NCBI GenBank assembly: GCA_028874795.1
Contig: JAPPHT010000014.1
Coordinates: forward strand, 1 to 60,656
Direction: 5' to 3'
DNA from: Chloroflexota bacterium
GTDB taxonomy: Bacteria > Chloroflexota > Dehalococcoidia > Lucifugimonadales > Australimonadaceae
Length of the DNA: 60,656 nt
The translations under genes and the position numbers were made by a program. This document shows positions 1 to 60,656 of this stretch, piece after piece. The first letter of the stretch is position 1; each line of letters opens with the position of its first letter. The notes under the pieces are model-generated. The model ran no database searches. It saw nothing but the letters and a program-made list of their open reading frames with translations, and was not told the DNA's origin.

Positions 1-165
1 TTTTTGGCGGGGTTTTTTTGTTTTTTTTTTTTTTTTTTTCCGCCCCCCCCCCCCCCCCAAAACCCCCCCCCGGGGGCGGGGGCGGGCCCCGCCCCCCCGG
101 GGGGCGGCGCCCCCCAACCCCCCCCCCCCCCCGGCCGCGGGGGCGCCCGCGGCCCGCCCCCCCGG
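1..165. other. Low-complexity contig end (homopolymer runs)
   Basis: Almost entirely long runs of T, then C, then mixed G/C blocks, with no codon structure. Ordinary mixed sequence begins at about 165 and the first gene at 290. A natural repeat of this composition would be exceptional. A contig-edge sequencing or assembly artefact is the simplest reading. Open frames across it, encoding Phe, Pro and Gly runs, are meaningless. Bases 166-289 show nothing I recognise except the ribosome binding site of the next gene. Confidence 0.8.
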
Positions 166-289
166 CCACGGGAGTCCGACGCAACGTCTGCTCCGCCGCC
201 CCATCGGGTGACGCAACGGCTCGGGGAGTTGTCGGAGGCATCTGTCAGCAGCTGAGTGATCGGCAACGCAGTCCTGGAGGTGCTAGAAG

Positions 290-1147
290 ATGGTCCAGCA
301 GCAGGTGCAGGTCCTGGACCTGATGGCCGCAGGCGGCAGACGGCTCGTGGACCGGGTGGCCATCATCACCGGCGCGGGCCAGGGCCACGGGCGCGCCACG
401 GCCAAGCGTATGGCCCAGGAGGGCGCCCACGTCATGGTGGTGGACCGGCACGAGCCGGGCGCCGCGCGCACCGTCGGGGAACTCCGGGAATTCGGGGCGC
501 AGGCGGAGCCGTACGTCGCCGACATCAGCGACCCCGGGAACTTTGAGCAGGTCGCCGCCGCCACGAAGGAACGCTTCGGCAAGATCGACATCCTGGTGAA
601 CGTCGCCGGGGGGTCGATGTACGGCCCGAAGTACGGGTGGAACTACACGCCCGACGAGCTCCGGGCCAACGTGGAGAACAACCTGTTCACCTGTATGTGG
701 GGATGTTGGGCGGTGCTGCCGTACATGGTGGAGCAGGGGTCCGGAGCGATAGTGAACTTCGGTTCTCACGCCGTGCGGAACGGGATGCGCCTCGGCTACG
801 CTGCCGCGAAGGGCGGCGTCTACGCGGTGACGACCAGCCTGGCTATGGAGACCGCGCAGATGGGCGTGCGCGTCAATGCGGTCGTCCCTCATTTCAACGA
901 CGGGGCCGGCCCCGGCGACAAGCTGGTGACACGGATGCCGGGCCAACTGGTGGCCGATCGTTCAGAAGGGGAGCGCGCGGCGAACCTGGCCGAGCTGCAG
1001 GCCCGCCACGGCCCGACCATACCGATGGGCCGGGGAGGCGCTCCGAAGGACGTTGCGGCGGCGGTAACGTTCCTGGCCTCGGACGACGCCGCATTCGTAA
1101 CGGGGCACATCCTGTGCGTGGGGGGAGGAGCGTTCTGCATCCTGTAG
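290..1147 (+). CDS. SDR family NAD(P)-dependent oxidoreductase
   Basis: A classical short-chain dehydrogenase/reductase of 285 residues. The Rossmann glycine motif is TGAGQGHG at residues 27-34, the NAG-like motif appears as NVAG at about 104-107, and the catalytic Ser is near 159 with the Tyr170-x3-Lys174 pair. The C-terminus has the usual VTGHILCVGGG ending. Start chosen at ATG 290 because GGAGG lies 9 bases upstream. It is the first gene of a plus-strand catabolic cluster with two Rieske oxygenases, a LigB-type dioxygenase and cupins, so a role in dehydrogenating a hydroxylated aromatic or alicyclic intermediate (for example a cis-diol or alcohol) is a reasonable inference. The substrate cannot be read from the sequence. 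Confidence 0.9.
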   Translation: MVQQQVQVLDLMAAGGRRLVDRVAIITGAGQGHGRATAKRMAQEGAHVMVVDRHEPGAARTVGELREFGAQAEPYVADISDPGNFEQVAAATKERFGKIDILVNVAGGSMYGPKYGWNYTPDELRANVENNLFTCMWGCWAVLPYMVEQGSGAIVNFGSHAVRNGMRLGYAAAKGGVYAVTTSLAMETAQMGVRVNAVVPHFNDGAGPGDKLVTRMPGQLVADRSEGERAANLAELQARHGPTIPMGRGGAPKDVAAAVTFLASDDAAFVTGHILCVGGGAFCIL

Positions 1148-1192
1148 GATGCGGATGCGGGCACTCACAAGTCGCTGTATGAGGGGGTTCTG

Positions 1193-2599
1193 ATGGGTCT
1201 GCTGAAGAAGCTGAACAACGTTCGCGGAGGGTACCCGGAGGGGTGGAGGCGTCTCGCCCTGGGGACGGACGGCAACGCCACGCCGCCGTTCCACCAACCC
1301 ACGGACCCGAACGACCGGCGGAGCCTGATCCCTGCCCTCGGCCTGCGAGAGTACTGGTACCCCGCTTTGCCGGACAAGGACGTTCCGTGGAAGAAGCCCG
1401 TGGGCCTCAAGCTTCTGGGCGAGCGTTACGTGTTCTTCAGGGACACAAAGGGCGAGGTCCAGGCGTTGTGGGACTACTGCCCTCACCGCGGGGTCTACCT
1501 GTCGTGGGGCGACTGCTTCTGGAAGGGTTACGTCAGCTGCCCGTACCACGGCGCGACGTTTGACGGCGACGGCGAATGCGTGGAGTTCATCACCGAGGGA
1601 CCCGACTCCAAGATGGTGGGCCGCCTGAAGGCCAGGAAGTACCCCACGCGGACCCTGCATGGCGTCGTGTTCGTATGGATGGGCGAGGGCGAGCCTGCTC
1701 CGATCGAGGAGGACGTGCCTCCGGAGTTCTTCAGGGATGACTCCGAACTCGTGTTCATGACCACGTGGCGGTACTGGGACTGCAACTGGATGATCGCCCT
1801 GGAGAACACGAGCGATGCCCACAACGCCACGTACGTGCATCGCAACGCGATACGCCACATGTTCGGGCCGCATGCCAAGACGGCGGCGAGGCCTCGTACG
1901 CCGCTCGGCTACCCTTCGAAGATCGTCAACGGCAGGGCTGCCGTCGGTACGACGCAGAAGGGGCGGGAGGACGTAGCGAAGTACTACTACAAAGACGGCA
2001 AGATGCCCTACCAGCTCTACTACCCGCGGGTAAACGGGAAGTGGCCCCTCACGAAGTGGCGGCTGTCGTGGGCATGGTTCTTCGAGTGGATCGAGCGCTT
2101 CTACTCGAAGCGAGAGCTCCTCGAAGGGTCAGAGGAATGGCGCGGGGGCATGCACCTTCCCGGGATGCAGCGAATCAACCACCTCTACACCCGCTGGTGC
2201 ATCCCCGTGGAAGAGAACCTCACCCGCGTACTCTACGTGAGGACGCGACGCATCAAGACCAAGGTCGGACGCTTCTACGAGCGGGTGTCCTTCCGCGCCA
2301 TCGTCGAGTGGCTCAACCACTACAACTTCTCCGACCAGGACTACGATGCCATGCGCTCGTCCCGGTGGCAGTACCCCGAGTACCTGTCGGCAACGGACTC
2401 GCACGTCGTCGCGCAGCGCCGGCTCATCACTGAGCACGCTCGCGGACTGAAGCGGCACGTCGAGGTTCGAGACGCAACGACCGCCGAGCGGCTGGTCGTC
2501 GAAGCCCACGAATTGCTGGGCATCAAGCGCGACGACGATGCGGGTTTCGTTCACGTTCCCGATGAGACCCATGACGAACAGTCGAGTGTGAAGGACTGA
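1193..2599 (+). CDS. Rieske [2Fe-2S] non-heme iron oxygenase, alpha subunit
   Basis: Oxygenase component of a Rieske-type monooxygenase or dioxygenase, 468 residues. The N-terminal Rieske cluster ligands are Cys96-x-His98 (CPHRG) and Cys116-x2-His119 (CPYHG). The C-terminal catalytic domain has the mononuclear iron motif at about Asp208, His210 and His216 inside ENTSDAHNATYVH, with a possible third carboxylate in NFSDQDYD. The spacing D-x-H-x5-H differs from the more usual D-x2-H-x4-H. ATG 1193 follows a GAGGGGG site. No ferredoxin or reductase gene is nearby, so electron transfer partners must be encoded elsewhere. It is followed by an extradiol-dioxygenase-like gene, which suggests hydroxylation followed by ring cleavage. 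A second Rieske paralogue lies at 6994. Confidence 0.92.
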   Translation: MGLLKKLNNVRGGYPEGWRRLALGTDGNATPPFHQPTDPNDRRSLIPALGLREYWYPALPDKDVPWKKPVGLKLLGERYVFFRDTKGEVQALWDYCPHRGVYLSWGDCFWKGYVSCPYHGATFDGDGECVEFITEGPDSKMVGRLKARKYPTRTLHGVVFVWMGEGEPAPIEEDVPPEFFRDDSELVFMTTWRYWDCNWMIALENTSDAHNATYVHRNAIRHMFGPHAKTAARPRTPLGYPSKIVNGRAAVGTTQKGREDVAKYYYKDGKMPYQLYYPRVNGKWPLTKWRLSWAWFFEWIERFYSKRELLEGSEEWRGGMHLPGMQRINHLYTRWCIPVEENLTRVLYVRTRRIKTKVGRFYERVSFRAIVEWLNHYNFSDQDYDAMRSSRWQYPEYLSATDSHVVAQRRLITEHARGLKRHVEVRDATTAERLVVEAHELLGIKRDDDAGFVHVPDETHDEQSSVKD

Positions 2600-2662
2600 C
2601 GAACCGGAGGCTGGTAGCAAGCCGAACCAGACTGGAAGCTTCCACAGCGGGGTGAGGATGCC

Positions 2663-3685
2663 ATGGGAGAGATACTGGGCGTCGGGTGCAGTCACGGACC
2701 AGGTCTGACGGGGCCGCTGCAGCGGCTGACGGACATCTACCTGCGCCACAACCTCGCCAGCGACGAGACCCCGGAGCACATGAAGGACCCGAAGAACTGG
2801 CCACTCCAGATGCGTGAGGAGTGGGGCGACGACGAGGGGATGGCCACGGCACAGCGCTACAGGGACACGCTGGTGAAGGGCTATCGCGCCGCCCGGCAAG
2901 CCATCGACGAGTTCCAGCCAGACTTCGTGCTGATCTTCGGCGACGACCAGTACGAAGCGTTCCGGGAAGACATCCTTCCGCCGTTCTGCGTCTTCGCGGT
3001 CGAAGAGACGCAGTCGACACGCCACGGAGACCCGTTCACGATCAAGGGGGACCGGGATGCCGGGATCCATCTGGCGAGTGAGCTCATCAAGGCCGGCTTC
3101 GACGTAGGCACCTCGTGGAAGCTGCCGCACGTCGAAGAGTACGGACATGCATTCACGACAACGGTCCATTACCTGGACATGGATGGCGAGGGTTTCAACT
3201 ACCCCGTTATCCCGCTCTCGGTGAACTGCTACGGCAACCACCTGCGCATCCCCGGACCGGGACAGAAGCGGGCAGTGGGACGCCTGCAGGAGGACATGCC
3301 GGTCACGCCGCCTCCTTCACCGCCGCCGTGGCGTTGCTACGATCTGGGCCGCGAGGTGGCGCGCATCATTACAGAGAGCCCGTGGCGGGCCGTCATCGTC
3401 GGCTCGTCGAGTTGGTCGCACGCGTCACTGACGAAGAAGAACTACTTCCTCTGGCCCGACGTGGACGCCGACCGCAGGCGGTACGCCGAGCTCGAGTCGG
3501 GCGAGCAGGCGAACTGGCGCGACCTCACCACCGAAGATCTGGTGGACTCAGGACAGCACGAGCTGCTCAACTGGGTCTGCCTCGCGGGCGCCATGCACGG
3601 GCGCAAGGCCGAGATACTCTCCTTCGCAGAGGCGTACATCTTCAACTCTTCCAAGTGCGTCGCGTTGTTTCCGGTGTCCAACTGA
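2663..3685 (+). CDS. LigB-type (class III) extradiol ring-cleavage dioxygenase-like protein
   Basis: 340 residues resembling the catalytic beta subunit of protocatechuate 4,5-dioxygenase and related class III extradiol dioxygenases. Visible features are an N-terminal GVGCSHGPG with His11, a second candidate ligand His39 (TPEHM), the segment PDFVLIFGDDQYE at about 86-98 and a C-terminal SSSWSHASL with His253 in the position of the acid-base histidine. A third ligand could be Glu300. In the family these bind Fe(II) and cleave catecholic rings with O2. No separate LigA-like small subunit is seen, although the C-terminus could carry that function. It sits 63 bases after the Rieske gene and probably shares its transcript. 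Substrate unknown. Confidence 0.75.
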   Translation: MGEILGVGCSHGPGLTGPLQRLTDIYLRHNLASDETPEHMKDPKNWPLQMREEWGDDEGMATAQRYRDTLVKGYRAARQAIDEFQPDFVLIFGDDQYEAFREDILPPFCVFAVEETQSTRHGDPFTIKGDRDAGIHLASELIKAGFDVGTSWKLPHVEEYGHAFTTTVHYLDMDGEGFNYPVIPLSVNCYGNHLRIPGPGQKRAVGRLQEDMPVTPPPSPPPWRCYDLGREVARIITESPWRAVIVGSSSWSHASLTKKNYFLWPDVDADRRRYAELESGEQANWRDLTTEDLVDSGQHELLNWVCLAGAMHGRKAEILSFAEAYIFNSSKCVALFPVSN

Positions 3686-3751
3686 CGGATTGCAGAGCGG
3701 GCTCGAGGAGGCTGATGCCGTGCTGCCGGGTAGCAGGGAAGGACAGATGAC

Positions 3752-5509
3752 GTGGCGCTGAGCACGACCGCGATACGCTCGAGGTTCGTTGGCCGGTTCC
3801 GGCCGGGCACCGGCGAGTTCGTGATGGTCATCATCCTGCTCACGCTCGGCTTCTACCTCATCTGGCCGATCGTCCTCGTGCTCTCCCACAGCTTCAACGT
3901 CGCGCAGGAGATCTTCACCTCGCGAGAGTGGGGCCTGGACAACTGGAGGGCGGCGTTCTCGCATCCCAGGCTGTTCGTCGCGCTCGGCAACTCCTTCCTG
4001 ATCTGGGGCCTCACCGCCGTGATCAGCTTCCCGGTTGCCATCGCCATCGCCTGGGCGCTGGCGCGGGTGAAGATGCCGTTCGCCTACCCGATGGAGTACC
4101 TGTTCTGGGTCGCCTATATGACCCCGGGGACCGCCATTGCCTGGATCCTCCTGCTCGACCCCGGGGGCGGGTTCATCAACGTGGCGCTCCGGTACCTGCC
4201 CTTCGTGGAGTTCTTCCTCGACGACCGGGGACGAGGGCCATTCAACATCTTCAGTGTTCCGGGCATCGTCTGGGTACACCTGATGGGCAACGGCATCGCC
4301 CTGAAGGTCATGCTGTTGACCCCTGCATTCAGGAACATGGACATGGCGTTGGAAGACGCTGCCCGCGTCCACGGCTCATCCAACATCCGCACGATGCTCC
4401 GCGTGACCATCCCCATCATGATCTCGCCCATCGTGCTCGTCCTTGCGCTGCAACTGCTCAGGATCTTCCAGTCCTTCGAGACCGAGTACCTGATAGGGCG
4501 CCCCATCAACTTCTACGTCTACTCCACCCTCATCTACGAGAAAGCCATCAAGTCCGATCCACCGGTGTACGGCGAAGCCACAGTGCTCGCCAGCCTGACG
4601 CTCCTCGTCATCATGCTCATCGTTCCGATGCAGCGTTGGATCGTCAGCCGACGCCAGTACACGACGATCTCCAGCAGCTTCAAGCCCGGCCTGATCGACC
4701 TGGGCAAGTGGGGCTGGGTGATCTTCGGCGCCATCGCCATGCTGCACCTGTTCCTGACGCTGATACAGGTGGTGGCCCTGACCGTTGGCAGCTTCATGAG
4801 CCGCTCGGGATTCTTCAACGCGAACCCTCCATTCACCCTCAAGCACTGGCAATACGTGTTCGACCAGGGCGTCTTCGTCAACGCGATGTCCACGACCTTC
4901 ACGCTCGCCATCACGGCGGCGATCATCAGCCCGATCCTCTTCTCCATGCTGGCATACATCATCATCAGGACGCGCTGGAGAGGACGCGGGACGCTGGACA
5001 GCATCGTCTGGGTCTCGGCGACGATCCCGGGCATGCTTTCCGGACTTGGTCTGCTGATGCTCTTTCTGGGCACTCCGGGGCTCAAGGTGGTCTACGGGAC
5101 CATCTTCGCGCTCCTGCTCGTGGTGATCGTGCAGGGCAACACGCTGGGAGTGAACATCAGCAAGGGCGCGATACTCCAGATCGGAAACGACATGGAGGAC
5201 GCCGCGCGGGTGGCCGGCGTCGGCTGGCTGGGGGCCTATTGGCGGATCTGGCTGCCCTTGCTGGCGCCGACGCTCATCCTTCTGGGCACCTTGAACTTCG
5301 TGGCCGCCGCGAGCGCCACCTCCAGCATCATCCTGCTGGCTTCACGTGAGACGCAGACGCTTTCCATCCTTGCGCTGGAGTGGGCCACACCTGAGTGGGG
5401 CAAGCGGGAGGCGGCCAGCATCTGCCTGCTGTTCATTACGGCCATGACGCTGGGTGTGGCAATGCTCGCCAGGAGACTGGGCCTCGATCTGGGTGTGAGG
5501 CATCGGTAG
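3752..5509 (+). CDS. ABC transporter permease, two fused permease domains (iron/thiamine/spermidine type)
   Basis: 585-residue integral membrane protein with about twelve hydrophobic segments arranged as two homologous BPD_transp_1 halves. Each half carries an EAA loop that contacts the ATPase: MALEDAARVHGSS at about 198-210, and DMEDAARVAGVGW near 475-490. This fused architecture is typical of FbpB/AfuB/ThiP-like permeases. The start is GTG 3752, preceded by GAAGGA. No ATP-binding or substrate-binding subunit is encoded next to it, which is unusual and means they are elsewhere or shared. Its position between a ring-cleavage enzyme gene and a cupin gene suggests import of an organic acid or related small substrate, but the family alone does not settle this. 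Confidence 0.88.
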   Translation: MALSTTAIRSRFVGRFRPGTGEFVMVIILLTLGFYLIWPIVLVLSHSFNVAQEIFTSREWGLDNWRAAFSHPRLFVALGNSFLIWGLTAVISFPVAIAIAWALARVKMPFAYPMEYLFWVAYMTPGTAIAWILLLDPGGGFINVALRYLPFVEFFLDDRGRGPFNIFSVPGIVWVHLMGNGIALKVMLLTPAFRNMDMALEDAARVHGSSNIRTMLRVTIPIMISPIVLVLALQLLRIFQSFETEYLIGRPINFYVYSTLIYEKAIKSDPPVYGEATVLASLTLLVIMLIVPMQRWIVSRRQYTTISSSFKPGLIDLGKWGWVIFGAIAMLHLFLTLIQVVALTVGSFMSRSGFFNANPPFTLKHWQYVFDQGVFVNAMSTTFTLAITAAIISPILFSMLAYIIIRTRWRGRGTLDSIVWVSATIPGMLSGLGLLMLFLGTPGLKVVYGTIFALLLVVIVQGNTLGVNISKGAILQIGNDMEDAARVAGVGWLGAYWRIWLPLLAPTLILLGTLNFVAAASATSSIILLASRETQTLSILALEWATPEWGKREAASICLLFITAMTLGVAMLARRLGLDLGVRHR

Positions 5510-5641
5510 GCGTGGCTCTTGTAGAGATCGCCGCCGGGTGGGAGACCGCCGCTGAACGGCTGGCTGGAGAGGCCTGTCCTGATCGGCGCGGACAGGCGGG
5601 GTTGGGGTGACTTCGAGTTGGACGTCGCGCTCGGCGGATGA

Positions 5642-5686
5642 AATCTCCGCATAATAGCCGCACGGCCACGCCGGTGAACGGAGATT
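5642..5686. promoter_or_regulatory. Inverted repeat upstream of the cupin gene (possible operator)
   Basis: Perfect 8-base inverted repeat, AATCTCCG at 5642-5649 and CGGAGATT at 5679-5686, with a 29-base spacer containing CATAAT at 5650-5655. It lies in the 243-base gap between the permease gene and the double-cupin gene, the largest gap in the catabolic cluster. An operator for a dimeric regulator is possible. No regulator gene is present nearby, and no good -35 box accompanies CATAAT. Confidence 0.35.
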
Positions 5687-5752
5687 CTGGCCACGCTCCG
5701 GGGTGCGATGTACACTCGCGCCGTACCCGATATACGAACGGCGGAGGGGGCT

Positions 5753-6901
5753 GTGACTGAACAAGCGATAGGCCGATTCAGGTGGGCCCGCGAGGCCACT
5801 CCCTACGAGATATTCATGTCGGAGCAGGGAGTGCCGGTCGTACGCGGCGTGGGCGTGTACGACGTGAGAAACATCACACTGGCTCCGTGGAAGCGTATGG
5901 GAGGACAGGGCGCGTTCGTAGAGTTGGCCGGCGCGTCCGGACTGAGGGGCATCTACGTGCTGGAGATACCCGCTTCCGGCGCCACACCCCCCGAACGCCA
6001 TATCTACGAGGAGGTCTTCTACGTCGTCGAAGGCCGGGGAAGCACGGAGGTCTGGGTCGACGACGAGAACGACAAGCAGGTGTTCGAGTGGAGGACCGGA
6101 GCGCTCTTCACTGCCCCGCTCAACACGCACCACCGTATCGTCAATGCGGCGTCCGAGCCCGCGCTGATCATCGCGGTAACGAACGCGCCGCCGCTGATGA
6201 CGCTCTTTCGGAACGAGGACTTCATCTTCAATACCCCCTTCCACTTCAGGGACCGTTTCGACAGGGACCCGGACTTCTTCAGGACGGTGGAGGAGATAGC
6301 AACCCGCCCCGACAACGGCAGATACCACTACATGGGGAACGTCATCCCGGATACGGTGAACTCGGAGATCCCGCTGGATGGACAGCGCGGATCGGGACAC
6401 CGCCACTACACGTGGAACATGGCGGGGAACAGCAGTTCCGGGCACATCGCCGAGTACCCGAGCGGCAGGTACTCCAAGTGTCACGCACACACATCCGGGC
6501 CGGTGCTCCTCTGCCTCAGGGGGGAGGGGTACACGATCACCTGGCCGCGCCTGGCGGGCACGCGCCCGTGGGAGGAGGGGAATGGCCATCTCGTGCAGCG
6601 GCAGGACTACGTGCCGGGCGGCCTGGTGAGCGCGGCTCCCGGCGACGCGAACTGGTTCCACGGCCACTACGGCGTCGCCCAGGACCCGCTGCGCGTGTTG
6701 GCGTTCCTGGGCACCGGCCTTCCCCGGGGGGCGCACCAGAGCGCTCCCGGCGAGGAGTTCATCGGCCAGAACGAGGACGTGAGCCGGGGCGGAGGCACGA
6801 TCGACTACCGGGACGAGGACCCGTACATCCGCAAGATGTACGAAGACGAGCTCGCTAAACACGGAGTGCGGTTCGACATGCCGGAAGAGCTCTACCGTTG
6901 A
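5753..6901 (+). CDS. Double-cupin domain protein (gentisate-dioxygenase-like fold)
   Basis: About 382 residues with two cupin barrels. In the first, the metal-site region is ERHIYEEVFYVVEGRG; in the second it is KCHAHTSGPVLLCLRGEG, with the classic H-x-H. This bicupin layout is shared by gentisate 1,2-dioxygenase and related ring-cleaving enzymes. GTG 5753 is preferred over ATG 5708 because GGAGG at 5743-5747 is placed for it, and nothing precedes 5708. A clear paralogue of the same architecture is encoded at 30270-31400. Together with the neighbouring Rieske and LigB genes it suggests oxidative ring opening, but only one His is seen in the first barrel's H-x-H position, so only the second barrel may be catalytic. 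Confidence 0.8.
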   Translation: MTEQAIGRFRWAREATPYEIFMSEQGVPVVRGVGVYDVRNITLAPWKRMGGQGAFVELAGASGLRGIYVLEIPASGATPPERHIYEEVFYVVEGRGSTEVWVDDENDKQVFEWRTGALFTAPLNTHHRIVNAASEPALIIAVTNAPPLMTLFRNEDFIFNTPFHFRDRFDRDPDFFRTVEEIATRPDNGRYHYMGNVIPDTVNSEIPLDGQRGSGHRHYTWNMAGNSSSGHIAEYPSGRYSKCHAHTSGPVLLCLRGEGYTITWPRLAGTRPWEEGNGHLVQRQDYVPGGLVSAAPGDANWFHGHYGVAQDPLRVLAFLGTGLPRGAHQSAPGEEFIGQNEDVSRGGGTIDYRDEDPYIRKMYEDELAKHGVRFDMPEELYR

Positions 6902-6993
6902 AGTCGCGCTCCAGGTGGAGCAAGATACTGGCGAAGCGTTTGTAACGGAGACCTGCGCAACAGGGAAACGTGTTCGGTTGAGGAGGCTGGGTC

Positions 6994-8298
6994 ATGGCGA
7001 CGATCGAGCGCACCAGGGAGAGTATCTCTTCGCGGAGTAACGGTCGGCAAACACACCTGAGGCCAAGTGACATCAGGGCGCTGATCCCACCGTTGGGACT
7101 CACTGACTACTGGTACCCTGCCCTCGAGGCGAAGAAGGTCAGGAACAAGCCCGTCGGCCTGAAACTTCTCGGCGAAGAGCTCGTCTTCTTCCGCGGCGGG
7201 GACGGCGAGGTTAAGGCCCTGTGGAACGTTTGCCCCCACCGAGGCGGGTCGCTGATGCACGGCGATTGCCACTACGCCGGGACCATCTCATGTCCCTACC
7301 ACGGGTGGACGTATGACGGGGAGGGCAACGTGCTCGCGGTACTTCCCGAGGGGCCTGAATCGCAGGTCCCTGGGAAGGTCAAGGCTCGCGCGTACCCAAC
7401 ACAGACGCTGAAGGGCATGGTGTTCGTGTGGATGGGCCTCGGAGAACCCGAGCCGATCGAAGAAGACGTGCCCCCGGAGTTCTTCGACGACACATCCCAG
7501 ATCCTCTACCGGACCGAGTACTGGCCGGTCAACTGGAACGTCGCACTGGAGAACGGCGGCGATGCGCATGTGCCCTACGTGCACCGCGACTCGTTGAAGC
7601 AGCTCATCCATCCCATGGCCGGAAGCGGACCGGTCCCCCAACGGAACAGGGTGGTGCCTGGCAAGGCGGTCATATTCGACCGCATGGCCAGGCAGGGGGG
7701 CAGGCTCACGGGGAGGGGCGATTGGCCCCAACGCTACTTCCCTGCGCTGGGCGGCAAGTGGCCGAAGAGCCGGTGGCGCACCCGCTGGTCCTGGGTGTTC
7801 ATCCCCGCGCGCAAGCGGGTCTCCCGGCGCCCTCCGTGGGACTGTCCCGAGGAGGAGTGGAAATCCGGTCATCACCTGCCGGCCATGTTCCGAAACGACC
7901 ACCGCACCGACATGTATACGAGGAACTCGGTGCCGGTCACGGAGGAGTTGTCGCGCCAGGTCTACTTCAAGGCCACCCGCCCGAACAGTTGGATCGGACG
8001 GGTCTACGAGCGGGTCCATTTCACCTTGATAGGGCGTTGGATGCAGGTGACCAATTTCTCCCGCCAGGACTTCACCGCGATCGCCCCGCAACGGTACGAC
8101 ACCGCTGAGCATCTCTCAGCGACGGACACGCACCAGGTGTTGTGGAGGCGCCTCGTGCTCCAGGCCCGCGGCATGATGGGCCAGGAAGAAGCCTACGGCG
8201 TGGACATCTCGCCGCCGGAGCAGTTCAACTTCGAGCGGCAGATGGAGTCCGACCTGGAGCTGCAGAAGCCGGCGGAGCTGTTCAAGGCGGAAGCATAG
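6994..8298 (+). CDS. Rieske [2Fe-2S] non-heme iron oxygenase, alpha subunit (second paralogue)
   Basis: 434 residues, paralogous to the product of the gene at 1193. Rieske ligands are Cys80-x-His82 and Cys100-x2-His103 (CPYHGWTYDGEG). The catalytic iron motif ENGGDAHVPYVH gives Asp190, His192 and His197. It shares the family phrases GLKLLGE, VFVWMG, EPIEEDVPPEFF and LSATD with the first paralogue, so the two come from one expanded subfamily. GAGGAGG precedes ATG 6994. No reductase or ferredoxin is adjacent. It probably acts on a different substrate or step from the first enzyme. Confidence 0.92.
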   Translation: MATIERTRESISSRSNGRQTHLRPSDIRALIPPLGLTDYWYPALEAKKVRNKPVGLKLLGEELVFFRGGDGEVKALWNVCPHRGGSLMHGDCHYAGTISCPYHGWTYDGEGNVLAVLPEGPESQVPGKVKARAYPTQTLKGMVFVWMGLGEPEPIEEDVPPEFFDDTSQILYRTEYWPVNWNVALENGGDAHVPYVHRDSLKQLIHPMAGSGPVPQRNRVVPGKAVIFDRMARQGGRLTGRGDWPQRYFPALGGKWPKSRWRTRWSWVFIPARKRVSRRPPWDCPEEEWKSGHHLPAMFRNDHRTDMYTRNSVPVTEELSRQVYFKATRPNSWIGRVYERVHFTLIGRWMQVTNFSRQDFTAIAPQRYDTAEHLSATDTHQVLWRRLVLQARGMMGQEEAYGVDISPPEQFNFERQMESDLELQKPAELFKAEA

Positions 8299-8337
8299 CG
8301 ACCGGAGGCTTGAACAGCAGCCAGGGGCGCCAGCCGT

Positions 8338-8366
8338 TTGACACGGGTCGTAAGCGCGCCTAGAGT
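8338..8366 (+). promoter_or_regulatory. Sigma-70-type promoter of the small cupin gene
   Basis: TTGACA at 8338-8343 (perfect -35), 17-base spacer, TAGAGT at 8361-8366 as -10. It ends 32 bases before the cupin start at 8399, with GAGAGGAGG between. Consensus match and spacing are good. This promoter would let the cupin be expressed separately from the upstream Rieske gene. Confidence 0.6.
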
Positions 8367-8398
8367 GCGGACAGAGTATCGAGAGGAGGCGCAGCGCC

Positions 8399-8785
8399 AT
8401 GCCCATAGAGGTCATCGACACCAAAGCGTTCGGGCACGAGACGAAGAAGCGCACGGTGGTGCTGGACACGAACCGGTTCCACGCGTGGGTTCACTACTAC
8501 ACGCCCGGGCAGATGGACGAGATGCACTGCCACAACCAGGACCAGACGTTCCAGGTCATTGAGGGCGAGTTGACGATGAACTTCCCGGACGGGGGCAGCG
8601 CAGTGCTTACTCCGGGCATGATGTGCACCATCACCGGAGGCTCCTTCTACCAGCTGCTCAACTCCGGCGACGAGCCGCTCATCATGATCGGCACGCGTTC
8701 CGGCGCGACGAAGGACACGCTCAAGGTGGAGCACGGCACCGGCCGGATCATCACCGAGACCGTCTTCACAACGGTGAAGCGGTAG
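8399..8785 (+). CDS. Small single-domain cupin protein
   Basis: 128 residues forming one cupin barrel. The metal-binding motif is seen at MDEMHCHNQDQTFQVIEGE (H-x-H, then a conserved Glu/Gly stretch), followed by the second motif near PGMMCTITGGSFYQLLNSGDEP. Strong GAGAGGAGG site upstream of ATG 8399 and its own promoter at 8338. Such small cupins range from dioxygenases and isomerases to sugar or ligand sensors, so no reaction is assigned. Last gene of the plus-strand catabolic cluster; it ends 7 bases from the convergent fabF stop. Confidence 0.8.
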   Translation: MPIEVIDTKAFGHETKKRTVVLDTNRFHAWVHYYTPGQMDEMHCHNQDQTFQVIEGELTMNFPDGGSAVLTPGMMCTITGGSFYQLLNSGDEPLIMIGTRSGATKDTLKVEHGTGRIITETVFTTVKR

Positions 8786-8792
8786 GGCTGCC

Positions 8793-10055
8793 TCACTCCT
8801 CGTAACGGCGGAACACCAGGCAGGCGTTCTGGCCGCCGAAGCCGAAGCTGTTGGAGAGCACGGTGCGCACGTCCGCTGGGCGTGCCTCGTTCGGTACGTA
8901 GTCCAGGTCGCAGGCCGGGTCTGGCGTCGTGTAGTTGATGGTGGGGTGGATGAGGCCGTGCAGTATGGTCTGTATGCAGGCGATAGCCTCCATGCCGCCT
9001 GCGCCGCCGAGCGCGTGTCCGATCATGGACTTCGTTGAACTGATGGGTATCTTGTAGGCTGCGTCGCCGAACGCGCGCTTGATGGCGAGCGTCTCCGATG
9101 CGTCGTTGAGCGGGGTAGAGGTCCCGTGGGCGTTGATGTAGTCCACTTCATGCGGGCCGACGCCCGCGTCTTCCAGGGCCCACCGGATGGCCCGCGCAGC
9201 GCCGGCCCCGTCATCGTCCGGCTGGAACTGGTGCCCGGCGTCCGATGATGCCCCATATCCCAGGACCTCGGCGAGGATCGGCGCGTCGCGCCTGATCGCG
9301 TGTTCCAGCGATTCGATGACGAGGACGCCCGCGCCCTCCGCTGGAACGAATCCGTCGCGGTCGGCGTCGAAAGGGCGGCTCGCGGCGGCAGGGTCGTTGT
9401 TGCGCGTGCTGAGGGCGCGCATGACGCAGAACCCCGCGAGACCGAGCTGGCTGATCCCGGCCTCCGTTCCTCCGGTGACCATCACGTCCGCCGCACCCCT
9501 GCGGATGACCTCGGCGGCGTCGCCGATGGACTGGGTGGACGCGGCGCACGCTGTAACGATGGTGCTGCTGGGACCGCGCGCTCCGACGTAACGGCTGACG
9601 TTCGCGGCGGCCATGTTGGGGAGGATCATGGGAAAGAAGAACGGCGACATGCGCATACCGCCGCGCTCCACGAGGATGCGCATGCTCTCGTCTATGGTGG
9701 GGAAGCCGCCGTTGCCGTTGCCGAGGTAGACGCCCATCCGGTCCCTGTCCACGTTCGCGGCGGAGAGGCCCGCGTTGCTTATGGCCTCTTCGGTAGCGGG
9801 AATGGCGAGTTGTGAGAAGCGCGCGAGCCTGCGGGCTTCCCTCTTCTCCATGTACCGCTCCGGGTCGAATCCCGATACCTCCCCCGATATCTGGCACGGA
9901 TAGTCCGTCGGGTCGGCGAGCGTCATGGGGCCGACCCCGGAGCGTCCGGCCGCAAGGCCTTCCCAGAACTCAGCGACGCTCTCGCCGAGCGGCGTCACCG
10001 CGCCGATGCCGGTGACGACGACACGCCTGCGTCCGTTCACGGTGTCGTTTGCCAT
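8793..10055 (-). CDS. fabF: Beta-ketoacyl-ACP synthase II
   Basis: Condensing enzyme of fatty acid elongation (KAS II), 420 residues, the normal length. The catalytic triad is visible: Cys170 in VTACAAS, His310 in INAHGTSTPLND and His347 in SMIGHALGG. The N-terminus RRVVVTGIGAVTPLG is typical. It is the second gene of a minus-strand pair: its ATG is 4 bases after the folC stop and its GGGAGG site lies within the end of folC, implying co-transcription and perhaps coupling. No acpP, fabD or fabG is in this window. Confidence 0.95.
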   Translation of the reverse strand: MANDTVNGRRRVVVTGIGAVTPLGESVAEFWEGLAAGRSGVGPMTLADPTDYPCQISGEVSGFDPERYMEKREARRLARFSQLAIPATEEAISNAGLSAANVDRDRMGVYLGNGNGGFPTIDESMRILVERGGMRMSPFFFPMILPNMAAANVSRYVGARGPSSTIVTACAASTQSIGDAAEVIRRGAADVMVTGGTEAGISQLGLAGFCVMRALSTRNNDPAAASRPFDADRDGFVPAEGAGVLVIESLEHAIRRDAPILAEVLGYGASSDAGHQFQPDDDGAGAARAIRWALEDAGVGPHEVDYINAHGTSTPLNDASETLAIKRAFGDAAYKIPISSTKSMIGHALGGAGGMEAIACIQTILHGLIHPTINYTTPDPACDLDYVPNEARPADVRTVLSNSFGFGGQNACLVFRRYEE

Positions 10056-10059
10056 ACGC

Positions 10060-11454
10060 TCACACCCTCCCGAGGGCAGACGCTTGCGGGTCGAACTCGG
10101 GATAGTGCTCTCCGTCGATGCCGAGCGAATGCTGGATCGCTTCCGCCACTGCGAAGAGCGAGCCGGTGATGAGAACGAGGTCGTCGGCGCCCGCTGCTTT
10201 CATGGCGCGTTCGATGCCTTCAGCGACACTGCCCGCGCTACGGGAACTCGTGCCCAGCCTGGCGAATGCCGAGGCGAGCATGTCCTGGTGCGCGGCCCGG
10301 GGGTGACGTGACGCGACCGTCCAGACCTCGTCAGCGAAGGCGGCTGCCTCCTGCACGAGCAGATCGATCTGCTTGTCACCGGACGCGCCGAACACGAGGT
10401 GAACGCGCACGCCAGGCAGGTACTCGCCCACGGTCTCACGCAGCCTCGCCATCGAATACGGGTTATGTGCGCCATCTACGACCAGGTACGGAGCGGAGGA
10501 GAGCAACTGGAACCGCCCGTCCCAGCGCACGGTGGCAAGGCCGGACTCGATGGCATCGCGGGTGAGCGACAGCGGCGCCTGCTCCAGAGCGGCGACAGCT
10601 ACCGCCGTGTTCTCGGCCTGGTGGGCGCCGAGCAACGGCAGGCGTATGCGGTAGCGGTCACGGGCGGTGGCTATGCTCACCGTCTGCCCGGAGAGGTCGT
10701 GTTCCTCCTGCACGTAGGTCAGGTCGCTGCCCACGGTCGTTAGCGGTGCGTTCATCGCCAGAGCCCGCTCTCTTATGACGGCCATGGCGGACGGGTCCTG
10801 GGGGGCCGAAACGACGGGGTGTGTTCCCTTGACGATGCCCGCCTTCTCCCCGGCGATCTCGGCGACCGTAGAGCCGAGGATCGCGGTGTGGTCGAGGCTG
10901 ATGGAGGTGATGACTGCAACGCTTGATGTGGCGACGTTGGTCGCGTCCAGTCGTCCACCGAGACCGACCTCCAGGACCACCGCGTCCGTTCTTTCTTCGC
11001 GAAACACGTCCAGCGCCATCGCGGTGAGGGCCTCGAATGTCGACGGCGCGCCGATGGGCTCGTTTGCCATATTCTCGACGACGGGCCATATGCGCGAGAC
11101 AGCCGCGGCGAAGGAGTCCTCGCCGAGGGGCTCGCCGTTCAGCCGGATGCGCTCGCGGAAGGAGTGCAGGTGCGGCGACGTATACAGTCCGGTGCGGAGG
11201 CCATGCTCCCGGAGGACGCTGGCGGTCATCGCCGCCACGCTACCTTTGCCCTTGGTCCCCGCAACGTGGATGACGGGCGCTCCGCCGTCCAGCAGCCCCA
11301 GACGACCGGCCAGCTCCCGCATGCGCTCGAGATCGTACTTGTACGCGGGGGTGACCGTTCCCCTCATGCGCTCGAGGTCGACGAGGCTGAGGAGTCGGTG
11401 GAGGGCGGCTTCGTAGGGGGTGTCCGAGGCGTGTTCGGGGTAGTGCGCAGGCAT
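10060..11454 (-). CDS. folC: Bifunctional folylpolyglutamate synthase / dihydrofolate synthase
   Basis: Mur-ligase-family enzyme that adds glutamate to folates (and possibly to dihydropteroate). The ATP-binding motif HVAGTKGKGSVAAM is clear, followed by TSPHL, EVGLGGRLDATN, VITSISLDHT and VVDGAHNP. An upstream ATG at 11613 would add 53 poorly conserved residues, so the start is placed at ATG 11454 (MPAHYPEHASDTPYEAALHRL), giving 464 residues, the usual size. First gene of the folC-fabF pair, divergent from dnaE. Confidence 0.93.
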   Translation of the reverse strand: MPAHYPEHASDTPYEAALHRLLSLVDLERMRGTVTPAYKYDLERMRELAGRLGLLDGGAPVIHVAGTKGKGSVAAMTASVLREHGLRTGLYTSPHLHSFRERIRLNGEPLGEDSFAAAVSRIWPVVENMANEPIGAPSTFEALTAMALDVFREERTDAVVLEVGLGGRLDATNVATSSVAVITSISLDHTAILGSTVAEIAGEKAGIVKGTHPVVSAPQDPSAMAVIRERALAMNAPLTTVGSDLTYVQEEHDLSGQTVSIATARDRYRIRLPLLGAHQAENTAVAVAALEQAPLSLTRDAIESGLATVRWDGRFQLLSSAPYLVVDGAHNPYSMARLRETVGEYLPGVRVHLVFGASGDKQIDLLVQEAAAFADEVWTVASRHPRAAHQDMLASAFARLGTSSRSAGSVAEGIERAMKAAGADDLVLITGSLFAVAEAIQHSLGIDGEHYPEFDPQASALGRV

Positions 11455-11605
11455 GGGAATCGTGCTGCGAGCGTAGCAGCGGCGCGGGAGTGCAGTCAAC
11501 GGAAGGGTGAGGGGTGGAGGCGGTCGGCGCGGTCCGGTAAGCGGATAGTACACAGGATGCTGTATGCAAGCGGTGGGACGATGGAAAATCCTGCATATTT
11601 CAAGC

Positions 11606-11635
11606 TTGGGCATGACGACGCGCCGTCCTTATAAT
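11606..11635 (+). promoter_or_regulatory. Promoter of dnaE
   Basis: Perfect -10 TATAAT at 11630-11635, with a weak -35 TTGGGC at 11606-11611 and an 18-base spacer. The ATG at 11634 overlaps this -10 box, so transcripts from here would start near 11642 and could not use that ATG. The GTG at 11664 then becomes the natural start. Confidence 0.6.
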
Positions 11636-11663
11636 GGCCGGACTTGTCCCGGAGTGTGCAGCG

Positions 11664-14600
11664 GTGTCATTCACTCATCTTCACGTTCACTCGGAGTACA
11701 GCCTGCTCGACGGCCTCAGCCGGATACCGGCGATGGTGGGCCGCGCCAGGGAGCTGGGGATGACCGCCCTTGGCCTGACTGACCACGGCTCGATGTACGG
11801 CGTGGTGGACTTCTACGCGGCGTGCAAGGAGGCGGGCATCAAGCCGGTGATCGGGTGCGAGCTGTACGTCGCCACCGGTAAGCGAACGGAGCGCACCACG
11901 GGCGCCAAGGCCCAGAACCATCACCTGACGGTCCTGGCGAAGGACAACGAGGGCTACCGGAACCTCATGAAGCTCTCTTCCCGGGCCCACCTCGAGGGGT
12001 TCTACTACAAGCCTCGCGTGGACCATGAGTTGCTCGAAGAGCACGCGGACGGCCTCATCGTCTTCTCCGGCTGCCCCAGTTCCGAGATATCCGTCGCGCT
12101 GATCGACGGGAACTACGAGGCCGCGAAGGAGTTGGCCAAATGGCACGTGGCCACGTTCCCGCACTTCTACCTCGAGATGCAGCGCCACGAGAACCTCGAT
12201 TTCCTCGAGCCGCTGAACGCAGGCCTGCTGCGCCTCGGTGAGGAGCTGGACATCCCCATCGTCGCCACGAACGACCTCCACTACGTGGCCGAGGGCGACG
12301 CCGGGATCCACGACGTGCTGCTCTGCATCGGCACGAGCTCAAACATCAAGGACGAGAACCGCTTCCAGTTCTCCGACTCGTCGTACTACTTGAAGAGTCA
12401 TGAGGAGATGGCGGAGTTGTTCTCCGACCTCCCGGAGGCGGTGGCGAACACGCAGGCCATAGCCGACATGACGAACGTGGAGCTCGACTTTTCGACGCTG
12501 CGCCTGCCGCGCTATCGGACGCCGGACAACGAGGATGCCGACGCCTACCTGCGCAGGCTGTGCTGGCAGGGGTTCGGCGAGCGCTACCCGAACGGAGCGC
12601 CGGACGTCGCGAAGCAGCGGCTCGAATACGAACTGGACGTCATCACGGAGACGCAGTACCCGAACTACTTCCTGGTGGTGTGGGACATCGCGGACTTCGC
12701 TCGTCGGGAGGGCATCGTCTTCGGCGTTCGTGGCAGCGCCGCATCCTCGCTCGCGCTCTACTGCCTGGGCGTCACCGAACTCGACCCGCTGGACTTCGGG
12801 CTCGTGTTCGAGCGCTTCCTCAACATCGAGCGCAAAGAGATGCCGGACATCGACATGGACTTCCAGGACGACCGGCGCGAGGAGGCGATCCAGTACGTCA
12901 CCGACAAGTACGGTCGCGACCACGTTGCGCAGATCATCACGTTCGGGACGCTTGGCGCCAAGGCCGCGATCCGGGACTCAGGCCGGGTGCTGGGCATGAC
13001 GTACGCGGACGTGGACAGGGTTGCCCGGCTCGTCCCGCAGCGGCTGGGGATGACGATAGACCTCGCTTTCGAGCAGTCTCTTGAGATGAAGGAGGCGTAC
13101 GAGCAGGACCAGGAGCTGCGGAAGCTCATCGACACGGCACGCAGTCTGGAGGGTGTGACGCGCAATGTGAGCACGCATGCCGCAGGGGTCGTCATCTCCG
13201 AGGAACCGCTCACCGACCACGTTCCGCTGCAACGCCCGACAAGGGGCGGAGAGAGCAGCGTTGCGATGACGCAGTACGCGATGGAGCCCGTCGCCAAGCT
13301 CGGGCTTCTGAAGATGGACTTCCTGGGCCTCATCAACTACTCCATCCTCAGCAACACGATCGAGATGGTGCGTGAGCGCAAGGGGTTGGACGTGCGGCTG
13401 CAGGAGATAGCCTTCGACGACCCCAGGACCTACGAACTGCTCGGAAGCGGTGAGACGACCGCCCTGTTCCAGCTGGAGAGCCCCGGGATGAGGCGCTACA
13501 TCAAGGAGTTGCGCCCCGGCACGCTGGGTGAACTCGCGGCGATGATCGCGCTCTACCGGCCCGGCCCCATGGAACACATAGGGCGCTATATCGACTCGAA
13601 GCACGGGCGTGCGCCGGCGAGCTACCCTCACCCCGATCTTCAGGACATACTGAACGAAACGTACGGCGTGATCGTCTACCAGGACCAGGTGCTGCACATC
13701 ATGCGGCAGTTCGCGGGTTACTCCCTCGGCGAGGCGGACGTCGTGCGGAAGGCGATGGGTAAGAAGATAGCCTCGCTGATGCAACAGGAGCGCGAGAGCT
13801 TCGTTGCCGGAGCACGGGAGAAGGGGTACGACGAACCGGTCGCAGCTGCGGTCTTCGATCTGATCGAGCCGTTCGCCGGATATGCGTTCAACAAGGCCCA
13901 CAGCGTGAGCTACGCGGTGGTCGCCTACTGGACGGCGTACTTCAAGGCGAACCATCCGGTGGAATTCATGACGTGCGTGTTGAACGCCTACCAGGGGAAC
14001 GACCGGATGGGGCCTGCCGTGGCGGAGTGCATGCGCCTGGGGATACCAGTGCTGCCCCCGGACGTGAACCGGAGCGGCGTGGACTTCGGCGTGGACCGGG
14101 CGGAAGATGGGCGGGAAGCCGTCCGGTTCGGGCTCGCGTCCATCAAGAACATCGGCGCGTCCGCGGTCGCGGAGTTGGTTGCGGAACGCGAGGAGAACGG
14201 GCCATTCCAGTCACTGGAAGACTTCTGCAGGCGCGCAGGCTCCGAAGCCGCCAACCGGCGCGTGATCGAGAGCCTCACCCGGGTTGGGGCACTCGACGCT
14301 TACGGTCCTCGTGGCCAACTCGCCGCGAGCGCCGACCACATCGTGCACCTGATGCAGCGCGAGGCCCGGCTGCGGGACAGCGGTCAGTCAACGATGTTCG
14401 ACTTGTTCGGAGCGTCCGCACCCACACCGCTGGGTGAGATCGAGCTACTGCCCGCGCCGGAGCCGACGGTAAGGGAGTTGGTCGCCTGGGAACGGGAACT
14501 GATGGGCGTTGCGCTGGGGCGACGGGTGCTGGACCCGGTGAGCGCGCCCGCGGGCGCAATGCTCTCCCGCGAGGAACTGGAAGGGTGCCCCGACGGCGAA

Positions 14601-15296
14601 AAAGTGTTGCTCGCCGGAGAGGTAGCATCGGTCCGTCTTACCACGGACAAGCAGGGCAGGCAGATCTGCTTCGTGGGTCTTGAGATCTTCGACGGCTCCG
14701 TTCTGGACGTGGCAGTGTGGAGCCGCGTGTTCGAGAAGACTGCCGAGTTGTGGGAGGAAGGCAACCTCGTGCAGGTCCGGGGCGTGGTGCGGCGGCGCGG
14801 CGACGAGACATCGGTGCATTGCGACGAAGCGGTGGAGTTCGAAGTCGCGGAGCCGACCACAGACCCAACGCCTGCTTCGGTGGCTGCTCCCGCCACGCCG
14901 AGAGTGGAAGAGTGGAAGCCGCCTGAGGAGCAGGAGAGTGCTCCGCCACAGCCTGCGGCCAACGGAGTACCGTCGCCGCCGCTGAACGGGACCGCTCCTC
15001 ACGTCGAAGCGCCCCTTGCATCCCAGGTGTACGAAGCGGCAGGGCGCAAGGTGCTCGTCAAGATGAAGGAGACGGACCAGCCTTCCGAGGACAACCGTCT
15101 ACTCAAGTTGGTGCTCCAGACGCTTATGGACTACCCCGGGACCGATGAAGTTGACCTGGTCATCGAGAGTGGAGGGAAGTTCTGGCGCATCAGCATGCCG
15201 ATCATCCGTACACAGTTCTCGGACGAGCTTGCGGCGCACTTCAACGGGATGAGGGATGCTGGCTTGACCGTTGAATTGGAGAGCACGGCGGCGTGA
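11664..15296 (+). CDS. dnaE: DNA polymerase III subunit alpha
   Basis: Replicative DNA polymerase catalytic subunit, about 1210 residues. The N-terminal PHP domain (FTHLHVHSEYSLLDG, LTDHG, ATNDLHYV) is followed by the palm with PDIDMDFQDDRR, the thumb/fingers (GVRGSAASSLALYCLG, FNKAHSVSYA), helix-hairpin-helix motifs and an OB-fold near residues 980-1080. A proline/alanine-rich linker and a C-terminal domain close the protein. The start is placed at GTG 11664: GGAG at 11651-11654 precedes it, the protein then begins at the conserved SFTHLHVHSEYS, and the alternative ATG 11634 lies inside the -10 box. No intein. Its stop directly abuts the convergent ogt stop. Confidence 0.95.
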   Translation: MSFTHLHVHSEYSLLDGLSRIPAMVGRARELGMTALGLTDHGSMYGVVDFYAACKEAGIKPVIGCELYVATGKRTERTTGAKAQNHHLTVLAKDNEGYRNLMKLSSRAHLEGFYYKPRVDHELLEEHADGLIVFSGCPSSEISVALIDGNYEAAKELAKWHVATFPHFYLEMQRHENLDFLEPLNAGLLRLGEELDIPIVATNDLHYVAEGDAGIHDVLLCIGTSSNIKDENRFQFSDSSYYLKSHEEMAELFSDLPEAVANTQAIADMTNVELDFSTLRLPRYRTPDNEDADAYLRRLCWQGFGERYPNGAPDVAKQRLEYELDVITETQYPNYFLVVWDIADFARREGIVFGVRGSAASSLALYCLGVTELDPLDFGLVFERFLNIERKEMPDIDMDFQDDRREEAIQYVTDKYGRDHVAQIITFGTLGAKAAIRDSGRVLGMTYADVDRVARLVPQRLGMTIDLAFEQSLEMKEAYEQDQELRKLIDTARSLEGVTRNVSTHAAGVVISEEPLTDHVPLQRPTRGGESSVAMTQYAMEPVAKLGLLKMDFLGLINYSILSNTIEMVRERKGLDVRLQEIAFDDPRTYELLGSGETTALFQLESPGMRRYIKELRPGTLGELAAMIALYRPGPMEHIGRYIDSKHGRAPASYPHPDLQDILNETYGVIVYQDQVLHIMRQFAGYSLGEADVVRKAMGKKIASLMQQERESFVAGAREKGYDEPVAAAVFDLIEPFAGYAFNKAHSVSYAVVAYWTAYFKANHPVEFMTCVLNAYQGNDRMGPAVAECMRLGIPVLPPDVNRSGVDFGVDRAEDGREAVRFGLASIKNIGASAVAELVAEREENGPFQSLEDFCRRAGSEAANRRVIESLTRVGALDAYGPRGQLAASADHIVHLMQREARLRDSGQSTMFDLFGASAPTPLGEIELLPAPEPTVRELVAWERELMGVALGRRVLDPVSAPAGAMLSREELEGCPDGEKVLLAGEVASVRLTTDKQGRQICFVGLEIFDGSVLDVAVWSRVFEKTAELWEEGNLVQVRGVVRRRGDETSVHCDEAVEFEVAEPTTDPTPASVAAPATPRVEEWKPPEEQESAPPQPAANGVPSPPLNGTAPHVEAPLASQVYEAAGRKVLVKMKETDQPSEDNRLLKLVLQTLMDYPGTDEVDLVIESGGKFWRISMPIIRTQFSDELAAHFNGMRDAGLTVELESTAA

Positions 15297-15806
15297 TCAG
15301 GCGGACGCCGCTTCCAGGTTGAGCAGGCGCTGTTTCATGGGGAGGCCCGGGCCACCGAACCCGTGCAGTCCTCCATCCTTCCCGATGACGCGGTGGCAGG
15401 GTATGACGATGGGGATGCGGTTCCTGGCCATCGCCTGACCGGCCGCGCGGACCGCCTTGATGTTCCCGGCGGAGGCTGCAAGCCACTCGTAGGTGCGCGT
15501 TTCCCCGCGAGGGATAGAGCGGCACGCGTCCCACGCGCGGCGGAAGAACGGGGCCACGTCCTCCATGTCCAGGCGTATGTCCCACGCGGGGGCGCTGCCC
15601 TTCAGATATTCCTCGAGTTGCGCACGATAGGACTCGAACGCGTCCGGAGCGTATTCGGGCAGCGGGGCGCGCATGCTGCGCTCCAGATCGTCCAGAGCGC
15701 GCTCGGGAGAGGGTTCCGGCAGGGTTGCGTAGCGTATGCCCTTCCGCGAGCCGGCTACGGCGACCCACCCCCAACCGGTTTCGAAGATGTCGTAGTAGAG
15801 TTCCAT
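15297..15806 (-). CDS. ogt: Methylated-DNA--[protein]-cysteine S-methyltransferase
   Basis: Suicide repair protein that moves methyl or alkyl groups from O6-alkylguanine to its own cysteine. The active site PCHRVIG is at residues 136-142 (Cys137), preceded by the conserved AGQAMARNRIPIVI and followed by the LHGFGG loop. A longer frame opens at 15908, but GGGAGG sits 9 bases before ATG 15806 (MELYYDIFETGWGW), giving 169 residues, the usual length for this family. Convergent with dnaE and divergent from the STAS operon. Confidence 0.93.
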   Translation of the reverse strand: MELYYDIFETGWGWVAVAGSRKGIRYATLPEPSPERALDDLERSMRAPLPEYAPDAFESYRAQLEEYLKGSAPAWDIRLDMEDVAPFFRRAWDACRSIPRGETRTYEWLAASAGNIKAVRAAGQAMARNRIPIVIPCHRVIGKDGGLHGFGGPGLPMKQRLLNLEAASA

Positions 15807-15900
15807 CCGGCGCGGCCTCCCTGCTGAGTCTGAAGGCATTGTAAGGTATGGTAGGGTCATGCAGCAGGCATTGCGACCGGTGGGTCCCCGGTCATGGTGA

Positions 15901-15937
15901 TTGAGCACCGGGGCTAAACATTGGTACAGTTATGTAC
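15901..15937 (+). promoter_or_regulatory. Candidate promoter with overlapping palindrome, STAS operon
   Basis: TTGAGC (15901-15906), 18 bases, TACAGT (15925-15930) form a plausible -35/-10 pair upstream of the eight-gene operon. The palindrome GTACA-GTTA-TGTAC at 15924-15937 overlaps the -10, a typical operator position. The downstream gene has a GGGGGAG ribosome site. No regulator is identified. Confidence 0.4.
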
Positions 15938-15982
15938 TGAACCGCGAAAGGCTAGCCAAAAACTGAGAGCGGGGGAGAAGAC

Positions 15983-16321
15983 ATGGAGCTCAAAAGCACA
16001 CGGGAAGGCACGAATCTCATCGTGGACGTTGAGGGCCGCGTAGATGGCACCAACGCGATGGACTTCCAATCGGCGCTCGAAGACGCGATCCAGCAGAGCG
16101 ACCAGGGCGTGATCATGGACATGGGCCAGCTGCAGTACATCAGCAGCGCCGGGCTCCGCGTGATCCTGCTGGTCGCCAAGTCACTTCAGAAACAGAACGC
16201 GAAGCTGCTGGGCTGCGCGCTCTCCGAGTCGGTCCGGGAGATATTCGCGATCAGCGGGTTCGACAAGATTGTTCCGGTGCACGAGAGCCGCGCAGACGCG
16301 CTGAAGGCGCTCGAAGACTAA
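15983..16321 (+). CDS. STAS-domain anti-sigma-factor antagonist (RsbV/SpoIIAA-like)
   Basis: 112 residues, one STAS domain. In partner-switching systems such proteins bind the kinase/anti-sigma factor when unphosphorylated and release it when phosphorylated on Ser. The conserved phosphosite region reads YISSAGLRVILL with Ser54 and Ser55. The canonical D-S-S-G is replaced by S-S-A-G, as in many environmental STAS proteins. GGGGGAG lies upstream of ATG 15983. It is followed by genes for a PP2C phosphatase and an RsbW-like kinase, so all three elements of a partner switch are present. No sigma-factor gene is adjacent. Confidence 0.9.
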   Translation: MELKSTREGTNLIVDVEGRVDGTNAMDFQSALEDAIQQSDQGVIMDMGQLQYISSAGLRVILLVAKSLQKQNAKLLGCALSESVREIFAISGFDKIVPVHESRADALKALED

Positions 16322-16364
16322 CCGAGCGTCGTTACCGGCCTGCTGAATCACGGCTGCTGAGTCT

Positions 16365-16399
16365 CAGGGGCACCGCATGGCTCTTTCGCCTTGCCCCTG
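16365..16399 (+). other. Hairpin between STAS and phosphatase genes
   Basis: Perfect 8-base inverted repeat CAGGGGCA (16365-16372) / TGCCCCTG (16392-16399) with a 19-base loop, in the 99-base gap before the response-regulator/phosphatase gene. No T-tract follows, so it is not a standard terminator. It could set the ratio of STAS to downstream proteins by RNA processing or partial attenuation. Confidence 0.35.
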
Positions 16400-16420
16400 C
16401 GGAAGGGACACGAGGAGGCG

Positions 16421-17599
16421 ATGACAGAGTCAGAAGCGGAATCGTACAGGATACTCGTGGTCGACGATGAGCCGGACGTGGAGCCGTTGATGCTGCAGCG
16501 CATGCGGCGCCATATCCGATCGGGTCGGTACTCTTTCGTCTTCGCCCAGAACGGGGTCGAGGCGCTGGAGGTGCTGAACAGCGATCCGGACATCGACATG
16601 GTGGTCTCGGACATCAACATGCCCCGCATGGACGGGCTTACGCTGTTGTCCCAGATAGCAGAGCTGAACCCTGATCTCCGCGCAGTGATCGTCTCTGCCT
16701 ACGGAGACATGAAGAACATCCGTACTGCGATGAACCGGGGCGCGTTCGACTTCGTCACCAAACCGCTCGACTTCGACGACCTGCAGGTGACGATAGAGCG
16801 CACACTGGAGAACATGAAGGCGTGGAAGGAGGCGCTCTCCTCCAGGGACAAGCTGGTGTCCCTGCAACGCGAGTTGGACGTGGCCAGCCAGATGCAGCAG
16901 TCGATCCTGCCGACGCAGTTCCCGCGGGGGGACGACTTTGAGGTGTTCGGGAGCATGGAACCCGCGCGCAATGTCGGCGGCGACTTCTTCGACGTTGTGC
17001 TGCTGGATGACGGGGAGATCGGCCTGGCCATAGCGGACGTGTCGGGCAAGGGCGTGCCGGCGGCCCTGTTCATGATGTCCAGCCGTACCCTGCTGAAAGG
17101 CTCCGCGATTGGCCTGACCGAACCCGGGAAGGTGCTCCGCGAAGTGAACAATCTGCTCGCCGAGGACAACGAGTCCGCCATGTTCGTTACGGTGTTGTAC
17201 GCGGTGTACAACCCTGCCACCGGACATCTCGCCTATGCCAATGGGGGCCACAACCTGCCGGTGATCTTCCACGGCGATGGGAGCTCCTCGGTGCTCCCCT
17301 ACACGGACGGGCTCGCGTTGGCCGTTCTGTCCGGAGTGGAGTTCGTGGAAGGTGAGATCACCCTCGCACCGGGCGATACGCTGGTCCTCTACACGGACGG
17401 TGTGACGGAAGCGATGGACTCCGAGAATGTAGAGTTCGGCATGGACCGGCTGCAGACGGTTTTCGCGGGAGGTGCACCACAAAGCGCCGAGGCCGCGAAT
17501 GAAGCGGTGTTCGCGGCGGTTCGGGAGTTCGTGGCGGGAGCGCCTCAGTCGGACGACATCACATGTCTGACGCTCAGGCGGGGGGGAGCACAGGGATGA
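16421..17599 (+). CDS. Response regulator with PP2C/SpoIIE-type serine phosphatase output (RsbU-like)
   Basis: 392 residues. The N-terminal receiver domain has the acidic pair VVDDEPD, phosphoacceptor Asp64 (VVSDINMP) and Lys114 (VTKPLDF). A helical linker with MQQSILP leads to a PPM/SpoIIE phosphatase domain with metal-site residues in GGDFFD (186-191), ADVSGKG (205-211), YTDGVTEA and QSDDITCLTL. It should dephosphorylate the STAS protein when the receiver is phosphorylated. ATG 16421 is chosen over TTG 16391 because CGAGGAGG ends 4 bases upstream. The stop overlaps the next start by 4 bases. The likely upstream kinase is the histidine kinase at 19328. Confidence 0.93.
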   Translation: MTESEAESYRILVVDDEPDVEPLMLQRMRRHIRSGRYSFVFAQNGVEALEVLNSDPDIDMVVSDINMPRMDGLTLLSQIAELNPDLRAVIVSAYGDMKNIRTAMNRGAFDFVTKPLDFDDLQVTIERTLENMKAWKEALSSRDKLVSLQRELDVASQMQQSILPTQFPRGDDFEVFGSMEPARNVGGDFFDVVLLDDGEIGLAIADVSGKGVPAALFMMSSRTLLKGSAIGLTEPGKVLREVNNLLAEDNESAMFVTVLYAVYNPATGHLAYANGGHNLPVIFHGDGSSSVLPYTDGLALAVLSGVEFVEGEITLAPGDTLVLYTDGVTEAMDSENVEFGMDRLQTVFAGGAPQSAEAANEAVFAAVREFVAGAPQSDDITCLTLRRGGAQG

Positions 17600-18015
17600 G
17601 CAACGGGCTGGCCCTCACACTGGAGACGCGCCCCGAAGAGTTGGAGCGGCTGACCGCCGCGATCGAGACGCTGGCCGAGCAGGACAACTGGCCGGCTGCA
17701 CTCACGTTCAAGGTGAACCTCGTCCTGGAGGAGTTGGTGCTTAACGTCATCAACTACGCCTACGATGAGAGCGGCCATCAATTGGACGTGAAACTGACGT
17801 GTAACGAGGAAGACCTCGTTATCGAGATAACGGACGAAGGCAAGCCGTTCGACCCGTTGCACGATGCTCCAGATCCGGATATGGACTCGCCCATGGAGGA
17901 GCGACGCATAGGCGGGCTGGGCGTTTACCTCGTGCGCACGATGACGTCTGACATGCAATACCGGCGGGAGGACGGCAAGAACCACATGACCGTGGCGATG
18001 TCGAGGGATGAATGA
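17596..18015 (+). CDS. RsbW/SpoIIAB-like anti-sigma serine/threonine kinase (GHKL ATPase)
   Basis: 139 residues. The ATP-binding fold of GHKL kinases is visible: N-box LEELVLNVINYAY (Glu45-Glu46, Asn50), G1-like ITDEGKPFDP and G2-like GGLGVYLVRTM. In the family this kinase phosphorylates a STAS partner and can hold a sigma factor. ATG 17596 overlaps the previous stop (ATGA), and its own stop overlaps the next start in the same way, so the three products are probably made in fixed ratio. An in-frame ATG 11 codons earlier is possible but less well placed. Its final target in this organism is not visible. Confidence 0.9.
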   Translation: MSNGLALTLETRPEELERLTAAIETLAEQDNWPAALTFKVNLVLEELVLNVINYAYDESGHQLDVKLTCNEEDLVIEITDEGKPFDPLHDAPDPDMDSPMEERRIGGLGVYLVRTMTSDMQYRREDGKNHMTVAMSRDE

Positions 18016-19331
18016 GCGGCATGCTGCGCGTGCCCGCGACCTGCCTTTCCGCACGTGTGCCTGGATGCCTTGCAGCGCTCCTGATCGCACTGGGACTGCT
18101 CGGCTGCTCGGGCGATGCAACAGCGCCGCCGACCGCCACCCCACACCACGCGAGGCCAGCAGCGAGTCCCACGCCGACGGTGGTAGACGACAGCATGGCT
18201 GGCGTCTACGACGATCGCGTTCTGTTCGGGCAGTCCGCTGCGTTCAGCGGCCCCGCGGAGGACCTCGGGACCAACATGAAACTTGGCATCCAGGCTGCGT
18301 TCCACGAAGCCAACGAGGCCGGAGGCGTACACGGCCGTTCGCTTGAGTTGATCTCGCTGGATGACTCCTACGAGCCGGAACAGGCCGTCACCAATACGCT
18401 GCAACTGATAGAGGAAGAGCGGGTGTTCATGCTCATCGGTGCGGTTGGGACCCCCACTTCCCGCTCGGCCACGCCGGTATCAGTCGCGGCTGGCGTGCCT
18501 TACCTTGCGCCGTTCACGGGAGCGGAGTTCCTGCGTACGCTGGGACCGCAGAACGTGATTAACGTCCGCGCCTCGTACAACCAAGAGACGGAAGAGATGG
18601 TCGCCCGCCTCACCGAGGACCTCGGCATCAGGCGCATCGCGGTCATGTACCAGGACGACTCCTTTGGCAGGGCAGGCTACGTCGGAGCGGTGGACGCGCT
18701 CCGTCGCAGAGGGATGTCTCCCGTGGGCATCGGTCTGTACACGCGCAACACAACCGCAGTGAAGACTGCCGTCCTGGACATAGAGCGTTCGCTGCCCGAG
18801 GCGGTCATCATCGTAGGGGCCTACGAACCGGTGGCGACCTTCATCAGGTGGTCGCGACACATCGGCATGGATATTGAGTTCATCAACATCTCCTTCGTGG
18901 GCAGCAACGCCCTGGCGGAGGAATTAGGTGCGGATGGAGCCGGAGTGTTCGTGACGCAGGTGGTGCCCTTCCCGAACGACCTTTCCCAGCCGATCGTCAC
19001 GTCGTACCGGAGTGCTCTCTCTTCCTTCGATCGGAGCTTGGAGCCGGGCTTCGTGTCGCTGGAGGGATACCTCGCCGGACGCCTTGCGATAGCGGGGTTG
19101 GAGGGTTGTGGACGAAACCTCTCCCGCCAGTGCTTCCTGGACAGCCTGACCAGTGCCGACAAGATAGACCTCGACGGCTTCACACTCAACTACGGAGAGG
19201 ACGACAATCAGGGCTCCGATACGGTCTTCCTGACTGTGCTCGGACCCGATGGGCAGTATTATCCGATCCAGGCATTGGGGGACTATCAACTGTTGCAGGA
19301 ATCCTGGGCAGTGCAGGACGTTGAGCCATGA
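18012..19331 (+). CDS. Branched-chain-amino-acid-type periplasmic binding lipoprotein (receptor candidate)
   Basis: 439 residues. The signal peptide ends in the lipobox LLGC, giving lipid-anchored Cys32, then a Thr/Pro/Ala-rich linker. The mature protein is a type I periplasmic-binding fold: FGQSAAFSGPAEDLGTNMK, EANEAGGVHGRSLELIS, a Ser/Thr-rich ligand loop around IGAVGTPTSRS, and AVMYQDDSFGRAG. No ABC permease or ATPase is nearby. It overlaps the kinase genes on both sides by 4 bases (ATGA), so it probably serves as the extracytoplasmic sensor for the histidine kinase rather than as a transport protein. That role is an inference from gene order; the ligand is unknown. Confidence 0.88.
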   Translation: MSGMLRVPATCLSARVPGCLAALLIALGLLGCSGDATAPPTATPHHARPAASPTPTVVDDSMAGVYDDRVLFGQSAAFSGPAEDLGTNMKLGIQAAFHEANEAGGVHGRSLELISLDDSYEPEQAVTNTLQLIEEERVFMLIGAVGTPTSRSATPVSVAAGVPYLAPFTGAEFLRTLGPQNVINVRASYNQETEEMVARLTEDLGIRRIAVMYQDDSFGRAGYVGAVDALRRRGMSPVGIGLYTRNTTAVKTAVLDIERSLPEAVIIVGAYEPVATFIRWSRHIGMDIEFINISFVGSNALAEELGADGAGVFVTQVVPFPNDLSQPIVTSYRSALSSFDRSLEPGFVSLEGYLAGRLAIAGLEGCGRNLSRQCFLDSLTSADKIDLDGFTLNYGEDDNQGSDTVFLTVLGPDGQYYPIQALGDYQLLQESWAVQDVEP

Positions 19332-21631
19332 TTCAACCACTCAGGTTCTTCAGAGTTCCCTCCCGCATCTCCACCCAGCTGCAGCTGGTTATCGCGGGCG
19401 CGGTTGCACTCACGCTGGCTGCGAGTCTCGTGGGCTGGTTCTCGTTCAGTCGTGTGAGCGAGGCGCAAAGCCTCGTGAACGACGCGAGCCTGCCGGAGAT
19501 CACCACGGCCTTCCACGTGGCGGAGGCCGCCAGCGCGCTCGTGACGGCGGCGCCGCGGTTGACCTCTGCCCAGTCCGAGACCTTCCCGGACGTGGTTGCC
19601 GAGATCAACGAGGCGCGCCGGGCATTCGATGCGGAGTTGGCCGCACTTGAAAGGCGCGGCAGCGAGGAGGAACGCCTGAACCGCATCCGCGAACAGGCGG
19701 ACAAGCTGGTTGCCAACATAGACAGGATCAAAGTAGAGATGCAGGACGTCTTCACTCTGGAAGACGAGAGCAACAGGCTGCGGGAACGTCTGACGGCGCT
19801 GCAGAGTGAGCTGGACGGGATCCTGATCCCGGCCCTGGACGATCAGCTCTTCTACCTGATGACGGGTTACACCAGCATCGACGCGCCTGCCACTTCGCTG
19901 GAGGAGTCTTTCTCCGGAGACCAGATCATCGAGTACCGGCGCCTGGCGGAACTGCAGGGAGCCCTCAGCATCGCGGCCCAGGTGCTGGCAAGCACCTTCA
20001 CCGTTTCCGAGCCGGCACTGGTTGAGCCGCTGAGAGAGCGCTTTGAGGCGGCCTTCGCTGCATTCAGAGGGCCCGAGAGCACGTTCCTTGCGCAGGAGGT
20101 GAGCCCGGAACTGCTGGCCGTGCTCGAACCGGTTGAAACCCGCCTCCACGATCTGGGACTGGGGAACGATGAGGAGGAAGGCGGGTTCGCCCTCGTCGAG
20201 AGAGGCCTGATACTCGCTGAACAGCAGCGTGAGTTGCTGGCGGAGAACCGCACCGTTGCCATCGAACTGGTGGGTGAGGTGGACGGCCTGGTGAATACGG
20301 CCAACCAGCACGCACAGGAGGCGACGCTCTCGTCAGACCAGTCGATCCGGACCGGCCGCACCTTGCTGATAGCTATCGGCATCATCAGCGTTACGGGCGC
20401 CCTGCTCATCGACTGGCTCTTCGTGTGGCGGATGCTGCTGCGCCGCCTCGAGTTCCTTTCCAACCGGATGCGGCGGATGGCCGGAGGGGAACTGGAGGAA
20501 GAGGTAGTCGTCAGCGGTCGGGACGAGGTAGCGGACATGGCCGCGGCGCTGGAGGTTTTTCGCCGGAACGCGCTGGAGGTGCAGCGGCTGAACCTCGTAG
20601 AGCACCTGGCTGAGGAGTTGCGGGAGAAGAACGACGAACTGGAGAGCGCTCTGTCCGACCTGGACAAGGCGCAGGACCAGATCGTCATGCGAGAGAAGCT
20701 GGCAGCGCTCGGTGAGCTGACCGCCGGAGTGGCGCACGAGATCAGGAACCCGCTGAACTTCGTAAAGAACTTCTCCGAAGCGTCGGCCGAACTGCTCGTG
20801 GAGTTGAAGGAGGCGGTGGACGACACGGGCGACGCGTTGACGGACGATCAGAAGCAGTACATCGAAGAGATATCCGCCGACCTGACCGGCAACCTGGAGC
20901 GGATCCAGTCGCACGGCGAACGAGCGAACCGCATCGTGCAGGACATGTTGATGATGGGCAGAGGCGGAGGCGAGGCGCGTCCTATCGGGATCAACGACCT
21001 CGTCAACGAGCATGCCTCGCTGGCCTACCACAGCGCCCGGGCGCTGGACCCGGACTTCCAGCTCACGATCCGGCAGGAGTTCGATGCGGATGCCGGCGAG
21101 GTGGAGGCCATCCCCGGCGACCTTGGCCGCGTCTTCCTGAACATGGTGAGCAACGCTTGCTACGCCGTGGACGAGAAGCGGAAGCAGAGGGAGGCGGAAG
21201 GAGACCGGGAATACTTGCCCGAGGTGCTGCTCTCCACAAAGCGCACCAGCGAGTCGGTGGAGGTGCGCATAAGGGACAACGGGAGCGGCATACCCCAGGA
21301 GGCCATCGACAAGATATTCAACCCGTTCTTCACCACCAAGCCCACTGACAAGGGCACGGGACTCGGACTGGCGATCTCCAACGACATCGTCCGCCAGCAC
21401 GGAGGAACGATCTCCGTCACCTCGGAAGCGGGCGAGTTCACCGAGATGCTGGTTACCCTGCCGTTCAGGTACCCGGTGGTGACCGCTGAATACGAGCACG
21501 ATGCTGGCGGTGACAACGACGAAGCCGGGGACGAAGACGCCGATGAAGTCGACACTGCCGACGCCGACGAGGAGGATGACGCCGACGACGGCGCGAACGA
21601 GGGAGATGAAGACGACGGCAGGGCAGGCTAG
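19328..21631 (+). CDS. Membrane sensor histidine kinase with HAMP and acidic C-terminal tail
   Basis: 767 residues. TM1 lies at about 20-42, an extracytoplasmic helical region of about 300 residues follows, TM2 is near 345-366, then a HAMP domain and coiled coil. HisKA has the phospho-acceptor His470 in GVAHEIRNPLNFV. HATPase_c has N-box NMVSNACYAV, G1 DNGSGIP, F-box FNPFFTTKP and G2 GTGLGLAI. The last ~45 residues are strongly acidic (runs of Asp/Glu) and are not part of a known kinase core. ATG 19328 overlaps the binding-protein stop. Likely phosphorylates the receiver-phosphatase at 16421, since no other response regulator is in the window. Confidence 0.93.
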   Translation: MIQPLRFFRVPSRISTQLQLVIAGAVALTLAASLVGWFSFSRVSEAQSLVNDASLPEITTAFHVAEAASALVTAAPRLTSAQSETFPDVVAEINEARRAFDAELAALERRGSEEERLNRIREQADKLVANIDRIKVEMQDVFTLEDESNRLRERLTALQSELDGILIPALDDQLFYLMTGYTSIDAPATSLEESFSGDQIIEYRRLAELQGALSIAAQVLASTFTVSEPALVEPLRERFEAAFAAFRGPESTFLAQEVSPELLAVLEPVETRLHDLGLGNDEEEGGFALVERGLILAEQQRELLAENRTVAIELVGEVDGLVNTANQHAQEATLSSDQSIRTGRTLLIAIGIISVTGALLIDWLFVWRMLLRRLEFLSNRMRRMAGGELEEEVVVSGRDEVADMAAALEVFRRNALEVQRLNLVEHLAEELREKNDELESALSDLDKAQDQIVMREKLAALGELTAGVAHEIRNPLNFVKNFSEASAELLVELKEAVDDTGDALTDDQKQYIEEISADLTGNLERIQSHGERANRIVQDMLMMGRGGGEARPIGINDLVNEHASLAYHSARALDPDFQLTIRQEFDADAGEVEAIPGDLGRVFLNMVSNACYAVDEKRKQREAEGDREYLPEVLLSTKRTSESVEVRIRDNGSGIPQEAIDKIFNPFFTTKPTDKGTGLGLAISNDIVRQHGGTISVTSEAGEFTEMLVTLPFRYPVVTAEYEHDAGGDNDEAGDEDADEVDTADADEEDDADDGANEGDEDDGRAG

Positions 21632-21649
21632 CAGGGCCAGGCGCGGAGC

Positions 21650-23083
21650 ATGAACTTCGACTCCTACAACCTCGATGCTGCCATATACGACGAGATGCTG
21701 CTTCCGGACGGGTCACCGCGGGAGCACTCGGCGCGCTTGCACGAGACGCTGCTCCGGCTTTCACCCGAAGAGCTGGGGAGCATCCAGGAGGGCGTGGCGC
21801 GCTCTTTCCTGCACGAGGGCATCTTCTTCACGGTATACGGGGACGACGAGGCCCAGGAGCGGATCATCCCCGTGGACTGCGTGCCGCGGGTGTTGTCCGC
21901 GGCCGAATGGGGGCTGCTGGATCGAGGCCTCTCCCAGCGCCTGCGCGCGCTCAATCGCTTCGTTGACGACGTCTACAACGGCGCGTACGCCGTCTCAGAC
22001 GACGTTATCCCGGAAGACCTGGTGTCCGGGTGTCCCAACTATCGCCCGGAGATGCTTGGCTACTCGCCTCCGCACGGCGTGTGGGTAGCTATCTGCGGCA
22101 CGGACCTGCTGCGTACGGACGACGGCTTCTTCGTTCTGGAGGACAATCTCCGCTCTCCATCCGGCGTTTCCTACATGGTCGCGACCCGGAACGCGGTGAA
22201 AGCCGGGCTGCGCCGCCTCTACCGGTCCTACCGCGTCCGGGAGGTCGAGCACTACGGGAGCCTGCTCCAGCAGACGCTCATCGAGCTGGCCCCCGGCGGC
22301 AAGCCCGACCCCACGATTGTGCTGCTGACGCCGGGGGTGTACAACGCGGCCTTCTATGAGCACATGTTCCTGGCGCACGAGATAGGCGCGGAACTGGTGG
22401 AGGGCCGCGACCTGCTGGTGCGCAACGGGTTCGTCTACATGCGAACGACTTCCGGACTTCGCCGCGTAGACATCATCTATCGCAGGGTGGACGACCTGTT
22501 CCTGGACCCCTTCGTATTCCGCCCCGACTCGATGCTGGGTGTTCCGGGGCTGCTCGATGCGTGCAAACGAGGCAACGTTACGCTGGTCAACGCCCCGGGA
22601 GTAGGTGTCGCCGACGATAAGAGCGTCTATCCCTTCGTTCCGGACATGATCCGCTACTATCTGGGCGAGGAGCCGATACTCGGGAATGTGGAAACGTATC
22701 TCTGCCGGCGTCCCGCGGAGCTGGAATACACGCTGGACAACCTGGACAAGCTGGTCGTGAAGCGCGTGGGAGAGTCCGGCGGTTACGGGATGCTGATAGG
22801 CCCACACGCCACACCGGAGGAGCGGAACGAATACGCGCAGCAGGTGCGGGCGAACCCTGCCGACTTCATAGCCCAACCGGTGCTGACGTTCTCCCGCGCG
22901 CCCTGCCTCGTAGATGGCCAGTTGGAGCCTCGTCACGTGGACCTGCGTCCATTTGTGCTGCAGGGCCGGGAGACGCGTATCGTGCCGGGCGCATTCTGCC
23001 GCGTGGCGCTACGCCGGGGGAGTCTGGTGGTCAACTCCAGCCAGGGTGGCGGCGGCAAGGACGTCTGGGTACTGGAAGAGTGA
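21650..23083 (+). CDS. Circularly permuted ATP-grasp type 2 protein
   Basis: 477 residues matching the CP_ATPgrasp_2 / DUF404-DUF407 family: YDEMLLPDGSPREHS at the N-terminus, then NRFVDDVYNG, FVLEDNLRSPSGVSYM, DIIYRRVDD, ANAPG-like VNAPGVGVADDKSVYPFVP, and VVKRVGESGGYGM as the ATP-grasp lysine/glycine loop. Members are predicted amidoligases that join amino acids or peptides, normally encoded beside an alpha-E protein, as here. It starts 18 bases after the kinase stop with a GGAG site. The transglutaminase and Ntn-hydrolase partners seen in many such loci are absent. Confidence 0.9.
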   Translation: MNFDSYNLDAAIYDEMLLPDGSPREHSARLHETLLRLSPEELGSIQEGVARSFLHEGIFFTVYGDDEAQERIIPVDCVPRVLSAAEWGLLDRGLSQRLRALNRFVDDVYNGAYAVSDDVIPEDLVSGCPNYRPEMLGYSPPHGVWVAICGTDLLRTDDGFFVLEDNLRSPSGVSYMVATRNAVKAGLRRLYRSYRVREVEHYGSLLQQTLIELAPGGKPDPTIVLLTPGVYNAAFYEHMFLAHEIGAELVEGRDLLVRNGFVYMRTTSGLRRVDIIYRRVDDLFLDPFVFRPDSMLGVPGLLDACKRGNVTLVNAPGVGVADDKSVYPFVPDMIRYYLGEEPILGNVETYLCRRPAELEYTLDNLDKLVVKRVGESGGYGMLIGPHATPEERNEYAQQVRANPADFIAQPVLTFSRAPCLVDGQLEPRHVDLRPFVLQGRETRIVPGAFCRVALRRGSLVVNSSQGGGGKDVWVLEE

Positions 23084-23088
23084 GGCTG

Positions 23089-24051
23089 ATGCTCTCGCGA
23101 AGCGCCCAAGGCATCTACTGGATGGGCCGGTATCTCGAGCGGACCGAGTGCCTTTGCCGCTTGATGCAGCTCCAGACCGAAGCGCTTGTGGACCGCCCTG
23201 CGCGTGATATCTACGTGGGATGGCGCAGGCTCTACGGGGTGCTGCGTCGTATTCCGCCGGGAGGCGTGCTGGACTTTGCTGACAGCGACGACTTCACGCT
23301 TGCGGACTCGTACACGCTTGCGGGAGACCTGACCTTCGAGCGCTCCAACCCCGACTCGGTGTGGAACTGCTTCGCTCAGGGCAGGGAGAATGCTCGGCAT
23401 ATGCGCCATTGCATCAGCGCGGAGATGTGGCAGCGCGTCAACCTGGCATACCTGCGTCTCCGCGACATGGACATCGAAGATATCTGGTCGCTGCCTGAGG
23501 GCTTCTACGCGGGACTCGCCGCAGAGACCGACGCATTCGATGGAGCTGCGCAGGCGACCATGTACCGCGATGAAGGATGGAGCTTCCTTCGGCTGGGCGG
23601 CTTCATCGAACGGGCGCAGTTCGCGACCGGACTCCTGCTTCAACAACTTGCGATAGACGAGGAAGGCGACGGTTACGCGGAGGAAGACTGGGTAGGTCTG
23701 CTGGAAGCCTCCCACGCGCTCGAGGTGTACAACCGCCGCTACGGGGCAGCGGTCCACGCGCATCCGGCGCTGGACCTGCTGGTGACCGATCCTCTGCTGC
23801 CAGGTTCGCTTGGGCGGACTTTCACCCAGATCTCACAAGAGATCGCCAGGCTCGGAACCGGACCGGGGACGGACTCCGGGCGCGCGGCGCAGCGACTGAC
23901 GGGGCGCATGCTCTCACTCCTGCAGAACGAATGGCCGGACAGCAGAGAGCGCGAGGGACTGCTGCGCAGGGTCCTCACTGAGGCAACCAACCTGCACTTC
24001 ATGATCAACGAGGCTTACTTCGACTATCCGCTCAACGTTTACGCGGAGTAG
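23089..24051 (+). CDS. Alpha-E domain protein
   Basis: 320 residues, almost all helical, beginning MLSRSAQGIYWMGRYLERTECLCRL when read with spacing, the hallmark start of alpha-E (DUF403) proteins. This family is a constant partner of circularly permuted ATP-grasp proteins and is predicted to help in peptide or amide bond formation. ATG 23089 is preferred because it restores the conserved N-terminus; GTG 23080, which overlaps the previous stop as GTGA, is the alternative. It is followed by a 68-base gap with a strong hairpin before the exporter gene. Confidence 0.9.
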   Translation: MLSRSAQGIYWMGRYLERTECLCRLMQLQTEALVDRPARDIYVGWRRLYGVLRRIPPGGVLDFADSDDFTLADSYTLAGDLTFERSNPDSVWNCFAQGRENARHMRHCISAEMWQRVNLAYLRLRDMDIEDIWSLPEGFYAGLAAETDAFDGAAQATMYRDEGWSFLRLGGFIERAQFATGLLLQQLAIDEEGDGYAEEDWVGLLEASHALEVYNRRYGAAVHAHPALDLLVTDPLLPGSLGRTFTQISQEIARLGTGPGTDSGRAAQRLTGRMLSLLQNEWPDSREREGLLRRVLTEATNLHFMINEAYFDYPLNVYAE

Positions 24052-24079
24052 TCATCCGGAGGGACAGGGGCTACTCCCC

Positions 24080-24099
24080 GCCGGCCCACATAGGCCGGC
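24080..24099 (+). other. Hairpin between alpha-E and MMPL genes
   Basis: Perfect stem GCCGGCC (24080-24086) / GGCCGGC (24093-24099) with a 6-base loop and no T-tract, followed by AAGGAG and the MMPL start 21 bases downstream. It could protect or process mRNA or modulate exporter expression. It does not look like an intrinsic terminator. Confidence 0.4.
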
Positions 24100-24119
24100 A
24101 GCCATAAGGAGCCGTAACG

Positions 24120-26450
24120 ATGACCGAAGCACTCGCCCGTATCAGTTCCCGCAGGCCGTGGGTGACCATCGGGGCATGGCTGGTGGCGGTGTTGCTCGCC
24201 CTGGGGATAGTCGGGCAACTGCTTCCGACAGCCACCACCACGGAGCTTCGCATCATTCCACGGTTCGGCGAGGTCGGGTCGGTGACCGCAGGTGACTTGC
24301 TGGAAGGGACTGCCATCGAACCCCCGCCTGCTGAGGTCGTCATCGTTCATTCAGAGACGTTGACGGTGGATGACGCCGCCTTCAAGGCGAAAGTGGAGGA
24401 GGTGACCGCCAAACTGCGGGAACTGGAGCCTGAGGTCATACGGGCCAGCACGGACTACTACGAGGTCCTGGCCGCCAGCCCCCTGGACTCGCTCGCGCTG
24501 GTTTCCACGGACCGCAGGAGCGCCATCGTAGCGGTCCAGATGACCGGCACACTCGGTGAGGCGCTGGAGAACATCGAAGAGGTCATCCACGTCGTGGAGG
24601 AGGCGGACGGCAAGGACGGCTTCGACGTGCTTATCGTCGGCGACGTGAGCAGCCGCTTCGAGCAGGCGGAGCTGTCGGCGATGGACCTCGAGCAGGGTGA
24701 GCGGTTCGGCATCCCGGTGGCACTGCTCATCCTCCTCGTGCTCTTCGGCGCTGTCGTGGCGGCGCTGATACCCATCGGCCTCGCCGTCATTTCGATACTC
24801 GTCACGCTCGCCATCGTGGCGGTCATCGGCACTGTCTTCGGGGAGTTGGTCTTCTTCGTGCTGCTGTGGATAACGATGATCGGCCTTGCGGTGGGGATCG
24901 ACTACAGTCTCATCGTCGTGTCCCGCTTCAGAGAAGAGCTGGCGCGCGGCCTGAGCAAGAGGGACGCGGTTATCAAGGCAGGAGCAACGGCCAGCCGCAC
25001 GGTGTTCTTCAGCGGTATGACGGTGGTCATCGCGCTGCTCGGCGTTTTCATCGTGCCGCACACGCTGTTCTTCGCAACCGGACTCGGCGCGATCCTGGTG
25101 GTCATCGTTTCGGTCACGGCGACGCTCACGTTCCTGCCAGCAGTGCTCACGGTGCTGGGGCCGCGCGTTGATCGTCTACGGCTTCCGTTCCGCAGGAGCG
25201 CGTCAAGCGCATCTTCGGGAGGGCAGCGCGAAGGCTTCTGGGAGTTCATCACGCGGAAGACGATGCGATACCCTGTCATCAGCATCATCGTTGTCGGCGG
25301 GCTGATGGTCTGGGCGTCGGTGAGCTACTTCGGCATCAATACCGGCTTCAACAGCGTCGAGACGTTCCCGCATGACTCGCATACCCGCGAGGCGTTCACC
25401 GCCCTTGAAGAAGACTTCCCGCTGGGGTACGGCTCGGCGAACCCGGCCCGGGTTGTCATCGAGGGGGACATCAGCGACCCGGCGGTAGCGGCGGCGGTGC
25501 AGGCGTTCAAGCAGGCCGTAGTCGGCGACCCGCTGGTTGCCGAAGTGCTGCAGAAGATCCGGCAGGCTGTTGAGAGCGATCCGGCTCTCGTCGCAGCCCT
25601 GCTGCAGAGCAACCCGGAGATACTCAGCGACCCCTCGGCTGCCGCCCTTGCCGCCCTGCTCACGAACACGCACGGCAGCCTCACCGTGATCGCGATACCG
25701 GTGCCCGGCGCCCCCAGCAGCGCGGATGCGTTCGACCTGATAAAGCGGCTGCGGGAAGACTACATCCCCGCGGCGTTCTCCGGCGTTGAGGCAGAGGCGC
25801 ACGTGGGCGGCATCTCGGCCGAGTACCTGGACTTCGATACGCAGCTCAGGGCCTACCTGCCCATCATCTTCGCGTTCATCCTTGGCGTGAGTTTCATCCT
25901 GCTCCTGGTGGTCTTCCGCTCAATCGTCATCCCCATCAAGGCGATCATCATGAACCTGCTCTCCGTGGGCGCTGCTTACGGGTTGATGGTGCTGGTATTC
26001 CAGAGGGGCGTCGGGGCGGACCTGTTCGGGTTCCAACAGGTTGAGACGATAGAGGCGTGGCTGCCGCTTATCCTGTTCGCCATCCTCTTCGGGCTGTCCA
26101 TGGACTACCACGTCTTCATGCTCAGCCGCATCCGCGAGCGCTACGACCAGACGCACGACAATGCCGAATCAGTGGCGTACGGCCTGCGCTCGACCGCGAG
26201 CCTCATCACCGGTGCGGCTCTCATCATGGTCGCGGTGTTCAGCGGTTTCGCCTCCGGGGACATGGTTGTCAACCAGCAGGCCGGTTTCGGGCTTGCGGTG
26301 GCTGTGCTGCTCGATGCGACGCTTGTGCGCAGCATCCTCGTTCCGGCCAGCATGCAACTGCTCGGCGCGCGGAACTGGTACCTGCCCGGATTCCTCAACT
26401 GGCTGCCCCAGATCCAGGTGGAGGCCGAGGAGGGAGAGCGAGCGTCCTGA
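24120..26450 (+). CDS. MMPL/RND-family membrane transporter
   Basis: 776 residues with two repeated halves, each a single N-terminal TM helix, an extracytoplasmic domain and a block of about five TM helices. The conserved Asp-Tyr motifs of the family are seen in GLAVGIDYSLIVVSRFREE and GLSMDYHVFMLSRIRERY. MMPL proteins use proton motive force to export lipids, polyketides or siderophore-like products. AAGGAG lies upstream of ATG 24120. As last gene of the operon after the ATP-grasp/alpha-E pair, it is a candidate exporter of their product; this is an inference from position. It converges on the PEP carboxylase gene. Confidence 0.9.
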   Translation: MTEALARISSRRPWVTIGAWLVAVLLALGIVGQLLPTATTTELRIIPRFGEVGSVTAGDLLEGTAIEPPPAEVVIVHSETLTVDDAAFKAKVEEVTAKLRELEPEVIRASTDYYEVLAASPLDSLALVSTDRRSAIVAVQMTGTLGEALENIEEVIHVVEEADGKDGFDVLIVGDVSSRFEQAELSAMDLEQGERFGIPVALLILLVLFGAVVAALIPIGLAVISILVTLAIVAVIGTVFGELVFFVLLWITMIGLAVGIDYSLIVVSRFREELARGLSKRDAVIKAGATASRTVFFSGMTVVIALLGVFIVPHTLFFATGLGAILVVIVSVTATLTFLPAVLTVLGPRVDRLRLPFRRSASSASSGGQREGFWEFITRKTMRYPVISIIVVGGLMVWASVSYFGINTGFNSVETFPHDSHTREAFTALEEDFPLGYGSANPARVVIEGDISDPAVAAAVQAFKQAVVGDPLVAEVLQKIRQAVESDPALVAALLQSNPEILSDPSAAALAALLTNTHGSLTVIAIPVPGAPSSADAFDLIKRLREDYIPAAFSGVEAEAHVGGISAEYLDFDTQLRAYLPIIFAFILGVSFILLLVVFRSIVIPIKAIIMNLLSVGAAYGLMVLVFQRGVGADLFGFQQVETIEAWLPLILFAILFGLSMDYHVFMLSRIRERYDQTHDNAESVAYGLRSTASLITGAALIMVAVFSGFASGDMVVNQQAGFGLAVAVLLDATLVRSILVPASMQLLGARNWYLPGFLNWLPQIQVEAEEGERAS

Positions 26451-26457
26451 AGCGTCG

Positions 26458-27927
26458 CTAGCCGAGGAAGCGACGGATCAGCGCGGCCTCTTCGATGAAG
26501 TGCCGCGTCCGCGAGGTGCGGTTGCGTACCAGCCCGGCCCAGACCGCCGTGGTGAGCCCTTCGTGGACGCGGTCGATCTCCTGGGTGAAGCGTACGAACA
26601 GACGCCTGTAGTCGTCGCCGAGGAGCTGCGTGATGCGCGTCTCGTTCGAGAATCGCAGGGCGGCGCTGAGGTCCTCCTGGAGGCTGGGGTAGACCTCGCG
26701 CAGGTAGGCGAAATCGTCCTCGTTGAGCGCCGCGAGCCCGAGCAGGTCCGGCGGTACGCCGATCGAATACAGTGCAGCCGCGAATGCGATGGCGCGTGGG
26801 AGGGTTACGTCCTCGGCGCCGGGGAGCGAGCGCCCGTAGCCGAAGAGACCGACGTGCAGTTTGCGCTCCCGTCTGCGCGGGATGTGGGCGGATACGGAGG
26901 CGATGGTGGGGGCGAGCTGGCGTACCTGTTGCTGGTAGGCGGCCCCGGCCCTGTCCAGGATGTCGTTGACGCGGTCTTCATCCACCGGCGGGGCCGGCTT
27001 GCGCTCGTACGCGTGCAGTTGAGCGACAGCGTCCACGACCTGCTCGCGGGGGTAGTCGAATTTGAACGCGGACTGCACGGTGAGCGTCTGGACGCTGGGA
27101 TATTCGCGGAACACGCGGTTCACGTTCACGGGGGAGAGGTGCCCGCGGAAGGGGGCTGAACCAGCACCGATGATGGGGTAGAGAGGGATGCCCAGTTCAT
27201 CCTCGAGGCGGTCCAGCCGGGCGAGTGCGGTCTTGAGCATCAGTTCGGCCCCGACGATACCGTTGTTGAGCGCAGGGTCGCTCCGGGCGAGGAAGACGCG
27301 CTGGTATTCGACTTCCCAGCCTTGCAGGTATTCCCGGACGATCTCATCCACCGTCATCATCTGCTCCCGCTCCTCGAAAAGCGGGATCACGCGGATGTGC
27401 TTTGGGTAGAAGTCGCCGATCCAGTCCCTGACTGTGCTCCCGTCCGGCAGGTGTCTGCTCTCCTGCCCGGCGATGAACTGCGCGTAGTAGTCCCGTACCT
27501 TGACTATCTGCGCGGCGTTGGTCGTGAAGGGGAGGATGACCTCCTGGATGGGGGGATCGAGGTCGCCCTCGTAGAATTCGTTCGCTACGTCGTAGGCGAT
27601 GGGGATGCCCTGGAGTGCCTCGACGAGGAGTTTGCGCATCTCCAGTTCGATGGAGGGGTTGGGCACGCGGAGGGTGATGATGGCATCGCGTCCGAGCCTC
27701 TTCTCTTCCGAGAAGTAGCTGGGGTAGTTGGTGAGCAGCTTCTGGATGACGTGGGTGTCGGTGTCCTTGCCCTCCGAGTCCCACATCTGCTCGTCGCAGC
27801 CCAGCGCCAGCACGTCGGCGGCTTCGATGATCTCGCCGTCGCCCTTGATCACGCCGTCGATGGCGTAGGCGGGGGCCTCCGCGTTGTCCGGGTGTTGGGT
27901 GCTCATCACTCGAGGTATCAGAGACAA
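26458..27927 (-). CDS. ppcA: Phosphoenolpyruvate carboxylase, archaeal type
   Basis: About 489 residues, far shorter than the ~900-residue bacterial PEPC, and carrying archaeal-type (PpcA) signatures: IPRVMSTQHPDN at the N-terminus, MWDSEGKDTD, ITLRVPNP, the glycine loop GAGSAPFRGHLSP and SVSAHIPRRRERK. The enzyme carboxylates PEP to oxaloacetate for anaplerosis. A longer frame begins at GTG 27936, but that codon is overlapped by the GGAGG site at 27936-27940. TTG 27927 lies 8 bases after the site and gives the family's usual start. Found mostly in archaea and scattered bacteria, so an old transfer is likely. Confidence 0.92.
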   Translation of the reverse strand: MSLIPRVMSTQHPDNAEAPAYAIDGVIKGDGEIIEAADVLALGCDEQMWDSEGKDTDTHVIQKLLTNYPSYFSEEKRLGRDAIITLRVPNPSIELEMRKLLVEALQGIPIAYDVANEFYEGDLDPPIQEVILPFTTNAAQIVKVRDYYAQFIAGQESRHLPDGSTVRDWIGDFYPKHIRVIPLFEEREQMMTVDEIVREYLQGWEVEYQRVFLARSDPALNNGIVGAELMLKTALARLDRLEDELGIPLYPIIGAGSAPFRGHLSPVNVNRVFREYPSVQTLTVQSAFKFDYPREQVVDAVAQLHAYERKPAPPVDEDRVNDILDRAGAAYQQQVRQLAPTIASVSAHIPRRRERKLHVGLFGYGRSLPGAEDVTLPRAIAFAAALYSIGVPPDLLGLAALNEDDFAYLREVYPSLQEDLSAALRFSNETRITQLLGDDYRRLFVRFTQEIDRVHEGLTTAVWAGLVRNRTSRTRHFIEEAALIRRFLG

Positions 27928-28005
27928 GGCGCGCACCTCCGTTGCATCGGGGGCATGATACCCGCACGGGCGCTCCAGCGGGGAAGGGCAGGGGTAAGGT
28001 GTCTG

Positions 28006-28902
28006 TTACAGCGTGCGCTGGATGAAGCCGGCCTTCCTGCGCCAGCGCGCGTTCACCTTCACCCACAGCTCGAGGAACGCGGGACGGCCGGTGAGCGCTT
28101 CGATCTCCGGGCGTGCGAGGACGCCCACCTCCTTGAGCGCGGCGCCGCCTCTGCCGATGAGGAGCCGCTTCTGAGAGGACGTGTCCACGTAGACCATGGC
28201 GCGGATGTGGTCCGGAGTTTCTCCCTGCCGTTCGTCGAAGTTGACTACTTCCACCGCTGTGTCGTAGGGCACCTCGTGCGCGTACAGCTCGAATATCTTC
28301 TCGCGGACGAGCTCTCCTACGAGGAAGCGTGTCGTGCGGTCGGTGAGCATCTCGGGCGGAAAGAGTGCGTCCTGTTCCGGGAGGTGCGCGCCGATCATGT
28401 CGGCGAGGGGAGCGAGGCCGTCGCGCTGCAGGGCGCTAACGGGCACGATCTCCGCGAACGGATGTGCCTCCGCATAGCGCGCCATCACGGGAAGAAGCTT
28501 GTTCTTGGCGACGGTGTCGGTCTTCGTTATCGCCAGCAGGGCGGGCACGTCAGCGACTGCGATCTGTGCGATGAGCGCCTGCTCGACGTCGCCCGGGTAG
28601 CGGGGTTCCGCGGCGAGAACGACGGCGTGAGCATCGCTGAGCGCGCCTGCAAGTTGGCGCGCCATCGCGGCGTCGAGCTGGTCGCGGCCCTTCCGGAGGA
28701 ATCCGGGTGTATCGATGAGAGCAGCCTGGAAGTCGCTGCCGTTCAGAACGCCAAGGAGCCGGTGGCGTGTCGTGTGGGGCTTCGCGCTCACGATGGAGAG
28801 CTTCTGCCCTAACAGCGCGTTGAGCAGCGTGGACTTGCCCACGTTCGCCCTGCCTACGATGGCCACGAGGCCGCTTCGGAAGTTGCTCGTGGGGCTGCTC
28901 AC
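28006..28902 (-). CDS. era: GTPase Era
   Basis: 298 residues, normal length. The GTPase domain has G1 GRANVGKST (17-25), G2 TTRH, G3 DTPGF and G4 TKTD. The C-terminal KH domain includes IGRGGAALKEVG. Era binds the 3' end of 16S rRNA and promotes 30S assembly. It starts with GTG at 28902 and has no strong Shine-Dalgarno. It is divergent from the RCC1-repeat gene and upstream of ppcA on the same strand, with a gap of 78 bases. Confidence 0.95.
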   Translation of the reverse strand: MSSPTSNFRSGLVAIVGRANVGKSTLLNALLGQKLSIVSAKPHTTRHRLLGVLNGSDFQAALIDTPGFLRKGRDQLDAAMARQLAGALSDAHAVVLAAEPRYPGDVEQALIAQIAVADVPALLAITKTDTVAKNKLLPVMARYAEAHPFAEIVPVSALQRDGLAPLADMIGAHLPEQDALFPPEMLTDRTTRFLVGELVREKIFELYAHEVPYDTAVEVVNFDERQGETPDHIRAMVYVDTSSQKRLLIGRGGAALKEVGVLARPEIEALTGRPAFLELWVKVNARWRRKAGFIQRTL

Positions 28903-28931
28903 GTTTCAAGGATACTCGCTTCAGGAACCGG

Positions 28932-28961
28932 GTGACGGAAACGGGCCCTGCTGTGTATAGT
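28932..28961 (+). promoter_or_regulatory. Promoter of the RCC1-repeat lipoprotein gene
   Basis: GTGACG (28932-28937), 18-base spacer, TATAGT (28956-28961). The first ATG of the gene, at 28966, would lie at or next to the transcription start, so either the message is leaderless or translation begins at ATG 28990. Confidence 0.45.
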
Positions 28962-28965
28962 CGCC

Positions 28966-30258
28966 ATGCCGCCATTCCTCCGGGCAACTATGCGCATCCC
29001 CTGCAGTCGCTTCATAACACTCTTCGCTGTCGCAGTCCTTCTGCTGGTGGCGGCCGCCGCTTGCGGCGAACCGGGGCCTTCGGTCGTGCAGTTCGAACCC
29101 CGCTCGACTCCCGAAGGAGCCAGCCCTCCCACGCCAACTCCCGCGCCGACCCCGACGGCTACTCCTGTCCCCACGCTTGAACCGACGGCCACGCCGACGC
29201 CAGTGCCAACGAACACGCCCACGCCGGTGCCGACGCTCACGCCGACACCGGAAAGCGAGGGCATCCTCGACGCGACTCCCCCCAGCCTCGTCCTGACACA
29301 GCAGCCGTCGCTAATCAGCAGCGGTGACCTGCACACCTGTGTGCTGGACGCTACCGGGACGGTGCAGTGCTGGGGCAGCGAGGCAACTGGACAGAGCGTC
29401 GTGCCGCCCTTGTCGGCGCTCAATCCCAGCCCGGTGCTAAGCGTGAGCAGCGGGGACGAGCACACCTGCGTGCTCTTCTTCGACGGCACGCCATTCTGCT
29501 GGGGGAGCGAGAACGGCGCGGTCCCGGAAGGGGTGCGGGTCGCCGCCATCAGCAGCGGAGACAATCACGTCTGCGGGCTGATGCTGGACGGGACGCCGGT
29601 CTGCTGGGGCAGCAACGATGGCGGCCGGGCATCCCCTCCGGCGGACGAGCGTTTCACGGCCATCAGCAGCGGGGATCGGCACACTTGCGGGCTCCGCGAG
29701 GACGGCACGGTCGTCTGCTGGGGAGACGATGCGGATGGGAAACTGATGCCTCCCGACGGAACGTTCGTGGCCATAGCCAGCGGTGGCGACCACACCTGCG
29801 CGCTTACGATGGGGGGGAACCCGGTCTGTTGGGGCAGCGACCGGTCCCGCCAGCGGACGGACACGCCTGTCAGCGAGACGTTCATCGCCATCAGCAGCGG
29901 GGGTTCGCACTCGTGCGGGCTGCGCGCCGACGGCACGCCGGTCTGCTGGGGCGCATGGGGTGACGCCGAGGTTCCGACAGGTGAGTCGTTCCTGGCGATC
30001 AGCTGTGGGCGCAGCTACAGCTGCGGCGTAGTTGGTGAAGAGACCGTATGCACAGGCGAGGTCCACACGTGCGGAGTGACCTTCGAGGGCACCGTCGTCT
30101 GCTGGGGAGACAACGGCTCAGGCCAATCCACGCCGCCTGCGAGCTTGGCCGGCGCCGCCGACACGACGAGTGATCTGCTGCCGTCGAGTGGCCCGACGCC
30201 CACGCCGACGATACCCCCACCTCCGACGTTTGGCGATATGCCGCCTGTAACTTCCTAG
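28966..30258 (+). CDS. RCC1-repeat lipoprotein with paired cysteines
   Basis: 430 residues (422 if ATG 28990 is used). The signal peptide ends with lipobox VAAAAC, then a long Pro/Thr tandem linker (residues ~50-95), then seven to eight RCC1-like blades of about 36-38 residues. Each blade follows the pattern ISSGxxHxCGLxxDGTxVCWG, so almost every blade carries two cysteines. The fold should be a surface beta-propeller stabilised by disulfides. The seventh blade is shortened and irregular. A second Pro/Thr stretch ends the protein. In bacteria such proteins are usually adhesive or binding modules; no enzyme domain is visible. Confidence 0.85.
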   Translation: MPPFLRATMRIPCSRFITLFAVAVLLLVAAAACGEPGPSVVQFEPRSTPEGASPPTPTPAPTPTATPVPTLEPTATPTPVPTNTPTPVPTLTPTPESEGILDATPPSLVLTQQPSLISSGDLHTCVLDATGTVQCWGSEATGQSVVPPLSALNPSPVLSVSSGDEHTCVLFFDGTPFCWGSENGAVPEGVRVAAISSGDNHVCGLMLDGTPVCWGSNDGGRASPPADERFTAISSGDRHTCGLREDGTVVCWGDDADGKLMPPDGTFVAIASGGDHTCALTMGGNPVCWGSDRSRQRTDTPVSETFIAISSGGSHSCGLRADGTPVCWGAWGDAEVPTGESFLAISCGRSYSCGVVGEETVCTGEVHTCGVTFEGTVVCWGDNGSGQSTPPASLAGAADTTSDLLPSSGPTPTPTIPPPPTFGDMPPVTS

Positions 30259-30269
30259 GCCTTGCCGCC

Positions 30270-31400
30270 CTACTCGCCACGCAGACGGGGGATGAACTCC
30301 GCCATCCTGGATTCCGCCCCGGACAGGGCGAGCCTTTCGAGGAAGATGTTGTGGATGATGGGGTCCTCGTCCTCGTATTCGATCTGCCCGCCACCCAGCT
30401 TCACGTCGACGTCCGTCTCACCCTCCATCGCGACCCCGAGCGAGAAGTAGTACTTCTGGCTTCCCCAGCGGAAGGCGAGGTAGCGCGCGGGAGTCGCTCC
30501 CCCGTTGAAGTGTTGGTGGAACCAGCCGTTCGGCGGCACGACGAGAGAGCCGGGCCTCCAGTCCACGCGCTCCATGCCGTCGTGCGGGCTGCCGTGAGAC
30601 GGCCAGAGCAGTGAGTAGCCCTCGCCCTTGATGATGATGACGTGCGCGCCCGGACCGTGCCGGTGCGCCTTCTTGTAGGTGCCGACGGGGAACTCCGAGA
30701 TGTGCGCGGTCTGCGTCTGGTCCGCCAGCTCGAACTTGATGTGCGCGCCGCCCGCTCCGCGCTCCTTCCAGGAGTACGTCGTGAAGGTCTCGATGTCGGG
30801 GACGAAGTTCGTCTCCCAGGCGTTGGTGCGGCCGGTTGTAGCCGTCCACATCCTTCCCTCGCCCTGGAAGTGCTTGGGGTTGCCGATACGGTCTTCGAAG
30901 ACGTACGGGTTGTTGAAGACGAAGCCCTCGTTGTGGAAGAGGTTCATGGTGAGGGGTGCCGTGGTCACCGCGACGAAGCGCGCCGGCTCGGACCCGCTGC
31001 CGTTCATGTGCTGGTGCCAGACGTTGATGGGGATGGAGAAGATGCTGCCGCGCTTCCACTCGAAGCTGGTGCGGCTGTTGGGGTCGTCGCCGACGAGGGT
31101 TGCGCCGCGCCCGTCCAGGACGTAGATGTTCTTCTCGAAGATGTGCTTCTCCGGGGCCATCTTGCCCCCGGGCGGAATCTCAGCGACGTAGGCTCCGTTG
31201 GTGTCTCCAGCACCGTCGAGATTGATGTACGTGCCGAGGCAGTCGAGGCGTGCCCACGGCTTGACGTCGACGGTGCGGAGGTCGTCCACTGCGAACCCGG
31301 TGACGACGGGGATGCCCTCCTTCTCCTGGAAGGCCCGGTAGGCGTTGTACTTGACGATGCGGTCGAAGTCGGGGCGTGTCTCCGGCGTTGACGTGGTCAT
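30270..31400 (-). CDS. Double-cupin domain protein (paralogue of the gene at 5753)
   Basis: 376 residues with two cupin barrels: first motif EKHIFEKNIYVLDGRG, second motif KKAHRHGPGAHVIIIKGEG with H-x-H. Layout and phrases such as KGEGYSLLWP and IEYEDEDPIIHNIF match the cluster protein at 5753, which ends in DYRDEDPYIRKMY. The frame opens at 31484 inside the tRNA gene, but AGGAGGAG precedes ATG 31400 (MTTSTPETRPDFDR), so that start is used. Likely an Fe(II) oxygenase or related enzyme of the gentisate-dioxygenase fold; the substrate is not identifiable. Confidence 0.82.
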   Translation of the reverse strand: MTTSTPETRPDFDRIVKYNAYRAFQEKEGIPVVTGFAVDDLRTVDVKPWARLDCLGTYINLDGAGDTNGAYVAEIPPGGKMAPEKHIFEKNIYVLDGRGATLVGDDPNSRTSFEWKRGSIFSIPINVWHQHMNGSGSEPARFVAVTTAPLTMNLFHNEGFVFNNPYVFEDRIGNPKHFQGEGRMWTATTGRTNAWETNFVPDIETFTTYSWKERGAGGAHIKFELADQTQTAHISEFPVGTYKKAHRHGPGAHVIIIKGEGYSLLWPSHGSPHDGMERVDWRPGSLVVPPNGWFHQHFNGGATPARYLAFRWGSQKYYFSLGVAMEGETDVDVKLGGGQIEYEDEDPIIHNIFLERLALSGAESRMAEFIPRLRGE

Positions 31401-31456
31401 CGGGCTCCTCCTGTGAACGGGCGGACTGAATCGAGTCAGGTGAGAGAGGAAGTACC

Positions 31457-31531
31457 TGGAGCGGGCGATGGGATTCGAACCCACGGCCCTCTGCTTGGGA
31501 AGCAGATGCTCTACCCCTGAGCTACGCCCGC
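31457..31531 (-). tRNA. tRNA-Gly (anticodon CCC)
   Basis: 75 bases including an encoded CCA end. Acceptor stem GCGGGCG/CGCCCGC, D arm GCTC/GAGC, anticodon stem TCTGC/GCAGA with loop TTCCCAA (anticodon CCC, reading GGG), a five-base variable loop, T arm GTGGG/CCCAT with TTCGAAT, discriminator T. It closely resembles bacterial glyU-type tRNAs. Confidence 0.95.
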
Positions 31532-31543
31532 GCCGTGCGTGAG

Positions 31544-31572
31544 ATTGTAGCGCGGTTCCTGCGAGTTGGCAC
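31544..31572 (-). promoter_or_regulatory. Promoter of tRNA-Gly
   Basis: On the minus strand, GTGCCA (31572-31567), a 17-base spacer and TACAAT (31549-31544), ending 12 bases before the tRNA 5' end. Match to the -10 consensus is 5/6 and to the -35 consensus 4/6. Confidence 0.45.
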
Positions 31573-31575
31573 GCG

Positions 31576-32072
31576 CTACGGTGCGAGGCGGGACCAGGCG
31601 ACCGCCATCGCGATGCCGACCGCCGCCAGGCGGAACAGCCCGCCTATGGAGAAGTCTCCCAAGGCGCTCAGAAGCAGGGGGAGCGTTGCGATGGCTACGC
31701 TTCCCAGTCCCATCCACTGGTAGGTGCGCCCCCTCCGGCGGTTGACCGCCCTGCTGACGGCCTCCCCCAGGACGTATCCCAGTCCCAGCATCACGAAGAA
31801 GGCGAAGAACCCCCCAGGGGGATGAGCCGGAACACGATCTCCAGCGCGATGAGTCCGGCCACTCCCGCCCCAACGGCTGCAGCAACGCCGCGCGTCACGT
31901 AGCCGGCGGAGACGGCGTGCGTCGGCAGTCTGACCGGAGCGCCGCACTCCCTGCAGCGGATCCCGACCGGATGCTGGCGCATGCACTCGGTGCAGATGGG
32001 CTTGTCGCAGTTGCCGCAGCGCAACCCCGTTTCCCGGGTGGGGTGCCAGTGGCATGTGAGCGGTTGCGTCAT
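31576..32072 (-). pseudogene. Zinc-ribbon (B-box-like) membrane protein, frameshifted
   Basis: The first part encodes a cysteine/histidine-rich zinc ribbon (CHWHPTRETGLRCGNCDKPICTECM, then RCRECG) followed by a membrane helix, and the frame ends at 31791. The reading then continues in another frame from about 31812 to 31576 with a good membrane domain (GGFFAFFVMLGLGYVLGEA, TLPLLLSALGDFSIGG). Adding one G to the minus-strand run of six G at 31811-31816 joins the halves seamlessly as LIPLGGFFAFF. It is therefore one gene with a one-base loss: sequencing error, true mutation or slippage. ATG 32072 overlaps the plsY stop (ATGA), so it is co-transcribed. Function unknown; related proteins occur in Chloroflexota. 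Confidence 0.8.
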
Positions 32073-32749
32073 TCCGCTTCCGTCGGGGGCGTGTTGCGCT
32101 GGACCCAGGCATCGTGGTCGGCGATGTCGCGGTCGTACATCAGCCGGTTGAAGAGCAGCTGCGGCAGCGGCACGTCAGAGCCGCGCAGCGAGTTGGATGC
32201 GAGGCGCTTGACGACCGTCACGAGCAGCAGCCCGGCCATGAGCAGGACAACGGCTGACGGCCGCTGGAAGTAGAGCGCCACGAATGGCAGCGAGGCGAAC
32301 CCCAGCAGCACCCAGACGCCGGACGCCTTGGTGAACTGCCATCCGGCGCTGGTGATGACGATGAAGAAGGCCAGTTCCAGACGACCGAGAGCGAGAAGTG
32401 TCCCGACCGACGGCGCCACGCCCCTCCCGCCCTTGAAGCCGAGCGTTATCGGCCAGTTGTGCCCCATCACGGCGAGCAGGCCCGCCGCCGCCTGTACCTC
32501 GATCCCCAGGCCGAAAGCACGCGCGAGGAAGACGGGCGTCAGTCCCTTCACGAAGAGGTCGAAGATGCCGACGGGCAGGATCCAGAAGCGCCCGACGTTG
32601 TAGTAGACGTTCGATGCGCCGATGGTGCCGCTGCCGACCTTGCGGAGGTCGATGCCCTTGACGAGGCGGGCGACGATCCAGGCGGCAGGTACGGAGCCAA
32701 GCAGGTAGGCGTAGAGGAGGACCAGCCCTATCTGTAAGGAGTCGTCCAT
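32069..32749 (-). CDS. plsY: Acyl-phosphate glycerol-3-phosphate acyltransferase
   Basis: 226 residues with about five TM helices. Three conserved motifs of PlsY are present: GSGTIGASNVYYNVG, VMGHNWPITLGFKGGRGVAP and a C-terminal helix with FASLPF. The enzyme makes lysophosphatidic acid from acyl-phosphate and glycerol-3-phosphate, the first step of phospholipid synthesis. Its stop overlaps the next gene and its start is 12 bases from the PHP gene stop, so it is inside a minus-strand operon. Confidence 0.93.
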   Translation of the reverse strand: MDDSLQIGLVLLYAYLLGSVPAAWIVARLVKGIDLRKVGSGTIGASNVYYNVGRFWILPVGIFDLFVKGLTPVFLARAFGLGIEVQAAAGLLAVMGHNWPITLGFKGGRGVAPSVGTLLALGRLELAFFIVITSAGWQFTKASGVWVLLGFASLPFVALYFQRPSAVVLLMAGLLLVTVVKRLASNSLRGSDVPLPQLLFNRLMYDRDIADHDAWVQRNTPPTEAE

Positions 32750-32761
32750 CGCGGGAGGCTC

Positions 32762-33598
32762 CTACCCCACCCCGGCAAGGCGCTCGAGCGCTTCGAACAC
32801 TTCCCGGGGCGGCCCGTCCGCTCCGGGAAGCGCCTCGTTCTCGGTGCCCATCGCATGGTAGTCGCTCCCGCCGCATGGCAGGAGGCCGTACCGTTCGGCG
32901 AGGTCGAACAGGATGCGCTGCTCCGTCTCATCGTAGTTGGCGTAGTGCGCTTCGAGCCCCACGATGCCCATGTCGGGGAGCCGGGGGACGATCGTCTCGT
33001 ACTCTTCGACGTAGAGCGGATGGGCGAGCACCGCCGCGCCTCCTGCGTTCCGTATGGTATGGGCGGCATCTTCCAGCGTCACGCCCGAGCGGCCCACGAA
33101 GGCCGCGCCGCCGTTGTTCAGCAGACCGTTGAACGCTTCCTTGTAGGTTGCCACATAACCCCGCTCCACCATCGCGCGAGCGATGTGGGGACGCCCGATG
33201 CTCGCGCCGGCCGCGAGTTCGCGGACGCGCTCCCACTCGAGGGAGTAGCCGAGCCTGGCGAGCCTTTCGAGCATCCGCAGCCCTCGCTCCTCCCGCTCTT
33301 CGCGCAGCGCGGTGAGCTGCCGCTGCAACCCGGCGTCGGCGCGGTCCACGAAGTAGCCGAGCAGGTGCACGTCCGAGTCGCTCCTGGTGGGATGCGAAGC
33401 GCTGATCTCGATGCCGGGGACGATGCGAAGTCCGGGATGAGCCGCTGCCGCTTCGACCGCTTCGTCCAGCCCCTCGGTGGAGTCGTGGTCGGTGAGCGAC
33501 GCGACGCTGACCTGTCGTTGGGCGAGGACTCCCACGAGCTCGGTGGGAGTCAGCCGTCCGTCGGAGCGGGTGGAGTGCATGTGGAGGTCTATCTTCAT
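32762..33598 (-). CDS. PHP-domain metal-dependent phosphoesterase (TrpH/RNase AM-like)
   Basis: 278 residues, one PHP domain. Metal-binding motifs are DLHMHSTRSDGRL at the N-terminus, SLTDHDSTEG, GIEISA, HPLY and GGSDYHAMG near the C-terminus. Members include 5'-3' exonucleases and 3',5'-nucleotide bisphosphate phosphatases. It lies between rny and plsY on the same strand, so a role in RNA end processing is possible but unproven. Confidence 0.88.
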   Translation of the reverse strand: MKIDLHMHSTRSDGRLTPTELVGVLAQRQVSVASLTDHDSTEGLDEAVEAAAAHPGLRIVPGIEISASHPTRSDSDVHLLGYFVDRADAGLQRQLTALREEREERGLRMLERLARLGYSLEWERVRELAAGASIGRPHIARAMVERGYVATYKEAFNGLLNNGGAAFVGRSGVTLEDAAHTIRNAGGAAVLAHPLYVEEYETIVPRLPDMGIVGLEAHYANYDETEQRILFDLAERYGLLPCGGSDYHAMGTENEALPGADGPPREVFEALERLAGVG

Positions 33599-33658
33599 GC
33601 GGCCTCCGCCGGCGGCGCTGCCCGCGCCCAGCAGGAGCGCGGGCGATACGCCGCGGCT

Positions 33659-35188
33659 CTAGCGGGCGACCTCTGTGGCACGCGTCTCGCGCACGACGGT
33701 GACGACGATCTCCCCCGGGTAGACGAGGTTCTCCTCGATCTTGCGGACCACCTTGCGCGCGAGGTTGGAGGCTGCGACGTCGTCGATCTCATCGGGCTGG
33801 ACGAGGATGCGGACCTCGCGCCCCGCCTGTATGGCGTACGACTTCTGCACGCCGTCGAAGCTGTTGGCGACGTCCTCCAGTGCCTCCAGCCGCTTGAGGT
33901 AGAGCTCGACGGTGTCGCGGCGGGAACCGGGGCGCGCAGCGCTGATGGCGTCCGCGGCGGCGACGACGAAAGCCTCGACGGAGCCCCTGTCGTCGTCGTG
34001 ATGCTCGTTGATGGCCGCGGTCACCGCGGGCGACAAGGAGTAGCGGCGCGCCACCTCCTCGCCCAGTTCGATGTGCGTCCCCTCGAACTCGTGAGTGAGC
34101 GCCTTGCCGATGTCGTGCAGCAGTCCGCCGGCCTTGGAGGTCTGGACGTCTGCCTCTATCTCACCGGCGATCAGCCCCGCGATGCGCGCGACCTCGACCG
34201 AGTGCTGCAGCACGTTCTCCCCGTAGCTGTAGCGGTATTGGAGCCTGCCCAGCAGCTTGATGAGCTCAGGGTTGAGCCCGCGGACGCCCGAGTCGAGCAC
34301 TGCCTGCTCACCCGAACGGGCGATGGAGTCATCCACTTCCTTCTGCGCCTTGTTCACGGCTTCCTCGATCCGGGCGGGGTGGATGCGTCCGTCGGCGATC
34401 AGGTTGGAGAGCGCCACTTTCGCCACCTCGCGGCGGATGGGATCAAAGCAGGAGACCGTCACGGCCTCCGGGGTGTCGTCGATGATGAGGTCGACCCCCG
34501 TGGCGGCTTCGATGGCGCGGATGTTGCGGCCCTCGCGGCCGATGAGGCGTCCCTTCATCTCGTCGTTCGGCAGCGACACCTGGGAGGTCGTGGACTCGTT
34601 GACCACGTCCGAGGCCAGGCGCTGGATGGAGAGGGCGATGGTCTTCTTCGCCTTCTCGTCCACCTCGTTCAGCATCTTCTGTTCGAGCGCGTAGTAGCGC
34701 TTGGCAAGCTCGTGCTCGGCCTCATCCTCCGCGGCTTGCATGATCTGGGCCTTTGCTTCCTGCACGCTGAGGTTTGCGACCTGTTCGAGCTTGGTGGCCT
34801 GCTCTGCCTTGAGCGATTCGGCCTCATCGTACCGCTGCTCGACGTCCTGCTCGCGGTCGGCCACGCGCTGCTCGCGCAGTTCCAGGCCCTCCTGGCGGCT
34901 GTCCAAGTTCTCGCTACGGCTGGCGAGACGGTTCTCCGCCCGCTGCACCTCGCGACGCCTGTCGCGCAGTTCGGACTCGGCTTCCTGCCTCGCCTTGAGC
35001 GCCTCTTCCTGGGCCTCCAGCAGGGCGCGTTTCTTCTCTTCCTCAGCACTTGCGAGTATGCGGGCAGCCTCGTCCTGGGCTGCTCCCATCCTCCGGCTCC
35101 GTCCCACGCTGCGGGCCAACACCACTACTACGATGCCTGCGATGGCCCCCGCTACTGCTCCTGCTATACCTATGATCAACGCTTCCAT
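33659..35188 (-). CDS. rny: Ribonuclease Y
   Basis: 509 residues in the full family layout: N-terminal TM anchor (ALIIGIAGAVAGAIAGIVVV), long coiled coil to about residue 190, KH domain with GRLIGREGRNIRAIEAATG, HD domain with GLLHDIGKALTHE and INEHHDDD, and a C-terminal RNase Y domain. It is a membrane-bound endoribonuclease starting mRNA decay. It is downstream of recA on the same strand with a 264-base gap that holds nothing I recognise. Confidence 0.95.
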   Translation of the reverse strand: MEALIIGIAGAVAGAIAGIVVVVLARSVGRSRRMGAAQDEAARILASAEEEKKRALLEAQEEALKARQEAESELRDRRREVQRAENRLASRSENLDSRQEGLELREQRVADREQDVEQRYDEAESLKAEQATKLEQVANLSVQEAKAQIMQAAEDEAEHELAKRYYALEQKMLNEVDEKAKKTIALSIQRLASDVVNESTTSQVSLPNDEMKGRLIGREGRNIRAIEAATGVDLIIDDTPEAVTVSCFDPIRREVAKVALSNLIADGRIHPARIEEAVNKAQKEVDDSIARSGEQAVLDSGVRGLNPELIKLLGRLQYRYSYGENVLQHSVEVARIAGLIAGEIEADVQTSKAGGLLHDIGKALTHEFEGTHIELGEEVARRYSLSPAVTAAINEHHDDDRGSVEAFVVAAADAISAARPGSRRDTVELYLKRLEALEDVANSFDGVQKSYAIQAGREVRILVQPDEIDDVAASNLARKVVRKIEENLVYPGEIVVTVVRETRATEVAR

Positions 35189-35452
35189 GAGCGTCTCCTT
35201 TCGGGCTCGGCCTGCGCGCGCGTCCCCATCGAGGAGGACCGGACAGGCCGGCCATGGCTATAGGGAGACGGCGGGTCCCCGGTTACGGGAGCTGCAGCGA
35301 AGCGCGTGCGCGCTATGACCCGGCAGCGCGCAGGCTGCGGGCGCGAGGAAGCGGGTGTGGTGCCCGCCGTTCTGCGCGTTGGTAAAGCGCACGTTATCTG
35401 CCACCGCCATCCTTCAATCTCCGGCGAGTGGCAGCCAGTGAGACGATGCCGG

Positions 35453-36502
35453 TTATCCGGTTGCCGGGGCCGCCGGTTCGAGTTCGGCTTCGGGAACGGG
35501 AGCCTCGCTGTGCCCGTTCGCGGCATCGATGCCGCGAACTCTCGCCTCGATCTGGTCGGCGATCTCCGGATTGCCGCGGAGGAACGTCTTGGCGTTCTCG
35601 CGGCCCTGCCCCAGGCGCGTTTCGTTGTACGAGTAGTTCGCGCCGGACTTGCGGACGATCCCCATCTCCACACCGAGGTCGAGGAGGTCTCCTTCCTTAC
35701 TGATGCCTATCTTGAACATGATGTCGAACTCGGCCTGCCTGAAGGGCGGGGCGACTTTGTTCTTGACGACTTTCGCCCTGACCCGTGAGCCGACAGGGTC
35801 CGTCCCCTGCTTGATCGTTTCGATACGCCGCAGGTCTATGCGGACGGAGCTGTAGAACTTGAGCGCCCTGCCTCCCGGAGTGACTTCCGGGCTCCCGAAG
35901 AAGACCCCCACCTTCTCCCGCAGCTGGTTCACGAACACGACTGCGGTGTGGGATGTATTGGTGGCGGCAGTAAGCTTGCGAAGCGCCTGCGACATCAGCC
36001 GTGCCTGTAGCCCGACGTGGGCGTCTCCCATGTCGCCTTCGAGTTCTGCCCGGGGCACGAGAGCGGCGACGCTGTCCACGACGACAACGTCCACGGCGCC
36101 GCTGCGCACGAGGTACTCGACGATCTCCAACGCCTGCTCGCCGGAGTCAGGCTGCGAGATGAGGAGTGAGTCCACCTGGACGCCGCACTGTGCGGCGTAG
36201 GTGGGGTCCAGTGCGTGCTCAGCGTCTATGTAGGCGGCGGTGCCGCCGCGACGCTGCGCTTCCGCGACGATGTGGCTGCAGAGCGTGGACTTCCCTGCGG
36301 ACTCCGTTCCGAATACCTCGGTGACCCGTCCCTTCGGGATTCCTCCTATACCCAGGGCCAGGTCCAGCGAGATGGAGCCCGTGGGGATGGCTTCCACATG
36401 CAGGCTCTGGGAGGCTTCCCCCAGCCGCATGATCGCCCCGTGCCCGAACTGCCGTTCTATCTGCCCGAGAGCCAGTGCCAGCGCTTGTTCCTTGTCAGAC
36501 AT
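35453..36502 (-). CDS. recA: Recombinase RecA
   Basis: 349 residues. Walker [10 protein letters not shown] (65-73), Walker [13 protein letters not shown], the DNA-binding loop [19 protein letters not shown], and [12 protein letters not shown] are all present; the C-terminal tail is Glu/Pro/Ala-rich. The Walker A Ala replaces the more common Ser. Upstream in-frame ATG codons at 36628 and 36547 add non-conserved residues. ATG 36502 ([20 protein letters not shown]) is the family start and has an AGGAC site. I could not find a clear SOS box upstream. Confidence 0.95.
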
Positions 36503-36552
36503 GTCCTTTGGCCTCGTCTCCTGGCTGCCACTTGCCAGTATTTTCATCGTAT

Positions 36553-36575
36553 CACACCCGCATCCGCGGGCTGTG
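36553..36575 (-). other. Hairpin in the recA leader
   Basis: CCCGC (36557-36561) pairs with GCGGG (36566-36570) over a 4-base loop, and flanking CACA/TGTG can extend the stem. It lies 50-70 bases upstream of the recA start and has no T-tract. Possible role in leader structure; no known regulatory element recognised. Confidence 0.25.
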
Positions 36576-36692
36576 TGGCGGTTGCTGACGAGTTTCCCAC
36601 GCATATGGCGCAATCGCGCAAGGGGCATGTGTCACAGATCCGGAATTCCACAAAACCGGATGCCTGCAGGGGCGTTCGTGGGGGTTGAGCGT

Positions 36693-38468
36693 TCAGGAGG
36701 GGCGGTAGCGGTTGACGATAGGGAGGCGGCGGTCCCGCCCGAAGTTGCGGCGCGTGATCTTGACGCCGGGGGGCGCTTGGCGGCGCTTGTACTCGCTCCG
36801 GTCCACGAGGCGCACGGTCAGCTCGACGGCGTCGCGCGGCATCCCCGCGGCGAGCATCTCGTCGAAGCTGCGGTCGTCCTCCACGTAGGCCTGCAGGATA
36901 GGGTCCAGCACGTCGTAGGGGGGCAGCGAGTCCTCGTCCTTCTGGTCGGGGCGGAGCTCGGCGGTGGGCGGCCGGACGATGATCGACTCGGGGATGACCT
37001 CCCGCCCGGCGATCACGTTGCGGTGACGCGCCAGTTGCTGCACGAGCGTCTTGGGCACGTCCTTGATGACGGCGAACCCGCCCGCCATATCGCCGTAGAG
37101 CGTGGCGTAGCCGGTGGCCATCTCGCTCTTGTTGCCGGTGGTGAGCACGATCCAGCCGAACTTGTTGGACGCTGCCATGAGCAGGTTGCCCCGGATGCGC
37201 GCCTGCAGGTTCTCCTCCGTCGTATCCGGCTCCTTCCCGGCGAACTCGCCGGCGAGCGTTTCGAGGAACTCGTCGAAGATGGGGCGTATGGGCAGCGAGA
37301 CGAGCCGTACGCCCAGGTTGTCGGTGAGCGCCTTCGAGTCGTCCCAGGACTGGCCCGACGTGTACTGCGACGGCATGAAGAACGTGGTCACGCGATCCGG
37401 CCCCAGCGCGTCGGCGGCGACCGCGGTGGTCAGCGCGGAGTCGATGCCGCCTGAGAGGCCGATGACGGCGCCCCTGAAGCCGCTCTTCAGCACGTAGTCC
37501 CGCGTGCCGGTCACGAGCGCTTGGTAGACCTCCGTAAGCGGGTGCAACTCCTCCGCGATAGAGGCCGCGAGCGCCTCGCGGGGCGGGGCGTCACTCGCGC
37601 CGGAGAGGAAGTAGCGCCGAGGCTCGCCGATAGTGTCGAGCCCGGGGCGGGCGAGGGGCCCTTCCGGATCGGGAGAACCGACCTGGTCGGCGTCTACGTC
37701 CATGAGCAGAAGCGACTCCTCGAACTGCGGCGCGCGCGCGATGAGCTGGCCCCGCGGGTCGTATACAAGGCTCTGGCCGTCGAAGACGAGCTCGTCCTGT
37801 CCGCCGATGAGGTTGACGTATGCGAGGAAGCAGCCGTGCTCGGCGGCGCGGCGCGAGAGCATCGCGCTGCGCTGGGCGAAGCGTCCCTGGTGATAGGGAG
37901 AGCCGTTGATGGTGACGATGACCTCGGCGCCCGCAAGCCGCTGCACGGTTGCCGGCCCGGTGTCGTACCAGATGTCCTCGCAGACGTTGACGCCGGCCTG
38001 CACGCCGTTGATCTCGAAGACGGGGCACTCGTTGCCGCGAGCGAAGTAGCGCTCCTCGTCGAACACGCCGTGGTTCGGGAGGAGGATCTTGCGGTAGACG
38101 GAGGCCACGCCGCCGTTGTGGAGGACGGCAGCGCCGTTGTAGATGCGGCCTTCCACCTGGTCCGGGTAGAGGGCCGCGCCGAGGTGGAAAGGCTCGCCGT
38201 CCACGAGATCGGGAACGCCGACGACGATGGTGACGCCGTCGGCCGCCTCGGCCATGCGTTCCAACTGGGCGCGGGCGTCGAGGAGGAACTGGCGCTTGAA
38301 GAGGAGGTCCTCCGGCGGGTAGCCGGTGAGGGCGAGCTCAGGGAAGGCTACGAGGTCGGCCTGTCGCTCCCTGGCCTCCCGGACGAGCGCGAGCATGCGG
38401 TCGGCGTTGCCTTGGAGGTCGCCGACGGTTGCGTTCATCTGTCCGAGGGCTATGCGGATGGGCCTCAC
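36693..38468 (-). CDS. nadE: Glutamine-dependent NAD+ synthetase
   Basis: 591 residues, two domains. The N-terminal nitrilase-like glutaminase has the triad Glu44 (FPELALTGY), Lys127 (RKILLP) and Cys163 (NVCEDIWYD). The C-terminal synthetase domain carries the PP-loop SGGIDS (339-344) and TTGNKSEMATGYATLYGD. It converts deamido-NAD to NAD using glutamine. It follows rpsU on the same strand with an 84-base gap. Confidence 0.95.
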   Translation of the reverse strand: MRPIRIALGQMNATVGDLQGNADRMLALVREARERQADLVAFPELALTGYPPEDLLFKRQFLLDARAQLERMAEAADGVTIVVGVPDLVDGEPFHLGAALYPDQVEGRIYNGAAVLHNGGVASVYRKILLPNHGVFDEERYFARGNECPVFEINGVQAGVNVCEDIWYDTGPATVQRLAGAEVIVTINGSPYHQGRFAQRSAMLSRRAAEHGCFLAYVNLIGGQDELVFDGQSLVYDPRGQLIARAPQFEESLLLMDVDADQVGSPDPEGPLARPGLDTIGEPRRYFLSGASDAPPREALAASIAEELHPLTEVYQALVTGTRDYVLKSGFRGAVIGLSGGIDSALTTAVAADALGPDRVTTFFMPSQYTSGQSWDDSKALTDNLGVRLVSLPIRPIFDEFLETLAGEFAGKEPDTTEENLQARIRGNLLMAASNKFGWIVLTTGNKSEMATGYATLYGDMAGGFAVIKDVPKTLVQQLARHRNVIAGREVIPESIIVRPPTAELRPDQKDEDSLPPYDVLDPILQAYVEDDRSFDEMLAAGMPRDAVELTVRLVDRSEYKRRQAPPGVKITRRNFGRDRRLPIVNRYRPS

Positions 38469-38552
38469 GATCGCCCCCGTGCATATCGGGTAACGAGGCT
38501 GAAGGCTGGCAGTCCTGACCGACCGGGCGCGCGGGGTGCGCGCCGATGACGA

Positions 38553-38738
38553 CTACATGCCAGAGCGGCGCCGTCGCCGTGCGGAGCGGCGCGCCGCGAT
38601 GCGGGCCTTCTCTCCCTTGGAGCGGAAGAAGCGCCGGTCCTTGTGGGCCTTCAGGATGCCGTTGCGGGTGACTGCCGCGCGGAACCGCGAAACAATCGCC
38701 TCGGGCGGCTCCCCGTCTCTCATCTCGACAAATGCCAT
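38553..38738 (-). CDS. rpsU: 30S ribosomal protein S21
   Basis: 61 residues: MAFVEMRDGEPPEAIVSRF, then a basic helical tail with FRSKGEK and RRSARRRRR. Matches the S21 family in length and pattern. ATG 38738 follows GGAG; an ATG 7 codons earlier has no ribosome site. A promoter lies immediately upstream. Confidence 0.85.
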   Translation of the reverse strand: MAFVEMRDGEPPEAIVSRFRAAVTRNGILKAHKDRRFFRSKGEKARIAARRSARRRRRSGM

Positions 38739-38772
38739 GGATACTCCAAGCGCATGCACCGCGCAGGCAGCG

Positions 38773-38802
38773 ATACTAGCACAGCGCCACGCTCACCGGC
38801 AA
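38773..38802 (-). promoter_or_regulatory. Promoter of rpsU
   Basis: Minus strand: TTGCCG (38802-38797), 18-base spacer, TAGTAT (38778-38773), the -10 preceded by an extended TGC. It ends 34 bases from the rpsU start. Good match for a sigma-70 promoter. Confidence 0.55.
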
Positions 38803-38963
38803 GGCGCGCGATGGCGCCTTCATAGCTGGTTTCAGCCGTTATGAAATCCTGTTATGTGACACACCGGCCCTACGTGCTCGGGATTCCGGCCACAGCAGTA
38901 CGAAGCCCGCTCGGTGGCCGCGATTGGGTAGAGAGGCAACGACGATATTCGCAGATGAATGCA

Positions 38964-38993
38964 TTGCAGATGCAGGGATTGCGAAACTATCAT
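38964..38993 (+). promoter_or_regulatory. Candidate promoter for the DUF5678-like/retropepsin pair
   Basis: TTGCAG (38964-38969), 18 bases, TATCAT (38988-38993). It lies in a locally AT-richer stretch. The rest of the 314-base gap 38739-39052 holds the rpsU promoter and nothing else I recognise. Confidence 0.35.
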
Positions 38994-39052
38994 TCAGATG
39001 CATCATGCCAGAATATGGTACGCTACTGTCATTCCGAGGAGGAAGGATGCCC

Positions 39053-39346
39053 ATGCCGGAACAGTCGCTGACCACGACTACCCGCGACCCCGAACTCGCC
39101 CTTGATCGACTGGACCTGGATATGCACCACCTCCGGTTCTGCGCCGACAGCGAGTATTTCAACTCCATCTGGCCGGATGTGCGGAGGAAGTACCCGGACA
39201 AGTACGTCGCGCTCTTCAGGAGAGAGGTTGTTGCCTCCAATGCCAAGCTTGAACGTGTGCTGGAGGAACTGAGGGACCAGGACTTGCCAGCCAACCACAT
39301 CGTCATCCGCTTCGTCTCCAGGAACCCCAGGCGAATGATTCTGTAG
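39053..39346 (+). CDS. Small hypothetical protein, DUF5678-like
   Basis: About 97 residues. The C-terminal half resembles DUF5678: EYFNSIWPDVRRKYPDKYVALF, read in parts, then a helical segment and VIRFVSRNP. ATG 39053 is chosen since AGGAGG at 39038-39043 is 9 bases upstream; ATG 39047 would be too close. One base separates its stop from the next gene, a retropepsin-like protease, so the two are translated together. Such pairs recur in Chloroflexota and Cyanobacteria to my knowledge, but no function is established. Base composition is lower in GC than the flanks. Confidence 0.7.
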   Translation: MPEQSLTTTTRDPELALDRLDLDMHHLRFCADSEYFNSIWPDVRRKYPDKYVALFRREVVASNAKLERVLEELRDQDLPANHIVIRFVSRNPRRMIL

Positions 39347-39347
39347 C

Positions 39348-39812
39348 ATGGCTATTGAGGGCCGCTACCAGCCCAGCGATCATCCCGATATCCCACCGGC
39401 GCCATATATCCGGGTACAGGTCGCCATCCCCTCGCCGCATCGTCCGACAGAGGACATCGAGTTTCTGGTGGACACAGGCGCCGACGTGACCACTATCATG
39501 CCGGATGCCTTGCTCCAACTCGGGCTCGATGTCGGCAAGGTCCAAGGCCAGATGAAGGTGGCAGAAGGGTCGGGAGGTATATCCAGGTACAAGGAGATCA
39601 AGGCCGAGCTTCGGTTCCGTGATGCGACCTCTCCTACTTACTTCCAGGACTTCACGACCACGATTCACTTGAGCGCTAACCCCAGGAACAAGGGACTGCC
39701 ATCGTTGCTGGGCCGGGACATCCTCAACCGATGCCGATGCGTTTTCGATGCCGCCCAAGAGAGGCTTGTCCTGGAGCGGAACCAAGGCGACGAGGGCCGT
39801 ACTTGGCGCTGA
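39348..39812 (+). CDS. Retropepsin-like (clan AA) aspartic protease
   Basis: 154 residues, a single protease domain. The catalytic motif FLVDTGADVTTI (Asp42-Thr-Gly-Ala) is exactly the retroviral-type pattern and the C-terminal SLLGRDIL is the hydrophobic-hydrophobic-Gly motif that closes the active site. Such proteins act as dimers. No reverse transcriptase or other retroelement gene is near, so this is a cellular, host-type retropepsin. It starts one base after the DUF5678-like stop. Confidence 0.85.
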   Translation: MAIEGRYQPSDHPDIPPAPYIRVQVAIPSPHRPTEDIEFLVDTGADVTTIMPDALLQLGLDVGKVQGQMKVAEGSGGISRYKEIKAELRFRDATSPTYFQDFTTTIHLSANPRNKGLPSLLGRDILNRCRCVFDAAQERLVLERNQGDEGRTWR

Positions 39813-39988
39813 GGCCCCGGTTCAGCGTTGAGTGGCGGATAGACCATGGGACATGGGAAGATGCCCCGGCGCCAGGCCCTTGGGTAGCCATCCACCCTCC
39901 CGCGATTGACAACGCTGCCCAGCGGCGGTATGTTGGCGTTAGCAGTCGCCACCCGCGACTGCTAACTGCGAGAGGGGCCTGCCGCTAC

Positions 39989-40306
39989 ATGCCTACCTAC
40001 TCATACCAGTGCGAGTCCTGCGGTAACGAGTTCGACCTTCGCCAGAGTTTCAGCGCCAGCACGGAGCAGCCGTGTCCGGCCTGCTCCGGCCTCAGCCGCC
40101 GCCGCATCTCACTCCCCGCGGTCATCTACAAGGGCTCCGGCTTCTACACGACGGACTACGCCCGCAAGGGCGTGAGCGACTCGTCGTCCTCCTCTCCCTC
40201 TTCGTCGTCCTCCTCGTCGTCATCGTCCGCTTCGTCATCTTCCGCAGAGAAGAGCAGCACCAAGACGGCGGACTCGAAGAGCAAGGCTTCCACCGCGTCC
40301 GAGTAA
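39989..40306 (+). CDS. FmdB-type zinc-ribbon protein with poly-serine tail
   Basis: 105 residues. The FmdB zinc ribbon is complete: MPTYSYQCESCGNEFDLRQ with C-x2-C and PCPACSG with the second C-x2-C, ending at GSGFYTTDY. A C-terminal tail of about 40 residues is mostly serine with Lys/Thr/Ala, probably disordered. ATG 39989 is used since the conserved MPTY begins there; a longer frame from 39731 is not supported. It is followed 3 bases later by dtd. Confidence 0.88.
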   Translation: MPTYSYQCESCGNEFDLRQSFSASTEQPCPACSGLSRRRISLPAVIYKGSGFYTTDYARKGVSDSSSSSPSSSSSSSSSSASSSSAEKSSTKTADSKSKASTASE

Positions 40307-40309
40307 ACG

Positions 40310-40786
40310 ATGCGCGCAGTCGTCCAGCGCGTCAGCAGCGCCTCGGTGTCGATAGACGGCGAGGTGGTCTCGCGTATCGGGGTGGGACTGGTCGTGCTGG
40401 CGGCCGTGGGCCGCGACGACACGGACCCCGACGCCGAGTACATCGTCGAGAAGACGGTCCACCTGCGCATCTTTCCGGACGGCGAGGGACGCTTCGACCG
40501 TTCCGTGCTCGACATGGGCGGGAGCCTGCTCGTGGTGAGCCAGTTCACGCTCTACGGCGACGTGCGGCGTGGGCGGCGTCCGTCGTTCACGGAGGCCGCG
40601 CCGCCTGCCGAAGCTGAGGAGCGCTTCGCGGCCCTCGTGGAGCGTTTCCGCGAGACGGGCGTTCCGGTGGAAACGGGGCGCTTCCAGGCGATGATGGACG
40701 TTGCGCTGGTGAACGACGGCCCGGTCACGCTCGTCCTGGACTCAGTGGACCGCCATCGGAACCGGCGCGGCAGCGGACGCGTATAG
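40310..40786 (+). CDS. dtd: D-aminoacyl-tRNA deacylase
   Basis: 158 residues, typical of DTD. MRAVVQRVSSASVSIDG at the start, the active-site SQFTLYGD, RRPSF and the Gly-cisPro region NDGPVTL are present. It hydrolyses D-amino acids from tRNA and removes Gly from tRNA-Ala. Co-transcribed with the FmdB-type gene. Confidence 0.95.
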   Translation: MRAVVQRVSSASVSIDGEVVSRIGVGLVVLAAVGRDDTDPDAEYIVEKTVHLRIFPDGEGRFDRSVLDMGGSLLVVSQFTLYGDVRRGRRPSFTEAAPPAEAEERFAALVERFRETGVPVETGRFQAMMDVALVNDGPVTLVLDSVDRHRNRRGSGRV

Positions 40787-40804
40787 GCAGGCGAGGCCAT
40801 ACGC

Positions 40805-41335
40805 ATGATGCTCCGATCGACAGCGCTGTTGGTGCTCTTCGCCGTTCTTGTCATCGCTCCGGCGTGCAGTAACGACGAGCCACCCCAGCCGGTGAGCGCC
40901 GCTGAGGCCGAGCGCATCAAGGCGGAGTTGGACGGCCGATCCTTCCGCCAGTTCGAGCCGGGCAGGGACGCCAGCCCCCGTAAGGCCGTCATCATCGACT
41001 TCTTCGGCCCGGTCGGCATCTACGCTCAGTACGCCGAAGACGGCCACGTGGTCGACGAGTGGGAGCTCTACGCGGACGACTACACCATCGAGCGGCGCGG
41101 CGATGACTCCGAGATAACGGTACGCTTCGTCGAACCGCGGACCCGGCAGCAGTTCCCCACGAGGTGCGAGGATTGCGTCCCCACCTCCGGTTTCTCCATC
41201 TCGATCAGGGACGTCTTCAACCGGGGGGACATAGCGTTCAGGGTGAACGACCCTGAGGGTGTGCTGCCCTCCCCGTTTCCGGTCTTCACGTCCTGGACGA
41301 GATTCAACGAAGACGAGTACTTCAACGGGGGATAG
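40805..41335 (+). CDS. Hypothetical lipoprotein
   Basis: 176 residues. Signal peptide with lipobox VIAPAC giving Cys21. The mature part is acidic, probably mostly beta, with one Cys pair (RCEDC). No recognised domain. It starts 18 bases after dtd and is probably part of its transcript. Function unknown. Confidence 0.75.
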   Translation: MMLRSTALLVLFAVLVIAPACSNDEPPQPVSAAEAERIKAELDGRSFRQFEPGRDASPRKAVIIDFFGPVGIYAQYAEDGHVVDEWELYADDYTIERRGDDSEITVRFVEPRTRQQFPTRCEDCVPTSGFSISIRDVFNRGDIAFRVNDPEGVLPSPFPVFTSWTRFNEDEYFNGG

Positions 41336-41370
41336 TCCGAACAGGTGGCGCTTGTGCGCCGGAGCCCCGC

Positions 41371-41400
41371 TTGACCGCATCCGCACAGGCTTGCTAGCGT
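41371..41400 (+). promoter_or_regulatory. Promoter of the membrane-protein gene
   Basis: TTGACC (41371-41376), 18-base spacer, TAGCGT (41395-41400) preceded by an extended TGC. It lies 29 bases upstream of the start at 41430, which has a GGAGG site. Confidence 0.45.
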
Positions 41401-41429
41401 GCCCGCATCCGTTGGAACGGAGGTACGCG

Positions 41430-42110
41430 ATGAGTGCTGCGATGAACAGGTCTGGCGGATGGGCTCTCATTATCGGCCCGCTGCTCGCGTTGGCGTTCTT
41501 CCTGATCGAACCGGGAGGCCTGCTGATAGAGAGCGCCGACTCGACCGACGCGGTTGCCAGCATCACGGCGAAGGCGTCGAACACGGCGCTCGCCCACCTG
41601 ACCGCGCTGGTCGTGCCGTTCGGGCTCGCGCTCCTGCTGTTCGGGTTCATCGTCCTCCAGGCGGGGGCCATCCGGGAAGGCGGCGGCATCGGAGCGGCAC
41701 TGCTCGCCGTGGTGTTCCTGGGGACCGGCATGGTTGTCTGGGGGATAACCCAGGCACTGAACCACCCGATCTCCGAGATCGACGTTTCGTCGGCGGAATC
41801 GATGGCGGTGGGGCTGGCGCTCTTCGACGTGCAGTCCGCGGCCCGTGTGCTGGGCGGGCTCCTGGTCGCCGCCGGGTTCCTCGTCCTGGGCCTGAGCCCG
41901 TGGATGCGCGCCCGCTCCAACGTGCTTGCGGCGAACGGGATCGTGGTCGTCTCCCTTATCTCGCTCGTCGGCCTGGTCGTTGGGCTCTTCTCGGTCGATC
42001 TGCGCCTGGAGGGGATCAGCGTATCGAGGGCGTGCTACTTCGTCTGGGTTGCCTGGAGCGTCTACCTGGGAGTGCAACTCATCAAGGGCAGCGCCGACGC
42101 GTCCGACTGA
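41430..42110 (+). CDS. Hypothetical multi-pass membrane protein
   Basis: 226 residues with about six to seven TM helices, starting MSAAMNRSGGWALIIGPLLAL. GGAGG at 41419-41423 supports ATG 41430 over an upstream frame. It resembles small bacterial integral membrane proteins of the DUF4386 kind in layout, but I do not recognise a signature. No clear role. It has its own promoter. Confidence 0.75.
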   Translation: MSAAMNRSGGWALIIGPLLALAFFLIEPGGLLIESADSTDAVASITAKASNTALAHLTALVVPFGLALLLFGFIVLQAGAIREGGGIGAALLAVVFLGTGMVVWGITQALNHPISEIDVSSAESMAVGLALFDVQSAARVLGGLLVAAGFLVLGLSPWMRARSNVLAANGIVVVSLISLVGLVVGLFSVDLRLEGISVSRACYFVWVAWSVYLGVQLIKGSADASD

Positions 42111-42175
42111 CGCGCCCGAGGGGAACGGCATGGGAGGGACCGTAGCGTTGTCGTGAATGACACTGGGGTCGAGCG

Positions 42176-42418
42176 CTACGGCTCCGCCGCTGCTTGCGCC
42201 AGCACGTCCTCGTCCGGCACAACTTCGAGGAACCGCCACGGGAACATCAGCCCCCGCGCCTCGCAGAAGGTGTCTATCACGCGCCACAGGCTGCGGTCGC
42301 TTTCGATACCGGCGAGGGCCGCGAACTCGCAGAAGCCGAGCGTATCGTTCCCCGTCGTAACAAGCCGGTGGGCTTTTTCGTCCCAGGCGACCATCAGGGT
42401 TTCGATGCGGCATCCCAT
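42176..42418 (-). CDS. Small hypothetical protein
   Basis: 80 residues, minus strand, without recognised domain. The protein has a balanced composition with a mix of hydrophobic and charged residues, unlike the Arg/Pro/Gly-rich shadow frames common here, which supports a real gene. No good Shine-Dalgarno is seen before ATG 42418; an alternative is ATG 42394. It sits alone in a gap between plus-strand genes. Function unknown. Confidence 0.45.
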   Translation of the reverse strand: MGCRIETLMVAWDEKAHRLVTTGNDTLGFCEFAALAGIESDRSLWRVIDTFCEARGLMFPWRFLEVVPDEDVLAQAAAEP

Positions 42419-42492
42419 AGCGGGATGATAGCCCCGCTGAACCCGATTGACAGTAACTGTTCAGACTTCGTGGGGCGCAACGCCCCTGCATT

Positions 42493-42715
42493 GTCATTCC
42501 GAGAGGAGCCGTCGGCGGCAGCCGGTGGCGAAGTCGAGGAATCTCTCGGGGAGGCGCTCTGCCCCATACAACGTTCCCCTAGAGGATGTTGCGCGCTGAA
42601 GCGCGGGACTGCGCTTCAGGCCGCGCCTTCGGCTCAGCTCAACATGACAGGGCGAAGCGCCTCCCGGTCGACAGAGGTCCTCCTGACTCTGAACAGTTGC
42701 GATTGACACGCCCTC
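42493..42715. repeat. Dispersed intergenic repeat
   Basis: The block begins GTCATTCCGAG and continues with GCGAAGTCGAGGAATCTCTCGGG, matching in parts the repeat at 56611-56653 (GTCATCCCGAG, GCGAAGTCGAGGGATCTCTCGGG). It is followed by GCGCTGAAGCGCG and a stretch ending near CTCAACATGACAGG. Such elements are non-coding and scattered in intergenic regions. Most of the 357-base gap 42419-42775 is this repeat. TTGACA at 42704 and TATACT at 42733 are too far apart (23 bases) for a standard promoter. Confidence 0.6.
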
Positions 42716-42775
42716 CGGCGCCGAACCCGCGTTATACTCTCCGCCAACTCGCAAGGGCTGGACGGAGGCGTGGCA

Positions 42776-43699
42776 ATGGGCGATCTGCTCAAGGGGAGAG
42801 TGGCGGTCGTCACGGGCTCGGGCCGGGGCATCGGACGCGCCCACGCGATGGCACTGGCCGAGGAAGGCGCGAGCGTCGTCGTGAACGACATCGGCGTCGA
42901 ACGCGACGGCTCCGGCGGCACTAGGGCCCCGGCGGACGAGGCCGTCGCGCAGATACGCGAGAACGGCGGCGAGGCCGTCGCCAGCTACGACGACATCTCG
43001 GACTACGAGGCCGCCGGCAACCTCATCAGGACGGCGGTGGACAACTTCGGGCGGCTGGACATCCTGGTGAACAACGCGGGAACGTTCCAGTACCGGCTCT
43101 TCCACCAGCTGACGGAGCAGGAATGGGACGGGCTGATGAACGTGCACCTGTTCGGCACGTTCAACACGTGCCACCACGCCGCGAAAGTGATGATGGAGCA
43201 GCGCTACGGGCGCATCATCAACACGGCCTCCAGCCAGTGGCGCAACCCAGAGGGGCGCGGGAACTACGGGGCCGCCAAGGGCGCCATCGTCTCGCTGACG
43301 TGGGCCCTTGCGTTCGAGTTGCGGAACCACAACATCACCGTCAACGCGCTCGCGCCCATGGCGGCGACGCGCAGCTTCGGCGACGACACGTACCGGAACA
43401 TGCTGGCCGACGCCAACCTGGACCGGAAGAAGAACCCGGCTGAGCAGGGCGATAACCGCGCCGGGCCCGAGTTCGTCTCCCCGCTGGTGGTCTGGCTCGC
43501 GTCGGAACGCGCGGCAGGCGTCAACGGCCTCGTGTTCCGCGCGGGCTCCGGCAAGATCGGCCGTTACAGCCACCCCACCGAGGTCCGAACGCTCTACCGC
43601 GAAGCGGGGAACAGCGAGCCGTGGACGGTCGATGAGCTCGACGAGCTGCTGCCGTCCACGGTCCTGCTGGGCGAGACGAAGGCCCCGTTCATCCCGTAG
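42776..43699 (+). CDS. SDR resembling the 3-hydroxyacyl-CoA dehydrogenase domain of MFE-2
   Basis: 307 residues. TGSGRGIG (13-20), NNAG (99-102), Ser152/153 and Tyr164-x3-Lys168. The phrases VVVNDIG, ENGGEAVASYDD, FGRLDILVNNAG and the late WLASERAAGVNGLVFRAGSGKIG track the dehydrogenase domain of peroxisomal multifunctional enzyme 2, including the extra C-terminal segment past the usual SDR end. ATG 42776 has GGAGG 7 bases upstream; GTG 42770 is too close. A close paralogue follows. The likely substrate class is an acyl-CoA or steroid-like alcohol, but this is an inference. Confidence 0.88.
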   Translation: MGDLLKGRVAVVTGSGRGIGRAHAMALAEEGASVVVNDIGVERDGSGGTRAPADEAVAQIRENGGEAVASYDDISDYEAAGNLIRTAVDNFGRLDILVNNAGTFQYRLFHQLTEQEWDGLMNVHLFGTFNTCHHAAKVMMEQRYGRIINTASSQWRNPEGRGNYGAAKGAIVSLTWALAFELRNHNITVNALAPMAATRSFGDDTYRNMLADANLDRKKNPAEQGDNRAGPEFVSPLVVWLASERAAGVNGLVFRAGSGKIGRYSHPTEVRTLYREAGNSEPWTVDELDELLPSTVLLGETKAPFIP

Positions 43700-43717
43700 G
43701 CGGACAGGAGAAGCGCA

Positions 43718-44671
43718 ATGGCAGACGAGTACATACCGCCGAGAGGGAACCGGCTCGCGGGCAAGGTGGCCATCGTCACCGGCTCGGGCCGCGGCATCGG
43801 CAGGGCGCACGCCATCGCCCTCGCCGCCGAGGGCGCGCGGGTGGTGGTGAACGACCCCGGCGTCGAGCGGACCGGTGCCGGCGGGGACAACTCCCCCGCG
43901 GACGACACCGTGGCCTTCATCAGGGAGAACGGCGGAGAGGCCGTCGCCAACTACAACTCCGTCGCGGACTACGCCGAGGCGGGCGAGATCGTCCGGACCG
44001 CGCTCGATACCTACGGGCGGCTGGACGTCCTGGTCAACAACGCGGGTATCATGCGGGAGGGCCTCTTCCACGAGATCAGCGCTGACGATTTCGCGGCGGT
44101 CGTTGGCACGCACCTCAAGGGAACGTTCAACACCTGCCACCACGCCGTGCCGCTGATGATGGAGCAGCGCTCCGGACGCATCATCAACACCGCGTCCAGC
44201 CAGTGGCGCAACCCGGAGGGACGCGCCGCCTACGGGGCCGCGAAGGGCGGCATCGTCAGCCTCACCTGGGACCTCGCGTTCGAGTTGCGCTACCACAACA
44301 TCACGGTCAATGCCGTGGCGCCGATGGCCATGACCCGCGGCATCGCCGCCTCCCGTCACGACGAACTCCTCGAGGCGGCCGGTATCTCGATGAAGAAGGC
44401 AGCCGACGAGTCGACCCGTAACCGCCCCGGCCCCGAGCACGTTTCGCCCATGGTGGTGTGGCTGGCCAGCGACGCGGCGTCGCACGTGACCGGCTGCGTC
44501 TTTCGCGCGGGGAGCGGCAAGTTCGGCTTCTACGCGCACCCAACCGAGATGCGGACGATCAACAAGGACTGGCGCTCCAAGGGGAAGTGGACGGTGGAGG
44601 AAGTAGGCAGGCTCCTGCCGAGCAGCCTGCTGTTCGACGGTTCGACCGCGCCGTTCATCCCGGTGGACTAG
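43718..44671 (+). CDS. SDR paralogue, MFE-2 dehydrogenase-like
   Basis: 317 residues, strongly similar to the preceding gene over its whole length: TGSGRGIG (21-28), NNAG (107-110), and the shared block NTASSQWRNPEGR before Tyr172-x3-Lys176. The N-terminus is ten residues longer. 18 bases separate the genes, so this is a tandem duplication kept within one operon. The pair has likely diverged in substrate or stereochemistry. GTG-free ATG start with AGGAG upstream. Confidence 0.88.
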   Translation: MADEYIPPRGNRLAGKVAIVTGSGRGIGRAHAIALAAEGARVVVNDPGVERTGAGGDNSPADDTVAFIRENGGEAVANYNSVADYAEAGEIVRTALDTYGRLDVLVNNAGIMREGLFHEISADDFAAVVGTHLKGTFNTCHHAVPLMMEQRSGRIINTASSQWRNPEGRAAYGAAKGGIVSLTWDLAFELRYHNITVNAVAPMAMTRGIAASRHDELLEAAGISMKKAADESTRNRPGPEHVSPMVVWLASDAASHVTGCVFRAGSGKFGFYAHPTEMRTINKDWRSKGKWTVEEVGRLLPSSLLFDGSTAPFIPVD

Positions 44672-44689
44672 AGGCCGCCGGCCCGCCCC

Positions 44690-45427
44690 ATGCCCGACCT
44701 GCCGCTCGTCATTGCGTCCGCGCTTGCGGTGCTGCTGGCATCGACCACCCAGGGCGCCACGGGGTTCGGGTTCGTCATCGTCTCGGCGCCTGTCATGGCC
44801 GTCTACCTGGACCCGAAGCTCGTGGTCCCCGTGGTGCTGGTCCTCGGCGTAGCGCTGGGCGTTCCGCTCATGGTGCACACGCGCCGCGAGTTCAGCATCA
44901 GGCGGGTGTGGCCCATGATGCTTGCGGGCGCGGCGTTCACCCCCATCGGCACGCTCGTCCTGACGCGTCTCGACGCCCCGCAGATCAAGATACTCCTGGG
45001 ACTGGTGGCGGGCGCGGTGTCGCTGGCGCTCCTGTTCGGCTTCCAGCGGGAGGCGCGCAACCAGCGTCTCGCCTCGATACCCGTCGGCGCGGCGAGTGGC
45101 CTGCTCACGGGCGCCACGGGCCTCGCGGGCGCGCCCGTGATCCTCTTCTTCGCCAATCAGGGCGTGGAGCAGCGACAGTTCCGTGCGGATATCGTCTATT
45201 ATCTGCAGGCGGTGTCTTTCTCGGCGCTGCCGAGCTACATCGTGGCGGGTGTGCTGACGGCTGAAGCGGTGCGGCTGGCCGCCGTGCTGCTGCCCGCGGG
45301 GGTCGTGGGCGTGTCCGTGGGGATGTGGTTGTCCGGCCGCATCCCGGCCCTGTTGTTCCGGCGCATCGCGCTGGGCATCGTGTTGAGCGCCGCGGCGATC
45401 GCGGTCTCGTCGGGGGTGACGGGGTGA
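44690..45427 (+). CDS. TauE/SafE-family membrane exporter
   Basis: 245 residues, about eight TM helices in two repeats. The family hallmark STTQGATGFGFVIVSAPVMAVY at the start is repeated as GLLTGATGLAGAPVILFF after the middle. TauE/SafE proteins export sulfite, sulfoacetate or other organic anions, and some import. It lies 18 bases after the SDR pair. Its stop is overlapped by the GTG of the next gene. Confidence 0.9.
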   Translation: MPDLPLVIASALAVLLASTTQGATGFGFVIVSAPVMAVYLDPKLVVPVVLVLGVALGVPLMVHTRREFSIRRVWPMMLAGAAFTPIGTLVLTRLDAPQIKILLGLVAGAVSLALLFGFQREARNQRLASIPVGAASGLLTGATGLAGAPVILFFANQGVEQRQFRADIVYYLQAVSFSALPSYIVAGVLTAEAVRLAAVLLPAGVVGVSVGMWLSGRIPALLFRRIALGIVLSAAAIAVSSGVTG

Positions 45428-46053
45428 GTCTTTCGAGTTCGAGGCGGCGTCGGCTGGCCTCGATAGCGGCGTTGGCGCCCCTCTACTACACGTCGGTAAC
45501 GGCGCGGGCGATGCGGCGCGCCCCGCCCGGCTACAGCTCGACGCAGCACACCATGAGTCGGCTCGCCGCGCGCGGCACGTCGAGCGCCAGGCTGATGAAC
45601 GCGGCGTTCGCTGGCTACGGTGTGCTCGTGCAGGGGCTCGGGCCGCTGCTGCACCACGAAGCGAGAGGAGGCAAGCGCGGACGCGCCCTCTGGGGACTCG
45701 TGGCGGTTTACGGGCTCGGAGCCGTCCTCGCCGCGAAGTACCCCACGCGCAGTGAGCGGCAGGTGCTGCCGGGTATCACCGAGAACAGCGCCCACAACAT
45801 CGCAGGCGGAATGACGCTGTCGAGCATCGGCCTGCTCATGGCGCTGTCGCCGCGCGCGCTGAAGGAGCGTCCGGCGTGGTGCGGTTGGTGGCGATGGTTC
45901 TCCTACGCCATGTTCGCCGCCACCTGCATCCTCACGCTGCCGTACTACTCCCGCACCTGGCTCCGCAAGCGCGGGCTGTTCCAGCGCAGCCTCTTCGTCA
46001 CCACCATGACCTGGGTGATGACAACCTCCCTGCGCCTCCGCAGGCTCTCCTAG
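45424..46053 (+). CDS. DUF998-like membrane protein
   Basis: 209 residues. TM helices and charged loops with AHNIAGGMTLSSIGLLM, resembling DUF998. GTG 45424 overlaps the TauE stop (GTGA), supporting this start over an upstream in-frame ATG at 45325. Its stop overlaps the convergent aldo/keto reductase stop within the shared CTAG. Function unknown. Confidence 0.75.
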   Translation: MSLSSSRRRRLASIAALAPLYYTSVTARAMRRAPPGYSSTQHTMSRLAARGTSSARLMNAAFAGYGVLVQGLGPLLHHEARGGKRGRALWGLVAVYGLGAVLAAKYPTRSERQVLPGITENSAHNIAGGMTLSSIGLLMALSPRALKERPAWCGWWRWFSYAMFAATCILTLPYYSRTWLRKRGLFQRSLFVTTMTWVMTTSLRLRRLS

Positions 46054-47039
46054 CGCGCCGGCGCTGCGGGAGCGTTCGCGCCCATCCCGAAGCGCTCTAT
46101 CTCCTCGTCGGTGCCCTCCCACGCCGCGATGGCATCCACCGCGTCGCGCTCCTCGCGCGAGAGCATCCAGTCCGCCGCGGCGGCGTTGGCCTCCACCTGC
46201 TCCTCGTTCATCGCGCCCGCGATCACCGAGCTCACAGCGGGGTGCGCCAGCAGCCACGCGAAGGCGAGGTCGAGCATCGAGTGGCCGTGCTCGTTCGCGA
46301 AGGCGTCGAGGCGCGCGAGCACGTCATGCGCTTGCTCGTCGCCCTGTAGCTGGCTGACCATTCGTCGCGCATTACTCGGAACTTCCGCTCCGGGGGCGTA
46401 CTTGCCGGTCAGCCATCCGCCCGCAAGGGGGAAGTACGGCAGGAAGCCGATGCGGTGCTCCGTGCAGTACGGGAGCAACTCCATCTCCACGTGCCGGTGC
46501 ATGAGGCTGTAGTTGTTCTGCGCGGAGGCGAACCGGGCAAAGCCGCGCTCGTCGGCGACCCGGTTCACGTCGGCGTGGCGCCACCCGGAGTAGTTGCACT
46601 CGCCGATGTGGCGCACCTTCCCCTGCGTGATGAGGTCGTTCAGCGGCTCCAGGTACTCCTCGTGCGGGACGCCGTGCGGGATGAAGTGGATCTGGTAGAG
46701 GTCTATGACGTCGGTCTGCAGCTTGGTGAGGCTCTCTTCCACGTTCTTCATGATGCGGTCACGGGGGGACTCGCCGTTGAGGCCGTTGAGGTTGAACTTG
46801 GTGGCGATGATGGCCTCGTTGCGCCTGCCGCGCAGGGCTTCCCCGATGTGTACCTCGCTCTCGCCGTTGCCGTAGATGTTGGCGGTGTCGATCAGGTTTA
46901 TCCCCACGTCCAGGCACTTGTCGATGACGCGCTTGCTGTGCGCGTGCTCCCCGATCCGGGCGGGGTTGCCGAAGTTGTTCGTGCCGAGGCCGATGACGGA
47001 GACGTTGAGGTCCGTTTCGCCGAGTCTGCGGTACTGCAT
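46050..47039 (-). CDS. Aldo/keto reductase
   Basis: 329 residues, a TIM-barrel NADPH oxidoreductase. The catalytic tetrad is visible: Asp51 and Tyr56 (DTANIYGNGESE), Lys81 (IIATKFN) and His118 (LYQIHF). The cofactor region GMLTGK-like GGWLTGKY and the C-terminal phosphate-binding region are present. ATG 47039 is preferred since GGAGGAG precedes it; a much longer frame to 47498 is antisense to the next gene and not used. Substrate unknown. Confidence 0.92.
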   Translation of the reverse strand: MQYRRLGETDLNVSVIGLGTNNFGNPARIGEHAHSKRVIDKCLDVGINLIDTANIYGNGESEVHIGEALRGRRNEAIIATKFNLNGLNGESPRDRIMKNVEESLTKLQTDVIDLYQIHFIPHGVPHEEYLEPLNDLITQGKVRHIGECNYSGWRHADVNRVADERGFARFASAQNNYSLMHRHVEMELLPYCTEHRIGFLPYFPLAGGWLTGKYAPGAEVPSNARRMVSQLQGDEQAHDVLARLDAFANEHGHSMLDLAFAWLLAHPAVSSVIAGAMNEEQVEANAAAADWMLSREERDAVDAIAAWEGTDEEIERFGMGANAPAAPAR

Positions 47040-47135
47040 GTGCTGCTCCTCCGAGTTTGTGCGGGTGAGTATTGCGCCAGGCGCCAGGGACGCATGATAC
47101 CGGATGGCTGGGCTCTCCGGGGGAGTGAGGACGGT

Positions 47136-47144
47136 TGCTATACT
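47136..47144 (+). promoter_or_regulatory. Extended -10 promoter
   Basis: TGC followed by TATACT (47139-47144), an extended -10, with no recognisable -35. It lies 38 bases upstream of the solute-binding gene start at 47182 and supports that start over the in-frame ATG at 47104. Confidence 0.5.
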
Positions 47145-47181
47145 CGGTTCCCTATCCCCTGGAGCGGCTTTCCGAGGTGAC

Positions 47182-48426
47182 ATGGCTACGTTTACGTCGA
47201 CTGCGGCCCGTGCGGCCCTGGTCTGCGCGCTGCTGCTGGGGCTGGTCGCGGCCTGCGGCGACGGCTCGCAGGGAGCGAGCGCCGCCCCCACGCTGAAGCT
47301 CGGGCTGCTGTTGGACTTCAGCGAGGGCTCGACGGAGAAGGCGCGTGACAGGGAACAGGCGTTCAATCTCGCCGTGAAGCACGTCAACGCTGCCGGGGGA
47401 GTGCTCGGACGCCCCATCGAGACGGTGACACGGGATTCCACCCGTGACCCGGTGGTGGCGGTGGAGGAAGCCCGGCGCATGATCGAGGAAGACGGCATTC
47501 ACGTCCTGGTAGGCCCCAACACTAGCGCGAACTCGCTGCCCGTGGCGGAACAGGTCGCCGGTCCGGCGGGCATACCCGTCATCAGCCCGTCGGCCAGCTC
47601 CCCGCTCCTCACCGACGCGGCGGACAACGACTTCTACTTCCGCGCCGCGTTGTCCGACATCGCGCAGGGGCCCGTACTGGCGCAGGTGACGCGCGACCGC
47701 GGTTTCACGAACGTCGGCGTGGTCTACCTCGACGACTTCTGGGGGCGCGGCATCTACGAGTCGTTCGCGGCGGCGTGGACCGGCGCGCTGCGGGCCGTCT
47801 CCGTTCCGCCCGGGCAGACGACGTTCCTCTCCGAGTTGCGGGAAACGGCGAACGGAGGCGCCGCGGCGCTCGTCGTCCTCACGTTCGAGGCGGAGGCGGA
47901 GGTGATTGTCCGTGAGGCCGTGGAGAGCGGCCTGTATGAGCGGTTCATCCTGGGCGGCGCCCTGAAGAGTCCCACCCTGGGCGCTGCCGTCGGCGGAGCG
48001 CTCGCGGGCGCATACGGCACGGCGGGTGCGGCTGCACCGGAGAGTGCGGCCCTTGCCGAGTGGGATGCCGCGTTCGTTGCGGAGTACGGCAAGCCCCCCG
48101 AGTACGCCTACGTCCGGGAGACGTACGACGCCACGATCGCGCTCGCGCTGGCGGCGCAGGCTGCGGGAAGCGTCGACGGGACTGCCATCCGCGACCAACT
48201 GCGCAGCATCGGCAGCGGGCCGGGTACGACGATAGCGCCGACGGCTGCGGGAGTTGCAGAGGCGCTGCGCATCCTTGACGAAGGCGGAGCGGTGGACTAC
48301 GAGGGAGCCGCGACGGCGATGGACTGGGACGGCAACGGCGACCTTCGGAGCGGCCACATCGGCGTCTGGCGCTTCACGCAGGACGGTCGGATCGAAGACC
48401 TCCATACCGTGCGCTTCGACTACTAG
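47182..48426 (+). CDS. Branched-chain-amino-acid-type solute-binding lipoprotein
   Basis: 414 residues. Signal peptide with lipobox LVAAC (Cys25). Type I periplasmic-binding fold: LGLLLDFSEGSTEKARDREQAF, VNAAGGVLGRPIE, VGPNTSANSLPVAEQV, VGVVYLDDFWGRGIY. ATG 47182 has GAGGTGA upstream. No permease or ATPase genes lie nearby, so its transporter (if any) is elsewhere. Related in family to the receptor candidate at 18012, but not in the same context. It is followed 23 bases later by an oxidoreductase gene. Confidence 0.9.
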   Translation: MATFTSTAARAALVCALLLGLVAACGDGSQGASAAPTLKLGLLLDFSEGSTEKARDREQAFNLAVKHVNAAGGVLGRPIETVTRDSTRDPVVAVEEARRMIEEDGIHVLVGPNTSANSLPVAEQVAGPAGIPVISPSASSPLLTDAADNDFYFRAALSDIAQGPVLAQVTRDRGFTNVGVVYLDDFWGRGIYESFAAAWTGALRAVSVPPGQTTFLSELRETANGGAAALVVLTFEAEAEVIVREAVESGLYERFILGGALKSPTLGAAVGGALAGAYGTAGAAAPESAALAEWDAAFVAEYGKPPEYAYVRETYDATIALALAAQAAGSVDGTAIRDQLRSIGSGPGTTIAPTAAGVAEALRILDEGGAVDYEGAATAMDWDGNGDLRSGHIGVWRFTQDGRIEDLHTVRFDY

Positions 48427-48449
48427 ACACAGCCCCGCAGGAGAGCAGG

Positions 48450-49733
48450 ATGGATATCGCATTCGTGGGACTCGGCATGATGGGCAAGCCGATGGCGGTG
48501 AACCTGCTCAAGGCTGGGCACAACCTGACGGTCGTCAACCGCAGCCAAGGCAAGGTGCGCGAGATGGCGGAGATGGGCGCGTCGCCCGGAGCGTCCCCCG
48601 CCGACGCCGCCCGTGGAGCGGAGGTCGTGGGGCTCTGCCTCATGGGCGACGCGGTCGTGGAGCCGGTGCTCTGCGGCGACAACGGCGTGCTCGCGGGGGC
48701 ACAGCCGGGGACCATCGTGCTCGACCACTCGACCGTCCACCCGGAGTTCGCGCGGCGCATGGAGGAGGTGTGCGCGGCGCGAGGCGTCACGTACCTGGAT
48801 GCGCCGGTGTCCGGGACCGGCGAGGTGGCATGGGGCGGTAGGCTGACGGTGATGGTGGGCGGCGATGCCGCAGCCTTCGAGCGCGTCCGGCCAGCGTTGG
48901 ATGCGGTATCGGCGAACGCCCGGCTGATGGGCGCGGTGGGCAGCGGCAACATGGCCAAGCTGGTCAACAACATGGTGAAGGACATCAACCAGCTGGGCGT
49001 GCTGGAGACGTTCGTGCTCGCGGCGAAGAAGGGGATGGACTGCGGCCTGCTCTTCCACGTCATGCGCAACGGCGCGTCCCTGAGCCGCCAGTTGGAGCGC
49101 ATCCTGCCGAAGATACTCGACCGGTCGTTCGAGCAGACGTCCTACGTCTCCACGAACGTCAAGGACCAGGAGTTCATGGAGTGGATGATCGGGCTGACCG
49201 GCCTCGACCTGCCCCTGCGGAACGCCGCCCGCGATTCGTGGCTGTACGCCGCTGAGCAGGGGCTGGCCAGCGCCGATCCGCCCGAGGCCATCAAGGCGTT
49301 GGAGTGGGTCGCGGGCGTGGAGGTTGCGGGCGAGGTGCTGCCGCGTGACGCGGAGGTGACCCCGCCGGACGGCGCCTACGAGGCGCTCGACACCGCCACG
49401 GCTGCGCTGTACGAGGTGGGCGTCTTCGAAGGGTTCGCGCTGACCGCGCGGCTGGGCATGGACGCTCGCGCCATGCTCGACGTGCTGCGCACCGCATCCG
49501 GCGCCTCCGCGCAGTTGGACCGCACCGGCCCGAAGCTCATCGATGGCACAACCGGGGACGAGGACCGGTCCGTAGACGCGTACGCCGCCTGCTTCGGGCC
49601 GCTGCTCGAGGAGGCCCGGCGTGAGGGACTGCGTATGCCCCTCTACGAGGCTGCTGCTGCTCTATGGCGCGGGGCGTCGGAGCAGGGGCTGGGGAGCGGA
49701 CCGGCGTCGGCGGCGTATGCGCTCTACACCTAG
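48450..49733 (+). CDS. Beta-hydroxyacid dehydrogenase-like NAD(P) oxidoreductase with extended C-terminus
   Basis: 427 residues. N-terminal Rossmann FVGLGMMGKPMA (GxGxxG), substrate loop YLDAPVSGTGEVAWGG, catalytic Lys170 in GNMAKLVNN. Typical 3-hydroxyisobutyrate or tartronate semialdehyde dehydrogenases are about 290-300 residues. This one carries an extra ~130 residues, reading like a second helical domain (TAALYEVGVFEGFALTARLGMD). That may be a duplicated dimerisation domain. Likely oxidises a beta-hydroxyacid; the substrate is unknown. Confidence 0.85.
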   Translation: MDIAFVGLGMMGKPMAVNLLKAGHNLTVVNRSQGKVREMAEMGASPGASPADAARGAEVVGLCLMGDAVVEPVLCGDNGVLAGAQPGTIVLDHSTVHPEFARRMEEVCAARGVTYLDAPVSGTGEVAWGGRLTVMVGGDAAAFERVRPALDAVSANARLMGAVGSGNMAKLVNNMVKDINQLGVLETFVLAAKKGMDCGLLFHVMRNGASLSRQLERILPKILDRSFEQTSYVSTNVKDQEFMEWMIGLTGLDLPLRNAARDSWLYAAEQGLASADPPEAIKALEWVAGVEVAGEVLPRDAEVTPPDGAYEALDTATAALYEVGVFEGFALTARLGMDARAMLDVLRTASGASAQLDRTGPKLIDGTTGDEDRSVDAYAACFGPLLEEARREGLRMPLYEAAAALWRGASEQGLGSGPASAAYALYT

Positions 49734-49752
49734 GTGCGATTAGACTGCGCGC

Positions 49753-50103
49753 ATGGAGTACGTCGAGGTGGACGTGGAGGCCGGAGAGAACTGCGACCTC
49801 TCCGTCACGCGCATGTTCGAGGCGCTGGAGCCTTCACGAGAGGTGACCTGGGTCGAGTCCGCGTTCCGGCCGGACGGCTGGGAGGGCCCGTGCGACGTCG
49901 TGGGCTGGTGCGGCGGCGAGCCGTGCCCTGCGATGGCAGCGAAGGTATCGGACTCGGGCGACGGCGTTGTGGTGCTCGTGTACGGCGGCGATGAAGGCCT
50001 GCGGCTGCGCCCCACCGGCTCGTCGGCGGAATGGTCGCTGGGCGATGCGGAGCAGTGGGGGGAGCCGTGCCTGCTGCTGGACCTGGCGCTGGGGCTCAGG
50101 TAG
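49753..50103 (+). CDS. Hypothetical acidic protein
   Basis: 116 residues, rich in Glu, Gly, Trp and Cys (DVVGWCGGEPCPAM). No domain recognised. There is no Shine-Dalgarno; TAGACT at 49741-49746 ends 6 bases before ATG 49753, so a leaderless message is possible. It ends 101 bases before proB. Confidence 0.6.
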   Translation: MEYVEVDVEAGENCDLSVTRMFEALEPSREVTWVESAFRPDGWEGPCDVVGWCGGEPCPAMAAKVSDSGDGVVVLVYGGDEGLRLRPTGSSAEWSLGDAEQWGEPCLLLDLALGLR

Positions 50104-50204
50104 GGCGCACCGCCCCGCGGAGGCGGGGGAGAGACATACGGTACAATGCTCGTGCGTGCGGTTCGCACGGCCCTCCAGCTTCCTGCACGGCATCGAGACG
50201 CAGC

Positions 50205-51371
50205 ATGGCACTCCAGACGGCAAACGCAGACGCCGGACAGGGCGGCGCTCAGTTGCGCTACCGGCGCATCGTGGTCAAGGCCGGCACGAACGTGCTCACC
50301 CGCAAGACCGCGCACCTGGACCGCTCCGTCATGGAGTCACTGGTCAGCCAGATCGCCGACGTGGCGGAGATGGGCGCCCAGATCGTGCTTGTCACGTCGG
50401 GCGCCATCGCGGCGGGACATGAGGCCGCTCCCGGCGTCGTGCAGGGCAAGAGCGTGGCCGCGAGCCAGATGCTTGCGGCCATCGGCCAGAGCCGCCTGAT
50501 GCACGCCTACCAGGAGCTCTTCTCGCGGCGCGGCATCGTCGTCGCGCAGACGCTGCTCATCGCGAGGGACGTGGACGACCGCGTGGGCTACCTCAACGTC
50601 CGCAACACTCTCAACGGCCTGCTGGAGCGTGGCATCGTCCCCATCGTGAACGAGAACGACGTCGTTGACACGAAGGAGATCAACGGCCAGCGCTTCGGCG
50701 ACAACGACACGCTCTCCGCCATCGTTGCGAACGTCATCGACGCCGACCTCTTGCTCATGCTGACAGACACTGGCGGCCTCTTCACCGCGGACCCCAACCG
50801 CGACCCCACGGCCAGGCTCATCCCCCGGGTCGATGCCATAGACGATTCCGTGATGGCGCTGGCAGAAGTGCACACGAGCACCGCCACCCGTGGGGGGATG
50901 GCCTCCAAGCTCCAGGCGGCGCAGCATGCTACTGGCATCGGCGTGGCCGTCGTCTTCGGTCGCGGAGGAGACCCTTCGGTTGTGCGGGATGCGGCATGCG
51001 GCGCACTGACCGACGGCACGTTCTTTCCCGCGAGGGGGTCCGTGGTGGAGAGCAGGAAGCGCTGGCTTCTGAGCGGCATGACGAAGAAGGACGCGGGGCT
51101 GGTGGTGGACGACGGAGCGGTGCGCGCTCTCTGTGAGCAGTCGCGCAGCCTGCTGCCCGCGGGCATCCGTGAGGTGAACGGACGGTTCGTGCGCGGCGAC
51201 GTCGTGGAGGTCCTCTCCGAGGCCGGCCTGCGCCTCGCCTACGGGATCGCGAACTATGACTCGTCGGAGATGCGGAAGATCGCCGGCGAGCGCTCCGATC
51301 GCATCATGGAGCTGGTCGGGCATCACAACGGCGATGAGGCCGTGCATCGGAACAACATGGTCGTCGTCTGA
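50205..51371 (+). CDS. proB: Glutamate 5-kinase
   Basis: 388 residues with the amino acid kinase domain (IVVKAGTNVLT, LVTSGAIAAG, VVDTKEINGQRFGDNDTLSA, LLMLTDTGGLF, GGMASKLQAA) followed by a C-terminal PUA domain (LPAGIREVNGRFVRGDVVEV). It makes gamma-glutamyl phosphate in proline synthesis. ATG 50205 is the start that fits the family; an upstream frame to 50031 is not conserved. A possible -10 TACAAT lies at 50142-50147 without a -35. proA follows after 18 bases. Confidence 0.95.
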   Translation: MALQTANADAGQGGAQLRYRRIVVKAGTNVLTRKTAHLDRSVMESLVSQIADVAEMGAQIVLVTSGAIAAGHEAAPGVVQGKSVAASQMLAAIGQSRLMHAYQELFSRRGIVVAQTLLIARDVDDRVGYLNVRNTLNGLLERGIVPIVNENDVVDTKEINGQRFGDNDTLSAIVANVIDADLLLMLTDTGGLFTADPNRDPTARLIPRVDAIDDSVMALAEVHTSTATRGGMASKLQAAQHATGIGVAVVFGRGGDPSVVRDAACGALTDGTFFPARGSVVESRKRWLLSGMTKKDAGLVVDDGAVRALCEQSRSLLPAGIREVNGRFVRGDVVEVLSEAGLRLAYGIANYDSSEMRKIAGERSDRIMELVGHHNGDEAVHRNNMVVV

Positions 51372-51389
51372 GCATGAGGGGAGAGGCGC

Positions 51390-52670
51390 ATGACAACCGG
51401 AACCGCCACGTCTGAACTCATCACGAAGGCGCAGGCCGCGCGAGAGGCGTCGAAGCGCGTGCGCATGCTCTCCACGGAGCAGAAGAACGACGCGCTCCGG
51501 GCCATCGCCGACGCATTGGAAGCGAACTGCCCAACGATACTCGAAGCGAATGCCCGCGATCTGGAGGCCGGCCGGGAGGCAGGCCTGAGCGAGGCGCTGC
51601 AGGGACGGCTGCTGCTGAACGAGCAGCGCGTGGCGGGCATGGCGAACGACGTGCGTGGCGTCGCGCTGCTGCCGGACCCGGTCGGCGAGTGCTTCGACTC
51701 GCGCACGCTGCCGAACGGCATTCGCGTGGAGCGGCGCAGGGTGCCGCTGGGCGTCATCGGCTGCGTGTATGAGGCCCGTCCGAATGTGACGACCGACATC
51801 GTGTCGCTCTGCCTGAAGTCCGGCAACGCCGTCGTACTGCGCGGCGGCAAGGAGGCCGTCCACACCAACACCGCGGTTGCCGCGCTGGTGAAGGACGCGC
51901 TGGAGGCCGCGCACGCGGTGCCGGAGGCCGTGCAGTTCGTCACCGATACAGACCGGGCCATCGTCGACCAGATGATCCGGCTCAACGACTACCTGGACCT
52001 GTTCATCCCTCGCGGCGGCGAGGCGCTCATCAAGTACGTGCGTGACAACGCCACCGTCCCCGCCATCACCGGCGGTGTCGGCGTGGTACACGTCTACGTG
52101 GATGCCGCGGCCGACCCGGAGAAGGCTTCAGGGATCGTCTACAACGCCAAGACGCAGCGCCCGGACGTGTGCAACGCGCTCGACACGCTGCTCGTGCACG
52201 CCGCGGCTGCCCCAACGTTCCTCCCGGGCACGGCATCCCGCCTCACGGAGGCGGGGGTCGAGCTGCGCTGCGACCAGCGGGCGCTGTCCCTCATCGGGCC
52301 GGTGCGGGAGTCGCAGGTGCGGGCCGCGGGGCCGGACGACTTTGGCCAGGAGTTCCTTGCGCTCACGATGTCGGTCAAAGTGGTCGACTCGATGGACGAC
52401 GCTCTGGAGCACATCGAGGAGTACGGCTCCGGCCACACCGAGGCGATCGTCACGGAGGACTACTCCGCCGCGATGCGCTTCACCGACGAGGTCGAGGCCT
52501 CGGTCGTGCTCGTGAACGCCAGCACCCGCTTCAACGACGGCGCGCAGCTCGGTCTGGGGTCGGAGGTCGCCATCAGCACGAACAAACTGCACGCCCGCGG
52601 GCCGATGGGCCTGCGGGAACTCACCAGCTATAAGTGGATCGCGCTGGGCGACGGGCAGGTCCGCCCCTGA
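51390..52670 (+). CDS. proA: Gamma-glutamyl phosphate reductase
   Basis: 426 residues of the aldehyde dehydrogenase superfamily. RVPLGVIGCVYEARPNVT, LRGGKEAVHTN, DLFIPRGGE, catalytic Cys in QRPDVCNALDTLLVH, and NASTRFNDG are present. It reduces gamma-glutamyl phosphate to glutamate semialdehyde. It follows proB with an 18-base gap and a GGGGAGAGG site. Confidence 0.96.
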   Translation: MTTGTATSELITKAQAAREASKRVRMLSTEQKNDALRAIADALEANCPTILEANARDLEAGREAGLSEALQGRLLLNEQRVAGMANDVRGVALLPDPVGECFDSRTLPNGIRVERRRVPLGVIGCVYEARPNVTTDIVSLCLKSGNAVVLRGGKEAVHTNTAVAALVKDALEAAHAVPEAVQFVTDTDRAIVDQMIRLNDYLDLFIPRGGEALIKYVRDNATVPAITGGVGVVHVYVDAAADPEKASGIVYNAKTQRPDVCNALDTLLVHAAAAPTFLPGTASRLTEAGVELRCDQRALSLIGPVRESQVRAAGPDDFGQEFLALTMSVKVVDSMDDALEHIEEYGSGHTEAIVTEDYSAAMRFTDEVEASVVLVNASTRFNDGAQLGLGSEVAISTNKLHARGPMGLRELTSYKWIALGDGQVRP

Positions 52671-52724
52671 TCAGCGCTTCCCCGGGCCATGGCGGCCCGG
52701 GCTACGGCAGCAAAGGAGAGCCCG

Positions 52725-53039
52725 ATGATCCGTTTCGAACGCGAGTGCCGCACGCCGTTCTCCGAGGTGTACACGCTCTACGAGGACGACCAGCCTCAGC
52801 CGCAGGGCCGTTTTGACGTCCACTTCTACGGCCGCATCATCCACGCCACGCTGTGCGTCTCTGAGCGTTACACCACCGACGAGATCCAGGACCTCATCGC
52901 CGACCTGGACGACGAGCTGCTGGACGCCATCGGGCTCGAACGGGAGGATTTCGTCGTTCACGTCCACCAGGGGCGGGAGGTCGGCGTCTTCTCCGGTAGC
53001 GCGTACGAGGAGGGCGAGGAGCCCGGGTCCGAAAACTAG
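52725..53039 (+). CDS. Small hypothetical acidic protein
   Basis: 104 residues with an acidic helical part (IQDLIADLDDELLDAIGLEREDF) and acidic C-terminus. ATG 52725 follows AAAGGAGAG. No domain recognised. Located 54 bases after proA. Confidence 0.7.
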   Translation: MIRFERECRTPFSEVYTLYEDDQPQPQGRFDVHFYGRIIHATLCVSERYTTDEIQDLIADLDDELLDAIGLEREDFVVHVHQGREVGVFSGSAYEEGEEPGSEN

Positions 53040-53063
53040 GAGCGGGACGGTCGAGGGCCTCTC

Positions 53064-53906
53064 GTGATCGTTGACTTCCACACCCACCTGCTCCCCGCTT
53101 CCTTCCAGGAGCGGCACGCCGATCTGGTTGCGCGTGACAACACCTTCGGCACGCTCTTCGCCGCGGGCGGAGCGATGGTCACCGCCGACGAACTCGTCGC
53201 TGCGATGGACGAAAGCGGGGTCGACCTCTCCGTCGTGCTCGGCTTCGGCTGGTGCGATCGTGAGATAGCACGCGAAGCGAACGACTGCCTGCTGGACGCC
53301 GCCGCGCGCTATCCGCAGCGCATCGTCGCGTTCTGCTCCGTGCATCCCGGCTGGGGCGACGACGCCCTGCGGGAGGTGGAGCGCTGCGTAGACGCAGGCG
53401 CCGTCGGCATCGGCGAGTTGCACCCTGCGCTGCAGGGCCTGGACCTCGCCACGGACGACTCCATGGAGCCGCTGGCGCGGTTCGCCGCGGAACGGGGCCT
53501 CCTCGTCAACGTGCATGGCTCGGAGCCGGTCGGCCACGTCTACCCCGGCAAGGGTCCGACGACCCCGGAACGGCTGCTGGCGATCGCGGAACGTTTCCCG
53601 GACGTGCGCTGGATCTTCCCGCACTGGGGCGGCGGGCTCCCGTTCTACGCGCTCATGCCGGAGGTGCGTGCCGCGCTCGCCAACACCTGGTTCGACAGCG
53701 CGGTGTCGCCGTTCCTCTACGACGCGGAGGTATTCGACGTCGCCTCCCGGGCCGTCGGGGCGGACCACGTCCTGTTCGGCTCGGACTACCCCCTGCTCCC
53801 GGCGTCACGCGTCGCTGACCAGGCGCGGAGCACGCTCGACGCCGCAGTGGCGCAGGCCGTGCTCGGCGGCAACGCCGCGAGGCTCCTCGGACTCGCCGAT
53901 GACTGA
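53064..53906 (+). CDS. Amidohydrolase family metal-dependent hydrolase
   Basis: 280 residues, TIM barrel of the amidohydrolase_2 type. Metal and catalytic residues: DFHTHLL (H-x-H), GIGELHP, VNVHGSEP, FPHWGGG and FGSDYP (Asp). Such enzymes hydrolyse or decarboxylate small substrates, often aromatic acids. GTG start at 53064. Its stop is overlapped by the next start. Confidence 0.9.
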   Translation: MIVDFHTHLLPASFQERHADLVARDNTFGTLFAAGGAMVTADELVAAMDESGVDLSVVLGFGWCDREIAREANDCLLDAAARYPQRIVAFCSVHPGWGDDALREVERCVDAGAVGIGELHPALQGLDLATDDSMEPLARFAAERGLLVNVHGSEPVGHVYPGKGPTTPERLLAIAERFPDVRWIFPHWGGGLPFYALMPEVRAALANTWFDSAVSPFLYDAEVFDVASRAVGADHVLFGSDYPLLPASRVADQARSTLDAAVAQAVLGGNAARLLGLADD

Positions 53907-54468
53907 CGACGCTCCGACGCTGCCGGACTACCTGCGTCCGGGGCTGGACCTCGTGTTCGTCGGCATCAACCCCGGCGCCTACTCGGCATCCGTGGGGAAG
54001 TACTTCGCCACGCCGCAGAACCGGTTCTGGGGCGCGCTCAACCGCTCCGGCCTGACCGGCGATCGAGAGCTCGGACCCGGCGACGAAGCCTGGCTGTTCG
54101 AGCATCGCGCCATCGGCTTCACCGACGTGGTCAAGCGCGCGAGCAACAGCGCTTCGAGCCTGCGCGCCCCCGACTTCCGGAAGTGGGCGCCGCTGACGCG
54201 GGAGAAGCTGACCGCCGCGTCCCCGCTCGTGGTCTGCTTCAACGGCATCACGGGCTACAAGTGGTTCCTGCAGTACGCGGAGGGACGCAAGCGGGACGAC
54301 GTCGCGCTCGGTGAGCAGCCGGACAGGCTCGGCGAAAGCCGCGTGTTCGTGGCCCCGAACCCGAGTCCTGCGAACGCCTCTTACTCGCTGTACGACATCG
54401 CGGACTGGTACCGCCGCCTCGGTGATCTGATAGCCCGCGCACGGGAGGAACGCGAGGAGGATGCATGA
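53899..54468 (+). CDS. Mismatch-specific uracil/thymine DNA glycosylase (Mug/TDG-like)
   Basis: 189 residues. The active-site motif FVGINPGAYSA (GINPG) and the second motif VAPNPSPANASYS (NPSPAN) are those of the MUG/TDG subfamily of uracil-DNA glycosylases. It excises uracil or thymine opposite guanine. ATG 53899 overlaps the amidohydrolase end by 8 bases, and its stop overlaps the next start by 4. Confidence 0.9.
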   Translation: MTDDAPTLPDYLRPGLDLVFVGINPGAYSASVGKYFATPQNRFWGALNRSGLTGDRELGPGDEAWLFEHRAIGFTDVVKRASNSASSLRAPDFRKWAPLTREKLTAASPLVVCFNGITGYKWFLQYAEGRKRDDVALGEQPDRLGESRVFVAPNPSPANASYSLYDIADWYRRLGDLIARAREEREEDA

Positions 54469-55031
54469 GCGAGATAGAACGTCTTGCCTCGCTTATCAGG
54501 CAACGGAACGCAGTAGACAACCAGATATCGGCAGTTATCGGTCGCCCTGTACATGCGGGTCACTTGGCAGAGGCAATCACGGCCAAGATCTTCAATATCG
54601 ATTTGCATGAGTCCGCCGCGCATAAGGGGAACGACGGCATATTCACAGGCGGCTCGTATGTAGGCAAAACGGTGGACATAAAGGGCTACTCCAGCAAAGA
54701 CACATTGGGTATGCCAGATGAAGGTAAAACTGGATTCGACGAATCGCTGCCGGACTTCTACCTTGTGCTAGCGGGACCTAGGAAGTCAGCTATCTCCTCG
54801 CGTGGAGCGACCGCTCCATGGACGATTCACTCGGTGCACTTGTTTGATGCTCGCGCACTAGTCGAAAAACTGAGGAAACGTAGACCGCCTCCAAAGATCA
54901 ACGAGGCGACGAGCATTGCGCTTGAGTACTGGGACGCTGCCGAGATTTACCCTCGTAACAACCCTGTTTTTCCGCTCACCGAATCTCAGCGTGAGATGCT
55001 TGCGCTGTTCAGCGAGGCGTCAGTTGGCTGA
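54465..55031 (+). CDS. Hypothetical protein, DUF6998-like; possible PD-(D/E)xK nuclease fold
   Basis: 188 residues. The layout recalls DUF6998: IGRPVHAGHLAEAITAKIF, then GNDGIFTGG, TVDIKGYS, LPDFYLVLAGPRK, AEIYPRNN. The D...D-I-K arrangement (NDG, then VDIK) is what a PD-(D/E)xK nuclease core would show, but this is an inference. Codon use is visibly more AT-rich than in its neighbours, with codons such as GGT AAA ACT, so recent gain is likely. ATG 54465 overlaps the glycosylase stop (ATGA), so it sits in frame with a DNA repair gene and thpR. Confidence 0.65.
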   Translation: MSEIERLASLIRQRNAVDNQISAVIGRPVHAGHLAEAITAKIFNIDLHESAAHKGNDGIFTGGSYVGKTVDIKGYSSKDTLGMPDEGKTGFDESLPDFYLVLAGPRKSAISSRGATAPWTIHSVHLFDARALVEKLRKRRPPPKINEATSIALEYWDAAEIYPRNNPVFPLTESQREMLALFSEASVG

Positions 55032-55608
55032 AGGAAACCTCCGCCTCTTCGTCGCGATCGCCTTTCCGGACGAGGTCCGCGCCGAGTTGAAGCGCGTCGC
55101 AGGCGCGATGCGGGCGTTCGCGCCGCGCGGTACGCGTTGGGCGAACGTGGACGGCGCGCACCTGACCCTTCGGTTCATCGGCAGCACGCCGCCGGACGCG
55201 GCTCCCCCACTTGGCAATGCGGTCGATCGGGCCGCGGATGGCGTCGCGCCCTTCGAGCTGTCGCTGGCGGGTGCCGGCGTCTTTCCGCCGCGGGGCGCGC
55301 CCCGCGTGCTGTGGGTCGGCGTCGGCGGCGCACTGGAGGCGCTGATCGGCCTGCGTGACAGCCTCGAGGACGCGTTCGAGGCCGCCGGCATTCCGCGCGA
55401 CAAGCGGGCCTTCACGCCGCACGTAACACTCGCGAGGGTGAACGCCAGGCTGTCGCGCGACGAAGCGCAGGCGCTGCGCGAACTCGTCGCCGCGCTGGAC
55501 GTCCGACCCGTCGCCTTCGCGGTCCAGGAATTCGGCCTCTACAACAGCGACCTCCTCTCCACCGGCGCGGTCTATACGCGCCTCGCTTCGGCTCGGTTGG
55601 TGGGTTGA
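55024..55608 (+). CDS. thpR: RNA 2',3'-cyclic phosphodiesterase (2H family)
   Basis: 194 residues of the 2H phosphoesterase superfamily. The two H-x-T motifs are HLTLRF and HVTLAR. Likely a ligase/phosphodiesterase acting on RNA ends. The start is TTG 55024, preceded by GAGG 6 bases upstream, overlapping the previous stop by 8 bases. The ORF extends further upstream but that part is antisense-like and non-conserved. Confidence 0.85.
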   Translation: MAEGNLRLFVAIAFPDEVRAELKRVAGAMRAFAPRGTRWANVDGAHLTLRFIGSTPPDAAPPLGNAVDRAADGVAPFELSLAGAGVFPPRGAPRVLWVGVGGALEALIGLRDSLEDAFEAAGIPRDKRAFTPHVTLARVNARLSRDEAQALRELVAALDVRPVAFAVQEFGLYNSDLLSTGAVYTRLASARLVG

Positions 55609-55817
55609 TCCCCTGTCCCTCTGACGCATCATAAGAAACGCGGAGAGTCGGAACGCCTCTTTCTGAGGAGAGAGGTAACGCGCTTCCCCCGCGTGGTGAG
55701 GGTTGCCGGGGTTGAAGCTCAGTCGGATTAGTGACACCGGCTGGTTTCACAGTTGACGACAACGTGGTAACCTGATTCCACAGTCGAAGTTCGCCGGATG
55801 AGACGCAGCACGGGGAC
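55609..55817. other. Gap with a degenerate dispersed-repeat copy
   Basis: The gap between thpR and the capsid locus starts with a degenerate copy of the repeats seen further on (GAGGTAACGCGCTTCCCCC, GTGGTGAGGGTTGCC). CTGATTCCACA at 55772-55782 is repeated exactly at 57092-57102, upstream of the capsid gene. No gene or clear promoter was found. Confidence 0.45.
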
Positions 55818-55851
55818 AAGCCCCGGCCTTGTAGAGGGCCGGGGCTTTTTT
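55818..55851 (+). terminator. Intrinsic terminator
   Basis: Perfect 12-base stem AAGCCCCGGCCT-type (55818-55828 pairing with 55837-55847), 8-base loop, then six T. It ends the proB-to-thpR gene run and separates it from the capsid genes. The stem is symmetrical, with A residues on its left, so it may also act on the other strand. Confidence 0.85.
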
Positions 55852-55897
55852 CGTGCCCGGGGCGTTCTCCGATGCGGACGCACAGAGGAGGCATGAG

Positions 55898-56587
55898 ATG
55901 GAGTCATACGAGGTGAGCACAGGATTGAGTGACCGCGAGCGATGGGAGCGGGAGCGGCTGCTGGAGTCGCTGGAGGCGTATCGCCGGGGACTGGCCGATG
56001 CGCCGGTTGTGCAGAGGTTCTCGGTCTGCCGCGCTGTGGCGCCGAACGACGACCGTCCGCTCACGGTTGTCGCGTCGGATGAGTCCGCCGACCGCCTGGG
56101 CGACGTCGTGCGCGCCGACGGATGGGACCTGGACGCCTACAAACACAATCCTGTGTTTCTGTGGGCGCACGACTATACCCGGACACCGATCGGCCGAAGC
56201 TCCTGGGTGGACGTGGAGGGCTCCCGGCTGGTGGCGACCGTGGAGTTCGCGCCCACGGCCTTCGCCCAGGAGGTCGAGATGCTCTACCGGCAGCGCTTCT
56301 TACGCGCCGTAAGCGTCGGCTTCCGCGCGAGGGCGTTCTCGTTCCGCAAGGGGCGCGACGGCTCGGTGGACGGGATCGAGTACACGAAGCAGGAGTTGCT
56401 GGAGCTGAGCGCCGTCCCGGTGCCGGCGAACCCGCACGCGCTGGCGAAGGCGTTCGAGGGCGGACTCGATGCCCCGCGGCTGCGCCCGCTGTTCACGTTC
56501 GACCTCCCGCCGGCCCCCGTTTCGCCAGAGGACGCGCAGCGCGTGCTGAGCGAGCTTCGCCGCCTCCGCGGTCTGGTCTCGGCGTAG
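55898..56587 (+). CDS. HK97-family phage prohead protease (S78)
   Basis: 229 residues. The family motifs are present: RLGDVVRADGWDLDAYKHNPVFLWAHD with catalytic His91, IGRSSW, and FLRAVSVGF with nucleophile Ser139, followed by ELLELSAVPVPANPHAL. In HK97-like phages this enzyme matures the capsid. ATG 55898 has GAGGAGG 6 bases upstream. It follows a terminator and precedes a small gene and a major capsid gene. No portal or terminase lies upstream, where they would normally be. Confidence 0.9.
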   Translation: MESYEVSTGLSDRERWERERLLESLEAYRRGLADAPVVQRFSVCRAVAPNDDRPLTVVASDESADRLGDVVRADGWDLDAYKHNPVFLWAHDYTRTPIGRSSWVDVEGSRLVATVEFAPTAFAQEVEMLYRQRFLRAVSVGFRARAFSFRKGRDGSVDGIEYTKQELLELSAVPVPANPHALAKAFEGGLDAPRLRPLFTFDLPPAPVSPEDAQRVLSELRRLRGLVSA

Positions 56588-56610
56588 GGCACATGGTGGG
56601 ACTCGGACTT

Positions 56611-56800
56611 GTCATCCCGAGCGGAGCGCAGCGAAGTCGAGGGATCTCTCGGGACTCCCCTCGCCCCTTGGGAGAGGGAAACGCGCTTCAGCGCGAGGGT
56701 GAGGGTGCCCCGGCTGATGAGGGTTGCCCCCGAATCGGTGCTGACGCACCCGCCCTCACCCGCCACTGCGTGGCTGGGGGTGAGGGCTCCGGAATAGGCC
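56611..56800. repeat. Dispersed repeat block between protease and capsid genes
   Basis: Several repeat units are joined: GTCATCCCGAG...GCGAAGTCGAGGGATCTCTCGGG (56611-56653), matching 42493; GGGAAACGCGCTTCAGCGCG at about 56676-56695, repeated at 58649-58668; then CGCCCTCACC...GGTGAGGGC near 56751-56786, a self-complementary part. These are scattered non-coding elements. They fill most of the 259-base gap between the two capsid-related genes. Confidence 0.6.
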
Positions 56801-56846
56801 TTGACAACAAATACGGCCCTGCGCGGGCCGGGAAAGGAGGAGAGCG

Positions 56847-57095
56847 ATGCGGATAGCACAGGTGGTGCGCGTGGCACTGCAGGCGGCCCGGCTGGTCGAT
56901 GGCCTTTGCCGGGTTGCCCCGGAAGCTGCCGAGGCGCTGGAGACCGGAGCGCGGCTGATGCGCGAGTCGGTCCGCGCCGCGCCGGACGGCCTGACCGTAG
57001 CCGAGCGTGACGCGCTGGCGTCTTCGGCGCGCCGGTTCGGCGAAGCGCTCGCGGAAGCGATAGAAGCCGCGCCGGTCGTCCAACAGGAGAACTGA
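56847..57095 (+). CDS. Small helical protein between protease and capsid genes
   Basis: 82 residues, mostly alanine-rich helix (VALQAARLVDGLCRVAPEAAEALE), no known domain. GGAGGAG precedes ATG 56847. It ends 20 bases before the capsid gene and is probably translated with it. A head-decoration, scaffold or cargo role is possible, as is a non-phage function; nothing shows which. Confidence 0.65.
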   Translation: MRIAQVVRVALQAARLVDGLCRVAPEAAEALETGARLMRESVRAAPDGLTVAERDALASSARRFGEALAEAIEAAPVVQQEN

Positions 57096-57115
57096 TTCCA
57101 CACAAGGAGGAGAGC

Positions 57116-58441
57116 ATGTCTGCGATAGACGAGATGCAGAAGGAGATAGTGGAGACACAGGAGTTCGTGCGCGAGCGGCTCGGCCCCGTCACCAAGGAGC
57201 TGACCCTCATGCGCGAGGAGCAGGAGCGGCTCGCCGGCGAGGTGCGCCGTGTGCTGGAGCACGACCGCTCGGTCCGCCGCGACGCCCTGCTGGGCCGGAC
57301 GTCGAACGACCGCGTCCGCGTGCGGGGCGGGAAGCTCGATGGGTTCGACCTTGTGGACCTCGCCGTGATGCGGAGCCTGCTCGCCGCGCAACAGGCGCGC
57401 CCCCAGGACTACGATCCCCGCTCGCTGCGGGCCTGGCAGGACAGCGTCGCCAAGGCGATGGACTCCACGACCGCGGGCGCGGGCGACGAGCTCGTTCCCC
57501 AGGAGGAGGCCCGCCAGCTCTGGGCGGACGTGAACCTCGAAACGGCCGTCGCGTCGCTCTTCGAGACCGTCACGATGCCGTCCAACCCGTTCGACGTGCC
57601 GCTGCAGCTGGGCGACGTCAACTGGTACCCCGGCACGGCGAATGCGGCGACGACCGCCACGGACCTGAAGACTGCGAAGCAGACGCTGACTGCTCACGAG
57701 CTCGTCGGCATGGTGCCGTGGGCGTACGAGCTGGACGAGGACGCCGTCGTCGCGATGATGGCCGAGGTGCGGAGCACGCTGGTGCGCAACGCGGCCCAGG
57801 TGCTGGACGACGTGTTGCTGAACGCGGACACGTCCCCCGCCGGCAACATCAACCACGACGGCGAGGGCCTGACCGCTGCCATGGCGGGCAAGGCGCACTA
57901 CCTGCTGGGGTTCGACGGCCTCCTGCACCTGCCGTTGATCGACAACGCGGCGATGCGGAACAACTTCAACGCGAAGCCGACCGCCGACATGTGCAACCAG
58001 CTGCGGCGGATGCTTGGCAAGTACGGCGTGCGCCCGTCCGAGCTCGCCTTCGTCACGGACGTGGGCACCTACATCGCCATGCAGGCGGTGGACAGCTTCC
58101 AGACGCTGGACAAGCTCGGTCCGCGCGCGACGCTCCTCACCGGGCAGCTGGGCGCGGTTGAGGGCGTCCCCGTCATCGTGTCGGAGCAGTTGCGCCTCGC
58201 CGACGCGGACGGCAAGGTCACGTCGGACGGGAACATCGCGGAGACGGGGCGCTTGCTGCTCGTGAACCGCACCCAGTGGCGCAAGGGCTTCAAGCGCGAG
58301 CTCCTCATCGAGACCGACCGCGACATCCAGAAGCGCCAGAACGTCATGGTCGTGAGCATGCGCGTCGCCTTCGCGGAGCGCTCCGCTGACCGCGCCAACG
58401 CCACGCACACCGCGCTCCACTACAACGTGAAGCACGCGTAG
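57116..58441 (+). CDS. HK97-fold major capsid protein
   Basis: 441 residues. The N-terminal 60 residues are a charged coiled coil like the scaffold delta domain (MQKEIVETQEFVRERL), then a prohead-type body: FETVTMPSNPFDVPL, TAHELVGMVPWAYELDED, LLNADTSPAGNINHDG, MCNQLRRMLGKYG and TLLTGQLGAVEGVPVIVSEQ. The protease gene upstream fits removal of the N-terminal domain. ATG 57116 with GGAGGAG. The body is intact with no stop codons, so it is probably expressed or recently so. Confidence 0.9.
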   Translation: MSAIDEMQKEIVETQEFVRERLGPVTKELTLMREEQERLAGEVRRVLEHDRSVRRDALLGRTSNDRVRVRGGKLDGFDLVDLAVMRSLLAAQQARPQDYDPRSLRAWQDSVAKAMDSTTAGAGDELVPQEEARQLWADVNLETAVASLFETVTMPSNPFDVPLQLGDVNWYPGTANAATTATDLKTAKQTLTAHELVGMVPWAYELDEDAVVAMMAEVRSTLVRNAAQVLDDVLLNADTSPAGNINHDGEGLTAAMAGKAHYLLGFDGLLHLPLIDNAAMRNNFNAKPTADMCNQLRRMLGKYGVRPSELAFVTDVGTYIAMQAVDSFQTLDKLGPRATLLTGQLGAVEGVPVIVSEQLRLADADGKVTSDGNIAETGRLLLVNRTQWRKGFKRELLIETDRDIQKRQNVMVVSMRVAFAERSADRANATHTALHYNVKHA

Positions 58442-58740
58442 CAGCCGCAGCCACCCTCGCCTTATCCCTTCTCCCTTGCCAGGGGAGAGGGATAGGGTGA
58501 GGGTGAACCAGACGCGGGGCGCAGCCCCCGTCATTCCCGCACCGGCGGGAATCCAGAGCGACCGTCAGGTCGCTGGGGAGGCTGGGTCGTGGGAGGAGGC
58601 TGATCCCATCGCCCCCTGGGAGAGAGCCTGCCCTGAGCTTGCCGAACGGGGAAACGCGCTTCAGCGCGTGGGTGAGGGTGAACCAGCGTGCGCGACAAGC
58701 GGAGCGCACACGGCGGTGTAGGGAGGCCCTTGTGCGTTCC
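58442..58740. repeat. Dispersed repeat block downstream of the capsid gene
   Basis: Holds three repeat types: GGGAGAGGGATAGGGTGAGG-like at about 58481-58505, the palindromic GTCATTCCCGC-ACCG-GCGGGAATCC at 58530-58554, and CCTGCCCTGAGCTTGCCGAA followed by GGGAAACGCGCTTCAGCGCG at about 58629-58668. No gene or terminator with a T-tract is seen in these 299 bases. Confidence 0.6.
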
Positions 58741-59577
58741 TTAGCCTGTCCCCACAACCTCCGGCTCGCTGAACGCGAGACGCTCCGCCATCACGCGCAC
58801 CGCCTCCGGGTTGCTGTCGATGAGCAGGTAGCGCCTGCCGTTGCGTGCCGCGGCCTCGCCCGTCGTCCCCGACCCCGCGAAGAAGTCCAACACCAGGTCG
58901 CCGGGGTTGGAATGCACTCGCACGATGCGGTTGAGGATGGCTATGGGTTTCTGGGTCGGGTAGCCCGTGCGCTCGCGCCCCACGGTCGGCACGATCGTCT
59001 GCCACCACACGTCGGTTGGCACCTTGCCGCGCGCCGCCTTCTCTGCTCCCGCGAGGCCCGGCGCCATGTACGGCACCCGGTCGATGGCCTCATGGTGGAA
59101 CGCGTACCGCGCCGGGTCCTTCACGTACCAGAGCAGCGTGTCGTGTTTCGCGGGCCAGCGGCTCTTCGGCCTCCCGCCGTAGTCGTACGCCCAGATGATC
59201 TCGTTCATGAAGCAGTCCCGCCCGAACAAGGCGTCGAGCAGCACCTTGCAGTAGTGCGCCTCCCGGTAGTCGATGTGCAGGAAGAACGAACCCGTGGGCG
59301 AGAGGGTGCGGTAGGCCTCGACGAGCCGGGGCTCCAGGAACGCGAGGAAGTCGTCGAACACGTCGTCGAACGACTGCGCGCCGAGGCGCACCGTCCGGTA
59401 CCGTTTGCCCTGGAACCCCGTGCGGTCGCCGTGGTCGTCGTCGCGCACCGTCCGCAGCCGCTCGCGGCGCTGGGCCTTGCCCGTGTTGAATGGCGGGTCG
59501 ATGTAGATGAGCGCCGCGGAGCCGTCCTCGATGGTCGGCAGCACGTCCATGTTGTCGCCGAGCACGATGCGGTTCAC
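58741..59577 (-). CDS. Site-specific DNA methyltransferase (N4/N6, beta-class order)
   Basis: 278 residues. Motif IV DPPF is at 27-30 near the N-terminus and motif I DFFAGSGTTG is at about 231-240, the order of beta-class methyltransferases; YPTQKP precedes motif I. It should methylate adenine N6 or cytosine N4. GTG 59577 overlaps the HAD stop (GTGA). No restriction endonuclease is adjacent, so it is an orphan methylase or a remnant of a phage or restriction system. Confidence 0.88.
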   Translation of the reverse strand: MNRIVLGDNMDVLPTIEDGSAALIYIDPPFNTGKAQRRERLRTVRDDDHGDRTGFQGKRYRTVRLGAQSFDDVFDDFLAFLEPRLVEAYRTLSPTGSFFLHIDYREAHYCKVLLDALFGRDCFMNEIIWAYDYGGRPKSRWPAKHDTLLWYVKDPARYAFHHEAIDRVPYMAPGLAGAEKAARGKVPTDVWWQTIVPTVGRERTGYPTQKPIAILNRIVRVHSNPGDLVLDFFAGSGTTGEAAARNGRRYLLIDSNPEAVRVMAERLAFSEPEVVGTG

Positions 59578-60299
59578 ATCGGCCCTCCGCTGCCCAGCAG
59601 CGACCGGACGTACGCCGCCGCTTCCGTCAGCGACCCCACGACCTTCACGCCGGCGGGCGCGGACGGCCCCGGCGCGCGCTGCACGAACACAGGCGTGATC
59701 CCCGCCCCGCGTGCTCCCTCCACGTCAGCCGCGATGCTGTCGCCGATGTGCACCGCCTCGCCTGGCTGCACGCCCGCCTGCGCGAGCGCCAGCCGGAAGA
59801 TCCGCGGGTGTGGCTTGGTGACGCCCGCGCTGCCGCTGGTGGCGCGCACCTGCAGGTACTCGCCGATACCGAGCCGGTCGAGCAGCGCGTCGAGTTCGAG
59901 GCCCATGTTGGAGATGACGCCGAGCGTGAGGTCCAGCGCGCGCAGCTCCGCGAGCGCGGCTGTCGCGTCGGGAAGGAGCGTCAGCTCTTCCGGCGCGCTG
60001 CGCACGCGCTCCCAGACACGGAACGCAACGTCCGGGCTCACGTCCGCCGCCCCTGCGCCCGCGAGCAATCGCCGCTCGTACTCGGCGAAGACGGCGTCCC
60101 GCTCCTCCTGCGTCCGCTGTCGCACGGGGCCCTTCGCGTTCTCCTCGTCCAGGTAGGCGTTCGCCGTCTGGTAGGCGCTCCCCACGGCGGACCGCTCGAT
60201 CGCGATGCCCTCTGCCGCTGCCGCGGCCTGCTGCAGGTCTTCCGCCGACGGCCAGTCTGCCAGTGTGCCGTAGAAATCGAAGAACGCGGCCCGTATCAT
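59574..60299 (-). CDS. HAD-superfamily hydrolase (haloacid dehalogenase-like)
   Basis: 241 residues. N-terminal FFDFYGTLADW with nucleophile Asp8 (the D-x-Y-G-T form seen in haloacid dehalogenases and related phosphatases), GVISNMG with the Thr/Ser motif, KPHPRIF with Lys, and HIGDSIAADVEGA. ATG 60299 gives the canonical start; the frame opens further upstream without conservation. Co-transcribed with the methyltransferase gene. Likely a phosphatase or dehalogenase. Confidence 0.88.
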   Translation of the reverse strand: MIRAAFFDFYGTLADWPSAEDLQQAAAAAEGIAIERSAVGSAYQTANAYLDEENAKGPVRQRTQEERDAVFAEYERRLLAGAGAADVSPDVAFRVWERVRSAPEELTLLPDATAALAELRALDLTLGVISNMGLELDALLDRLGIGEYLQVRATSGSAGVTKPHPRIFRLALAQAGVQPGEAVHIGDSIAADVEGARGAGITPVFVQRAPGPSAPAGVKVVGSLTEAAAYVRSLLGSGGPM

Positions 60300-60329
60300 G
60301 CGGTTCAGCCTACCACTCGGCTTCGCTCC

Positions 60330-60617
60330 ATGAGCATCGTTTCCAACGCGCTGCGCGCTTCGCTCGACGTCCTGTTTCCCGTCCGCTGCATCGGCTGCGG
60401 AAGGAGTGGCGCCTACATCTGCGTCCTGTGCCTGGGCAAGGCCAGGAGGACGCAGCCGGGGCCTCCGGGTGGGGAAGGACCGCTCGCCAACGTGATGACG
60501 CCGTTCGTCTACGAGGGCGTTGTGCGCACCGCGGTGCTGCACCTCAAGTACCGGGGCGTCCGCACGCTCGTGCCGGAGATGGCGCGACCGATGGCGTGGG
60601 AGTTAGGGATGCTCTGA
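60330..60617 (+). pseudogene. comF: ComF-family protein, truncated near the contig end
   Basis: 95 residues. ComF start with the zinc finger Cys20-x2-Cys23...Cys31-x2-Cys34 and FVYEGVVRTAVLHLKYRG, the beginning of the phosphoribosyltransferase domain. Full ComF proteins are about 220-240 residues and carry a PRPP-binding motif that is absent here. The frame ends at TGA 60615-60617, and the last 39 bases look unrelated. Either a frameshift, an insertion or misassembly at the contig edge. It is divergent from the HAD gene. Confidence 0.7.
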
Positions 60618-60656
60618 ATAACCCGTCAACGTTGAGTTGAGCGGATGGACGGGGTT

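Follow-up and report, generated by a model that had tools for sequence, protein, structure and literature searches.

Genes at the capsid locus

The window, by which we mean the whole 60,656-nucleotide stretch of DNA that was analysed, is contig C4 of the source genome G000, an assembly of 3.33 Mb in 90 contigs that is 97% complete. Between a gene for a LigT-type 2'-5' RNA ligase and a DNA methylase gene it carries three genes, for a prohead protease, a small helical protein and a major capsid protein, each with a good ribosome-binding site at its start (Table 1). A first-pass annotation had singled these out as intact genes isolated between housekeeping genes, and their coordinates and reading frames are correct. 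It had also noted the lack of other phage genes nearby; we found no terminase, portal, tail, lysis or integrase gene among the ORFs read from 40 to 60.6 kb of the window, and the genes further downstream of the locus in relatives are likewise cellular. A prophage would be recognized by its phage genes lying in one continuous stretch, those for integration and lysis included; we found no such stretch at the capsid locus or in relatives within the genus. The full prophage that relatives might have carried at this site was not seen; there too, the three genes stand alone between host genes.

Table 1. Features of the capsid locus and of related loci elsewhere (positions refer to the window unless a contig or locus is named)
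Feature	Position	Strand	Remarks
Promoter-like element of the protease-capsid operon	55732..55773	+	TGACA 55732-55736; 8 nt; -35-like TTTCAC 55745-55750; 17 nt; -10-like TAACCT 55768-55773; conserved in genus, common to dispersed loci
Short hairpin CGGGG-ACAAG-CCCCG	55811..55825	+	Core GG(G)GAC(A/G)AGCC recurs in dispersed leaders
Leader intrinsic terminator	55818..55851	+	Hairpin of about -27 kcal/mol, then T run; between promoter and protease start codon
Prohead (HK97-type) protease, 229 aa	55898..56587	+	Peptidase_S78 1e-8; phrog_80 head maturation protease 6e-17
Helical ORF, 82 aa	56847..57095	+	No family match; kept in 6/6 species of genus
Major capsid protein, 441 aa	57116..58441	+	PF05065 4e-10; phrog_10 4e-15
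Portal, 426 aa	C22:17685-18962		Alone near mfd
Head-tail adaptor	C17		With small upstream ORF
TerL, three loci	C41, C79, C84		C84 copy frameshifted
Stand-alone tail loci, other families of the order	L307 11055-14278; L308 11537-14972; L309 8559-12418		Small membrane protein of 70 aa

The protease retains the His (WAHD) and Ser (SVGF) motifs and the ELLELS..PAN motif, and a search of its profile against solved structures found no relative. The 82-aa ORF, with 73-90% identity across the six species, appears from our sequence searches to be confined to the source genus. An AlphaFold model of the capsid protein built from a 66-sequence alignment reached a pLDDT of 78; an earlier one based on only 16 sequences had a poor pLDDT of 49 and was set aside. 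The better model matches T5/HK97 capsids, with Z scores of 18.1 and 17.2 against T5-type heads, and the RcGTA capsid and encapsulins are also among its structural matches. Its predicted N-terminus is a long helix (2-60), followed by the HK97 fold, which comes nearest to that of T5-type heads; as modeled, this helix resembles the HK97 delta (scaffold) domain. The GC3 of the capsid gene, 0.955, is host-like or higher. PADLOC returned no match for the protease or the capsid.

The methylase gene adjoining the capsid gene (window 58741-59577, reverse strand) encodes a type II-like N6/N4 DNA methylase that five species of the genus retain (dN/dS 0.13) and that is missing from the locus in G001. An interspersed intergenic repeat (ctcgcccc..gagagggaaacgcgcttcagcgcgagggtgaggg) with more than 50 matches in the genome occurs at window positions 56610-56800, 55620-55720 and 58460-58680; in-frame copies of it are apparently translated within the linker of some TerL proteins.

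Inheritance and selection

The protease, 82-aa ORF and capsid genes are present in all six genomes of the genus, and in five of them at the same site. The gene order proB-proA-...-LigT-protease-ORF-capsid-methylase-HAD-comF is retained in G002-G005, and in G001, a more distant, basal species, the three genes are retained near the HAD and comF genes. Host synteny is also kept around the portal and adaptor loci described below, and around the TerL loci between G000 and G005. Within groups of genomes the capsid locus keeps its host flanks, from which we conclude that the genes descended in place and were not repeatedly inserted.

Pairwise Nei-Gojobori comparisons within the genus gave dN/dS values of 0.127 for the capsid, 0.152 for the protease, 0.152 for the 82-aa ORF, 0.080 for the portal and 0.231 for the adaptor, while five host genes ranged from 0.075 to 0.178 with a dS comparable to that of the head genes. 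By this measure the head genes are under purifying selection, within or near the host-gene range. Since the genus preserves all three frames of the capsid locus, at a dN/dS of 0.13-0.15 like that of neighbouring host genes, their conservation is, judged from these comparisons, far beyond chance, and the first-pass view that intact frames speak against simple decay is borne out. In G003 a frameshift close to the N-terminal helix breaks the frame of the capsid gene (L042 9666-11095); damage, an assembly error or recoding could each account for this.

Head and packaging genes elsewhere in the genome

A search of the contigs of the source genome recovered a portal gene, a head-tail adaptor gene and three TerL loci (Table 1), so that, with the protease-capsid operon, six loci lie on six contigs. 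The profile of the portal has the RcGTA portal Rcc01684 as its best solved match (2.8e-45). The TerL genes were missed by the PF03354 terminase model and were recovered with an in-family alignment. Portal and adaptor are single-copy in the genus and TerL is multi-copy, the copies of G000 and G005 occupying matching sites. In the closed chromosome of G001, the adaptor lies at 0.13 Mb, the portal at 0.46 Mb and the capsid at 2.23 Mb, with eight TerL genes spread across 2.1 Mb. Seven of these eight TerL proteins are 97-99% identical, yet their synonymous sites differ (dS 0.3-0.45; dN/dS 0.01-0.08), which indicates that each copy is under strong constraint. The TerL expansion comprises eight copies in G001 (L262-L269) and six in G025 (L285-L287).

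Terminase and capsid genes co-occur despite being unlinked: among 59 relatives, a strong TerL match was found in 16 of the 19 capsid-positive genomes and in 1 of the 40 capsid-negative ones (Fisher p 1.4e-10, with kinship ignored). At least six TerS-like small HTH proteins (phrog_2538) are scattered in G000 (L355, L356, L372, L376, L346 and L258); their genes have the promoter box described below and no leader terminator. One family, a proline-rich lipoprotein with RCC1-like repeats, adjoins both the portal and the adaptor genes (L057 11024-12658 and L261 2033-4120).

The suggestion that terminase and tail genes might be found elsewhere in the genome held for the terminases and failed for the two tail families searched. 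In relatives from the order, tail genes form a locus of their own that encodes a major tail protein, a chaperone-like protein, a hub-like protein (F10) and a small membrane protein, with no tape measure; that of G025 is directly beside recA. We searched the source genus for the tail families of these relatives (MTP9 and F10) and did not find them. Either the source genus uses tail genes other than those of the MTP9 and F10 families, or it makes heads only.

Distribution of the capsid family

The other five genomes of the genus each have a capsid homologue, at 81-94% identity, and homologues are also present in 12 of the 47 genera of sampled relatives. Among named genomes the capsid profile found 73 loci, all in Dehalococcoidia, SAR202 or Chloroflexota records; outside such records, homologues were found only in viral contigs. 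Identity to capsids of cultured phages is only about 22%, and full phages exist with capsids about 45% identical. In the capsid tree, the source genus and its sister genus form one clade that contains cellular sequences only.

IMG/VR holds 68 contigs with a capsid homologue (L132-L199). Some are true phages with a full cluster, including a tape measure (L185, L176); others are short, with host flanking genes as on chromosomes. We rejected the reading that all of these matches are true viruses, because at least 14 of the 68 carry the cellular flanking families of chromosomal loci. These 14 or more are therefore probably pieces of SAR202 chromosomes that are listed as viral.

A shared promoter and leader terminator

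Alignment of the regions upstream of the dispersed genes uncovered a common design: TGACA-N8-TT(G/T)C-N17/18, a -10-like hexamer, and a leader in which a strong intrinsic terminator precedes the start codon. The promoter box alone has 102 matches genome-wide against 11 in the control, or about 90 sites, in a class that includes recA, radA, a lexA-containing operon, several TerS-like genes and metabolic genes. As a signature of packaging genes the box alone was therefore rejected, and specificity lies only in the combination of promoter and leader terminator. A sigma-54 reading of TGACAC..TTGC was also dropped: the sigma-54 consensus has a spacing of 10 between the GA and GC doublets, and here the spacing is 12.

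Of the 19 core-genus loci tested, automatic scoring found the leader terminator in 17, at a distance of 108-137 nt from the box and with energies of -18 to -30 kcal/mol; in the two leaders that it missed, the hairpin is visible by eye. None of the 56 other box sites in G000 reaches the terminator strength of the packaging loci. A search of G000 for box plus terminator returned six matches, exactly the six packaging loci. In G005, G003, G002 and G004, matches at packaging genes numbered 7 of 7, 4 of 4, 3 of 3 and 6 of 7, respectively, and the control gave zero throughout. G001, whose leaders have the box and lack the terminator, gave one match, away from packaging genes. Over the six genomes of the genus, 26 of 28 matches fall at packaging genes, a figure to be read knowing that the pattern was designed from some of the loci that it recovers; the TerL loci of G002, G003 and G004 were left out when the pattern was derived, and they match too.

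In the protease, portal and adaptor leaders and in the C41 and G005:C14 TerL leaders, the terminator is preceded by a short hairpin with the loop AC(A/G)AG (AGAG in the portal leader). Because this hairpin overlaps the 5' arm of the terminator, the two structures exclude each other. The short hairpin is a candidate antiterminator or protein-binding element that could hold the terminator open. Searched against Rfam, the window yielded a tRNA and nothing else, which means that the leader belongs to no curated family.

Several other genes carry the packaging-type box. The recA ORF (at about 35453-36628 of the window, reverse strand) has it, as TGTGACAC-N7-TTGCG, at window 36617-36636 on the same strand, and radA (L330) and the lexA-containing operon (L332) have it as well. 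Multi-copy AAA_25 ATPases of ~500 aa with a Zn-finger-like N-terminus are apparently leaderless behind the box (L348 and L352 in G000, L333 in G005).

Interpretation

In our best reading, the capsid locus is part of a domesticated phage head-and-packaging system in a SAR202-type Dehalococcoidia genus. We consider it likely that its loci make up a dispersed, vertically inherited, jointly switched system that works like a gene transfer agent (GTA). The first-pass annotation had listed a GTA fragment with its other genes elsewhere among its possibilities, and this is the one that the genomes favour: portal, adaptor and terminases lie elsewhere in the genome, are kept vertically, and have a common promoter-terminator architecture. 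A cellular genome here contains phage-derived capsid and DNA-packaging genes (protease, capsid, portal, adaptor, TerL and TerS-like) that are inherited vertically under purifying selection, with cellular relatives only in Dehalococcoidia/SAR202. The loci are on different contigs, and hundreds of kb to Mb apart in the closed chromosome, too far for joint packaging if the head is phage-like and holds tens of kb at most. No particle would therefore carry all of them, which argues for GTA-like packaging of host DNA.

Under this GTA-like reading, the genes would have spread over the chromosome one locus at a time and then descended vertically. Coordinated expression is read here at the level of sequence: since the promoter element and leader terminator are common to six loci, the loci are probably off by default, with transcription stopping at the leader terminators, and switched on jointly. 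An activator of the promoter class, combined with an antitermination step, would turn on all loci together, and by analogy control is probably by antitermination as in Caulobacter. The capsid would then assemble around the portal using its own N-terminal scaffold helix, the protease would mature the heads, and a TerS/TerL pair would fill them with DNA, mostly pieces of the host chromosome, for transfer.

A more tentative possibility is a DNA-packaging system of heads only, its genes dispersed singly or in pairs, with several alternative terminases, a per-locus antitermination regulon and no phage tail genes. The DNA would be released or taken up otherwise, or packaged for an in-population purpose other than infection-like delivery. 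Such a head-only particle has to be considered because the tail families MTP9 and F10 were not found in the genus.

An encapsulin-like compartment made of protease and shell only is improbable. It would fit the isolated shell gene, the HK97 fold and the encapsulins among the structural matches; but encapsulins are shells without portal, terminase or prohead protease, and here all three are present and co-conserved. They are retained jointly with the scaffold-like N-terminal helix, the adaptor and TerS-like genes, and one regulatory signature is common to the protease-capsid, portal, adaptor and TerL loci. The operon holds no conserved cargo-like gene, the 82-aa ORF aside. This compartment, which had been proposed at first pass, is unsupported because the retained set is what a DNA-packaging capsid needs.

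We regard it as very unlikely that the locus is a decayed prophage, that is, head genes left over from an old integration and drifting to loss. The missing MTP9 and F10 families, the frameshifted TerL at C84 and the existence of full phages with related capsids could be taken that way. However, the sites are conserved, the frames are intact in all six species bar the one N-terminal frameshift in G003, dN/dS is 0.08-0.23 at host-like dS, unlinked loci have a common regulatory architecture, and seven G001 TerL paralogues are under strong purifying selection; intact frames, selection and synteny together speak against decay.

It is similarly remote that the genes form a capsid-making parasite or immunity device whose particles interfere with a helper phage or need one for tails: head and packaging genes with no detected tail genes recall the split of functions between capsid-forming satellites and their helper phages, but no integrase or excision gene was seen beside the loci read, dispersed and unlinked genes make no element able to mobilise itself, and PADLOC recognized neither protease nor capsid.

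Comparison with known systems

In the Caulobacter GTA (CcGTA), GafY activates and GafZ lets RNA polymerase read through terminators (PMC11150451). Our system would resemble it in having domesticated head and packaging genes under host control, with accessory genes elsewhere, and in combining promoter activation with antitermination through terminators (PMC11150451). CcGTA, however, is encoded mainly in a single cluster of about 14 kb whose first gene is followed by a terminator, whereas in our system every gene or gene pair is preceded by a promoter and a terminator of its own, the terminator lying upstream of the start codon. RcGTA shares the HK97-type head, the closest solved portal and a structurally matching capsid; it differs in belonging to another phylum, and our system differs in having a capsid sequence closest to T5-type heads, several TerL genes, and dispersed genes in place of a single cluster of capsid, tail and adsorption genes.

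It is common for a GTA to be encoded at several loci, in some cases with just one or two genes at each, and GTAs are hard to find computationally, since they look like remnants of phages and their genes are divided among loci (PMC11841831). VSH-1 of Brachyspira hyodysenteriae, as cited there, is a GTA with a divided genome (PMC11841831); unlike VSH-1, the packaging genes here are split to one or two per locus. The full phages L185, L176 and L182 of IMG/VR have homologous TerL-portal-protease-capsid-adaptor families, but they cluster everything together with tape measure and tail genes, while the chromosomal tail loci of relatives lack a tape measure. Encapsulins share the HK97 fold of the shell protein and differ in the protease, scaffold-like helix, portal, adaptor and terminases retained here.

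In open-access papers we found no literature linking GTAs to SAR202, Dehalococcoidia or Chloroflexota. Dispersal over loci and control by antitermination are each known from GTAs already; in those papers we found no account of the two combined in Chloroflexota, with loci of single genes or gene pairs, more than one TerL gene and a terminator preceding every locus. A true GTA here would add one more phylum, and within it a large uncultured clade, to those that have domesticated the packaging of DNA for transfer. It would also be an extreme case, its genome dispersed almost completely and united by a regulatory signature. Because that signature is searchable, its prevalence can be tested in other genomes. 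A true GTA of this kind would also suggest that antitermination is a recurrent control of such costly machinery.
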